From a virus, in the IMG/VR virus record IMGVR_UViG_3300035523_000153, positions 1 through 37,962 of that record: DNA of 37,962 nucleotides, one strand, 5' to 3'. A program made the position numbers and the translations under genes. The notes beneath the pieces are model-generated. The model saw nothing but the letters and a program-made list of their open reading frames with translations, did no database searches and was not told where the DNA came from. Shown in pieces: positions 1-37,962 of this stretch. Numbering within the stretch: the stretch's first letter is position 1; every line of letters begins with the position of its first letter.

Positions 1-1407
1 TCATAAATGTGTTTTGGCCTTGGGGCGCACGGTGATGACGTGCTTCAACCAGTTGTCCCAGCCGGGATTGTGCAGGTCCGCCACAAGGTATCGGCCGTGT
101 ACCGTGAGCCGCATGCAGAGCAGCCGGAGCGCCGAGTTCTTTTCCCCAATGCTCAGGCCTGGCCATGCAGCCTTCAGATTCCGGGCAAACTCGGGAGTGA
201 GACCGGAGACCGGAGCGTCTATCAGAGCGAGTTCCGCATCCAGCGTCCTGATGATCTGGATGTATTCCTCGCTTGTCATCTGTCCCGCGCGGTAGATCAC
301 TGTTTCCCGCGCCTTCGCAGTTTGGATCTCTGAGATCCTCTCGGCGCTTGGAGCGTCGTGGCTGACCGGTCGAACCACGGGCTGCGCTGTGGACGTAGCA
401 TGGACGACCCTCCGGGTGATCTCTTCCAGGGCATCTACCCGTAGCATCGGAGCCCTGCAGCGTACCCCTTCATTGGGATAGGCCACTCCGTTGCATCGGA
501 CGTAGGCGTAGGTCCCGCAGCTGCGCTTCATGTTGACGCGATGAAACCCTTCGCCGCAGCGTCCACAGACCAAGAGCCCTTGCCATGGGAAGAACGTCCC
601 GTGTGGGCCCTGCACCTTTCGATTGACAGATAGTCGCAGGTCTACTTGCTGAACCAGTTCCATCGGGAGAGTAGACCCCCACTTCCATTCCAGCACGCCG
701 CGTGAACCCCAGGGTAAGGCTCCTCGATATGCAGGGTGGTTCAGGATCTTCCTGACCACGTTCATGTGCCAGACCTCACCGCCGCGGACAGTTGGCACGC
801 CCTCAGCGCTCAGGATCTCGGCGATCCTTCGGGTGCTGACGCCGGCGGAGTACATGTCGAAGATGCGGCGCAAGATCGCGATCCTGACTGGATTGCGCAC
901 CGGACGGCCGTCCTCCAGGCTCCAGCCATACGGCACGGTGCCGCCTGGCCATTTGCCCTGGTCGTAGATCTCGCGGTGAGCTGCCTTCACGCGTTGGCTG
1001 ATCAGCCGCAGTTCCAATTGGGCGAATGCGGCCCGAACATGGAGCATCGCCTCGCCCTGGGGCGTGGAGAGGTCGAGCGGCTCTGCAACGGCGATCGCAG
1101 TGACGTGCGCCTTCTCGAATAGACGGACCATGGCCGCCATATCGTAGACGCTACGACTGAGACGGTCCCAGGCAACGAACAGAACGGCCTGAACAGATCC
1201 GTCCAGGGCGCTCCTGAGCATCCGGTCCAGCTCCGGGCGCTCCTGCCCCGTTTTGGCCGTCTCTACATCTTGGTAGACATGCTCCGGCGGGACGTTGTAT
1301 CCAAGGCGAGTAGCCTCTTCCTGGCACCTGGCCATCTGTGCGTCAAGGGAGTAGCCGTGACGCTCTTGCTCGACGGTAGAGACGCGGATGTAGATGGCCG
1401 CCGTCAT
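1..1407 (-). CDS. int: Large serine recombinase (phage integrase)
   Basis: 468-residue site-specific recombinase expected to integrate and excise the phage DNA through a covalent phosphoserine intermediate. The N-terminal resolvase domain (about 1-145) has the motif YIRVST with catalytic Ser10, plus DRLSR at 81-85. A recombinase domain follows at about 150-265, with the typical GTVPYGW at 157-163. A zinc ribbon has Cys281, Cys284, Cys305 and Cys317, and the remainder is helical. Length is at the compact end of the large serine integrases. Its ATG overlaps the stop of the upstream minus-strand ORF by four bases, so the two are probably translationally coupled. It lies at the edge of the window, as expected beside an attachment site, but no att site is visible. 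Family assignment is secure; the direction of the reaction and any directionality factor are unknown. Confidence 0.96.
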   Translation of the reverse strand: MTAAIYIRVSTVEQERHGYSLDAQMARCQEEATRLGYNVPPEHVYQDVETAKTGQERPELDRMLRSALDGSVQAVLFVAWDRLSRSVYDMAAMVRLFEKAHVTAIAVAEPLDLSTPQGEAMLHVRAAFAQLELRLISQRVKAAHREIYDQGKWPGGTVPYGWSLEDGRPVRNPVRIAILRRIFDMYSAGVSTRRIAEILSAEGVPTVRGGEVWHMNVVRKILNHPAYRGALPWGSRGVLEWKWGSTLPMELVQQVDLRLSVNRKVQGPHGTFFPWQGLLVCGRCGEGFHRVNMKRSCGTYAYVRCNGVAYPNEGVRCRAPMLRVDALEEITRRVVHATSTAQPVVRPVSHDAPSAERISEIQTAKARETVIYRAGQMTSEEYIQIIRTLDAELALIDAPVSGLTPEFARNLKAAWPGLSIGEKNSALRLLCMRLTVHGRYLVADLHNPGWDNWLKHVITVRPKAKTHL

Positions 1408-1682
1408 AGCTCCGTCCGAGGGGTAGGGTAGCAGAGGGAACGCCAGACGGCGTCGTATTCGTCAAGGGCACGCTCGCCGCCAGGGAACATGCGCAACAGG
1501 ACCAGCAGAGCCATGCGCCTAATAGACAGGGCTGGCGGAGCGGGGGAGGGGATTACAGCAGGAACGATCAGGGTGGCGCCCTCGCTTTGGGCGCGAACTT
1601 CAACGATCACAACAGCCTCCAAAGGGCAGCCCGGTATTACGAACACGCGTTCTGTTGGCTGCCTTCCATCCATGGTGGGCAC
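1404..1682 (-). CDS. Small hypothetical protein upstream of integrase
   Basis: Up to 92 residues from GTG at 1682; an ATG at 1673 is an alternative and neither has a convincing ribosome site. The C-terminal half (MFPGGERALDEYDAVWRSL) looks like real acidic/amphipathic protein, and a hydrophobic stretch (MALLVLLRMF) lies in the middle. It ends in an ATGA overlap with the integrase start, the main argument that it is a gene. It could be a small regulator or directionality partner of the integrase, but no family is recognised. It may also be a non-coding leader with a chance open frame. Confidence 0.45.
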   Translation of the reverse strand: MPTMDGRQPTERVFVIPGCPLEAVVIVEVRAQSEGATLIVPAVIPSPAPPALSIRRMALLVLLRMFPGGERALDEYDAVWRSLCYPTPRTEL

Positions 1683-1735
1683 AACGGGGCTGCTCTGTCC
1701 GGTGTCAATCGGGCATTTTGTTTGCTGCTTTCGGC

Positions 1736-2137
1736 CTACTCGCTTGGCTTGCGGCGCCGGCTGATGCGTTTCACTTCTTCGTTCACGAGAGTGGAGAGGA
1801 CCTCCGCGGGGGGAATGCCCCGCGACTCGGCGATGGATTCCATAGCCTCCACCAGGCTAGCCGACTCTGGCGGAGCAATAAGCCTGGCCGGCGGCTCAAG
1901 GCCGGACGCGAGATAGAGTCGCACGGCGAGGTCAGGATAGATGCTCTCCAACGCCTTGGTAACCCGTACGTCGTTGGCCGTCAGGCCGTCCCGCAGGTTC
2001 GATAGGTGCGACGCCCATATGGTCTTGCCTACCACAGGCGAGAGCAACCGCGAAAGCGCGCTGAGTCCTCCAGCGCGTTCAATGGCCTCCCGGATTATGT
2101 CTGAGTAAGCTTCTTCGCTCGCCATCAAGAGCCTCAA
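1736..2137 (-). CDS. Helix-turn-helix repressor-like protein
   Basis: About 133 residues. I chose a TTG start at 2137 because AGGAGG (minus strand, 2143-2148) sits five bases before it; an ATG lies four codons downstream (2125), and an open frame continues upstream without a better ribosome site. Residues about 5-60 (IIREAIERAGGLSALSRLL followed by WASHLSNLRDGL) look like a small DNA-binding helical fold resembling Cro/CI- or YdaS-type HTH. The C-terminus (EVLSTLVNEEVKRISRRRK) is charged and helical and may dimerise. It is transcribed away from the early genes, next to repeated operator-like boxes, in the position of a lysogeny repressor in the same direction as the integrase. The role is inferred from position and the HTH-like pattern. 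Confidence 0.6.
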   Translation of the reverse strand: MRLLMASEEAYSDIIREAIERAGGLSALSRLLSPVVGKTIWASHLSNLRDGLTANDVRVTKALESIYPDLAVRLYLASGLEPPARLIAPPESASLVEAMESIAESRGIPPAEVLSTLVNEEVKRISRRRKPSE

Positions 2138-2195
2138 GGGTACCTCCTGCGCTTGGCGCTGACGATACCCATACGTTACCACTCGACCAAAGGTT

Positions 2196-2293
2196 CCTTC
2201 CAACAAATTTACAATAAATTGCCTTCCAACATCTGTACAATCTGGGCGGCGGCTGATATACTGCGTCTTGTGGCATACAAGTTTTGTAGGAAG
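2196..2293. promoter_or_regulatory. Operator-like repeats between repressor and early genes
   Basis: Two direct repeats share CCTTCCAACA at 2196-2205 and 2222-2231, each followed by TACAAT (2210-2215 and 2236-2241), with an exact 26-bp period. A third, inverted relative (CTTCCTACA on the minus strand, 2285-2293) overlaps a perfect palindrome TACAA-gtt-TTGTA at 2276-2288. This AT-richer patch contrasts with its GC-rich surroundings and separates divergent genes. It is the natural binding site for the adjacent HTH protein, like lambda OR. The binder and the occupancy order are inference. Confidence 0.55.
2234..2262 (+). promoter_or_regulatory. Putative early rightward promoter
   Basis: TGTACA (2234-2239) and TATACT (2257-2262) are separated by 17 bp and match sigma-70 -35 and -10 consensus at 4/6 and 5/6. 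The -35 lies inside the second operator-like repeat, so repressor bound there would block it. Transcription would enter the gene at 2309 and the tRNA/early region. A minus-strand promoter for the repressor must lie nearby but no clear hexamers were found. Confidence 0.5.
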
Positions 2294-2308
2294 ACGGTCT
2301 GCGAACCT

Positions 2309-2506
2309 ATGACGAAGACACAACTCACGGAACTCAGCGACAAGCAGCTGGCGGCTCGGCTTATCAGGGCTATCAACGGTGGATCCTCCTCAAGGGCTTA
2401 CTGCGATCGGGTCGGCTGGGACTACAACCGCGTGTACTACCGCTTGGTTCGCTCTGGCGACTGGTCGAGAGTAATGGCCGCCAAATACCAGGAGGCCTCC
2501 CGATGA
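2309..2506 (+). CDS. Small basic DNA-binding-like early protein
   Basis: 65 residues, first gene right of the control region. The pattern (LSDKQLAARLIRAINGG, then AYCDRVGWDYNRVYYRLVR) suggests two helices and a recognition helix, like small HTH proteins that read a few bases. Position and size fit a Cro-like or excisionase-like regulator. ATG 2309 lacks a well-spaced Shine-Dalgarno (a purine run AGGAAG lies about 15 bases upstream); the open frame continues upstream but through the operator sequence. It ends in ATGA overlap with the next gene. Coding seems likely; function is inference. Confidence 0.55.
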   Translation: MTKTQLTELSDKQLAARLIRAINGGSSSRAYCDRVGWDYNRVYYRLVRSGDWSRVMAAKYQEASR

Positions 2507-2673
2507 AGACCCCGAGAACCAACCGCACGCAGTTCGTGCGACGCAATTGGACCGAGGAAGATCATCGCATGTTTGAGGCGCTCATCAACATCGGTTGCGA
2601 CCGCATAGAGAAGCGGCAAGCCGAGGAACGACGCCGAGCGGAGTTGCAACCGGCCCCGGCGAGCGTGCAATAG
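2503..2673 (+). CDS. Small Myb/SANT-like basic protein
   Basis: 56 residues, coupled to the preceding gene by an ATGA overlap (ATG 2503, preceding stop 2504-2506). The N-terminus is very basic (MKTPRTNRTQFVRRNW) and runs into WTEEDHRMFEAL, which resembles the first helix of Myb/SANT or GcrA-like domains. The rest is a charged helix ending in a Pro/Ala tail. It probably binds nucleic acid. The last few codons overlap the possible 5' half of the tRNA-like element at 2655-2750, so either the protein tail or that RNA model may be wrong. Confidence 0.5.
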   Translation: MKTPRTNRTQFVRRNWTEEDHRMFEALINIGCDRIEKRQAEERRRAELQPAPASVQ

Positions 2674-2750
2674 ACGTGCGTATGCCGGCCTGGAGGAGAT
2701 CGGTTTCAGGTGTGGGGCTGATCGGGCGGGTTCGATTCCCGCCGCCGGCG
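2655..2750 (+). tRNA. Class II tRNA-like element (possibly Ser GGA), irregular
   Basis: The 3' half is clearly tRNA: T-stem GCGGG/CCCGC with loop TTCGATT (2726-2742), then CGCCGGC and a G discriminator (2750); CCA is not encoded (CCG follows). In the long model the 5' acceptor is 2655-2661 (6 of 7 pairs), the variable arm is TCAG/CTGA around 2706-2721, and the anticodon region is GCCGG/TCGGT (2684-2688 with 2700-2704) around an 11-nt loop containing T-GGA. A short model starting at 2684 pairs the acceptor equally well but leaves no normal D or anticodon arm. Long variable arm and G73 point to serine, but the D-loop lacks the usual GG. It may be degraded. Confidence 0.4.
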
Positions 2751-2882
2751 CCGATGCCCATACGAGAGACGAGAGCGGGGCGACACGACAAGGAGCGCCT
2801 ACCCAGATGGGCAGGTCAGGGCAATCCGGCAGACAGTCGCGGGGAGGGGGTGAGCTCGATGACCTAGCGAACAACAAACAAC

Positions 2883-2931
2883 TTGTCGTTCCCAACGACA
2901 ACTCCCCCGGCGTTCGACCGGGCCGGGGGAG
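2883..2931 (+). other. Two adjacent perfect hairpins before tRNA 2
   Basis: TTGTCGTT/AACGACAA (2883-2890 with 2894-2901, loop CCC) is followed immediately by a 10-bp stem CTCCCCCGGC/GCCGGGGGAG (2902-2911 with 2922-2931). The second ends five bases before the acceptor stem of the tRNA at 2936. No T-run follows, so a processing or RNA-stability role is as likely as termination. The stretch 2751-2882 shows nothing else recognisable. Confidence 0.7.
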
Positions 2932-2935
2932 CCAT

Positions 2936-3008
2936 GGACACGTAGCTCAGTTGGTAGAGCACCACCCGGTGGTAGGCGACGGAGGTTCGACCCCTCCTGT
3001 GTCCACCA
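2936..3008 (+). tRNA. tRNA with collapsed anticodon loop, encoded CCA
   Basis: A near-perfect tRNA outside the anticodon: acceptor GGACACG/TGTGTCC, D-arm GCTC-AGTTGGTA-GAGC (2945-2960), T-arm GGAGG-TTCGACC-CCTCC (2981-2997), discriminator A and genome-encoded CCA (3006-3008). The anticodon stem CCACC (2962-2966) meets its partner GGTGG (2968-2972) with a single base between them instead of seven. The variable region that follows is 8 nt. An alternative reading opens inner pairs to expose CCG (2966-2968) but leaves only a 3-bp stem and no U33. Therefore no amino acid is assigned. It may be a pseudogene, a specialised phage tRNA or an RNA with a non-decoding role. Confidence 0.7.
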
Positions 3009-3336
3009 GGCGCGTGTGACGGCGCGCCGGAAGAATCCTGAGACCCTTTGACCGGGCCGCACAACGGGGTGCGGCCAACGACCAACCAGGCAGTACGGGA
3101 GGCGGGACAATCCAACCCAAATCCCCATTCCCAAACAAGCCACGGGCTAAACGCGCTCGCTAACCCGCGATGACCAGCCGCGCAACGAGGCGCGGTTTGG
3201 AGCGGGGAGCGGCGAACGACCAGAGAGCGACCCGGCGAGGATGCCGGGCATTGACCAGCAAGCGGGCAGATGGCGCGCCCGCGCAGGACATCGAACACGA
3301 TCAACAGTCTCACCGGCCGGCGGCCATCCGCCGGCC
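3009..3336 (+). other. Gene-free spacer with a run of perfect GC hairpins
   Basis: No convincing protein gene lies between tRNAs 2 and 3. Stems seen directly are: GGCGCG/CGCGCC (3009-3014 with 3023-3028); GGCCGCAC/GTGCGGCC (3055-3062 with 3069-3076, loop AACGGG); CCGCGC/GCGCGG (3178-3183 with 3190-3195, loop AACGAG); CCCGGC/GCCGGG (3231-3236 with 3243-3248); GCGGGC/GCCCGC (3262-3267 with 3277-3282); and GGCCGGCGG/CCGCCGGCC (3315-3323 with 3328-3336, loop CCAT). Two share a six-base AACGRG loop. Codon-like structure is absent, and open frames here are by-products of high GC. Confidence 0.65.
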
Positions 3337-3341
3337 AACCA

Positions 3342-3422
3342 CCTGGGGTAGCGCAGCGGTAGCGCACGGAGGGTTTCCTTTCCCCTCCGAGGTCGCGGGT
3401 TCGAGTCCCGCCCCTGGGGCCA
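3342..3422 (+). tRNA. tRNA with enlarged anticodon arm, encoded CCA
   Basis: Acceptor CCTGGGG/CCCTGGG (3342-3348 with 3412-3418, two wobble pairs), D-arm GCGC-AGCGGTA-GCGC (3351-3365), T-arm GCGGG-TTCGAGT-CCCGC (3395-3411), variable AGGTC, discriminator G and encoded CCA (3420-3422). The anticodon stem CGGAG/CTCCG encloses 13 nt instead of 7. With two extra pairs this becomes a 7-bp stem (3367-3373 with 3383-3389) and the 9-nt loop TTTCCTTTC. The central triplet CCT, preceded by T, would decode AGG (Arg), but this assignment is tentative. The six-base excess mirrors the six-base deficit in the tRNA at 2936. Confidence 0.72.
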
Positions 3423-3444
3423 GAGGCGTTGCCCAAAACGCCAA

Positions 3445-3480
3445 GAGACCCGCCGGGAACGGGGTTCGCGGGCGGGTCTC
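3445..3480 (+). terminator. Strong hairpin after the tRNA region
   Basis: GAGACCCGCC (3445-3454) pairs perfectly with GGCGGGTCTC (3471-3480) over 10 bp. A second small stem GGACG/CGTCC (3484-3488 with 3497-3501) is followed by ATTTT. This fits the end of the tRNA transcript or a processing signal ahead of the operon beginning at 3532. No strong T-run directly follows the large stem, so true termination is uncertain. Confidence 0.5.
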
Positions 3481-3531
3481 AACGGACGCTTAGTCACGTC
3501 CATTTTAGTCAACCCCACGAGGTCAATTCCA

Positions 3532-3993
3532 ATGACCGAGACTTTCGCAAGACCGGAGGTATCCAGTCTCCGCCCCCTGCTGCATGACCCCAAGGCTCGC
3601 GCGGCCCAGAAACGCCGCTCAGCGCTGCGTTCAATGCGCCAGGAGGCCGGCCGCCGCATGTCGGCGTGGCTGCATCGGCTAGGCGTTCAACCGCCCGTTG
3701 TGAGCTTCCAGACGATCCGGGGCGAGGACGGAGACGCCATGCACGCGGTGGCCGAAGTGCGGGACCCGGATGACATGGAACCATCCCAGCGATTCGAGAT
3801 CGTCATCTTCCGTGACGCCGCCGGCGGCGTCTACGAGCCGACGTTCCACGCGACGGCCATCTGCCCGATGTGCGACCGCGAGCTGCACCTGGCCGGACCG
3901 GACGGCGCGGCGCCCGTGGACCGCCGCGAGCTTCATAGGGCTCTCGACAGGGCCGCCGCCCACGTGGCGGATTGCCCGGGGGACTGGCAATGA
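3532..3993 (+). CDS. Hypothetical early protein with CPMC motif
   Basis: 153 residues, first gene of the early operon. ATG 3532 has GAGGTC about eight bases upstream. The N-terminus is basic and helical (AAQKRRSALRSMRQEAGRRM). The middle is beta-rich and resembles a small domain (MHAVAEVRDPDDMEPSQRF). The C-terminal part carries CPMC (about residues 111-114) and a further His/Cys pair (AAHVADC), possibly a zinc site. No family is recognised. It is coupled to the next gene by an ATGA overlap, so it belongs to the same operon. Confidence 0.75.
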   Translation: MTETFARPEVSSLRPLLHDPKARAAQKRRSALRSMRQEAGRRMSAWLHRLGVQPPVVSFQTIRGEDGDAMHAVAEVRDPDDMEPSQRFEIVIFRDAAGGVYEPTFHATAICPMCDRELHLAGPDGAAPVDRRELHRALDRAAAHVADCPGDWQ

Positions 3994-4436
3994 GCATAAC
4001 GATCGACGCCGCCCCCGCCCTGCCCAACGTGGCTCCGGGAGCGCCAGAGGCGAGGGATACGACCATCGAGCTGCGGATCACCGAGCAGCACATCGCCGAG
4101 GCATGCGAGTACGTCCAGGCGGACGGAACGTACCGGCTCGACCGGACGCCGCTCGCCATCGCGCTCACAGAGGCCCTGGCGGACGGAGAGTGGGCGGAAC
4201 AGCGCCGGCAGTGGTTCCTGATGGACCAGGCCGCCGCGAACGCCGTTCAACGCCCTGGCGCCCGGCCGTTGCGGGACGCCTGGCCGAACGCCGCCGGAGA
4301 GGACCTGATGCTCGCGTGGCAGCTGTACTGCCAGGGGAAGCGGACCCGGCCGGATCCGTGCGTTGCGCTGATTACGATCCGCGAGCGCTCTCCGGCATTC
4401 GGCCGCTACGGCGGCAGCGCGGGGTACCGCCGATGA
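3990..4436 (+). CDS. Hypothetical early protein
   Basis: 148 residues from ATG 3990, chosen because it overlaps the previous stop (ATGA) in an operon where this is the rule. It is largely helical: ITEQHIAEACEYVQADGTY, then a stretch with several Trp and Gln residues (EWAEQRRQWFLMDQAAANAV). The spacing hints at a small helical phage accessory protein. No catalytic motif, membrane segment or zinc site is visible. It overlaps the next start by four bases. Confidence 0.72.
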   Translation: MSITIDAAPALPNVAPGAPEARDTTIELRITEQHIAEACEYVQADGTYRLDRTPLAIALTEALADGEWAEQRRQWFLMDQAAANAVQRPGARPLRDAWPNAAGEDLMLAWQLYCQGKRTRPDPCVALITIRERSPAFGRYGGSAGYRR

Positions 4437-4801
4437 AGGGGACCGTGAAGCTCCGCCTGCACTGCGGTGAACCCTACCTGGCTCCGCCCAGCGCGAGCAA
4501 CAAGGCGTACTGCTCCACAACCTGCTGCAACCAGGCCTATGCCCGGAAAACGGCGCGGGCCTGCCCGGACTGCGGCCGGCCGATGTCGCTGGTCGCCGCA
4601 CGCTGCGCCAGGTGCGCGAAGCGGGAGATCGGGACGCGCCGCGCTCAGGGCTTGGGGCCGATCCACTGTTGCGCCAGGCCGTTGTATCCGGACCTGTTCA
4701 ACCGGGAGACGGCCGCCAGCTATACGCCGGTCGGAAGCTCTTCGTTGATCTGGAAGCGGATCCGCGCGGAAGCGGCAGCGGCGGCGATGCAGGTCGCGTG
4801 A
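4433..4801 (+). CDS. Zinc-ribbon early protein
   Basis: 122 residues with two apparent zinc-binding units: a first with LHCGEPY, then AYCSTTCCNQAYARK (about 10-40), and a second CPDCGRPMS ... CARC (about 44-62). The first resembles short C4 fingers in which a CSxxC turn follows an early Cys; the second is a typical rubredoxin-like ribbon. The C-terminus is Ala-rich. It is coupled to its neighbour by ATGA overlap and is the last gene before a 139-bp gap. Nucleic-acid or protein binding is likely; function unknown. Confidence 0.7.
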   Translation: MKGTVKLRLHCGEPYLAPPSASNKAYCSTTCCNQAYARKTARACPDCGRPMSLVAARCARCAKREIGTRRAQGLGPIHCCARPLYPDLFNRETAASYTPVGSSSLIWKRIRAEAAAAAMQVA

Positions 4802-4850
4802 CCTAATACAAACCGTTTGGGGCGGGAAGCGTGCGAGGGGATGGACGGGC

Positions 4851-4885
4851 CGCCAGGGGACCGTGGTTGAGACGGCCCCCTGGCG
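4851..4885 (+). other. Perfect intergenic hairpin
   Basis: CGCCAGGGG (4851-4859) pairs with CCCCTGGCG (4877-4885), and an inner CCGT/ACGG stem continues it. It sits in the only gap between 3532 and 5473, upstream of the ribosome site for the gene at 4941. No T-run, so it may be an RNase/processing or factor-dependent site rather than an intrinsic terminator. Confidence 0.65.
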
Positions 4886-4940
4886 ATGGGATACGAGCCC
4901 ACGGCCATCATAGCACGCTCACCCGCCCGGGAGGCGAGAT

Positions 4941-5177
4941 ATGGCGAAGGACTATGAGACGGTTGGCGGGGAGGGAGAGACCGGCGTTCTGATCGACGGA
5001 CGCCTGGTGGGCGTGGTGCGCGAGATCGCGATCGGAGACGAGGATACCCTCACGGTCTTCTTCGACGCGGTGAGTAACTTCGGCCCCACGCGGCGGCCGG
5101 AGACGAAGGACCAGGCGATCCAGGCCATTGTCACCGACGCGCGGAAGGCCCTCGGCCTGGCGGAGGCGAAACGATGA
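4941..5177 (+). CDS. Small acidic hypothetical protein
   Basis: 78 residues with a clear GGAGG ribosome site (GGGAGGCGAGAT before ATG). The pattern GVLIDGRLVGVVREI followed by DEDTLTVFFDAVS suggests a small beta-sheet fold, ending with a helix (DQAIQAIVTDARKALGL). No motif is recognised. Its stop overlaps the next ATG, so it is cotranslated with the membrane-anchored protein downstream. Confidence 0.72.
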   Translation: MAKDYETVGGEGETGVLIDGRLVGVVREIAIGDEDTLTVFFDAVSNFGPTRRPETKDQAIQAIVTDARKALGLAEAKR

Positions 5178-5473
5178 GCCAGGCCTGGACCGACGAACTG
5201 GACGCGAAGCTGAGCGACATGGTGGACGGAACGCACGCCCACTGCCGCATTCGCCTGCGGATGGCGCAATTGCGCGAGCGACGGCTGCGGTCGAAGTGCC
5301 GGCGGCTCACCCGCGAGTTACGTGAGCGCCGGCGGGCGACCAACTGGTTCGAGCGAACTTACCTGAACGGCGCCCAGACGACGTGCTGGGAGTGGATGGC
5401 GGTTGGGGCGCTTCTCGGAGTGGCATTCATCGCGGCCGTCCTGGCGGCTGCGGGGCACATACCGGGCTGGTAG
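5174..5473 (+). CDS. Small coiled-coil protein with C-terminal membrane segment
   Basis: 99 residues. Residues about 25-55 are strongly basic and helical (RLRMAQLRERRLRSKCRRL), a probable coiled coil or nucleic-acid-binding helix. Residues about 75-95 form one hydrophobic segment (WMAVGALLGVAFIAAVLAAA), so the protein is probably tail-anchored with a positive cytoplasmic domain. It overlaps the preceding stop by four bases. The early operon position suggests host takeover or membrane attachment of replication rather than lysis, but this is inference. Confidence 0.7.
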   Translation: MSQAWTDELDAKLSDMVDGTHAHCRIRLRMAQLRERRLRSKCRRLTRELRERRRATNWFERTYLNGAQTTCWEWMAVGALLGVAFIAAVLAAAGHIPGW

Positions 5474-5498
5474 CCAGCCTGGACGAGTAATCAGACCG

Positions 5499-5526
5499 CC
5501 CGCCCTGGCGAAAGCGCCTGGGCGGG
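5499..5526 (+). other. Intergenic hairpin upstream of replication genes
   Basis: CCCGCCC-T-GGCG (5499-5510) pairs with CGCC-T-GGGCGGG (5515-5526) around an AAAG loop with one T-T mismatch. It ends five bases before the GGAGG ribosome site of the gene at 5544, so it could control translation initiation or mark an RNA end. Confidence 0.65.
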
Positions 5527-5543
5527 CTCCTGGAGGCAAGAGA

Positions 5544-5897
5544 GTGGCACAACAGACGAGCGATAGCGGGCGGTCAGGCCGAATCGCAATCAGCAGGCGG
5601 CTTTATGACGGCTTCGCGTTGAGGTTGACCAGCACGGAGCTGGTCGTGTACGTTGCCCTGGTCCGCCATTGGGATCCGATGTCCCGCGTCAGCGCGCCCA
5701 GCTTCGCCGAGATCGGCCGCGAACTGGGCGTGGATCGCGGGACGGTTATTCGGGCGATGCGGACCCTGGAGGCCCTTGGCCTCGCGCGCAAGACCATCCG
5801 GACGGGCGAGGATGGCGGGTCCCTGTCGAACCAGTATGCCCTCCCCCTTGAAGACCAGGCTGATGACGCGGAGGCGGCAAGTGGCAGACAGGCCTAA
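5544..5897 (+). CDS. Winged helix-turn-helix protein (replication-initiator type)
   Basis: 117 residues. The start is GTG 5544 because GGAGG at 5532-5536 lies seven bases before it. Residues about 20-105 form a helix-turn-helix unit like those at the N-termini of phage replication proteins (HTH_36-type): SAPSFAEIGRELGVDRGTVI, then RAMRTLEALGLARKTI, then a wing. It lacks the C-terminal loader region of the next gene and may bind DNA alone or with it. Its 3' end overlaps the GTG start of the next protein. The tandem arrangement suggests duplication of an initiator domain. Confidence 0.78.
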   Translation: MAQQTSDSGRSGRIAISRRLYDGFALRLTSTELVVYVALVRHWDPMSRVSAPSFAEIGRELGVDRGTVIRAMRTLEALGLARKTIRTGEDGGSLSNQYALPLEDQADDAEAASGRQA

Positions 5898-6969
5898 CCA
5901 CAGGCGCCCTGGCTTCTTCTGGGCGCACAACTACGTCTACGACCGGTATTGGCGCGAGCTGGGCTGCATCGTCATGGGCGTGTACTGCGGACTTGCGCGC
6001 CACGCCGACAACGACGGTCGAACGTGCTTCCCGAGCTACGCCAGGCTGGGGCGCGAGCTGAAGCTGGACCGGAGGACTGTTCAGCGCGCCATTGACACCC
6101 TGGAGGCCAACGAGCTGATCTCCCGCGAGCGCCGTTTGGATGACACGGGGGCCAATTCCAGCAACGGTTTCAGCATCCTCTTCCATCCGAGCCTGGCGAT
6201 GGGCGATGTGGACGAAGACGCGCCTCCCATTGTCCGCCCGCGGAGCCGTCAGGCGGTCACATCCAGCCCCGAGACTGATAGGCCGAAACCGCCAGAGGTG
6301 GCGGCACAGGACCGCTATCCCGGTTGTGATGGCGACACTCCCCCTATAGGCACAGGGCCTATAGGGGTGGCGGCACAGGACCTACACCCTATGGGCACAG
6401 GGCCTATAGGGGTGGCGGCACAGGACCTACACCCTATAGGCCCTGGTGCGCCGCTATATAAGGAAATGAACAAGACCCATGTAACAAGACCCAGTTATAA
6501 CCAGACATCCGGAGAGAGAGAGGCTCGTCCAAACCCCTCGGAACCCCCTCCCTCCGAATCATCTGAAACGGTCCGGATCTCGCGGATCGAAGACCTGAAG
6601 CTGACCGATGACCTCCTGGCCTGGGGGCTGGCCAACTGCCCCCGCCTGGCGGAGGAGGACCTCCGCGACGACTTCCTCAACTTCCAGCTCTACTCCGGCC
6701 ATCCGGCCGGGGTCACCGATTGGGCCAACCAGCTCCGCCTGTGGTGGCGCCGCCAGGAGACCCGCCGGAAGGAGGCCGGCGCTCCGGTCCTCACCGAGAT
6801 GCGCGGGCCAGCCACTCCGGTTGACCGTGATGCCCATCTCCGCCGGGAGTATGAGAGCTATCTCGGCGACCGGGAGACCCAGAACATCCAGAGGCGCGAC
6901 GTCTTCGGCCGCCCGCCGCTCCCCGTACTTGATTTCAACTCGTGGAAGGAGGAGCAGGGCCATGTCTGA
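5881..6969 (+). CDS. Replication initiator / replisome organiser (lambda O-like)
   Basis: 362 residues from GTG 5881; GGAGG at 5870-5874 fixes this start. The N-terminal winged helix (about 15-105: FPSYARLGRELKLDRRTVQR, then AIDTLEANELISRERR) is of the helicase-loader/initiator HTH type. A low-complexity Pro/Ser-rich linker (about 120-230) contains a 15-residue tandem repeat centred on GPIGVAAQDLHP, encoded by DNA full of CCTATAGG palindromes. The C-terminal part (about 240-300) has DDFLNFQLYSGHPAGVTDW and WWRRQETRRKE, resembling the DnaT/O-type C-terminal segment that contacts helicase or loader. No helicase or loader gene is seen in the window, so it presumably recruits host DnaB. Its stop lies inside the next gene (8-base overlap). 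Confidence 0.8.
   Translation: MADRPNHRRPGFFWAHNYVYDRYWRELGCIVMGVYCGLARHADNDGRTCFPSYARLGRELKLDRRTVQRAIDTLEANELISRERRLDDTGANSSNGFSILFHPSLAMGDVDEDAPPIVRPRSRQAVTSSPETDRPKPPEVAAQDRYPGCDGDTPPIGTGPIGVAAQDLHPMGTGPIGVAAQDLHPIGPGAPLYKEMNKTHVTRPSYNQTSGEREARPNPSEPPPSESSETVRISRIEDLKLTDDLLAWGLANCPRLAEEDLRDDFLNFQLYSGHPAGVTDWANQLRLWWRRQETRRKEAGAPVLTEMRGPATPVDRDAHLRREYESYLGDRETQNIQRRDVFGRPPLPVLDFNSWKEEQGHV
6341..6515. other. Putative replication origin inside the initiator gene
   Basis: CCTATAGG occurs at 6343-6350, 6358-6365, 6403-6410 and 6433-6440, with a one-base variant at 6388-6395. The first two lie in an 11-bp perfect inverted repeat (6341-6351 with 6357-6367). A 45-bp tandem unit (6349-6393, 6394-6438) carries them. 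A comparatively AT-rich stretch follows (about 6450-6515), unusual in this GC-rich genome. Iterons plus AT-rich DNA within the initiator gene is the lambda O arrangement. Confidence 0.6.
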
Positions 6970-7447
6970 CCAGAACCCCCTGCTGGTGGAGTGCCCGGCG
7001 TGTAACGACACGGGACGTGTGATGCTCCCCGTGAGGACCTGGTTCATGGGAGGCGTCGCCCTGGGCCATGGAGACGGGTGCGAGTGCGAGGCGTGCCAGA
7101 CGCCGGCGGCGATCGCGCACCGGCCGTACTTCCGCGAGCCGCCCGCTGGTGAGACGTCGAAGCGGACGGTCGCCGAATGCCGGTGCCGGCTGTGCGACGC
7201 AGCGCGGCTGCAGGAGAACATCCGCCGCTATCGGCCGGCCCCCGTGGAGTACTCGCTCACTCAGCGGGACTGCAGGCGGATCGGCGACGAGTTGCGCCGG
7301 CGCGGGATCGTCCCGGAGCGCCGGAGAGGTCCGGAGGCGGCCGTCCCGCCGGACCCAGAGGAGTTGGCGGCGGCAAAGGCCCGCAACCTGCGGGCAGCGG
7401 GATACGAGCCCGGCTTCAGCGCCGGGAGAGAGGCGAGAAACGCATGA
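6962..7447 (+). CDS. Cysteine-rich zinc-binding early protein
   Basis: 161 residues with at least three CxxC-type pairs: CPACNDTG (about 11-18, DnaJ-like half-ribbon), CECEAC (about 40-45) and CRCRLC (about 73-78). The C-terminus is basic (IGDELRRRGIVPERRRG). The first pattern resembles single zinc-ribbon halves seen in phage proteins near replication genes. It overlaps the initiator stop by eight bases and the next gene by four. No enzyme motif is visible. It probably binds nucleic acid. Confidence 0.7.
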   Translation: MSDQNPLLVECPACNDTGRVMLPVRTWFMGGVALGHGDGCECEACQTPAAIAHRPYFREPPAGETSKRTVAECRCRLCDAARLQENIRRYRPAPVEYSLTQRDCRRIGDELRRRGIVPERRRGPEAAVPPDPEELAAAKARNLRAAGYEPGFSAGREARNA

Positions 7448-7905
7448 AAAGCACGTGGTTGAGACGTGTGATCGACTGTGTGAAACGCGGGCATCCACGC
7501 CCGGTGGACGCTCTGGTGGAAGCAGCACAGGCGGAGATCGCGGCCATCGAGGCCGCAAAGGCGGAGCCGGTCCCGGCTGACGAGTCCTGGCGGAGCGGAC
7601 CGAACGCGGAGACCATCTCCGATCTGTCGAACGGCCTGCGCAAGATGGCGATGCAAGCGGACCTGAAGGAGCTCGGCGCGCTGGTGATGACGCCCGGCGG
7701 TCCGTGCGTCCTGCAGTTCACGAGCGACACGCTGACGGCGATTCGCGATGGCAGGATAGCCGCGGAAACCATCGCCTCCAGGGCCGTCGAGGGAGCGATC
7801 TCCCAGGCCGCCGCAGTCGCCGCGAAGGCCGCGGCAACCGGCCTTGAGGGCGGGAAGTGCGGGTGCGACTACTGCCGCATGATGGCGGCCGGGGTGAAGC
7901 AATGA
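7444..7905 (+). CDS. Hypothetical helical early protein
   Basis: 153 residues, Ala-rich and mostly helical (VDALVEAAQAEIAAIEAAKA; IASRAVEGAISQAAAVAAKA), with a small Cys cluster near the end (GGKCGCDYCRMM). The long amphipathic helices suggest oligomerisation. ATGA overlaps occur at both ends, firmly inside the early operon. No family is recognised. Confidence 0.68.
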   Translation: MKSTWLRRVIDCVKRGHPRPVDALVEAAQAEIAAIEAAKAEPVPADESWRSGPNAETISDLSNGLRKMAMQADLKELGALVMTPGGPCVLQFTSDTLTAIRDGRIAAETIASRAVEGAISQAAAVAAKAAATGLEGGKCGCDYCRMMAAGVKQ

Positions 7906-9066
7906 ACAAAGAGCAGGCTAAAACGTTACTGGCCGACCATACGCGCCACGAGGGCGAATGCCTGATCTGGACGGGACCGTACAGCACGAAGACGCCCGTG
8001 CGACGGGAAGCCGCAGGCGGTCGCCACGAAGCTGGCCCAGGCGCTGCGTCCTGAACTGGCCGGGATCCGCCTGACGCGGACGTGCGGTGAACCGAAGTGC
8101 GTCAACCCGGCGCACATGGCTCCGGCCAAGGGCGCGAAGCGCACGCCCGCCGAAGCCTCGCCCATCCCGCCGATCCCGTTGCCGACGCAACACGGACGGC
8201 CGGCCGCGTCTGCCCAGCCTCCAGCGAACCCTGTAGCCCCCAACGGGCAGGCGTGCTGCAAATGCGGCGGTCCGGTGGACGTTCCGAGCTACTTAGTGGG
8301 CGCCTCGCCTATCACCTGCCCGGGCTGCTCAACGGCGATCGCGCCGGACAGCGCCGATGCAAAGGCGGTAGCCGATCGGGTCCGCGATGGCAAATGCGAG
8401 ATCGAGGTCAATGCCGCTCAGGTGGCTAGGGCGAGGGCCGCGGCCACGATGCGCGACAGGCGCATCCGGGAGGAGCAAGAGCGGGTCGCAGCCGAGGAAC
8501 GGAGGAAGACGGACGCTCCGATCGCGCCAGCGGAGATCGCCGCCATTGAGGCCGAGCCTATCGCCATCGATGAGCAGCCGAAACCGTGCGCCGCCGTCGC
8601 CCTCGAGATGGAGACTCCGGCGGAAACGCCCGCGATCGCGCCCCAGTTGAGCGCGGGCGAGGCCTCGGAGGAGACGCCGGCGGCGGAGATCCCGGCCGCT
8701 CTCGAGGCGGTTCCGCTCGACCCGCCGCCGTTCTTCGCCGAGGAAGCGGAGCCGGAGGGCCATGTGCTTGAGCCGTTCTATGTGAACGGTGAGTATGCCG
8801 GCCACGTGGACACCGAGCGGCGCGACGCCGGACGGGTGATTGACGAGCTGGTGGAGCGGGTCGCTGAGAGGGCGGCAGCGCGCGAAACGGTCGAGCGAGC
8901 CGAGCTCGACGCGGGCGCCGGAGCCATGGACCTGGATGCGTTCGCCGCCGTCTGGCTCGACCTGCGCGAGTTTCTGGACCTGGGAACCGCCCAGGGCGGA
9001 TCGGCCGCGGCGGTCGGCGCCTGGGTGGACGTCTGGAACGCGGGGATGCAGCTCGCCGGCGCGTAA
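7902..9066 (+). CDS. HNH-like N-terminus plus Pro/Ala/Glu-rich protein, frameshifted
   Basis: Translation from ATG 7902 (ATGA overlap) gives a start resembling HNH proteins (ECLIWTGPYST) but stops at 8054. The following +1 frame has no own start for many codons, yet contains a clear HNH-type signature (TCGEPKCVNPAHM, about 8083-8121) and continues open to 9066. The join is most likely around 7986-8004; a stop at 7963-7965 in the second frame bounds it upstream. Downstream are a zinc ribbon (CCKCGG ... CPGC, about 8252-8330) and a long acidic Pro/Ala/Glu linker ending in a small helical domain. It may be a broken gene, a sequencing insertion of one base, or recoding. The HNH part may be structural (DNA binding) rather than catalytic. 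Confidence 0.6.
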
Positions 9067-9079
9067 CCGGCCGCAACGG

Positions 9080-9106
9080 GGCCGCCCTGCAGAGTGCGGG
9101 GCGGCC
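9080..9106 (+). other. Intergenic hairpin upstream of the 9129 gene
   Basis: GGCCGCCC (9080-9087) pairs with GGGCGGCC (9099-9106). It occupies the 62-bp gap before the next ribosome site. There is no T-run; see the general pattern of hairpins placed in gene gaps. Confidence 0.6.
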
Positions 9107-9128
9107 GGAAAGGATACGAGACGAACGA

Positions 9129-10445
9129 ATGAAGTACATCGGAGTGCTGGACTATCAGAATCAGCCGACGCAGCGCCGCACGGAGCCCAACGAGGACCTG
9201 CGCACCGTCATCGGACAGCTATTCAACATGGCGCAGAGCGCCGCCGTCGAGTGCGCGAAGGTCACCGCGGCCGTGTGGGAGGAGAGCGGACAGGTGGGGC
9301 GATCCCCGCTCGCGAAGGTCCTGACCATCAGCGTGGATGCCTCGAAGATCCCGGCTCTCCTGCTGCGCGCTTCCGACCAGGCCATGCTGAGCCTGCCGGG
9401 CATCGGCGGAACCGGACGCCAGAAGGTCCCGCCGCGGGCGGCCTGCCCCTACTGCGACTCAGTGGCCGAGTTGGCGGAGGGCGGCGCGGACAGCCTCGTC
9501 TATCGCTACCACTGCTGCAATCCCGCCTGCGGTTACGACAGCAGCTACAACTCGTCACAGCTCGCGGCCTGGCTGGCCAAGCACCCGCTGCGCGAAGATG
9601 GCCACAAGCTGACCATGCCGCCAGGCGACACCTACACGGCGCTGGCCAGCTACAACGACGGAGAGCGTTTCGTTCTGATCGTCTGGAACTCGAAGCAGTA
9701 CGATACCGGCATCAAGTCCGTCACCGCGAGCGGGAAGGAGGCTTGCTACACATTCCGCTGCCGCCCGATCAACGGCATTAAGAAGGCGCGCGCGGTGCTG
9801 AAGACCTGGCTGGCCGATAAGGTCGGCGTCGAGTACCATGACCAGGCCATGCATGGAGTGGCAGCTATCCCGCTGTGGGCGGATCCTCCGATCGCGCTGA
9901 CCACCGTCGAGGAGCTCCTTCAGCTCCTCACCGGAAAGTGCGGCTGGACTCCGTCCTCCCCCAAGGTCCTCACGACATCCGGCAAAAAGATCGAAGCCTA
10001 CGGCTTCCGCATGGTGCGAGATGATGCGATCAGCATCAACGGCCAGACCGTGGCCCTGGACGATATCGCGCGACTTGAGGGCACAGGCAGCCCCGAAGAC
10101 TTCGATACCGGCTACAACGCCCAGGCCTTCACCCTCTACGAAAAGGCGGGCTGGACGCCGCCGGCTCCATCCGCGAAGGGCGCTGGCAAGGGCAAGAAGG
10201 CCAAGGCAGGCGGGATCGCCGTCGCCGAGGAATCCGCCACGGAGCCCGCTGTCGAGATTCCGGCGGAGGATCTGGGCAGCCATCCGGAGTGGGAGTGCGC
10301 GGCGTGCGGCTGCACCGAAGCGGCTCCCTGCGATGAGCACAGGGGAGAGGGCGAGGTGCGGTGGCGCCGTGAGGAGGTCTGCGCGAGCTGCTGCAGCGAG
10401 GAAGATGCGGCGATCCTGGAGGCCGGCGAGGAAGGCGATGCCTAG
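9129..10445 (+). CDS. Large zinc-ribbon early protein of unknown function
   Basis: 438 residues. An N-terminal helical part (DLRTVIGQLFNMAQSAAVEC) is followed by a C4 ribbon (CPYCDS at about 102-107, then CCNPACGYDSSYNSSQLAAW at about 127-146). A central alpha/beta region follows (FVLIVWNSKQYDTGIKSVTA), and a second Cys-rich module (CAACGC ... CASCC, near 392-425) sits at the C-terminus after an Ala/Lys-rich linker (GAGKGKKAKAG). No nuclease or ATPase signature is seen. Two zinc modules around a globular core suggest a nucleic-acid-binding protein, perhaps in recombination or replication given the neighbouring RusA and MmcB-like genes. It overlaps the next start. Confidence 0.72.
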   Translation: MKYIGVLDYQNQPTQRRTEPNEDLRTVIGQLFNMAQSAAVECAKVTAAVWEESGQVGRSPLAKVLTISVDASKIPALLLRASDQAMLSLPGIGGTGRQKVPPRAACPYCDSVAELAEGGADSLVYRYHCCNPACGYDSSYNSSQLAAWLAKHPLREDGHKLTMPPGDTYTALASYNDGERFVLIVWNSKQYDTGIKSVTASGKEACYTFRCRPINGIKKARAVLKTWLADKVGVEYHDQAMHGVAAIPLWADPPIALTTVEELLQLLTGKCGWTPSSPKVLTTSGKKIEAYGFRMVRDDAISINGQTVALDDIARLEGTGSPEDFDTGYNAQAFTLYEKAGWTPPAPSAKGAGKGKKAKAGGIAVAEESATEPAVEIPAEDLGSHPEWECAACGCTEAAPCDEHRGEGEVRWRREEVCASCCSEEDAAILEAGEEGDA

Positions 10446-10677
10446 CGATGGCGATGCCGGCGCCGTGCTGTGGCACGGACGATACGCCGACAGCCAGGGG
10501 AGGCCGCTGCACGTTTGCGCGGTGGCGGCCTCCCCGACCCGCATCGAGATCCGGGCGGAGTATTCCGCGGGCGAGTTCGCCGCCGCGATGGCCAGGTGCA
10601 ACGAGCTGGTCCGGCTGCTGGATACGGTGCTGGCGACGATGGGCCTGGTTGAGAGGCCCAGGAAGACGAACCGATGA
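10438..10677 (+). CDS. Small hypothetical protein
   Basis: 79 residues from ATG 10438, preceded by a GAGGAAGG ribosome site inside the end of the previous gene (8-base overlap). The fold appears to be two beta-strands (VLWHGRYADSQGRPLHVCAV) and a helix (FAAAMARCNELVRLLDTVLA). It ends in an ATGA overlap with the RusA-like gene. No family is recognised. Confidence 0.6.
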   Translation: MPSDGDAGAVLWHGRYADSQGRPLHVCAVAASPTRIEIRAEYSAGEFAAAMARCNELVRLLDTVLATMGLVERPRKTNR

Positions 10678-11138
10678 CTTTCCGACTGAAGAAACCCAAA
10701 GAGCCCACAATGCTCCTCGATGGCGGGGTCTGCGTAGAGGTGACCTTGCCGCCGGCGGAGCTGTCCCCCAACGGCCGCCATCACTGGCGCCGCGTTCGCG
10801 AGGCGGTGCAGAGCTACCGCAACCTATGCCACTGGAAGGCCATCCAGGTCCGCAACGAGTGGCGCGGAACCCCCATGCCCTGGCCGCGCGCAGAGGTCCA
10901 GCTCTTCTGGTATCACCCGGTACTCCGGAACCGCGACGCCGACAACGCCACGGCCAGCGCCAAGGCGGCCATGGACGCGCTGAAGCGCGCCGGCATCATC
11001 GCCGACGACCGGATCCTGGACGAGCAGGACCCGGTCGCGATCGGCATCATCACCAGGCTGCCGCGCATTGCCATCGACCGCGAGCGACCGAGACTCGAGA
11101 TCTGGGTCCGGCCGCTGAGGGAAGGGGGAGAGGGATGA
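10674..11138 (+). CDS. rusA: RusA-family Holliday junction resolvase
   Basis: 154 residues, the usual size range for RusA. The core has N-terminal strands with LPPAELSPNGRHHWRR and the signature RNRDADNATASAKAAMDAL (about 86-103) followed by GIIADDR. Acidic residues Asp88, Asp90 and Asp111/112 correspond to the metal-binding aspartates of E. coli RusA. It would cut four-way junctions and branched DNA after recombination-dependent replication, clearing DNA for packaging. ATGA overlaps at both ends place it in the early operon next to the MmcB-like protein. Confidence 0.92.
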   Translation: MTFRLKKPKEPTMLLDGGVCVEVTLPPAELSPNGRHHWRRVREAVQSYRNLCHWKAIQVRNEWRGTPMPWPRAEVQLFWYHPVLRNRDADNATASAKAAMDALKRAGIIADDRILDEQDPVAIGIITRLPRIAIDRERPRLEIWVRPLREGGEG

Positions 11139-11582
11139 CCAGCGGACTGATCATGAACGCGCTGGCCGCGAAACACGCCAAGGACTTTTTCATAGAGGAA
11201 TGCAAGGGCGGCCCCACATGGTTCACCGGGCACCTGCGCATGGATGCCTGGGCCATGAAGCGATCGTGGGCCAACCCGTTGAGTGTTGGTTACGAGGTGA
11301 AGGTGAGCCGTAACGACTTCGTGCGTGACGACAAGTACCCCGGCTACCTGCCGTTCTGCAACGAGCTGTATCTGGTGGCTCCGAAGGACATGATCGCGCC
11401 TTTCGAGGTGCATGCCGAGGTTGGCCTGATGGAGGCCGTTGGCAAGAAAGGTTCTTCAGCGCGGCGCCGACTTCGAGACGGCCGCCTACCCTGTCGCCAT
11501 CGTAAAGCGCGTTGGGGCCAAGGCCGCCGGCGATCTGCTCGATGGAGTACTCCACCACGCGTTCCCGGAGGTGACAGCGTGA
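11135..11582 (+). CDS. MmcB-like DNA repair protein (PD-(D/E)XK type), frameshifted
   Basis: About 148 residues in two frames. Residues 1-104 from ATG 11135 contain GYEVKVSRNDFVRDDKYPGY and CNELYLVAP, the E-x-K and following pattern of MmcB/PD-(D/E)XK-like proteins. After GGC AAG (to 11446) the frame must move +1, skipping one A of the run at 11447-11449, to read KVLQRGADFETAAYPVAIVK and on to TGA 11580-11582. That segment is clearly coding and ends in a GTGA overlap with the next gene. Without the shift the first frame runs uninterrupted into the downstream gene and produces an Arg-rich nonsense segment. A one-base sequencing insertion, a mutation or recoding are all possible. Confidence 0.7.
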
Positions 11583-12118
11583 CAGCGCAGAACCGACTTC
11601 GCGGAAAGCGTCCCGCCGGCAGCATCGACCAGGTAAACGCGATCGCGGCGCTCCTCGGGCCGCACAAGTTCGAGAGGCGCGCCGGCCGCCTGTTCCTGAC
11701 GACAGACCGCAGCGCTATCCCCTACGGGAGCTTCGAGCGTTCCCCCTGCATTATCCGCCCCGATGGGCTGTGGCCGGCGTGCGGCGAGTGGGGAAACCAC
11801 GGATGCGGCGGCACCCACACGCAGGCCCTCGTGCAGCTCGTGCACTGGCTGAGGGGGGAGCCCCGCATGACGCTGAGATGGTGGCGCTGGCAGTGGCGCG
11901 GAGAGGGCAAGGCCGCCAACCTCCTCGCCGCTCTGGAGGCCTCGGAGTACGCCGCCGGAGACGCCACGCACTGCGTGCTGTGTGGATCACCAAAGGTTGG
12001 CGACTGGTGGAGCCTGGACGGCGTTTCCGGGCCGTGCTGCTACCGCACGTGCAACGATGTCGGCCGCCCGTGCACGGAGGTCTTCCGGGCGAAGTACGGC
12101 AAGGGGGCGCGCCGATGA
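11579..12118 (+). CDS. Hypothetical protein with zinc finger
   Basis: 179 residues from GTG 11579; GGAGG at about 11567-11571 supports it, and it overlaps the corrected MmcB stop (GTGA). The first 90 residues hold a Cys/His-containing stretch (CGEWGNHGCGGTHTQALVQL). The last 50 hold CVLCGSP ... CCYRTC, a probable zinc finger. Trp-rich middle (LRWWRWQWRGEGK). No known family. It reads in the same frame as the unshifted MmcB ORF, so a read-through fusion is possible in the sequence as given. Confidence 0.65.
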   Translation: MTAQNRLRGKRPAGSIDQVNAIAALLGPHKFERRAGRLFLTTDRSAIPYGSFERSPCIIRPDGLWPACGEWGNHGCGGTHTQALVQLVHWLRGEPRMTLRWWRWQWRGEGKAANLLAALEASEYAAGDATHCVLCGSPKVGDWWSLDGVSGPCCYRTCNDVGRPCTEVFRAKYGKGARR

Positions 12119-12543
12119 TGTACGGCCTCACCCTGATCCAGCCGTGGGCCGCCGCCATCGCGCACGGCGGCAAGCGCATCGAGAACCGGGTCTGGAAGAG
12201 CGATCGCGCCATCGGGCAGAGGATCGCCATCCACGCCGGCCTGCGCTTTGACGAGGCGGACGAGTGGAGTATCCTCCGCCTCCTGGACCGGGAGAGCCTG
12301 GTCGACGCCCACGTGCACGGCGCCATCGTGGCCGTCGCCCAGGTGGACGACTTCGTAACCAACCCGTTCGACGTCACGGCCGACCAGCGCCCATGGTTCT
12401 GTGGACCGGTCGGCTGGGTGCTGTCCAACGTGCGGGCACTCCCCGAGCCCGTGCCGTGCCGAGGGGCGCAGGGGCTCTGGCCGGTCCCCGCGGATGTGGC
12501 GGCCCGGGTGATGGAGCGGGTGCAGAAAGGAGGGAGAGGGTGA
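12115..12543 (+). CDS. ASCH-domain protein
   Basis: 142 residues. The N-terminal motif LTLIQPWAAAIAHGGKRIEN matches the ASCH fold (PUA-like), in which the GxKxxExR/N motif forms an RNA- or nucleotide-binding groove. The rest follows the ASCH beta-barrel pattern (VHGAIVAVAQVDDFV; GPVGWVLSNVRAL). ASCH proteins in phages are thought to bind RNA or modified nucleotides; some bacterial members are amidohydrolases acting on acetylated cytidine. Exact activity here cannot be read. It shares bases with the previous stop and overlaps the next GTG. Confidence 0.8.
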   Translation: MMYGLTLIQPWAAAIAHGGKRIENRVWKSDRAIGQRIAIHAGLRFDEADEWSILRLLDRESLVDAHVHGAIVAVAQVDDFVTNPFDVTADQRPWFCGPVGWVLSNVRALPEPVPCRGAQGLWPVPADVAARVMERVQKGGRG

Positions 12544-12902
12544 GGCTAGTCGTGATCGAATCGCCGTACGCCGGCGACGTTGAGATGAACTTGCGCTACC
12601 TGCGCGCCGCAATGCGTGACTGCCTGATGCGGGGTGAATCACCCTATGCGTCCCACGGTCTCTACACGCAGCCTGGTGTGCTGAACGACGACGATCCTGT
12701 CGAGCGCATGCAAGGCATAACGGCAGGGTTTGAGTGGCGCTACCGCTCCGATGCCACGGTCGTCTACACCGATCTCGGCATTACCGATGGAATGGCCCAT
12801 GGGATACGGCACGCCAACGCGCGGCATCACCCGGTGGTGTACCGAAGCGTTCCGGGTTGGGCACCGCGTCGTACGCCCGGAGAGCGAAGGGACTGGCGAT
12901 GA
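12540..12902 (+). CDS. Deoxyribosyltransferase-like phage protein (DUF4406/DUF7768 type)
   Basis: 120 residues from GTG 12540, with AGGAGGG just upstream. It begins with a beta-strand and loop (LVVIESPYAGDVEMNLRYLR), continues SHGLYTQPGVLNDDDPVER and TVVYTDLGITDGMAHGI. This pattern recurs in small phage proteins related to nucleoside 2-deoxyribosyltransferase-like folds. It may act on nucleotides or bind them in a system of DNA or nucleotide modification. Family resemblance is from memory of the motif; activity is unproven. Confidence 0.65.
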   Translation: MRLVVIESPYAGDVEMNLRYLRAAMRDCLMRGESPYASHGLYTQPGVLNDDDPVERMQGITAGFEWRYRSDATVVYTDLGITDGMAHGIRHANARHHPVVYRSVPGWAPRRTPGERRDWR

Positions 12903-13033
12903 CACGACCAGTCTACTACGCACTGGCCCCGCTCCAGGCTGCCGCGACGCTGCTGGCCGCGTTGCTGCTGTTCGTGGCGCTGCCGCTGGCCAGCCTAGCT
13001 GATTGGTGCGAGGAGGGGAGGGGGCGGTACTGA
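12899..13033 (+). CDS. Small single-pass membrane protein
   Basis: 44 residues, too short for most gene finders. ATGA overlap with the previous gene supports it. Residues about 10-33 are hydrophobic (APLQAAATLLAALLLFVALP), followed by a charged tail. It is probably a one-pass inner-membrane peptide; function is unknown. Small membrane peptides at the end of early operons can be exclusion or holin-like proteins, but this is only analogy. Confidence 0.55.
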   Translation: MTRPVYYALAPLQAAATLLAALLLFVALPLASLADWCEEGRGRY

Positions 13034-13095
13034 GCAGGACGCGGGGAGTACAACGACAGGCGCTGAGCGAGGCGATGGCGTCAGAGGGAGCGGGC

Positions 13096-13296
13096 ATGGA
13101 TAGGGACCGGAGGGATCGCAAGGATCTGGAGGCAGATATCGACGTGGTGACGGCGCTTGTGCGTGAGCGGTTGGCGCTCGCCGTCGAGTGCGGGGAGACG
13201 GTGAGGGTGGAATTGCAGGTGGTGAAGGGCTCCGTTGAGACCGTTCGGCAGTACCGGGGAGTGGACCCCGTGCTGTTCCGCCGGCATCGCGGCTAG
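13096..13296 (+). CDS. Small hypothetical protein at end of early operon
   Basis: 66 residues from ATG 13096, which has GAGGGAG five bases upstream. A CTG at 13030 overlapping the previous stop and an ATG at 13075 are alternatives with a longer basic N-terminus. The sequence is charged and helical, then two strands (LALAVECGETVRVELQVVKG). No family is recognised. The stop (13294-13296) overlaps the -35 of the late promoter that follows, so the early operon ends here. Confidence 0.55.
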   Translation: MDRDRRDRKDLEADIDVVTALVRERLALAVECGETVRVELQVVKGSVETVRQYRGVDPVLFRRHRG

Positions 13297-13409
13297 ACGG
13301 CTTGCCCGCCAGCGTGGTAGGATGAGGCCAGAGACATAGGTAGGTCAGCGCCAGAGGTTTGACCCGGCGCGTTCTTCCCATTCGGGAGGGGCGCGCCGTT
13401 CGTGGTTTT
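13294..13409 (+). promoter_or_regulatory. Late-gene leader, copy 1 (promoter, core box, hairpin)
   Basis: TAGACG (13294-13299), 18-bp spacer, extended -10 TGG-TAGGAT (13318-13323). The invariant 23-nt box (13348-13370) is a GCGCC stem, AGAGGTTTGACCC loop and GGCGC stem. The latter GGCGC also starts a 14-bp hairpin (13366-13379 with 13384-13397, loop ATTC), followed by GTTCGTGGTTTT (13398-13409). The two stems cannot form together. It heads the terminase/portal unit. Confidence 0.75.
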
Positions 13410-13431
13410 GGGGGCGGGATCGAGCGTGCAG

Positions 13432-14172
13432 ATGGAAAGCGTTGCAGGAAATTGCAGGGGAAAGAGACCGGTTCATCTAACAGGAAAGCAGGTGGCCGCC
13501 GCGGCCCTGGTCGCCGCCGATCACCTGAGCGATGAGCGGATCGCCGCCCAGATAGGCGTCTCCGTGCGCACGCTGTACGGGTGGAAGCGCCGAACGGAGT
13601 TCGCGGACGAGGTGGACCGCATCCGCGATGAGCTGCGCGCCAACGCCGTGGCCACCGGCATCGCCCTGCGCGAGCAACGACTCCTCGACATTGACTGGCG
13701 GCGCGGCCTCCTGAAACAGATCGTCCGGGCCAGGGCGCAGAGCGGGAGCGTTCCCGCCAGCCAGGGAGGGGACACCGGCCTGATGGTGCGCAAGGTCGCC
13801 ATCGTCAAGGTCTACGAAGCCCCTGAACTCGCAGCACCGTACATCGAGGACGGCGACACGCCGAGCGCCGATGAGTTTGCCGCCATGGTCTCCGAGCAGC
13901 TCGCGGCGCAGATCTCGGCGACCGTCAGCATCACGCCGACGAAGGTGACGGTGGAAGTCGAGGAGTTCGCCCTGGATACCGGGCTGCTGTCCGCATGGGA
14001 CAAGTTGGAGCAGGCCGCCGCCGCCGAGACCGGCGGCCGGGTGGAGAAGCACGTCGTGGCGCACAGCAGGGCCGGCGAACCCGATTACGACGCCCTGACG
14101 GACGAGGAGCTTGATGAGCTGGACCGCCTCACGGCCATCGCCGAAGGGCGCGCCGACAAACAGGGAGGTTAA
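13432..14172 (+). CDS. terS: Terminase small subunit
   Basis: 246 residues. After a short leader, residues about 17-55 form a helix-turn-helix (AAALVAADHLSDERIAAQIG, then VSVRTLYGWKRRTEFADEVD) of the type that small terminases use to recognise packaging DNA. The central helical part would oligomerise. The C-terminus is acidic (DYDALTDEELDELDRLTAIA) and would contact the large subunit. ATG 13432 has only a weak purine-rich stretch upstream; GTG 13426 is an alternative. It lies directly behind leader copy 1 and overlaps the large subunit by 59 bases. The assignment rests on the HTH and position. Confidence 0.82.
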   Translation: MESVAGNCRGKRPVHLTGKQVAAAALVAADHLSDERIAAQIGVSVRTLYGWKRRTEFADEVDRIRDELRANAVATGIALREQRLLDIDWRRGLLKQIVRARAQSGSVPASQGGDTGLMVRKVAIVKVYEAPELAAPYIEDGDTPSADEFAAMVSEQLAAQISATVSITPTKVTVEVEEFALDTGLLSAWDKLEQAAAAETGGRVEKHVVAHSRAGEPDYDALTDEELDELDRLTAIAEGRADKQGG

Positions 14173-15655
14173 GGCGGCAAAGGCGCGGCGCCGGTTCCGG
14201 CACTTCGTGCGGCAGGCGTGGCACGTACTGGAACCGGATACCCCGCTCCAGGACAACTGGCACATCGACGTGCTCTGCGACCACCTGCAGGCGGCGGTGG
14301 AGGGGTGGGCGCGGCAGAAGAAGGACGAGGACGCCGAGAACCCGCTCCAGAACCTGGTCATCAACATACCGCCGGGAACGGCCAAGAGCCGCGTCGTCAG
14401 CGTCATGTGGCCGGCCTGGGTGTGGCTGAAATGGCCGCAGTTCCGGTGGGCGTTCCTCTCCGCCAACCCGCGCGTTGCCCAGCGCGATGCGATGTATTGC
14501 AAGGACCTGCTGGAGAGCGATTGGTACCGCGACACGTTCGGGATTGCCTGGGAGCTACGTGATGACGCGAACGCCGCCAGCCGCTTCTTCAACAGCGCGG
14601 GCGGCTGCCGGCAGGCGTTGGGGATCATGTCGCGGATCACGGGCGACCGGTCGGATGCCCTGGTAGTGGACGATCCGCACGATGCGGAGGAGGCCCAGAG
14701 CGACGTAAAGCGCCAGGCGGTCATCGACAAATGGGACAGCGCGACCGCCAACCGGGTGAACGACCTGCGGCTTTCGCTCCGGGTCGGGATCATGCAGCGG
14801 CTCCACGAGGACGATTGGAGCGGACATGTGCTGGCGGAGGGCGGTTGGGCGCACATCAACCTGCCGATGGAGTATGAGCGGCCGTTGAAGTGCCAATGTC
14901 CGTGTTGCGTAAAGGGCGGCGTCACGGCGCTCGGATCGTACGATCGGCGAACGCGGGAGGGGGAGCTGCTCTTCCACCAGCGGTTCACGCCGGCGGTGCT
15001 CGCCTCGGAACTAAAGCGGCTCGGGGCCACCGGCTACGCGGGACAGATGCAGCAACGGCCCAGCGCGAGGGGCGGCACGCTCTTCCCGGTGGCGAAGATC
15101 GAGATCGTAACGGCGTTGCCGGCCGGCATCCGGCTCCTGCGCTATTGGGACAAGGCGGGCACCGAAGGCGGCGGCTGCTACACGGTGGGCGCGCTGCTCG
15201 GTGAGTACGAGGGCATCTACTACGTCGCCGACATCGTGCGCGGCCAGTGGGGCAGCGACAACCGGAAGTCCGTGATGAAGGCGACGGCGGCCATGGACGG
15301 GACGGAAGTGCAGGTCTGGTTTGAGCGCGAGCAGGGATCGGGCGGCAAGGAGTCTGCCGAGATCTCGATCAAGGACCTGGCCGGGTACGACGTGCATGAG
15401 GACCTGGTGACGGGCGACAAGGAGACGCGGGCACGGCCGTTTGCGGCACAGGTGCAGGCGGGCAACGTGCGGATGCTGCTCGGGGAGTGGAACAAGACGT
15501 ATCTGGGGGAGCTGGAGACGGCCCCCAACGGCAAGTACAAGGACCAGTGGGATGCGAGCAGTGGCGCCTTCAACAAGCTTGCGCTCGGAGCGGGCGAATC
15601 GACGGCATTCAACCCGCTGGAGCTGATCACATCCATGACGCGGGGACGGAGGTAA
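14114..15655 (+). CDS. terL: Terminase large subunit
   Basis: 513 residues, ATP-driven packaging motor and nuclease. Walker A is PPGTAKSR (about 86-93) and Walker B is LVVDDPHDAEE (183-193), with acidic residues for catalysis. The C-terminal RNase H-like nuclease part has RYWDKAGT, then YYVADIVRGQW, VQVWFEREQGSGG and later FAAQVQAGNVRMLLG, with GKYKDQWDASSGAFN, typical of the TIGR01630-like terminase C-terminal domain. ATG 14114 follows GAGGAG (14104-14109); it lies inside the small subunit gene. Full length for the family. Confidence 0.95.
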   Translation: MSWTASRPSPKGAPTNREVKAAKARRRFRHFVRQAWHVLEPDTPLQDNWHIDVLCDHLQAAVEGWARQKKDEDAENPLQNLVINIPPGTAKSRVVSVMWPAWVWLKWPQFRWAFLSANPRVAQRDAMYCKDLLESDWYRDTFGIAWELRDDANAASRFFNSAGGCRQALGIMSRITGDRSDALVVDDPHDAEEAQSDVKRQAVIDKWDSATANRVNDLRLSLRVGIMQRLHEDDWSGHVLAEGGWAHINLPMEYERPLKCQCPCCVKGGVTALGSYDRRTREGELLFHQRFTPAVLASELKRLGATGYAGQMQQRPSARGGTLFPVAKIEIVTALPAGIRLLRYWDKAGTEGGGCYTVGALLGEYEGIYYVADIVRGQWGSDNRKSVMKATAAMDGTEVQVWFEREQGSGGKESAEISIKDLAGYDVHEDLVTGDKETRARPFAAQVQAGNVRMLLGEWNKTYLGELETAPNGKYKDQWDASSGAFNKLALGAGESTAFNPLELITSMTRGRR

Positions 15656-15659
15656 CGAG

Positions 15660-17192
15660 ATGACGGACGTAGCAAAGATCCAGGGGCGGCAGACGAGCCC
15701 GACCGGGTTTAGCCCCTATAGCACGGGCGGGGCGGGGATCATCCCGAGGCGCGGCTTGGAGCGGCCGGATGCCCTGCTGAACCGCTTCGACCTGGCGGCG
15801 CAGGCCGTGGCCAACCCGCAGCGGCTGCTGATGCTTCTGCGTTCCATGCATCCCACTCTGTCCCAGGCGACATCCTCCGTGCTCGGCATGCTCTGCCCGC
15901 CGGGCGACATCAAGATCGTGGGTACCCTGGAATCGGCGGAGGGCGAGGGCGACGACGCCGAAGACCCGAAGGCCACGGAGATCCTCCGAGACTTCTTCGA
16001 TGGCCTCCCCTCGGAGATCGGAGGCGTCGAGGGGCTGGCGGCCACCGGCATCCTCAGCCTCCTGTTTACGGGCATGACCTGCCTGGAGGCCGTGCCGGGC
16101 CCCAGCGGAACGGGGGTCGCCGCTCTGTGGCCCGTGGACTCGCTCACCGTCTGGTTTGGCCGGAAGGAGAAAGACGCCCCGCTGACCCCCTTCCAGCTGC
16201 AGACGCAGAGCGGCGACCCGTGGAAGGAGTTGGACACGGAGACCTTCCACTGGGCGGACCTTCCGAAGTTCGCGGACGAGGCGTACGCCGAGGCGCTGTA
16301 CGCTCCGGCCCTGAACGAGTGCCTCGCCGACGTGAGGCTGATGCAGGACCTGCGCGACGCCTTCCACCATACGGCCTGGCCGCGCGTGGCGTTCTCCATC
16401 GACCTCTCGATGTTGATCGAGTTCGCCAAGGAAAAGCTGAAGATGACGGCCGAGAAGGCCACCGAGTGGGGCATGGCGCGGTATGCTGAGTTCGTGGAGA
16501 AGGCCGACGACATGAAGGCCGACGACACCCTCTTCCTCCCCGGAAACGGCAAGATCGACATCCTGGAGGGCGGGCGCGGGTTTGGCAACAACACGGCCGT
16601 GATGGACGTGTTCGCGCGTCGCCTCACCCAGAGCCTCAAGACGCTTCCCATCTTCCTCGGGATCAACGACTCCACCACCGAGACGCAGGCCACCGTGCAG
16701 TTCGCCGTGCAGGCCCTGATCCTGGAGCAGTTGCGAGCCACGGCCGTCTCGGTCATCGTGTGGGCCGCGAACCTTCATCTGCGCCTGCTGGGCAACCCCG
16801 CCAAGGCCAAGGCCGTCTACGAGGCGATCCGGACTACCGACGCGCTGGTGGAGGCTCAGACCGACCAGATCCGGCTCAACGTGAACAAGGAGCTTGTGAG
16901 GCTGGGTGCGATTACCCCGGACGAGTTCGCGCGGCGCATGACGGGCTCCGGGATGGCCGACAAATCCAAGGCAGGAGCCTTTGATAGCCAGCCGCAGGGA
17001 CAGCCCCCCCAGGGCCAGCAGCCGGACGTGGCGAAGGCCGCCGGGCTACAGTGGAGAGAGGTGGAGCAACTCGCCAAGGCCACGTCGTGGGAGCATGCAT
17101 GGCGGGTCATGGGGATCACCGACCCCAAGGAGCAGGCGAGGATCAGGAAGGAGCGGGCGACGTACGATGTCACGTTCGACAACAGGCAGTGA
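15660..17192 (+). CDS. Portal protein (DUF935 / Mu gp29-like)
   Basis: 510 residues. The portal ring forms the vertex for DNA entry and tail attachment. A strong GGAGGTAACGAG ribosome site precedes ATG 15660. Recognisable segments include LLMLLRSMHPTLSQATSSV, RDAFHHTAWPRVAFSIDL and FGNNTAVMDVFARRLTQS followed by KTLPIFLGINDSTTETQA, matching the DUF935/gp29 portal family known from Mu-like and other phages. A Gln/Pro-rich linker precedes the C-terminal helix. It sits right after the terminase, as usual. Family placement is by pattern reading. Confidence 0.88.
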   Translation: MTDVAKIQGRQTSPTGFSPYSTGGAGIIPRRGLERPDALLNRFDLAAQAVANPQRLLMLLRSMHPTLSQATSSVLGMLCPPGDIKIVGTLESAEGEGDDAEDPKATEILRDFFDGLPSEIGGVEGLAATGILSLLFTGMTCLEAVPGPSGTGVAALWPVDSLTVWFGRKEKDAPLTPFQLQTQSGDPWKELDTETFHWADLPKFADEAYAEALYAPALNECLADVRLMQDLRDAFHHTAWPRVAFSIDLSMLIEFAKEKLKMTAEKATEWGMARYAEFVEKADDMKADDTLFLPGNGKIDILEGGRGFGNNTAVMDVFARRLTQSLKTLPIFLGINDSTTETQATVQFAVQALILEQLRATAVSVIVWAANLHLRLLGNPAKAKAVYEAIRTTDALVEAQTDQIRLNVNKELVRLGAITPDEFARRMTGSGMADKSKAGAFDSQPQGQPPQGQQPDVAKAAGLQWREVEQLAKATSWEHAWRVMGITDPKEQARIRKERATYDVTFDNRQ

Positions 17193-17415
17193 CGGCGGGT
17201 TCCCCGACGTGGGCGCGGCGTTCGCCAGGGGCTTCGAGGCCGCCGGCGACGCGGGCAAACGGCCGCGCGGGAAGGCGATCAACTGGACGGACGAGGAGAT
17301 CGCGGCGATGTCCACGCCCGAGGCGATGATGGAGGCCGCGGAGTCCGCCGCGGAGCTGTGGCGGCAGTCGGCTTCTCCAGAGTTCGCCGACCTGCTGGAC
17401 GCGGAGGAGGCGTAG
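17167..17415 (+). CDS. Small acidic protein after portal
   Basis: 82 residues from ATG 17167, inside the last codons of the portal gene (26-base overlap). The N-terminus is Gly/Ala-rich; residues about 38-80 form acidic helices (INWTDEEIAAMSTPEAMMEA; WRQSASPEFADLLD). No ribosome site of ideal spacing is seen, so translation may be coupled to the portal. The position between portal and morphogenesis protein suggests a head-completion accessory or small scaffold, unproven. Confidence 0.6.
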   Translation: MSRSTTGSDGGFPDVGAAFARGFEAAGDAGKRPRGKAINWTDEEIAAMSTPEAMMEAAESAAELWRQSASPEFADLLDAEEA

Positions 17416-17417
17416 CC

Positions 17418-18032
17418 GTGCCACTGGTCCCGAATCGACACTCCAAGTACCTGTGGGACACCGACCGGCGCCGCTACGTGACCCGCCAAGGCCGCGTGGT
17501 GGACCCGGCCCGCGTGAGGGCCGAGGTGGACCGCGCCATCGACGCGCTGGCCGGCCGCATGGGCGAGCTATGCGGCCGTCTGGAGGCCCGGTCCATCACC
17601 ATCGAGCAGTGGCAGACCGGTATGCGTGAGGCTATGCGCGAGCTGCACGTGGCGGCCGGCGCATCAGCCCGGGGCGGCTGGGCCCAAATGACCCACGCGG
17701 ACTACGGCCGCATCGGGCAGCGCATGCCGGATCAGTACCGATACCTCCGCCGTTTCGCCCAGCAGTTGGAGAGCGGAGAGCAGCCGATGGGGGCGCGTTT
17801 CGCCCGCCGCGCCCAGATGTACGCCGAGGCCGCCCGTGGGACGCATGAAGCGATGCGCCGGCAGATGGAGAAGGACGCCGGAAGCGCCGAGGAGATGCGG
17901 CTCCTAAACGCCCTGGAGAGTTGTGACGAGTGCGTGCTGGCCGCCGGCTACTGGGCGCCCATCGGGACCCTGCCGGAGATTGGAAGCCTGACCTGTCTCT
18001 CCAACTGCAAGTGCACGCTGGCGTATCGTTAG
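17418..18032 (+). CDS. Head morphogenesis / minor capsid protein (gpF/gp7-like)
   Basis: 204 residues from GTG 17418, supported by GGAGGAGG just upstream. The long helical body (ARVRAEVDRAIDALAGRMGE; FAQQLESGEQPMGARFARRA) ends in a Cys module CDECVLAAGYWAPIGTLPEI followed by CLSNCKC, the type seen at the C-termini of phage head morphogenesis (Mu gpF-related) proteins. The Cys residues may bind zinc or crosslink. The size is shorter than full Mu gpF; only the C-terminal signature is convincing. Confidence 0.72.
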   Translation: MPLVPNRHSKYLWDTDRRRYVTRQGRVVDPARVRAEVDRAIDALAGRMGELCGRLEARSITIEQWQTGMREAMRELHVAAGASARGGWAQMTHADYGRIGQRMPDQYRYLRRFAQQLESGEQPMGARFARRAQMYAEAARGTHEAMRRQMEKDAGSAEEMRLLNALESCDECVLAAGYWAPIGTLPEIGSLTCLSNCKCTLAYR

Positions 18033-18151
18033 TCCCATAGCGAGTCCTGTAAGGCCTGGAAGGAGTGACTGTGCTGGTGGTAACATCCAACGATACCGCC
18101 ACGCCGCGATCGTGCTCCCATCCGGGGTGGCTGAGGGAGGGGCCTCGAACA

Positions 18152-18607
18152 GTGCCTAAGCTGACTGAACGTCAGATCGTCTCCGCGGATGCCAAGGTTA
18201 AGCAGTTTCACGACTACGCTCGCCACATATTTCAGACCTTGGTTGCGTGGTTTACCTTTTTCATAACGGTCAACTACGCCAGCATGGGCTGGTTAGCTAA
18301 ACCGTCGGCAGACTCTCATGCCCAGCATTCGCTGGTCAGCCTCGTCGCCTTGGTGTTCGCGCTGCACAACGTGCTAGGGATTTGGGTGACGCTTGTGGCC
18401 AGAAAACAGATGATTACGATCGGAGCTACGATCCTGACTCTGGATCGGCTCACGGAAGACGGGTCTGCGTCTCCGCCAATCCCCGAACTGCAGTGCAATG
18501 CGGTTCCTATCACGCTCTACTCCGTCGGGCCATTGTTGATGGTTACAGCGATGGCGCCGCTGTTCGTGGCGTGGTGCGTCCTCCCATTCCTCTTTGGCCG
18601 GACCTAG
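18152..18607 (+). CDS. Multi-pass membrane protein, probable cargo gene
   Basis: 151 residues. GTG 18152 is chosen because GAGGGAGGGG lies nine bases upstream and the open frame before it does not look like protein. Three hydrophobic segments are seen: about 27-48 (FQTLVAWFTFFITVNYASMG), about 62-85 (SLVALVFALHNVLGIWVTLV) and about 123-147 (VGPLLMVTAMAPLFVAWCVL). A soluble loop lies between the second and third. Codon use is less GC-biased than the flanking structural genes, suggesting later acquisition. It sits at the end of late unit 1, just before leader copy 2. It could be a superinfection-exclusion or other lysogeny-expressed protein; no family is recognised. Confidence 0.65.
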   Translation: MPKLTERQIVSADAKVKQFHDYARHIFQTLVAWFTFFITVNYASMGWLAKPSADSHAQHSLVSLVALVFALHNVLGIWVTLVARKQMITIGATILTLDRLTEDGSASPPIPELQCNAVPITLYSVGPLLMVTAMAPLFVAWCVLPFLFGRT

Positions 18608-18625
18608 AGGAGGGAGCGAGCGCCG

Positions 18626-18745
18626 TTGACGAACAGGCGTGCCGTGTGATACGATAGAGCCAGAGACATAGCGCTTGATGCGCCAGAGGTTTGACCCGGC
18701 GCCTGCCCCTACTGAGGGGGCAGGCGCCGTTTGTCGTTTTGGAGG
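18626..18745 (+). promoter_or_regulatory. Late-gene leader, copy 2 (promoter, core box, hairpin)
   Basis: TTGACG (18626-18631), 18-bp spacer, extended -10 TGA-TACGAT (18650-18655). The invariant box is at 18680-18702. The hairpin GGCGCCTGCCCC/GGGGCAGGCGCC (18698-18709 with 18717-18728) is perfect over 12 bp, followed by GTTTGTCGTTTT and then GGAGG (18741-18745), the ribosome site of the capsid protease. Distance from -10 end to box start is 25 nt, as in copy 1. Confidence 0.8.
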
Positions 18746-18753
18746 TCCCGTAT

Positions 18754-20130
18754 ATGGACAACCTGGTGATCCACCCGAGCGCGGTAGGCGTGCTGTCCGG
18801 CCCCTGGGCCATCGAGGAGCGCTACGCGGCCATCGCCGAGGCGCGGCTATCGCGCGTCGATTGGTCCGCTCATATGGCCGCCTGGGAGGCAGCGCAGGCC
18901 GCTCGCGGAACCGTGGACCCAGCCGCGGACGCCAAGCCCTACGAGGTGGTCGACGGCGTGGCGATCCTTCAGCTCACCGGCCCGATGACCAAGGGCCTCA
19001 ACTCCTTCCAGGCGATGTTCGGAGGAACCTCCACGGTGGCGCTGCGCCGCTCCATCCGGCAGGCCGCGGCGGATCCCGACGTCAAGGCGATCCTCCTCAA
19101 CGTGGACAGCCCGGGCGGATCGGTTGACGGGACCGCGGCGTTGGCCGACGACGTGGCGGCCGCCGCGAAGAAGAAGCCCACCTGCGCCTACATCGACGGG
19201 CAGGGCTGTTCCGCCGCCTACTGGGTGGCGAGCCAGGCCACCCGGATCGACACCGGCCGCACCTCCATCGTCGGATCCATCGGCACCTACACGACGGTGG
19301 TCGACCAGTCGGCCTACGCCGAGAGCAAGGGCGTGAAGGTCCATGTCATCCGCGCCGGAACGCACAAGGGCGCGGGCGTGGCGGGCGCGCCGGTGACCGA
19401 CGAACAGCTCTCCGAGATCCAGGGCATGGTGGACGACATCAACGCCCAGTTCGAGGGCGGGGTCATGGGCGGCCGCAAGATGAACGCCCAGCAGCTCGCG
19501 GGCGCCAACGACGGACGCGTGTTCGTGGGCCGCAAGGCCCTGAAGGCCGGCCTGGTGGACGGGATCGGCTCGTTCGACCAGGCCCTGAACCGCCTGCGGG
19601 CGTACAACCCGGACAGGCCAGAGACAGCGCCCACGCGTGGCGCAAGGGAGGAAAACGGGATGACGTTCAAACAGCGCTTCCTCGCGCTGCTCAACGGCGA
19701 GGATGGCGACGAGGACGAGGGCGGGACGGACGCCACGGCGACCGCAACGCTGGCGGCTGGAACCATAGTGGCCGCGAGCGCCGAGCAGGCCGCCCTGGCG
19801 AAGCTCGGCGAGAAGTACCTGGCCCAGACGCGGGAAGCGGCCCAAGCGGCCTATGTCCGCGCCAAGGGGCAGGACGCCGCGAAGGACGACCGGTACAAGG
19901 CGCTTGGCTCCGCCTCGTTCGAGGATGCGACGCTCGCCGCCGGCCTCTACAACGAGATGGCGGACGCCAAGCTCGGCATCACGCCGGACAAGGGCGCCGA
20001 GCGCCAGACCACCGCCAGGGCCCTCCCGGGCGCTGGCAATGAGGCCGGTACGCTCAACGCGAAACCGGACCTCGAACCGAATGCGATCTACGACGATCGC
20101 AGGGCGGCCACGGCCGCGGGAGGCAAGTAG
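18754..20130 (+). CDS. Head maturation protease (S49/SppA type) with scaffold C-terminus
   Basis: 458 residues, first gene after leader copy 2 (GGAGG eight bases before ATG 18754). The S49 peptidase region is about 60-300: LTGPMTKG, then LLNVDSPGGSVDGTAALADD, the nucleophile region GQGCSAAYWVAS (Ser153) and THKGAG with a probable general-base Lys205. This is the lambda gpC-like protease that trims scaffold and portal during procapsid maturation. After an acidic linker (about 305-325), the C-terminal 156 residues form the scaffold, which also has its own start (19660). Confidence 0.92.
   Translation: MDNLVIHPSAVGVLSGPWAIEERYAAIAEARLSRVDWSAHMAAWEAAQAARGTVDPAADAKPYEVVDGVAILQLTGPMTKGLNSFQAMFGGTSTVALRRSIRQAAADPDVKAILLNVDSPGGSVDGTAALADDVAAAAKKKPTCAYIDGQGCSAAYWVASQATRIDTGRTSIVGSIGTYTTVVDQSAYAESKGVKVHVIRAGTHKGAGVAGAPVTDEQLSEIQGMVDDINAQFEGGVMGGRKMNAQQLAGANDGRVFVGRKALKAGLVDGIGSFDQALNRLRAYNPDRPETAPTRGAREENGMTFKQRFLALLNGEDGDEDEGGTDATATATLAAGTIVAASAEQAALAKLGEKYLAQTREAAQAAYVRAKGQDAAKDDRYKALGSASFEDATLAAGLYNEMADAKLGITPDKGAERQTTARALPGAGNEAGTLNAKPDLEPNAIYDDRRAATAAGGK
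19660..20130 (+). CDS. Nested capsid scaffold protein (Nu3-like)
   Basis: In-frame internal start ATG 19660 inside the protease gene, with GGGAGG (19646-19651) eight bases before it. The product is 156 residues beginning MTFKQRFLALLNGEDGDEDE, acidic, Ala-rich and helical, as expected of a scaffold that is made in excess of protease and shares its C-terminus. This matches lambda C/Nu3. The internal ribosome site is direct sequence evidence; independent expression is inferred. Confidence 0.72.
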   Translation: MTFKQRFLALLNGEDGDEDEGGTDATATATLAAGTIVAASAEQAALAKLGEKYLAQTREAAQAAYVRAKGQDAAKDDRYKALGSASFEDATLAAGLYNEMADAKLGITPDKGAERQTTARALPGAGNEAGTLNAKPDLEPNAIYDDRRAATAAGGK

Positions 20131-20133
20131 GTT

Positions 20134-20505
20134 ATGGCAAAGACCGAGGGCAGGTTCCCCGGCGAGTTCATCGTCAGCGAGGGGAACGGAACCATCAGCC
20201 GGGAGACGGTCACCATCGTGTCCGGCGCCGGCGTCATTACACCCGGAATGGTGCTCGGTAAGATCACCACGGGCGGCAAATACACCCCGTTCGCTCCCGG
20301 AGCGTCTGATGGCAGTCAGACAGCAGCCGTAATCGCCTACGGGAAAGTGGACGCGACCTCGGCTGACGCCAGTTGCGTCGTCATCATGCGCTATGCCGAG
20401 GTCAACGCTTCCGAGCTGAACTGGGGCAGCGCCACCGCCGGCCAGATCACCACCGGTCTCGCGTCTCTGGCGACGGCAACCATCTTCGCGCGGACCGGCG
20501 TATAA
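20134..20505 (+). CDS. Head decoration protein (gpD-like)
   Basis: 123 residues. The pattern (FPGEFIVSEGNGTISRETVT; GVITPGMVLGKI; ASCVVIMRYAEVNASEL) matches the lambda gpD/HDPD beta-rich trimer that stabilises the expanded capsid. It lies between the scaffold and the major capsid protein, the canonical place. Only a weak ribosome site is visible (TAGG near the start). Slight divergence from lambda gpD is expected; function is well supported by context. Confidence 0.88.
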   Translation: MAKTEGRFPGEFIVSEGNGTISRETVTIVSGAGVITPGMVLGKITTGGKYTPFAPGASDGSQTAAVIAYGKVDATSADASCVVIMRYAEVNASELNWGSATAGQITTGLASLATATIFARTGV

Positions 20506-20543
20506 CCAACGGCCGGACGAACGGCAAGGAGAGAAACGAGACA

Positions 20544-21569
20544 ATGGATCCGATTCTGGATGTCTTCGGGAGTGACGCGTTCAGCGTGATCTCCCTGACG
20601 GCGGCCATCAACAAGATGCCGTTCGTCCCCGGCCGCGCCGGCCGCCTCGGAATCTTCGAGGAGAGCGGCGTGCCCACCACGTCGATCGCACTGGAGGAGT
20701 TGGCCGGAACCATCGCGCTGATTCCAAACACGGCGCGCGGGGCGGTCGTCCCGCAGAACACGCCCGACAAGCGCACCATGCGAACCCTCACGATTCCTCA
20801 CCTTCCGGTGCAGGATACCGTTAAGGCGGACGAGTTGCAGAACGTACGCGCATTCGGGCAGGGGGCAGGGCTCTCCGGAGCCCAGGCGACGATCAACCAG
20901 CGCATGCAGCGCATGACCACCGCCCTCGATGCAACGTTGGAGTACGGCCGCATCGGCGCCATCAAGGGCGTCATCTACGACTCCAATGGCAGCACTGTCA
21001 TCTACAACCTGTTCACCGAGTTCGGCGTCACCCAGTCCACCACGGACTTCGTGCTCGGGACCACCACCACCGACATCATCGGCAAGTGCACCGATACCGC
21101 CGGCGTCATCGAGGACGAGCTGGGCGCGGGCGTGTACGACCACATCCACGTCTTCTGCGGCAAGACCTTCTGGAAGTCCTTCATCAGCCACACGGCGGTG
21201 AAGGACGCCTTCAAGTACTTCGAGCAGACCGGCCAGAACATGAACCCGTTGCGCGAGGACCTCCGCTACAAGGGCTTCCAGTTCGGCGGCATGGTCTTCG
21301 AGCAGTACCGGGGCAAGGTGGGCAGCGTTGGTTTCGTGGCCGACGCCGAAGCCCACGCGTTCCCGGTGGGCGTCCCGGGCCTCTTCCAGACGGCGTTCGC
21401 GCCCGCCGACTACGTGGAAACCGCCAACACCATCGGCCTGCCGCGCTATGCGAAGATCGGCCAGGATCCGAGCGGCATGAACAAGTTCGTGCTGCTGGAG
21501 ACCCAGACCAACCCGCTCAGCATCTGCACCCGGCCGAAGGTGCTCGTGAAGCTCACGACCAGCAACTAG
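20544..21569 (+). CDS. Major capsid protein (gpE-like)
   Basis: 341 residues, the length of the lambda gpE family. Diagnostic stretches: FSVISLTAAINKMPFVPGRA, then TTSIALEELAGTIALIPNTA, GVYDHIHVFCGKTFWKSFIS and LREDLRYKGFQFGGMVFEQY. The HK97 fold is inferred from family. ATG 20544 follows AAGGAGAG; a longer frame upstream is the shadow of the decoration gene. Immediately downstream is a hairpin that may buffer expression of this abundant product. Confidence 0.94.
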   Translation: MDPILDVFGSDAFSVISLTAAINKMPFVPGRAGRLGIFEESGVPTTSIALEELAGTIALIPNTARGAVVPQNTPDKRTMRTLTIPHLPVQDTVKADELQNVRAFGQGAGLSGAQATINQRMQRMTTALDATLEYGRIGAIKGVIYDSNGSTVIYNLFTEFGVTQSTTDFVLGTTTTDIIGKCTDTAGVIEDELGAGVYDHIHVFCGKTFWKSFISHTAVKDAFKYFEQTGQNMNPLREDLRYKGFQFGGMVFEQYRGKVGSVGFVADAEAHAFPVGVPGLFQTAFAPADYVETANTIGLPRYAKIGQDPSGMNKFVLLETQTNPLSICTRPKVLVKLTTSN

Positions 21570-21581
21570 GCCGACGAAGCG

Positions 21582-21621
21582 CCAGGGTGGGCCGGACCGC
21601 AAGGCGAGGCCCACCGCCTGG
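21582..21621 (+). terminator. Hairpin after the major capsid gene
   Basis: CCAGG-GTGGGCC (21582-21593) pairs with GGCCCAC-CG-CCTGG (21608-21621), 12 bp with a two-base bulge. It fills the gap between the capsid gene and the connector genes. Partial termination or RNA 3'-end protection of capsid mRNA is likely; there is no T-run. Confidence 0.5.
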
Positions 21622-21634
21622 GGAGACAAGACGA

Positions 21635-21868
21635 ATGACCAAGACGGAATACGAAGAGGCTAAGGCCGCTATCAAGGCGGGCGAGGGCGTGACGATCCGG
21701 GGGCGCAGCGCCATCTGCGTTGAGGACCTGGACTTCATCGCCGATGCCGAGGGTGGGATCAAAGGGGCCAAGGCGGGCAAGGAGACGGGCAAGAACGCCC
21801 AGCCCGCGGATAAGCCCGCTGAGGGGCAGGAATCGGCGTCCAAGCAGCCCGAAGGCGAGGCCCAGTAA
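21635..21868 (+). CDS. Small acidic/Lys-rich protein after capsid
   Basis: 77 residues. The N-terminal half is a compact helix plus strand (EYEEAKAAIKAGEGVTIRG); the C-terminal half is low complexity (Lys/Ala/Glu/Gln/Pro). This shape is typical of the small gene often found between capsid and connector genes (head fibre or FI-like). No definite family. Start ATG 21635 is preceded by GGGAGAC. Confidence 0.65.
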   Translation: MTKTEYEEAKAAIKAGEGVTIRGRSAICVEDLDFIADAEGGIKGAKAGKETGKNAQPADKPAEGQESASKQPEGEAQ

Positions 21869-21870
21869 CC

Positions 21871-22404
21871 ATGTCGTCATCGGCCGCCATCACGGCGTTG
21901 GCTATACCGGTCGTCCGGTACCGTCTGGCGGCCGATACGACCCTGCTGCCCGATTCGGTCCTCGTCGCCGAGATGAACTCGGTGATGACGGAGCTGTTCG
22001 CGCGGCTGCCCGGGATCGGCGGGCCCGTTGACCTGGCAGAGCCTTCGGGCGGCGTCGATACGCCCACGGACGGCGACCACTTCGCCGAGGCGCTGGCGCT
22101 CATCTCCTGCATCCGCCTGGAGCCCGCCGTTGAGCTGAACCGCTCCGGCGGCCTGGCGTCGAGCGAACAGGGCGGCCTCAAAGAGAGTTTCCGCAAGCCG
22201 GATGACATGAACGCCACGAAGTGGGCCGATCAGGCGGAGGCGGCGCTGGCCCGCATCTCCGTCCTCCAGACGGCGACCGCTGCGCTTTCGACGTTCAACC
22301 CATTCCAGGTCTCCGGCCGCACGCGGCGCGCCGAAGAGGTGGGCATCTACAGTTTTGCGGAGCTTGTGCGCTCCCTGTCCGAGGCGGTGGCCAGGTGGGA
22401 ATGA
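21871..22404 (+). CDS. Probable head-tail connector (gp6-like)
   Basis: 177 residues, mainly helical: TTLLPDSVLVAEMNSVMTEL, KWADQAEAALARISVLQTAT, and EVGIYSFAELVRSLSEAVAR. Length and helix-rich pattern fit the adaptor that docks below the portal. It lies exactly at the portal-to-tail connector position and starts two bases after the previous stop. The assignment is by order and fold impression only. Confidence 0.55.
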   Translation: MSSSAAITALAIPVVRYRLAADTTLLPDSVLVAEMNSVMTELFARLPGIGGPVDLAEPSGGVDTPTDGDHFAEALALISCIRLEPAVELNRSGGLASSEQGGLKESFRKPDDMNATKWADQAEAALARISVLQTATAALSTFNPFQVSGRTRRAEEVGIYSFAELVRSLSEAVARWE

Positions 22405-22784
22405 TCGAGCGCGCCATAGCCCGCAGGGGCGTTGCCCTGGCCCTGTGGGGACCGTCCCGGTCTGCCAACGCGACCGCCGGCGTCGATGACCCGGAGTGGA
22501 TCAAGACGAGCGACATCACGGCCGTCCTGGTGGAACACACCGCCAAGGAGGCGACGATGCTGGCCGGGGGTCCGATCGCTTCGGCGATGGCAACCGTCTA
22601 CCTGAAGGCCGAGGACGGGAGCGCACTGCACGTGGGCGATATGCTGGCGACCGCTAGCCGCAAGGTCTGGCGGGTGGAGACGGAGCCCGTGCAGCCGGCT
22701 GCCGGCGGGCACTACGAGGCATCGCTGCAGCTTCAGCGGCCGGGCCCGGCGGAGATCGTGAACGAGGGAGCGCTCAATGGTTAG
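22401..22784 (+). CDS. Probable head-closure protein
   Basis: 127 residues in an ATGA overlap. Beta-rich with ITAVLVEHTAKEATMLAGGP and LKAEDGSALHVGDMLATASR, resembling the small beta-barrel head-closure/stopper proteins that follow the adaptor in siphophages. Ordinary syntax: adaptor, closure, tail terminator, HK97 gp10-like. Assigned by position and secondary-structure impression. Confidence 0.52.
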   Translation: MIERAIARRGVALALWGPSRSANATAGVDDPEWIKTSDITAVLVEHTAKEATMLAGGPIASAMATVYLKAEDGSALHVGDMLATASRKVWRVETEPVQPAAGGHYEASLQLQRPGPAEIVNEGALNG

Positions 22785-23241
22785 CCGCACAGTGATCATT
22801 GAGGCGATCCGCAAGGCGGCGGCGGAGGCTCTTGGCGTGGAATCGCTCTCGGAGGCCGGGAACGGACCTGAGTTGCAGGATCAGCCGCGCGAATTCGGCG
22901 CCTACAAGGTCGGCGAGTGTGAGCGGATTGAGGATCCCGCGTCCGTGGGGCTTGCCGTGTTGGATCAGCCCGTCCTGATCCCCATCGACTTCTATTACGT
23001 TCGGCAGCGCGCGATGGGCAGCGAGGCCATGGGCCAGGTGCGCGACAGGTTGGACGCGCTGTCCGAGGCGCTTGGCGATGCGGGCCCCGTGCGATCCGCT
23101 TGGCGCGAGGGCTTGCCCGTGGTCTGGAGTCATGTGACGAGTTTTGGAGAGGGTGGATCTGACGAGTACGGACACGTCTTCCTCTCCGGCGACAACAATT
23201 GGTGCGCTGGACACGTTAGCGTTGAGGTGCTTTGCGCGTGA
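22777..23241 (+). CDS. Probable tail terminator / tail completion protein
   Basis: 154 residues. It begins with a helix (TVIIEAIRKAAAEALGVESL) and contains mixed strands (VLIPIDFYYVRQRAMGSEAM) then a helix (VRDRLDALSEALGDAG). Tail terminators of about this length occupy this slot between head closure and the gp10-like gene. No sequence signature is diagnostic. Overlaps its neighbours by 8 and 4 bases. Confidence 0.5.
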   Translation: MVSRTVIIEAIRKAAAEALGVESLSEAGNGPELQDQPREFGAYKVGECERIEDPASVGLAVLDQPVLIPIDFYYVRQRAMGSEAMGQVRDRLDALSEALGDAGPVRSAWREGLPVVWSHVTSFGEGGSDEYGHVFLSGDNNWCAGHVSVEVLCA

Positions 23242-23879
23242 GGATCTCCGTTTCCACGAACGCCGGGCAGTACGAGGCGAACATGCGGGCCAAGGGCGCC
23301 GAGCTGACGCGCAGCGTGCGCGCCACGATGCGCGAGGTGCGCGAGGTGGCGATGGAGCGGGCTCGATGGTGGAGCGATGGCCCCTACGAGCAGTGGCAGT
23401 TGACGCGCAAGGGTCATCCCTACGCGCGGCGGAATGCCTCGGTGGTGATGTCCTACAGCCAGAAGACCGGCCGACTGTCCACCCGCATGAAGTACGCGGG
23501 GCGCATAGGGACGGGTTTCCCGGCGCGGATCAACTACCAGAGCGGGGACTTCTACGCGGGGTGGAGGTTCCATCAACGGTTCACGGCCAACGAGTTGACT
23601 GGGTCGCTGACGAACGTGAGCCCGCATGCTCGATACCTAACCGGGAGACCGGTGGGGCACATGGTGGGGCGGCCCGTCATGAAGGCGATCGCGAAAGACG
23701 TTCGCAAGCGGACGAAGGGCCTGTGGGGCAAATGCCTCCGCACGTCGCTGCGGGCCAAGGCGAGCGGAATGTCGGGGATCGGCGGCAATTTCCAACGCGG
23801 ATACGTGAGGGGTCTGAGAGACGCCTACCGCCGCGGCTACGATCGGGCGGACAGAGCCAATGAGGAGACACAGCGATGA
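23238..23879 (+). CDS. HK97 gp10-like tail component
   Basis: 213 residues from GTG 23238 (GTGA overlap). Opening strands and basic helix (RISVSTNAGQYEANMRAKGA, then VRATMREVREVAMERARWW) resemble HK97 gp10/minor tail proteins. The rest is unusually basic (RPVMKAIAKDVRKRTKGLWG; YVRGLRDAYRRGYDRADRA), so DNA or tail-tube contact is possible. It is longer than typical gp10 by a basic C-terminus. Position supports a role in tail completion. Confidence 0.6.
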   Translation: MRISVSTNAGQYEANMRAKGAELTRSVRATMREVREVAMERARWWSDGPYEQWQLTRKGHPYARRNASVVMSYSQKTGRLSTRMKYAGRIGTGFPARINYQSGDFYAGWRFHQRFTANELTGSLTNVSPHARYLTGRPVGHMVGRPVMKAIAKDVRKRTKGLWGKCLRTSLRAKASGMSGIGGNFQRGYVRGLRDAYRRGYDRADRANEETQR

Positions 23880-23968
23880 CTGAGATTCTGGAGGGGAGCG
23901 GCGGCGGCTTCGGCGGCGCGCCGGTAGAGCCGCCCGTTGCGGCGGAGGAGGAACCCTATGGCGCGTAA
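23876..23968 (+). CDS. Very short Gly/Pro-rich peptide
   Basis: 30 residues (MTEILEGSGGGFGGAPVEPP then VAAEEEPYGA), coupled by ATGA overlap with the preceding gene and ending inside the start of the tail tube gene (11-base overlap). Its codons also supply the GGAGGAGG ribosome site of the tail tube gene. It may serve mainly as a translational link. Coding status is plausible but unproven. Confidence 0.4.
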   Translation: MTEILEGSGGGFGGAPVEPPVAAEEEPYGA

Positions 23969-24824
23969 CGTAGCCAATACCCGGTTTGGCGTCGATGTGG
24001 CGATAGCCACGATTGTTGACAGCGCGAGCGTGTCCGTGCCGTTGGTCGCGTACCTCCAGGATGCGGGCCTCAAGATCAGCACTCCCACGGAGAGCGCGGG
24101 CAGCATCGCGGACTTGGATCAGTGGCTGGCCGCTGGTCCAAACAGCGCAACCCTGGACATGACCAAGGTCGCCGTGACGACCGGCGCGCCGTTGATCGCT
24201 CTGGCGTTGTCTGAAAACCCATGGTTCACGGCCAGCCTGCAACATGCGGCCAAGGGCTCGATCTACACGAACACGAGCCCCGGCAAATGGTTGGTCACCA
24301 GCGCGAAACTCAGCGCATCGGGCGGCGGCGTGGCGACGGAGAGCATGAGCGCTCTGCTGCGCGGGCAGTTGACCGAGGCGCACACGACATCGACCAGCGC
24401 GCCCGCGATCCGCACGGATGGCGCGGACACGGCCTACGGCAAGAGCGTGGCGGCGCTGACCATCGGTGCGTTTGACGCCGTGACGCTGTTCGACAGCCTG
24501 GACATCGACGTGAGCATCGGGACGGAGGAAGGTCACGCCGTGCTGGATGGCTGGCAGTGGCCGGTGCAGGGCAAACGCAGCGTTAAGATTTCCGCTAGCC
24601 GCTTGGTGGAGGCCTCCAGCCTGGCCCCGGCGGCGGCGCTCGGTTGGCTGGAACTGGCGCGCGCGCGGGCGTACGTGAGCGTCTCCATCGAGATCGGCAA
24701 TCTGACGTTTGAGGGAACCGGCATGATCGAGGAAGCAGGCTGGACGCACGGCGGCGGCGGCGCTCAGAAGGAGACGGTCAGCCTGTCCATCCAGGGCCAG
24801 CTTTCGATGCAGGGAGGATCGTAG
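23958..24824 (+). CDS. Major tail tube protein
   Basis: 288 residues, with GGAGGAGG a few bases before ATG 23958. The beta-rich, Ser/Thr/Gly-rich sequence (FGVDVAIATIVDSASVSVPL; SAKLSASGGGVATESMSALL; WPVQGKRSVKISASRLVEAS) and the position directly before the tail chaperone genes fit a tail tube subunit. The tube forms the channel for DNA. No sheath gene is nearby, supporting a siphovirus. Identification is by syntax and composition rather than by a named motif. Confidence 0.65.
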   Translation: MARNVANTRFGVDVAIATIVDSASVSVPLVAYLQDAGLKISTPTESAGSIADLDQWLAAGPNSATLDMTKVAVTTGAPLIALALSENPWFTASLQHAAKGSIYTNTSPGKWLVTSAKLSASGGGVATESMSALLRGQLTEAHTTSTSAPAIRTDGADTAYGKSVAALTIGAFDAVTLFDSLDIDVSIGTEEGHAVLDGWQWPVQGKRSVKISASRLVEASSLAPAAALGWLELARARAYVSVSIEIGNLTFEGTGMIEEAGWTHGGGGAQKETVSLSIQGQLSMQGGS

Positions 24825-24828
24825 GCGT

Positions 24829-25251
24829 ATGAGTTGGACCGAGTACCTGGATAGATGCGAGTCCGGCGCCGTTACCGAGGCGTTTCAGTTTGCTGACGGC
24901 CCCGCTGTGACGATCAAGGGCATTGACGATTACAACCTCATCACGCTGTTGCCGAAGCGCGCCAAGGACATGAAAGTGCTCTACTCCGGAGCCGGAGCGC
25001 AGCCCATCATCGTGCGCGGTCAGCCGGTGAGCCTCACGGAGGACACGGCCGCTGCGGCGTTGCAGCTCGTGGCCGCTGTCGTTGATCCGCCGTTGACGTT
25101 CCCTGAGGCTGTGCGCCTGCTGTGCTCGCGCGCCAGTGAATGCGGACGCCTGATGCAACGGGTTGCCGATCTGACCGATACGGCGATGACCGCCAAGATC
25201 GAGTCCGTGGATGCGCGCCTGGAGGCGGACCCTACTACGCTGCACGGTTGA
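24829..25251 (+). CDS. Tail assembly chaperone (gpG-like)
   Basis: 140 residues ending DARLEADPTTLHG. It is mixed helical and lies between tail tube and tape measure, the invariant location of the G chaperone. A second frame opens just before its stop and extends to 25376, so the protein is expected in two forms, G and the longer GT made by -1 frameshifting. These coat the tape-measure protein during tail assembly. Confidence 0.75.
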   Translation: MSWTEYLDRCESGAVTEAFQFADGPAVTIKGIDDYNLITLLPKRAKDMKVLYSGAGAQPIIVRGQPVSLTEDTAAAALQLVAAVVDPPLTFPEAVRLLCSRASECGRLMQRVADLTDTAMTAKIESVDARLEADPTTLHG

Positions 25252-25376
25252 GGATGGCCGTGCAGATGCTTAAACGCCACCCGGATGAGGTTGACATCAG
25301 CGGAGACGCCTGGCTGGAACTCGCCTGGGTGGCAAAAAAGCAGTGCGAGGAAGCGGAAGACGCGCGGAGGGGATAG
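25228..25376 (+). CDS. Tail assembly chaperone C-terminal extension (GT, -1 frame)
   Basis: In the -1 frame, after Asp-Pro of the G protein, translation would continue YYAARLRMAVQMLKRHPDEV and on to the stop at 25376 (about 48 residues). The slip is likely at GAC CCT, with tRNA-Pro moving from CCT (25231-25233) to CCC (25230-25232). Unlike classic G-T sites there is no full slippery heptamer, so efficiency is uncertain. An alternative is independent initiation at ATG 25254, which has no good ribosome site. The extension ends three bases before the tape-measure ATG. Confidence 0.55.
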
Positions 25377-25378
25377 CG

Positions 25379-26872
25379 ATGGCGACCGAGGAACTGAAAA
25401 CCGTATTCAGCGCGAGCGGGCATGGGGAAACGGTTGGAGCATTCAACCGCCTAGGTAGCGCGGCGCGGACAGCGGGGGCTGCAATGGCCGGCATCGGAGC
25501 GGCGGCCATTGGCGGGATGACCGCACTGACCATGGGCGCCATCAACGTGGCCGGGCAGTTCCAGACCCTTCAGGTGCGCCTCAATTCCGTCATGGGAAGC
25601 GCTAAGGCGGGCAAGGATGCATTTGCCTGGGCTACGGACTTCGCCAAGAAGACGCCGTTTGAGTTGACCGACGTTGTAGACGCCATGACGACCATGAAGG
25701 CGCTGGGCCTGGACGCCAAGCGCGACCTCGGCACCATCGGGGACGCGGCCAGCGCGTTGGGGCTCGGGGCGGACGGCGTGCGCCGGATCACCATGCAGCT
25801 CGCTCAGATGAAGAATATCGGCAAGGCGTCCATGGAGGATTTGCGCGTGCTAGCCGAGGCCGGAATCCCGGTGTTCGACATCCTACAGCAGAAGTTCCAC
25901 TTGACCGGAAACCAGATGAAGCGCATCGGTGAGCTTGGCCTGGCGGCACAGCCCGTCATCAACGCGCTGCTGAACGGTATGGATGCCCGGTTCGGAGGCG
26001 GCATGGCGGCTCAGATGAGTACCCTCACAGGTAAGCTCTCCAACCTCAAGGACGCCTGGAATCAACTGCTGGCGCGCATTGGTGACAAGCTGATGCCGCA
26101 ACTGCTCAGCGCCCTGGACAAGCTCACGGCGTTCATCGGGTCCGAAGGCGCGACCAACATGGGCCTGAAATTCGCCAGCTACATCGCCGCCGCCGTGGAC
26201 ACGTTGTGGAACAAGGGCAAAGAGATTGCCGACATGCTGCTGAATCGGATTGAACTGCCAACGTGGGCCCTCACTCTGCTGAAAGCGTTCTGGGAGTTAG
26301 CTCGGTTCCTCTCTAATAACGTCCTATTCGCTGCCCAGATGATCGCGCGCCTCAATCCGTTCAGCGGTATGTCGGACGAGATTAAGGGGTTCCGCGCCTC
26401 AGCCAATGCTGAGTTTGAGGCCCGCTCCAAGGACATCGACAGCCGGTATGCTAGGAGCCAGGCGGATTCAGCGAAGCGCGAAGGCATTTGGGACATGTTC
26501 AAGGAGTCGCAGAAACGCTACCTCAACATGTTTACGAACGGGCAGGGCGGGTTTATCGCTCCTGAGATCAAGGGCGGGCGAGGCGGCACGCGCCCGGTGG
26601 ACATGACGGGAATGCCGGGCTACGGCGCGGGCAAGGGGACCGGCACAGCCGAGCGTTTCCTGCTGGGCGGCGGCGAGTTTGCCCAGAAGTGGGCGAAGGG
26701 CGTAGCGACAGCGACGGGGAAGGGGACGCCGGCCATCACGCTGACTTGGCGCAACCAGAGCACGGACAGCATCGTAAAGGGCGTTCAGTCCGGCATCAAG
26801 GACGTGCTGCAACAGATGTTTACCGATCGCGCCACATTGAGCGTGCTCAAGGCGGCGCTGAGTGGAGTCTAG
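25379..26872 (+). CDS. Tape measure protein
   Basis: 497 residues; GGAGGGG precedes ATG 25379. The N-terminal third matches the tape_meas/TMP repeat region (GQFQTLQVRLNSVMGSAKAG; FAWATDFAKKTPFELTDVVD; LGLGADGVRRITMQLAQMKN; RVLAEAGIPVFDILQQKF). A hydrophobic patch (AAMAGIGAAAIGGMTALTMG) lies near the start, and long helices fill the middle. It sets tail length and is ejected with DNA. At 497 residues it is short, so a short tail is inferred. Its stop overlaps by four bases the stop of the opposing minus-strand gene. Confidence 0.93.
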   Translation: MATEELKTVFSASGHGETVGAFNRLGSAARTAGAAMAGIGAAAIGGMTALTMGAINVAGQFQTLQVRLNSVMGSAKAGKDAFAWATDFAKKTPFELTDVVDAMTTMKALGLDAKRDLGTIGDAASALGLGADGVRRITMQLAQMKNIGKASMEDLRVLAEAGIPVFDILQQKFHLTGNQMKRIGELGLAAQPVINALLNGMDARFGGGMAAQMSTLTGKLSNLKDAWNQLLARIGDKLMPQLLSALDKLTAFIGSEGATNMGLKFASYIAAAVDTLWNKGKEIADMLLNRIELPTWALTLLKAFWELARFLSNNVLFAAQMIARLNPFSGMSDEIKGFRASANAEFEARSKDIDSRYARSQADSAKREGIWDMFKESQKRYLNMFTNGQGGFIAPEIKGGRGGTRPVDMTGMPGYGAGKGTGTAERFLLGGGEFAQKWAKGVATATGKGTPAITLTWRNQSTDSIVKGVQSGIKDVLQQMFTDRATLSVLKAALSGV

Positions 26873-27321
26873 ATCGGCCACATATGCCCGCATCGGACAC
26901 ACCAACGGTGATGGGTACCGCTCGGGAGCAAACCCAGAACAACGAGTCCGATGGCAATGAGAACGAGCATGAAGCCGAAAGCCGGCAGGTTGATGGTGGC
27001 GAGCGCCGTGATGAGCCCTATGGACTCCAGGCCGAGGATCCCCCATAGTACGAACCTGGCGCATCCAGTGGCGGTTCCGGTTCCCAAGCTCCGGTCTCGG
27101 ATATCCAGTCCGCCGCAGGCTGGGCAGATTCCGCGCCCGGTTGAGCGTGGCGGCGCCGGAGTCGGAGGCGCTGGGCTTTCCGGTTCTACACGCGGGATCG
27201 GCGCCCCGGGCGGTACGCCGTGCTCGGTTTCATAGCACGTCTCGCACACGGAATACTGGCTAAGCACGAATGATCTTACCGGGCGGTTACAACGAGGGCA
27301 CGTTGCCCATTCAGATTCCAT
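26869..27321 (-). CDS. Zinc-ribbon membrane protein, cargo gene on opposite strand
   Basis: 150 residues from ATG 27321; AAGGAGG precedes it on the minus strand, so it is a real gene although it interrupts the tail module. N-terminal C4 ribbon: CPRC (8-11) and CETC (26-29). A Pro-rich linker follows, then CPACGG at about 66, two hydrophobic segments (FVLWGILGLESIGLITALAT; FGFMLVLIAIGLVVLGLL) and CVRCGH at the very C-terminus. The second ribbon is therefore split around the membrane hairpin. It resembles small bacterial zinc-ribbon membrane proteins. Opposite orientation and self-contained signals mark it as a moron, probably expressed in the lysogen. Confidence 0.8.
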   Translation of the reverse strand: MESEWATCPRCNRPVRSFVLSQYSVCETCYETEHGVPPGAPIPRVEPESPAPPTPAPPRSTGRGICPACGGLDIRDRSLGTGTATGCARFVLWGILGLESIGLITALATINLPAFGFMLVLIAIGLVVLGLLPSGTHHRWCVRCGHMWPI

Positions 27322-27355
27322 GGCATGCCTCCTTGCCTGATTGTGTGATAATCCA

Positions 27356-29464
27356 ATGCCATACCTCAACGATAGCCTGAGCCTGTACCTGGATACGCCC
27401 GCCCCGGCGGTGGATGAGCCGGGCGTCGGGGACCACATCGGGGCCGCCGGCGTCAACTGGAGCACGGCCAATCTGTTCACCACGCCGGATAGGCGCGGCG
27501 TATTCCTCCAGCCGATCCAGTATGACCCGGCCTGGCGCGACACGACCACGGCGGGGACCGTGTGGGCGCGGCACCCCATTACCGATTTCGGGGCCATCTC
27601 AGGCGCATGGGACACGGTGAAGCAGAGCACCGATACCGACTATTGGTGTTCGCTGGCGGGCGCGGCCGGGAGCTTCGGCACCACGGGAGCCAACTGGACT
27701 GGCGGGGCTGACGGCAAGCTACGGGCCAACCCGCACATCGTCATTGAGGCGTACCTGTTCGGCCTGCTGACCAACGCCGTGCTCCTAACCGTTGAATGGG
27801 GCGCTGCATCGGCGCCCTACGCCTGGAAGTTGACCGTTGACGGCGTTGGGAATGGCGTCCTCTATCAGTACGATTCCACGTCCGCAACGTTTCAGCAGCG
27901 CGCATCCGGCGTGTTGTTCCGCGAGGGCCTGCCAGGGCGGCTGGCCCGCCTCTGGATCGCTCCGATCTACCGCCGCTGCCTGTACGTGTTTGGACGGAAC
28001 GGAGAGTCTCTCTCCTGGCTCGATGACGCGCGTGACGACGGCAAGACCGACCACGTGGCCAGCGATGCCGCCGATCCGCTGGTGGCGACGGGGACCGTGC
28101 GGGTGACGCTGGCCACGCGCGGCAGCGTGCAGGTGACGGAGGCGGCGTTTCAATCGAGCGGGACCATGGACGCCACGCTAAAGCTACCGTACACGCCGAC
28201 GCATGCGGCGACATGGAATGACCCGGACGGGCATCCGCTGCACTGGCAGGACGCGCCGTCCGGGTCCACCGTGGCGGTGACCGCGCCGGGCTGGGCGGCG
28301 TCATCGACGTTTCCGCTGCACGCGGTTCTCACGGCGTCCACTGACCGGCGGAGCACCCCGACGCTGTACGCGACCGGGTTCCACATCCCCGCGACTGTGA
28401 CCAGCCGTGGCGATAATGCGGACGCGACATGGATGCATGAGGCGCTGGTAGGGCTGCGGGTGGACGTCCGCGAGGGCGGTTCCTCGCTCTCCCTGCCGCT
28501 CAGGAACGCGGATGCGATCCGCCAGATGAGCAACTTCGCCGTGGCGCTCAAATGCGGGAGTGATGAGGTATGGCGGGGGTACGCTACCGATCCGCAGGCG
28601 TCGATCCGCACCGGATCCGGCGGGCGCGTGACGTTTGGATGTGAAGACGAATGGAACGACCTCAACGGATACATCCTGCCGCGCACGGAGCGTTTTGACG
28701 GGTGGCGGCTGACCGACGCCATGAAGGCCGTGCTGGCCTACTGCGGGCGGTCATCGTCCGAGTGGGACATTGACGACTCGGATTTCCGCCTGCCGTCCAA
28801 GGGCAGCCACACGAGCGGGACCGACCAGGCGGCCTTCCACGGAGACGACGCCACGCCGGCGGGCGACCTGCTGCGCTCGTGGGGAAACACCTATCTCGGA
28901 TGGGTGATGGATTTCGCACGAGTGGGGAGCGTCGTCAAGTTCCGGTTCAAGAACCCTTATGGATTGAGTGCAACGCCGGCGGCGTACCTGTACACCACGA
29001 CGGAGGCGGCGTTCGCGGCGGCGCTGGATGACCGATTTACGATCAACGAGTGGGACGAGCAGACGCTTCCGCCCGAGGCTAACGAGGTGCTGGTGATCGG
29101 GCAGAGCCCGGCGGGGAAGGAACTGACGGCGTGGTATCGGGACAGCGCGTCACAGAATCCGGCGCTGACGCCATCGGCGCGGCCGCTGAACTGGATTGGC
29201 AAGCGCCGCGTGCTGTTGCTCTCTGACGCGAACCTATGCACGCAGGCGGACGTGAACGCGGCCTGCAAATGGATGGCATGGGTGTGCCGCGCGCGGCTCT
29301 CCGTGGGTTTCAAGTGCCACTGGCTGCCGTGGCTGCGTTACGGCGATTGCGTGGTTGTGGATGGCATATCCTACGTGCTCAAGGAGTTTTCCTTTGAACC
29401 CGTGAATGAAGGCAAGGGCGAGATAGTCCGCTGGATGAGCGGTAGATTGGAGCGTTTCCTGTGA
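27356..29464 (+). CDS. Large tail / baseplate protein
   Basis: 702 residues, next tail gene after the tape measure in the virion order. It is beta-rich with many Trp and Gly residues and contains lectin-like stretches (PHIVIEAYLFGLLTNAVLLT; WLDDARDDGKTDHVASDAAD). The C-terminal half (GDLLRSWGNTYLGWVMDF; CVVVDGISYVLKEFSFEPVN) resembles hub or distal-tail domains. No ribosome site precedes ATG 27356, perhaps because the inserted minus-strand gene replaced it; TTG 27341 is an alternative. Exact role not identified. Confidence 0.68.
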   Translation: MPYLNDSLSLYLDTPAPAVDEPGVGDHIGAAGVNWSTANLFTTPDRRGVFLQPIQYDPAWRDTTTAGTVWARHPITDFGAISGAWDTVKQSTDTDYWCSLAGAAGSFGTTGANWTGGADGKLRANPHIVIEAYLFGLLTNAVLLTVEWGAASAPYAWKLTVDGVGNGVLYQYDSTSATFQQRASGVLFREGLPGRLARLWIAPIYRRCLYVFGRNGESLSWLDDARDDGKTDHVASDAADPLVATGTVRVTLATRGSVQVTEAAFQSSGTMDATLKLPYTPTHAATWNDPDGHPLHWQDAPSGSTVAVTAPGWAASSTFPLHAVLTASTDRRSTPTLYATGFHIPATVTSRGDNADATWMHEALVGLRVDVREGGSSLSLPLRNADAIRQMSNFAVALKCGSDEVWRGYATDPQASIRTGSGGRVTFGCEDEWNDLNGYILPRTERFDGWRLTDAMKAVLAYCGRSSSEWDIDDSDFRLPSKGSHTSGTDQAAFHGDDATPAGDLLRSWGNTYLGWVMDFARVGSVVKFRFKNPYGLSATPAAYLYTTTEAAFAAALDDRFTINEWDEQTLPPEANEVLVIGQSPAGKELTAWYRDSASQNPALTPSARPLNWIGKRRVLLLSDANLCTQADVNAACKWMAWVCRARLSVGFKCHWLPWLRYGDCVVVDGISYVLKEFSFEPVNEGKGEIVRWMSGRLERFL

Positions 29465-29721
29465 ACCTAAGCCCGGCGCAACTGCATGCGCTTCGCCAGC
29501 GTGTTGGCTCCAGCGCCTCGGTGCGCGTGGTGGCATACCCGATCAACGCCGAACACGCGGCCCGCAACGAGGCGCTGCTGGCGCGCTACCTGAGCCACCC
29601 GAACACTGAGGCGCCGGTGGATATGAGCGTGCCAGTGGAGGCCGGCGGCGGGAACGGCGTGCACGCGTTTCAGTGGGGGCTGGATGGGTTCTACCCGGAT
29701 GAGCATTGGGTGATGCTGTGA
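29461..29721 (+). CDS. Small tail-associated protein
   Basis: 86 residues from GTG 29461 (GTGA overlap). It is mixed alpha/beta (LSPAQLHALRQRVGSSASVR; ALLARYLSHPNTEAPVDMSV) and ends HAFQWGLDGFYPDEHWVML, suggesting a short tip accessory. No family recognised. It is translationally coupled at both ends, so it belongs to the tail-tip operon. Confidence 0.6.
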   Translation: MNLSPAQLHALRQRVGSSASVRVVAYPINAEHAARNEALLARYLSHPNTEAPVDMSVPVEAGGGNGVHAFQWGLDGFYPDEHWVML

Positions 29722-30953
29722 GCGGAGGCATCCAGGCCGGCGCGCCCCAGGTGCATTACTGCACGTGGGGCACGCGTTACAAGATCATCGACGTCGGTGG
29801 TCTGAACGGTGAGCGTTGCATGCAGGATGTGGCGCTGCTTCCGGGGCCGCTGGCTGCCCCCGAATATCCCGTGACCGGCGGCGTGGAAGGCGGTAGCCAG
29901 TATCCCGATCTGGCAGCGCCTTACTCCTACGCCGGGGAACGCTACTCAAACGAGATCATCATCGGGCGGCTGTCCTACGCCGTCTCCGGCGATCCGCCCG
30001 CGATGTGGACTCCGAACCACTTCGCGGCGGTTTCCCACATTGGCCAGTTCGCTGATTTTAGCTCTCGTCAGAGCGTAGGGGCTTGGGATGGCGATGTGCC
30101 GATGGGGAGCACTGCATCGGTATCGGGCCACGCGGCAGAGACGGGGCCTGACGGCGGACTTGTCGCTGGAAGCTTGTTCGAGTACAGTCCGGCTGGTTGG
30201 GATGGTTCCGTTCCGCCAGCGGGGCGCGTTGGCATCGGTTGGGCCAGAAGCGGTTACGATTTCGACGGAACATACTGGCTATTCGCGTACGATGTGAGCG
30301 GTTGGGATGTTCACGTCGGGCAGGAGTGGGAAGAGACGGTTTCCGGCTACCTGATCGTTTACCACTACGCCGACGTCGCCAGCTCAGACGGGACGGTTTA
30401 CCCGCCAACCGGAGGCGGAGGCGATACGGATCCCACGGGCGCGCTGACGGTTTCCCTGCACGCCTACGGCCCCGGTTGGATGCTGCGTGGGCGCACGGCG
30501 GGAACCGAGTGCGTGGTGGAGCGACGGCCAGGCATTGGCCGGCCATGGATGGAGATCGCGCGCTGGACGGGGGTAGGCCCCAGCGTGACCACGGACGCGC
30601 ATGGAGCCATCCAGGCGGCGTATACGTCGGGCACTTCGATCAAGCTGAGGGACGTGTACGCGGGAACGGAGGCGACGGTGGCAACAGGATCGAGGGCGTT
30701 TACGCGCTGGTCGCCCGGGCACGTGCTCCAGGCGGTGGCGTATTGGAATGGCGGCAGCATCTATGTGCAGGTGCGCGACGGGTACGGAAGCGTTATCCGC
30801 ACCGTGGCCGTGGTGACAGCGCCGCAGCAGACAGCGCCGCAGCAGACGGCGGCGCTGGATTGGCGGGCTGACGGGGCCATGGAACTGGCCTACAGCGACG
30901 GAACGAACACGCAGAGCAAAACGAGCACGGACAGCGGGGCAAGCTGGAACTAG
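29718..30953 (+). CDS. Tail tip protein, Gly/Ser/Thr-rich
   Basis: 411 residues from GTG 29718, overlapping the preceding stop (GTGA). The composition is beta-rich (LFEYSPAGWDGSVPPAGRVG; LTVSLHAYGPGWMLRGRTAG; TRWSPGHVLQAVAYWNGGSI), typical of tip or fibre proteins exposed to host surfaces. It has several Trp-rich sheet-like stretches and a short TAPQQ repeat near the C-terminus, encoded by the 15-bp tandem repeat at 30816. Function as baseplate or receptor-related protein is inferred from place and composition. Confidence 0.6.
   Translation: MSGGIQAGAPQVHYCTWGTRYKIIDVGGLNGERCMQDVALLPGPLAAPEYPVTGGVEGGSQYPDLAAPYSYAGERYSNEIIIGRLSYAVSGDPPAMWTPNHFAAVSHIGQFADFSSRQSVGAWDGDVPMGSTASVSGHAAETGPDGGLVAGSLFEYSPAGWDGSVPPAGRVGIGWARSGYDFDGTYWLFAYDVSGWDVHVGQEWEETVSGYLIVYHYADVASSDGTVYPPTGGGGDTDPTGALTVSLHAYGPGWMLRGRTAGTECVVERRPGIGRPWMEIARWTGVGPSVTTDAHGAIQAAYTSGTSIKLRDVYAGTEATVATGSRAFTRWSPGHVLQAVAYWNGGSIYVQVRDGYGSVIRTVAVVTAPQQTAPQQTAALDWRADGAMELAYSDGTNTQSKTSTDSGASWN
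30816..30845 (+). repeat. 15-bp tandem repeat within the tip gene
   Basis: ACAGCGCCGCAGCAG occurs twice head to tail (30816-30830 and 30831-30845), encoding TAPQQ twice. Probably a slippage product; it lies in a linker just before the last 30 residues. Confidence 0.9.
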
Positions 30954-30963
30954 GAGGTAGGGG

Positions 30964-31326
30964 ATGGCAAGGCGGGTAGCGGACGGCGTGGAGACAGGCG
31001 ATGGCCCTCTCGACGTAGTAGCAAAGTGGAACGTGATGGTCGGCGCGATCAACGCGAACTTCGCGGAGATCTACCCGTTGAGGGCGGCGGCGACCCTGGA
31101 CTTCGCCAGCATTGCCGCTGGATCCGCCGCGGAACTCACCGTCACCGTGACCGGGGCCTCGGCGGGGAAGCCGGCGATCGCCAGCCCAGCGGCGGGTATC
31201 GAGGCGGGTCTGGTGTGGAGCGCGTGGGTATCCGCAGCGGACACGGTGCGGATCCGGGTGGCGAACGTCACGGCGGCGGCCATCGACCCGGCGTCGCGGG
31301 CCTGGTCGGTTGTTGCTTTCCCATAG
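30964..31326 (+). CDS. Small structural-like protein before fibre
   Basis: 120 residues, with a strong AGGAGGTAGGGG ribosome site. The first half is helical and includes WNVMVGAINANFAEIYPLRA, a pattern common in N-termini of short phage fibre or chaperone proteins. The second half is beta-rich (AGSAAELTVTVTGASAGKPA; SAADTVRIRVANVTAAAIDP). It ends six bases or less from the promoter of leader copy 3. It may be a short tail fibre or a fibre cap; no motif is diagnostic. Confidence 0.55.
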   Translation: MARRVADGVETGDGPLDVVAKWNVMVGAINANFAEIYPLRAAATLDFASIAAGSAAELTVTVTGASAGKPAIASPAAGIEAGLVWSAWVSAADTVRIRVANVTAAAIDPASRAWSVVAFP

Positions 31327-31435
31327 CGAACGACCTGTGATACAATTGGGGTGATACATAGCGCTTGTTGCGCCAGAGGTTTGACCCGGCGCCTATCCCC
31401 TTGCGGGGATGGGCGCCGTTTTCGCTTTTTGGAGG
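31317..31435 (+). promoter_or_regulatory. Late-gene leader, copy 3 (promoter, core box, hairpin)
   Basis: Extended -10 TGA-TACAAT (31341-31346); the -35 (TTTCCC, 31317-31322) is poor. The box at 31370-31392 is identical to copies 1 and 2. The hairpin GGCGCCTATCCCC/GGGGATGGGCGCC (31388-31400 with 31405-31417, one G-T pair, loop TTGC) is followed by GTTTTCGCTTTTT and GGAGG (31431-31435). This copy looks most like an intrinsic terminator. It precedes the fibre gene. Confidence 0.8.
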
Positions 31436-31441
31436 CATGTC

Positions 31442-33835
31442 GTGACGCGAAATCGTGTGAAGATCGCCCTAGCCTGGTGGGCTCTGCTGGTCGCATGTTG
31501 CGCTCGCTCGGCCGTGCAGTACCGACCGTCCGACCTGTCGCAGGATCCGACCTGGGCCTGGGTGTTGGGCGGCTGCCGGTTGGGCGCGAACGGGACCGGA
31601 AGCGTGCCCGGTCTGACGACCTACGGCATCACGGTCCAATCGCTCGGCAAGCCGGCTCCGGTGGCGTCCATCATTGGGACGGCGGGATCGGTATCGTACC
31701 GCTACCAGGTGACTTCCATTGCTGGCGGTCTGGAGACGACGGCGGCGACCGTGAATGTGACGACGGCTCCAACGGCGCTGACGACCTCCAATTACGTGCG
31801 CCTTTCGTGGCCCGTTGTGACCGGGGCGACTGCGTACCGGGTGTACCGATCGGCAATCGGTGGGACCGGCGACCTGCTGGGGGAAGTTGCCGCCACGGTC
31901 TACAGCGACAAGGGCGGCGTGACCCCTGTGGCAACGACGCACCCGCCGGCGGTAGACCAGACGGGGGCCGTGACGGCCGCGCGCATGACCGGGACATCCA
32001 GTGGGCCGGCGGCATCGCTGTCCGCCATTGGAGAGACGATTGCATACGACGAAGGCGGTTCACGCTGGGTTTCCAGCGTCGGCATTAACGCTCCTGGATT
32101 CGCCGGCGGTTGGTTCACGGGCTCGGGCTCCTCGCTAACGGGCGTGGTCCACTCCCTGTCGATACCCGGTTCCGTGATCTACTCGGTGGGCGCCGAGACA
32201 AACGGCACGGTGACGCTGACCCCGCAACCGCAGGCGGCTCGGGCGATGCTGGGGAATCATACCGCCGCGAGCGCCACGCCGACGTTTGCCGCGTTGACGG
32301 CGGCTGACCTTCCGACGACCGGCGTGCTGCCCTCATCGCTCACCGGCACGGGCACGGTTCCCGACGCGGCGATCCCGGCGACGATACCACGGCTGGCGTC
32401 TGCCACTGTGTTCAAACCCGCAAGCAACTCGACCACGGCGTTCCAAGTGCAGCCATCGGGGTCCACGACCCCAGTGTTCAACGTGGACACATCGCACAAC
32501 TGGGTCGGAATTGGCACGGCATCCCCCCAAGCGGTTGTCCACGCGGTGTCGCCGGGCGGGGTCTTGAAAACTGCTACAGGCGTACATGATGGGTTTTTCG
32601 CATCGTCGGCCGACGCGTCCGGCCAACTCGGCATAACGCTGGGATGGGCTGGCGGCAGCACGGTGAGCACTAGAGTTGGGGTGGTGTACTCCGGGGAGCA
32701 TGGGGTGTCCTGGAACCCCACAGTCATCAATCCCGAAGGAGGCGCTCCGGTCGGTATCGGAACATATACCCCCACCTACTCCCTCCACGTCGCGCCAACG
32801 ACAACGAACGCTACGGGCACCCTGTTCGTGGGCGATCCCACGTCAACGAAGGTTGTGGTCAAGGCGGGATCGGCCACAAATAACGGGGCGGCACGCTTGC
32901 AAGAATGGCAGGACAACGGCGGCTCGATGGTGGCCGGGATGGACGCATCGGGAATCCTGTCGCTGACGGCCATGAAGGCGACGGCGGGAGTTGCCGCCAG
33001 CTACGTATCTCTCGGCGCGGGAACGTCCGTCCAAACTGGCACCGCATCCAACGTTGCCCTCACCGTCCAGAACACGAACGCCTCTCCAACTGCGGATTTG
33101 ACGCAGTGGAAAGACCCGTCTGGCACCACGTTGTCGCGCATTGGGACTGACGGAATGTTCTCCGCGTCACAGCCGTCCCCAACTCTGTCTGCGGCGTCGT
33201 CTATAACATTCCGGCGCAACGTCTCCGGCACCTCATGCCCCACGAGTACGAACGTTGGCAAGCTGGCGTTTCAGGCGTACAACGGCAGTACATACCCAGA
33301 CTCCGCTTACATTCAGGCGACCACGTCAGAGGCTCAGGACGGAACGCATGGCGGTACAAACCTGAGTTTCGCGGTGACGGCCCCCGGCTCTACGACTCCC
33401 GTCGAGCGCCTGAAACTCTCTGGCGGGACGGCCACTCTAAGTGGGCTCCTGATCCCGGATGGCTCCGATACACGCGACCTTGGCGCCTTGGACAGGCGCT
33501 GGAAGACAGCCTATCTGGACAACGTTGGCACCGCCGTGGCCGCGAAGACTGCATCCTACACCATCGTCAACGAAACGCTCGTGACCTGCAACGCTGCGGC
33601 CGGAGCGACGATCACCCTCCCTGCGGCCAACTACCTCGGCGCTGGCAACTCCCGCCACGTCGTCATCGTCAACACTGGCGCCACTGGCACGATCACCGTC
33701 GCTCGGGCGGGCACGGACACGATCAACGAAACCGGAGCGTGGGGGGCAACGACCCGCACGCTCACCGCCCAAGGCTCAACAATCACCCTCGACAGTGACG
33801 GCGTAAGCGCCTGGTACGTCACGTCCAGCAAGTAA
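31442..33835 (+). CDS. Long tail fibre protein with hydrophobic N-terminus
   Basis: 797 residues from GTG 31442, six bases after GGAGG of leader 3. The body is a repeated beta-rich fibre (FAALTAADLPTTGVLPSSLT; TSHNWVGIGTASPQAVVHA; RLQEWQDNGGSMVAGMDASG) with Thr/Ala/Gly-rich strands and a C-terminal part (LDRRWKTAYLDNVGTAVAAK) of the type seen near fibre tips. The N-terminus (KIALAWWALLVACCARSAVQ) looks like a signal peptide or lipoprotein leader, unusual for a virion fibre. Either the true start is downstream, or the fibre is secreted or anchored. Receptor-binding role inferred. Confidence 0.75.
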   Translation: MTRNRVKIALAWWALLVACCARSAVQYRPSDLSQDPTWAWVLGGCRLGANGTGSVPGLTTYGITVQSLGKPAPVASIIGTAGSVSYRYQVTSIAGGLETTAATVNVTTAPTALTTSNYVRLSWPVVTGATAYRVYRSAIGGTGDLLGEVAATVYSDKGGVTPVATTHPPAVDQTGAVTAARMTGTSSGPAASLSAIGETIAYDEGGSRWVSSVGINAPGFAGGWFTGSGSSLTGVVHSLSIPGSVIYSVGAETNGTVTLTPQPQAARAMLGNHTAASATPTFAALTAADLPTTGVLPSSLTGTGTVPDAAIPATIPRLASATVFKPASNSTTAFQVQPSGSTTPVFNVDTSHNWVGIGTASPQAVVHAVSPGGVLKTATGVHDGFFASSADASGQLGITLGWAGGSTVSTRVGVVYSGEHGVSWNPTVINPEGGAPVGIGTYTPTYSLHVAPTTTNATGTLFVGDPTSTKVVVKAGSATNNGAARLQEWQDNGGSMVAGMDASGILSLTAMKATAGVAASYVSLGAGTSVQTGTASNVALTVQNTNASPTADLTQWKDPSGTTLSRIGTDGMFSASQPSPTLSAASSITFRRNVSGTSCPTSTNVGKLAFQAYNGSTYPDSAYIQATTSEAQDGTHGGTNLSFAVTAPGSTTPVERLKLSGGTATLSGLLIPDGSDTRDLGALDRRWKTAYLDNVGTAVAAKTASYTIVNETLVTCNAAAGATITLPAANYLGAGNSRHVVIVNTGATGTITVARAGTDTINETGAWGATTRTLTAQGSTITLDSDGVSAWYVTSSK

Positions 33836-33847
33836 GGAAACACGACT

Positions 33848-34222
33848 ATGTTCGATCCAGCAATGTTCGCTAGCGCTTCCCTCGTCGTCAACGTCAAGCC
33901 GAACGGCGACGACATCACGCAGTTTGGGGTGAGCGCCCGGTTCTACGCCGTCAACGATCAGCGCGAAGCCGTGCTCGCGGACGCCAAGACGCAGCGCGAA
34001 TCGGACGGGAGCATGGTGGTCGATGTCTCGGGCGTGACGTTTGCTGTTCTCACGCCGCCCATCAACCAGACGGCGAAGGTGTATGGCGATATGACGCTCG
34101 GCGAGGCGCGGGCGTATGCCGCCTATCTATCGTCTCGCGGGGAGCCTGCTGACAGCGACGTTGGGCAGGCGTACGCCGCCGTCAGCGCCGCGATTGCCGC
34201 ATGGTTTGCGGCGGGGAACTAA
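33848..34222 (+). CDS. Small hypothetical protein after fibre
   Basis: 124 residues, start ATG 33848 with AAGGAAAC upstream. The N-terminal half contains beta-strands (NVKPNGDDITQFGVSARFYA), the C-terminal half helices (MTLGEARAYAAYLSSRGEPA; AYAAVSAAIAAWFAAGN). The pattern recalls fibre assembly or chaperone proteins found directly after fibre genes. No known family, so function not assigned. Confidence 0.6.
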   Translation: MFDPAMFASASLVVNVKPNGDDITQFGVSARFYAVNDQREAVLADAKTQRESDGSMVVDVSGVTFAVLTPPINQTAKVYGDMTLGEARAYAAYLSSRGEPADSDVGQAYAAVSAAIAAWFAAGN

Positions 34223-34225
34223 TCC

Positions 34226-36088
34226 ATGTCTGCTCCAATAGTCACCAACGCTAACGCCCTCGTCGGCGTCATCTCCGCCCTCCAGTCTGCCCGGGCAACT
34301 GGCAGCGAAGTCAGCATCATCTTCCAGGGGGATTCCACCGGAACGTTTCCCGGTCCGGCCCCTGGTAACGGGGCGCGCTGGCTGCCGAAAAACCGAGGCC
34401 TCGGCTCAGAGATACAGCGCCTGCTGGAGGGCAAATACGGGCGATCCGGTTGCTACCGCCAGGTATCCGAATCGTCCACGAATGATGCGCCTGTCCTGAT
34501 GGGCGGGAGCACGCTGACCATATGGACCACTGGCGGTCCCGTGGCGATGAGCCCGACACTGGACGCCACGATCCCCGATGGCGTTGTGGCGAGCCCATGG
34601 AAAGCCTCCAGGCCGGTTACGCTCAACATGTACACGCTGCCGTCGCACGCTGCGCCCTCATCCCGCTGGACCTATTACTACAAATGCACAACGGTGGGTA
34701 GCCCCGCTGTGATGCCGGCGACGGAGCCCAGCTGGCCGACATCCAGTGGCACGGTTACCGACGCTAACGGATCGGTGTGGGCCTTTCAAGGCATGTACAT
34801 CGGGTCTAACGGCGTGCTCCTGGCACGGCCAACGGACTCGGTGGAGGATGCTCCTATCCCCAAGGGGTGGTCTGGCAGCGCCGGTCCCGCGGCGCCGGGA
34901 GGCGCGTGGAACTGGGGGTTTGCCGAAGCGACCCCGACCGACGCGCTGCGGTTCCACGTGCAGGACTGTAGGAAGATCCAGATCGTCTATGGCAACTATA
35001 CGGGCTTCACGGGATCGTTCTCGATCACGGCGGACGGCGTAGCGGTTGCCTCATGCGCGGTTGCCAACGTGGCGACCCGGTACCCAACGCAGGTGACGGC
35101 GGTGTACGACCTGGGCGAGCAGTGTGACCACGTGATCGATATCGTGGGCCTGGCGGGCGCCGGAGAGATAGAGGGCATCCTGACCTGGACCGATGACGCG
35201 GCGGGCGTGTTCTTCGCCAACCAGGCGATACCAGGAGACAGCCTCGCTAAGGTCATCACGCGGGCATCGAACGACGAACGCCGCCGGCAGTTGCTGCTCT
35301 GCGATGCGATGGGGCATAGCCCCAACCTGTTCCTATCTCTCCTGGGTGCCAACGATTACGGCGCGTCGTCGCAGGCGACATTTGCGGCCAACGCCGGCAC
35401 AATGGCGGCCACGTGCGCCGGGCTCGGAATCCCGCAGATTTGGGTGATTCCGCCCGCGTACGGATCGGACGCGACCGGGGCGACGCTGCACGCCTACCAC
35501 ACCGCAGGGGCCAACGCGGCCCTGGCAGCCAACCCCAACACAACGATCATCGACTGCTGGAACCTCTGGGGCGGCACCAGCGCCGCCGGGATCGCCTCCG
35601 GCCATTTCGATTCCTCGGACACCACGCACTTCAACCGACGCGGCGTGCAGTCCCTGGCCCGGGCAATCGTAGCCGCCGCCGGGTTCGACGCGCCGGCCAT
35701 CACGATGGCAATCATGGCGCAGATGACACAGGGCACGGTCTATGCGTTCGACGGGCACATCGCCAGCCAGATCGCCAGCAGCCGGGAGGGCGACACCGGC
35801 CCGGCCCGGTTCCTGACGGTGCTTGACACGGCGGGAAACCCCACGGACTGGACTCCCTACCTGGCCAGCGTGCAGGTCGATTATGTCAACGGGTCCACCA
35901 CCATCTCGACAGCGGGCTCGCTCACGACGGCCCTCATAGCCGTTGGGACGCCGCCGGTTCCCGGCGTGCTGATGCCGTACCCGGTAGGCGCTACGGAGGG
36001 CAAATGGACCGCGCGCCTCACCTGCCAACTGGTGGGCGGCGGCGTGTTCACGATGCCGTTTAGGCCCATCTGGGAGGTAACCAAGTGA
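34226..36088 (+). CDS. Tail-associated SGNH/GDSL hydrolase
   Basis: 620 residues. Block I is VSIIFQGDSTGTF (Ser37 of GDS), block II region is FFANQAIPGDSLAKV, block III is LLGANDYG (Asn376), and the catalytic pair is Asp465 and His468 in SDTTHFNRRG. This fits a deacylating esterase that removes acyl groups from host surface glycans. Between blocks I and II lies a long beta-rich insertion (about 50-310), a plausible carbohydrate-binding unit. The C-terminal 130 residues are beta-rich and may attach it to the tail. It is located with fibre genes, so it is a candidate host-range factor. Confidence 0.85.
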   Translation: MSAPIVTNANALVGVISALQSARATGSEVSIIFQGDSTGTFPGPAPGNGARWLPKNRGLGSEIQRLLEGKYGRSGCYRQVSESSTNDAPVLMGGSTLTIWTTGGPVAMSPTLDATIPDGVVASPWKASRPVTLNMYTLPSHAAPSSRWTYYYKCTTVGSPAVMPATEPSWPTSSGTVTDANGSVWAFQGMYIGSNGVLLARPTDSVEDAPIPKGWSGSAGPAAPGGAWNWGFAEATPTDALRFHVQDCRKIQIVYGNYTGFTGSFSITADGVAVASCAVANVATRYPTQVTAVYDLGEQCDHVIDIVGLAGAGEIEGILTWTDDAAGVFFANQAIPGDSLAKVITRASNDERRRQLLLCDAMGHSPNLFLSLLGANDYGASSQATFAANAGTMAATCAGLGIPQIWVIPPAYGSDATGATLHAYHTAGANAALAANPNTTIIDCWNLWGGTSAAGIASGHFDSSDTTHFNRRGVQSLARAIVAAAGFDAPAITMAIMAQMTQGTVYAFDGHIASQIASSREGDTGPARFLTVLDTAGNPTDWTPYLASVQVDYVNGSTTISTAGSLTTALIAVGTPPVPGVLMPYPVGATEGKWTARLTCQLVGGGVFTMPFRPIWEVTK

Positions 36089-36432
36089 GTGCCGACGCGC
36101 ATGTCGACATCGAGAGGACGCTGGGCCGCCTCGAGGCCAACCAGGAGGGCACCGCTAAGGCGGTGGAACGCATCGAGGAGGCGATGGGCGGGATCAATCG
36201 CAGCCTGGCGACACTCGCAGACCAGGGCCGCACGCTGGTGGACCACGATGGGCGCATCGCCAATCTGGAAGACGCCGAGAAGACCCGTCACGACCGGGAG
36301 ACGGAAGCCCGCGGCTGGATCAAGGCTACCCAGTTCGCATACCGCTACGGCCTGAGTCCCATGCTCGTGCTCGCCGTAGAGCATGCGGAATCGTTGTGGT
36401 CGACGCTCAGGCGCGCCATTCACTGGAATTGA
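36085..36432 (+). CDS. Coiled-coil membrane-associated protein
   Basis: 115 residues from GTG 36085 (GTGA overlap). Residues about 8-75 form a coiled coil (IERTLGRLEANQEGTAKAVE; INRSLATLADQGRTLVDHDG; RIANLEDAEKTRHDRETEAR). A moderately hydrophobic C-terminal segment follows (FAYRYGLSPMLVLAVEHAES), possibly membrane-associated. It precedes the endolysin, where coiled-coil lysis accessories are common, but it could also be a tail component. No spanin signature is visible. Confidence 0.58.
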   Translation: MSADAHVDIERTLGRLEANQEGTAKAVERIEEAMGGINRSLATLADQGRTLVDHDGRIANLEDAEKTRHDRETEARGWIKATQFAYRYGLSPMLVLAVEHAESLWSTLRRAIHWN

Positions 36433-36441
36433 GGTCACCTA

Positions 36442-36666
36442 ATGGGAACCGAGACACCGCTGCTGATCCCCGAATGCAGGACCTGCCCGGTCCTCGAGCG
36501 CAACCGCGAGCTGCAGCGCCAGCTCGCAGAGGCCCAGGGCAACGCTACGGCCGCCGCCGGCATCGCAGCTTCCGCCCTCGAGGGGATCGCCACGCACGCT
36601 GACGAGCGCGCTTCTGCCGTTACTCGAGGGAGACGCCGGCGGGCACAGGGAGGGGGCATCGAATGA
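36442..36666 (+). CDS. Small hypothetical protein before endolysin
   Basis: 74 residues; a near-perfect GAGGTCACCTA ribosome region precedes ATG 36442. It has a Cys pair (CRTC, about 12-15), a helix (LERNRELQRQLAEAQGNATA) and a basic C-terminus (RGRRRRAQGGG). It ends in an ATGA overlap with the endolysin. There is no lipobox or clear membrane segment. Unknown role within the lysis cluster. Confidence 0.55.
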   Translation: MGTETPLLIPECRTCPVLERNRELQRQLAEAQGNATAAAGIAASALEGIATHADERASAVTRGRRRRAQGGGIE

Positions 36667-37076
36667 CGAACGCCGAGAAGCTGCACGGCTGCAAGCCGGA
36701 CTTGGTCCGCAAGGTGACGGCCGTGATCGAGGACCTGAAGGGCCACGGCTACAACCTGCGCGTGGTGGAAGGCATGCGCTCCGAGGCGCAGGCGGCCGCC
36801 AACTGGGCGAAGGGTAGAAAGCAGCTGGCCAGCGGCGAGTGGGTGATCGTGAACCCCAAGGCGGTCGTAACCAAGCGGCGGAGATCGCGCCACTGCGACG
36901 GCGAGGCCGCGGACCTGGTGGCCGTCGACAAGGGCGGCCGTCCCATCTGGGATGACAAGTCCCCCGTGTGGAAGCTGATCGGCCGATCCGCGAAAGCCCA
37001 CGGGCTGGACGGCGGCTACCAGTGGGGCTGGGACCTGGGCCACGTGGAACTGCCGGAAGGCGGGAAGACGGCATGA
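36663..37076 (+). CDS. Endolysin, M15-family peptidase
   Basis: 137 residues. Peptidoglycan peptidase of the M15 (VanY/L-alanyl-D-glutamate peptidase) family. Zinc ligands are visible in SRHCDGEAADL (His77 and Asp84) and in WGWDLGHVEL (His127). Characteristic segments VVEGMRSEAQAA and GRKQLASGEW also match this family. No signal peptide, so release needs a holin, presumably the next gene. It is a compact single-domain enzyme with no cell-wall-binding repeat, which fits a thin or outer-membrane-covered wall but does not prove it. Confidence 0.92.
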   Translation: MTNAEKLHGCKPDLVRKVTAVIEDLKGHGYNLRVVEGMRSEAQAAANWAKGRKQLASGEWVIVNPKAVVTKRRRSRHCDGEAADLVAVDKGGRPIWDDKSPVWKLIGRSAKAHGLDGGYQWGWDLGHVELPEGGKTA

Positions 37077-37438
37077 CCCCAACGGAAGCGCCGGCTCCGC
37101 GTAACCGCAAGCTCCAGCTCGCCAAACTCGGCGGCGTGGCCATCGCGGCCGCCGGCGTCGGCGGCGTCATCTGGCCGGACCGGGCCGAGTACCTGATGCG
37201 CCTGGCGACGGCGATCTCCGTCCTGTTCGGCGCGATCTCGGCCGCGATGGCCTACGAGGACGGCCAGCAGGCGCACGCCGCGGCCAGCGTGCAGATCGCC
37301 CAGGCGGCGCAAACGGCCTCCGCTGGGGCCGGACTGGCCCAGGAAGGCGACGGGGCCGCCCCGCTGGCAACCAGGCGTGACGCAGACGAGGCCGCGCCTA
37401 CGGGCGATTCTGGGGCAAACGGAGGTACAGCGCAATGA
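37073..37438 (+). CDS. Holin-like small membrane protein
   Basis: 121 residues, ATGA overlap with the endolysin. Two hydrophobic segments: about 17-34 (LGGVAIAAAGVGGVIW) and about 42-61 (MRLATAISVLFGAISAAMAY), separated by a short charged turn (PDRAEY). The C-terminal half is hydrophilic, Ala/Gln-rich. Two-helix topology next to an endolysin is typical of a class II holin. Alternative: unrelated membrane protein. No dual start is evident. Confidence 0.68.
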   Translation: MTPTEAPAPRNRKLQLAKLGGVAIAAAGVGGVIWPDRAEYLMRLATAISVLFGAISAAMAYEDGQQAHAAASVQIAQAAQTASAGAGLAQEGDGAAPLATRRDADEAAPTGDSGANGGTAQ

Positions 37439-37962
37439 CCGACAGCGAGCCATGGCTGCCGTTGGCGCGCTGGCTCGCGCGTCGGTTCCGCCCGGCCGGA
37501 TTGCTGGAGACCGGCGACCTGGAGGCGATCGGGATGATGGCGGCGCACGTCGCCTGTCAGACGTACGACCCGACGCGCGCGCAGCTGAACACATGGGTCA
37601 CAAACCGCGTGCTCTGGGCCGTCAGGGACGCGATCCGCTCCGAGCTGCGGATGCGGAGCGAATCCTACGGCTCTCCCACGTCGCCCGATCACGCCATCAG
37701 CCTCGAGGCTCTGATAGACGGCGATGTGGTTGACCGTTCGCCCGGGCCCGACGCGCGGGCGATCAGTTCGGCAACCGTGCGCTGGGCTCTGGGGGCGGTG
37801 ACCGCCAGGCAGCGCGAGGTGCTGAGTCCGTGGTTGGGCGGGGAATCGTTGTCGTGCATCGCCAGTCGCCTCGGGATAACCGAGAGCGGGGCGATCTATC
37901 TGGAGCGGGCCGCGATCGGGCGGCTGAAGCGGAACGGGGCAGAGGAGGCCCTACGAGGATGA
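37435..37962 (+). CDS. Phage-encoded sigma-70-type (ECF-like) factor
   Basis: 175 residues, last gene. The N-terminal region (about 25-75: DLEAIGMMAAHVACQTYDPT, then NTWVTNRVLWAVRDAIRSEL) resembles sigma region 2. The C-terminal region (about 118-168: VTARQREVLSPWLGGESLSC, then IASRLGITESGAIYLERAAI) is a region 4 helix-turn-helix. Regions 3 and 1.1 are missing, as in ECF factors. It is coupled to the holin gene by an ATGA overlap and ends exactly at the window edge. It could direct RNA polymerase to late promoters or act on host genes. It may also be a truncated regulator with only HTH function. Confidence 0.78.
   Translation: MTDSEPWLPLARWLARRFRPAGLLETGDLEAIGMMAAHVACQTYDPTRAQLNTWVTNRVLWAVRDAIRSELRMRSESYGSPTSPDHAISLEALIDGDVVDRSPGPDARAISSATVRWALGAVTARQREVLSPWLGGESLSCIASRLGITESGAIYLERAAIGRLKRNGAEEALRG

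Follow-up and report, generated by a model that had tools for sequence, protein, structure and literature searches.

An identical 23-nt box overlapping a terminator-like hairpin heads three late operons of a temperate phage and may form a shared transcription attenuator

Three late operons of a temperate phage begin with leaders that carry the same 23-nt box, and the end of this box is also the foot of a terminator-like hairpin. We estimate at about 0.5 the probability that each leader is a local transcription attenuator common to the three operons. Late control in temperate phages is best known from processive antiterminators such as Q, from activators, and from new sigma factors. If the attenuator reading is true, late timing would be set by a repeated local attenuator, with one RNA box serving three operons as a compact and transferable RNA switch, and the box would be a lead to the RNA-binding factor behind it. 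Moreover, this regulatory element would come from phages linked to Armatimonadota, which are little studied.

The window, i.e. the whole stretch of DNA analysed here, comprises the 37,962 bases of a viral record. Its genes read as those of a temperate siphophage, among them a serine integrase (1-1407, minus strand) and a replication initiator (5653-6969). The plus strand carries, in order, the terminase subunits, portal, head protease, major head protein, tape measure, and endolysin. The portal protein is rare, with one weak match among 50,697 phage records. It is present in 10 of 291 genomes from the phylum of an Armatimonadetes-labelled MAG, and 792 genomes of two other phyla contain no convincing match. 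Because of this distribution, the host is likely a member of Armatimonadota, with the caveat that phage contigs can be misbinned. Tandem 45-nt repeats (6294-6431, two copies 98% alike and one partial) lie inside the replication-initiator frame and are probably iterons of a replication origin. Two tRNA features lie opposite to minus-strand reading frames, one being a tRNA-like gene whose anticodon is abnormal in having two bases (2936-3008) and the other a tRNA-Arg(CCT) (3342-3422).

The box, GCGCCAGAGGTTTGACCCGGCGC, is found unchanged in three places, as the initial annotation had stated, and the next best match on either strand of the window has 7 mismatches. The copies head the packaging unit (copy 1), the head/tail unit (copy 2), and the distal/lysis unit (copy 3). 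The extended -10 element that had been proposed ahead of copy 1 is also present, ending at 13323 with 24 nt between it and the box. The elements from promoter to box are as follows.

13294-13323, plus strand: late promoter 1, with -35-like TAGACG, an 18-nt spacer and extended -10 TGGTAGGAT, found by the pattern TGNTANNAT and the three-copy alignment
13331-13339, plus strand: conserved transcript start of copy 1, GAGACATAG, from the alignment
13348-13370, plus strand: box copy 1, exact repeat, predicted to fold at -10.2 kcal/mol into a bulged stem-loop, GCGCC.A.G.A.GGU-UUG-ACCC-GGCGC
18626-18655, plus strand: late promoter 2, with TTGACG, 18 nt and TGATACGAT, found by a promoter scan and the pattern TGNTANNAT
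18663-18671, plus strand: conserved transcript start of copy 2, GAGACATAG, from the alignment
18680-18702, plus strand: box copy 2, exact repeat
31317-31346, plus strand: late promoter 3, with a weak -35 and TGATACAAT, found by a promoter scan and the pattern TGNTANNAT
31353-31361, plus strand: conserved transcript start of copy 3, GATACATAG, from the alignment
31370-31392, plus strand: box copy 3, exact repeat

Judged from the sequences, the identity of the boxes is not the trace of a recent duplication, because their flanks have diverged. The 13 inner invariant bases suggest that the box is read by a protein or an RNA.

The three extended -10 sequences are sigma70-like, and the gap between them and the box is 24, 24, and 23 nt in copies 1, 2, and 3, respectively. 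Counting both strands, the window holds the nine-letter pattern TGNTANNAT five times, three of them in the promoters described here. The transcript of copy 1 is predicted to start at ~13330, a position placed 7 nt past the -10. Between the -10 and the box, ACATAG is invariant in all three copies, and the next 8-9 bases differ in copy 1. Conservation in the three-copy alignment falls in the transcribed leader and not in the spacer between -35 and -10. The box sits at about +19 and is oriented with transcription in every copy.

This distribution of conserved bases bears on a lambda Q-like mechanism, in which a phage protein would bind DNA in the late promoters and make the polymerase resistant to terminators, the hairpin being a local terminator like tR'. 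The late genes of lambda have promoter pR' followed by terminator tR', with the Q gene just upstream. The window has the same layout of a late promoter and an immediate terminator-like hairpin before the late genes of a temperate phage, and copy 1 has a small ORF immediately before it, in the place that Q takes in lambda. However, there are three promoters here and one in lambda, and what is conserved lies in the RNA leader. Q depends on a binding element located between -35 and -10, plus a -10-like pause element (PMC6606751), whereas the three spacers here are unconserved except for their last few bases, no clear -10-like element is seen in the transcript start, and the upstream ORF matches no Q family. 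We regard a Q-like mechanism as the least probable of the readings considered here.

Downstream of each leader, the first gene starts shortly after the hairpin.

13426-14172, plus strand: terminase small subunit, starting at GTG 13426 or ATG 13432, with PHROG matches to the ORF 13402-14172
18754-20130, plus strand: head maturation protease, first gene of the head/tail unit (PHROG 53, E 3.5e-72)
31442-33835, plus strand: 797-residue late protein, first gene of the third unit (ORF 31409-33835), with the endolysin after it at 36663

No promoter-like site was found between hairpin and start codon, a gap of only some 20-30 nt, so a transcript started at the late promoters has to run through the hairpin before it reaches the genes. 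The 797-residue protein has no PHROG or Pfam match and no match in the 50,697 phage records; its N-terminus resembles a signal peptide by eye.

The hairpins and the T-rich tracts that follow them are listed below.

13365-13398, plus strand: hairpin of copy 1, 15 bp, taking CGGCGC from the box, with a terminator score of 7.8, weaker than copies 2 and 3
13399-13418, plus strand: interrupted T-tract of copy 1, TTCGTGGTTTT, then a G-rich ribosome-binding region
18697-18729, plus strand: hairpin of copy 2, 14 bp, terminator-like, score 38.0
18730-18745, plus strand: T-tract of copy 2, TTTGTCGTTTT, and GGAGG
31387-31418, plus strand: hairpin of copy 3, 14 bp, terminator-like, score 40.9, the best of the window
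31419-31435, plus strand: T-tract of copy 3, TTTTCGCTTTTT, and GGAGG

The hairpin described earlier in copy 1 is therefore present, with its extent corrected from 14 bp at 13366-13397 to 15 bp at 13365-13398. The foot of each hairpin is CGGCGC, the final six bases of the box, and pairs 1-6 are invariant across the three copies. Above the foot, both partners change at pair 7 (G-C/C-G), pair 9 (U-G/G-C/A-U), pair 10 (C-G/U-A), and pair 12 (U-A/C-G), and one partner changes at pairs 8, 11, and 14, with pairing kept in every case. These compensatory changes, from three sequences, are good evidence that the RNA hairpin is maintained. In comparison with dinucleotide shuffles, all three hairpins are unusually stable (z -6.2 to -7.0, none of 200 shuffles as stable).

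Each hairpin has the GC-rich stem and following T-rich tract of an intrinsic terminator. With a d'Aubenton-type score applied to 375 stems of at least 7 bp on both strands of the window, only four stems score above 0, and copies 3, 2, and 1 rank first, second, and fourth. No strong terminator is predicted in the late region outside these leaders. The hairpins may stop transcription, with the qualification that the T-tracts of all three copies are interrupted and copy 1 scores weakly.

The same conservation bears on whether the box is a DNA operator at which a phage repressor or activator, bound immediately past the late promoters, acts as a roadblock in the manner of mycobacteriophage stoperators. 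The fixed position at about +19 in a single orientation would suit such a site; a temperate phage with a serine integrase must keep its late promoters silent, and asymmetric operators that stop elongation exist (PMC9283540). An operator would, however, leave aside that the ends of the box coincide with the foot of an RNA hairpin, that its first five bases are complementary to this foot, and that the 3' arm GCGCCG, which lies outside the box, is likewise conserved. There are also only three sites, none of them at early genes. We consider a DNA operator very unlikely.

The box can form a structure that competes with the hairpin. Its start, GCGCC, is complementary to its end, GGCGC, which is also the foot of the next hairpin, and both pairings of GGCGC, with its own GCGCC or with the downstream arm, were recovered by folding in all three copies, as had been proposed for copy 1. 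By itself the box folds into the bulged stem-loop at -10.2 kcal/mol, which is modestly unusual (z -2.6, 3 of 200 shuffles as good). Its predicted apical loop, UUG, does not vary either, although pairing by itself would not require this. In this GC-rich window, 5 nt complementary to the foot can be found in the preceding 50 nt for 19% of stems of at least 8 bp; the a-a'-a geometry carries weight because it is kept in three otherwise diverged leaders, not because of any one copy.

The antiterminator-like and terminator-like folds exclude each other through the bases they have in common, GGCGC in all three copies. The box stem-loop with the upper hairpin and the full terminator have predicted energies of -25.2 and -30.4 kcal/mol in copy 1, -26.9 and -33.6 kcal/mol in copy 2, and -24.8 and -31.5 kcal/mol in copy 3. 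The two states are only 5-7 kcal/mol apart, and a ligand that contributed this much would shift the equilibrium. When the RNA is folded stepwise, box stem-loop and upper hairpin exist side by side up to the point at which the final 5-6 nt of the 3' arm are added.

These observations suggest how the attenuator may work. Host RNA polymerase would start at the sigma70-type promoter and transcribe the box first and the hairpin next. Unless a factor intervenes, the 3' arm would invade the box stem-loop to give the full 14-15 bp hairpin beside the T-tract, and most polymerases would stop ahead of the gene. Late in infection, a phage (or host) factor would hold the box as a stem-loop; the hairpin would then retain only its upper 8-9 bp, 6 nt from the T-tract, and transcription would continue. 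Since all three units carry an identical box, one factor would open the packaging, head/tail, and lysis genes together. The box, the hairpin variation, the predicted energies, the promoter match, and the gene context are observed directly. The attenuator proposed in the initial annotation holds up in part: its promoter, leader, mutually exclusive hairpins, and terminator-like hairpin are seen in all three copies, and the compensatory changes and closely spaced energies agree with it. Termination, the start sites, the factor, and the timing are inferred. As natural copies with identical boxes and different upper stems are at hand, the idea is directly testable in vitro.

The full-length fold adds a pairing between CCAGA of the box and UUUGG of the ribosome-binding region, in which the T-tract is also involved, and effects on translation are possible. 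Such a fold would suit a structured 5' end with a role in mRNA protection or translational tuning of the late genes rather than in switching, the T-rich tract then being just an open spacer. The imperfect T-tracts and the location of the hairpin near GGAGG in all copies are compatible with this idea. It leaves the invariant 23-nt box and the box stem-loop unexplained, however; copies 2 and 3 are the top terminators of the window, and in copy 1 the CCAGA pairing region is in a different register. We therefore consider a structured 5' end unlikely, if less so than the other alternatives to attenuation.

The box RNA may instead be a processive antitermination signal (put- or nut-like), loaded onto the polymerase to pass this and later terminators, with the hairpin as part of the signal or as the first terminator passed. 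The leader is a sequence-specific phage RNA of ~70 nt just downstream of a promoter, with two stem-loops, as are HK022 put RNAs (PMC9378689), which are implicated in read-through, and operons of 5-13 kb follow each copy. The two stems of put are independent and compatible with each other, and put acts without a dedicated factor (PMC9378689), whereas the box stem-loop and the hairpin here exclude each other and cannot both fully form because they have bases in common. Within the late units themselves no other strong terminator is predicted, which would leave processivity little to do. A processive signal is, in our view, distinctly unlikely.

The attenuator reading finds its closest analogues in two bacterial systems. 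In the ANTAR leaders of nasF, amiE, and eut, as here, an antiterminator overlaps the terminator foot, shortens the terminator, and parts it from the U-tract, and the element is common to several operons (four in eut). A stabilised box would leave a shortened stem apart from the T-tract, as the model for ANTAR and CAT-domain antiterminators has it (PMC3369936; PMC9981650). ANTAR leaders have two stem-loops with A1 and G4 in the loops (PMC3369936), whereas the phage leaders have one constant bulged stem-loop with the loop UUG, lacking A1/G4, and no constant second one; an upstream GCGC hairpin is absent in copy 1. A search of the window for ANTAR proteins gave no match, and the control genomes likewise gave none. 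The RAT elements of the BglG-LicT-SacY family share with the box a conserved stem-loop whose stem is asymmetrically interrupted and whose end also forms the base of an intrinsic terminator. This agreement is one of geometry only, and RAT elements belong to sugar operons rather than phage late operons. The window contains no CAT_RBD protein (PF03123), a family matched in 4 of 14 control genomes; a protein of the host may still act in this way. With Rfam (4227 models) at the gathering cut-off, only two tRNAs are found in the window, and a permissive search of leader 2 gave sub-threshold hairpins only. By analogy, the element would work like a RAT- or ANTAR-type attenuator while meeting neither definition.

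If there is a dedicated factor, it may belong to an undescribed family of phage RNA-binding protein that reads the bulged stem-loop and opens three late operons by local attenuation, unlike Q, N, put, or an alternative sigma factor. This is a tentative proposal that we hold to be doubtful. No RNA-binding antiterminator family is recognisable among the early genes. By position, a 72-residue ORF directly upstream of copy 1 (13078-13296, plus strand) is a weak candidate for the trans-factor. It matches no significant family, with a sub-threshold Pfam match only, and a single-sequence model predicts a helix and a beta-hairpin at low confidence (pLDDT 70, pTM 0.41). An RNA target for the box loop was also considered and set aside; the complement of the loop is absent elsewhere in the window except, at 2 mismatches, opposite the T-arm of the phage's own tRNA. 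The T-arm strand of the odd tRNA of the phage (2981-2993) matches the box loop at 11 of 13 bases, probably by chance, and a tRNA-mimic reading was dropped, as the T-stem cannot form.

Searches for homologues indicate that the box is confined to this phage among the sequences covered. An exact 19-mer of the box is absent from viral contigs, and the box followed by TTTTGG is absent from genome contigs. The gapped box core with TTTTGGAGG occurs in nine contigs; in five of them AGAGGTTTGACCCGGC falls within the last part of a reading frame and the hairpin is missing, which was taken as coincidence. CCAGAGGTTTGACCNGG occurs in 10 contigs, none with a promoter or a terminator hairpin, and blastn against phages gave short chance matches only. 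The covariance search from the three copies that had been suggested was run with a model (R1) built from these three sequences only, and its E-values are rough. It gave no credible match in 52 loci, in seven genomes of other phyla, or in 291 genomes of the phylum of the relative described below, where hits of 26-29 bits are plain hairpins or apparently unrelated sequence. A lack of homologues in related phages had been named as evidence against the element. It applies in part: the box was not found elsewhere, and the closest available relatives have ~41-48% amino-acid identity in single proteins, one of them with the same layout in an unrelated sequence.

That relative, L226, is identical over 7.5 kb to L068, a MAG contig binned with an Armatimonadota genome, and its portal and TerL are 46% and 41% identical to those of the phage. 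Ahead of its small terminase gene, at 1683-1800, are an extended -10 TGCTATCAT, a leader, a 16-18-bp hairpin, and GCTTTTTGG. The sequence of this leader is unrelated to the box leaders of the window. To judge from these sequences, the layout of promoter, terminator, and terminase recurs in L226 and the box does not. A possible anti-hairpin in L226 (GCGTT/AACGC), which may lie partly upstream of its start site, is not counted as a second example because 23% of shuffled leaders have one. The box was not found in the portal relatives. Those from Armatimonadota (G033, G052, G016, G027, and others) have no comparable terminase leader except G008, and TerL relatives in the viral and genome collections have no repeated unit of promoter, box, and hairpin.

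Terminator-like hairpins just upstream of terminase are common among TerL relatives, 2.6-fold enriched over the rest of the loci, which also speaks for a structured 5' end. This enrichment means that part of the layout is ordinary; what sets these leaders apart is that the box is repeated and overlaps the hairpin.

Several hairpins were seen in these relatives. The one before the small terminase gene of L226 comes with CTTTTTGG. Proteobacterial prophages (L146, L205, L164, L136, L057, and L079) often have a GC-rich hairpin and then TTTTCGTTTC or a similar sequence shortly upstream of TerL, with no Rfam match. On the reverse strand of the portal relative L259 (G251), three terminator-like hairpins of unlike sequence are found at 1702, 3587, and 5503, apparently each shortly before a gene.
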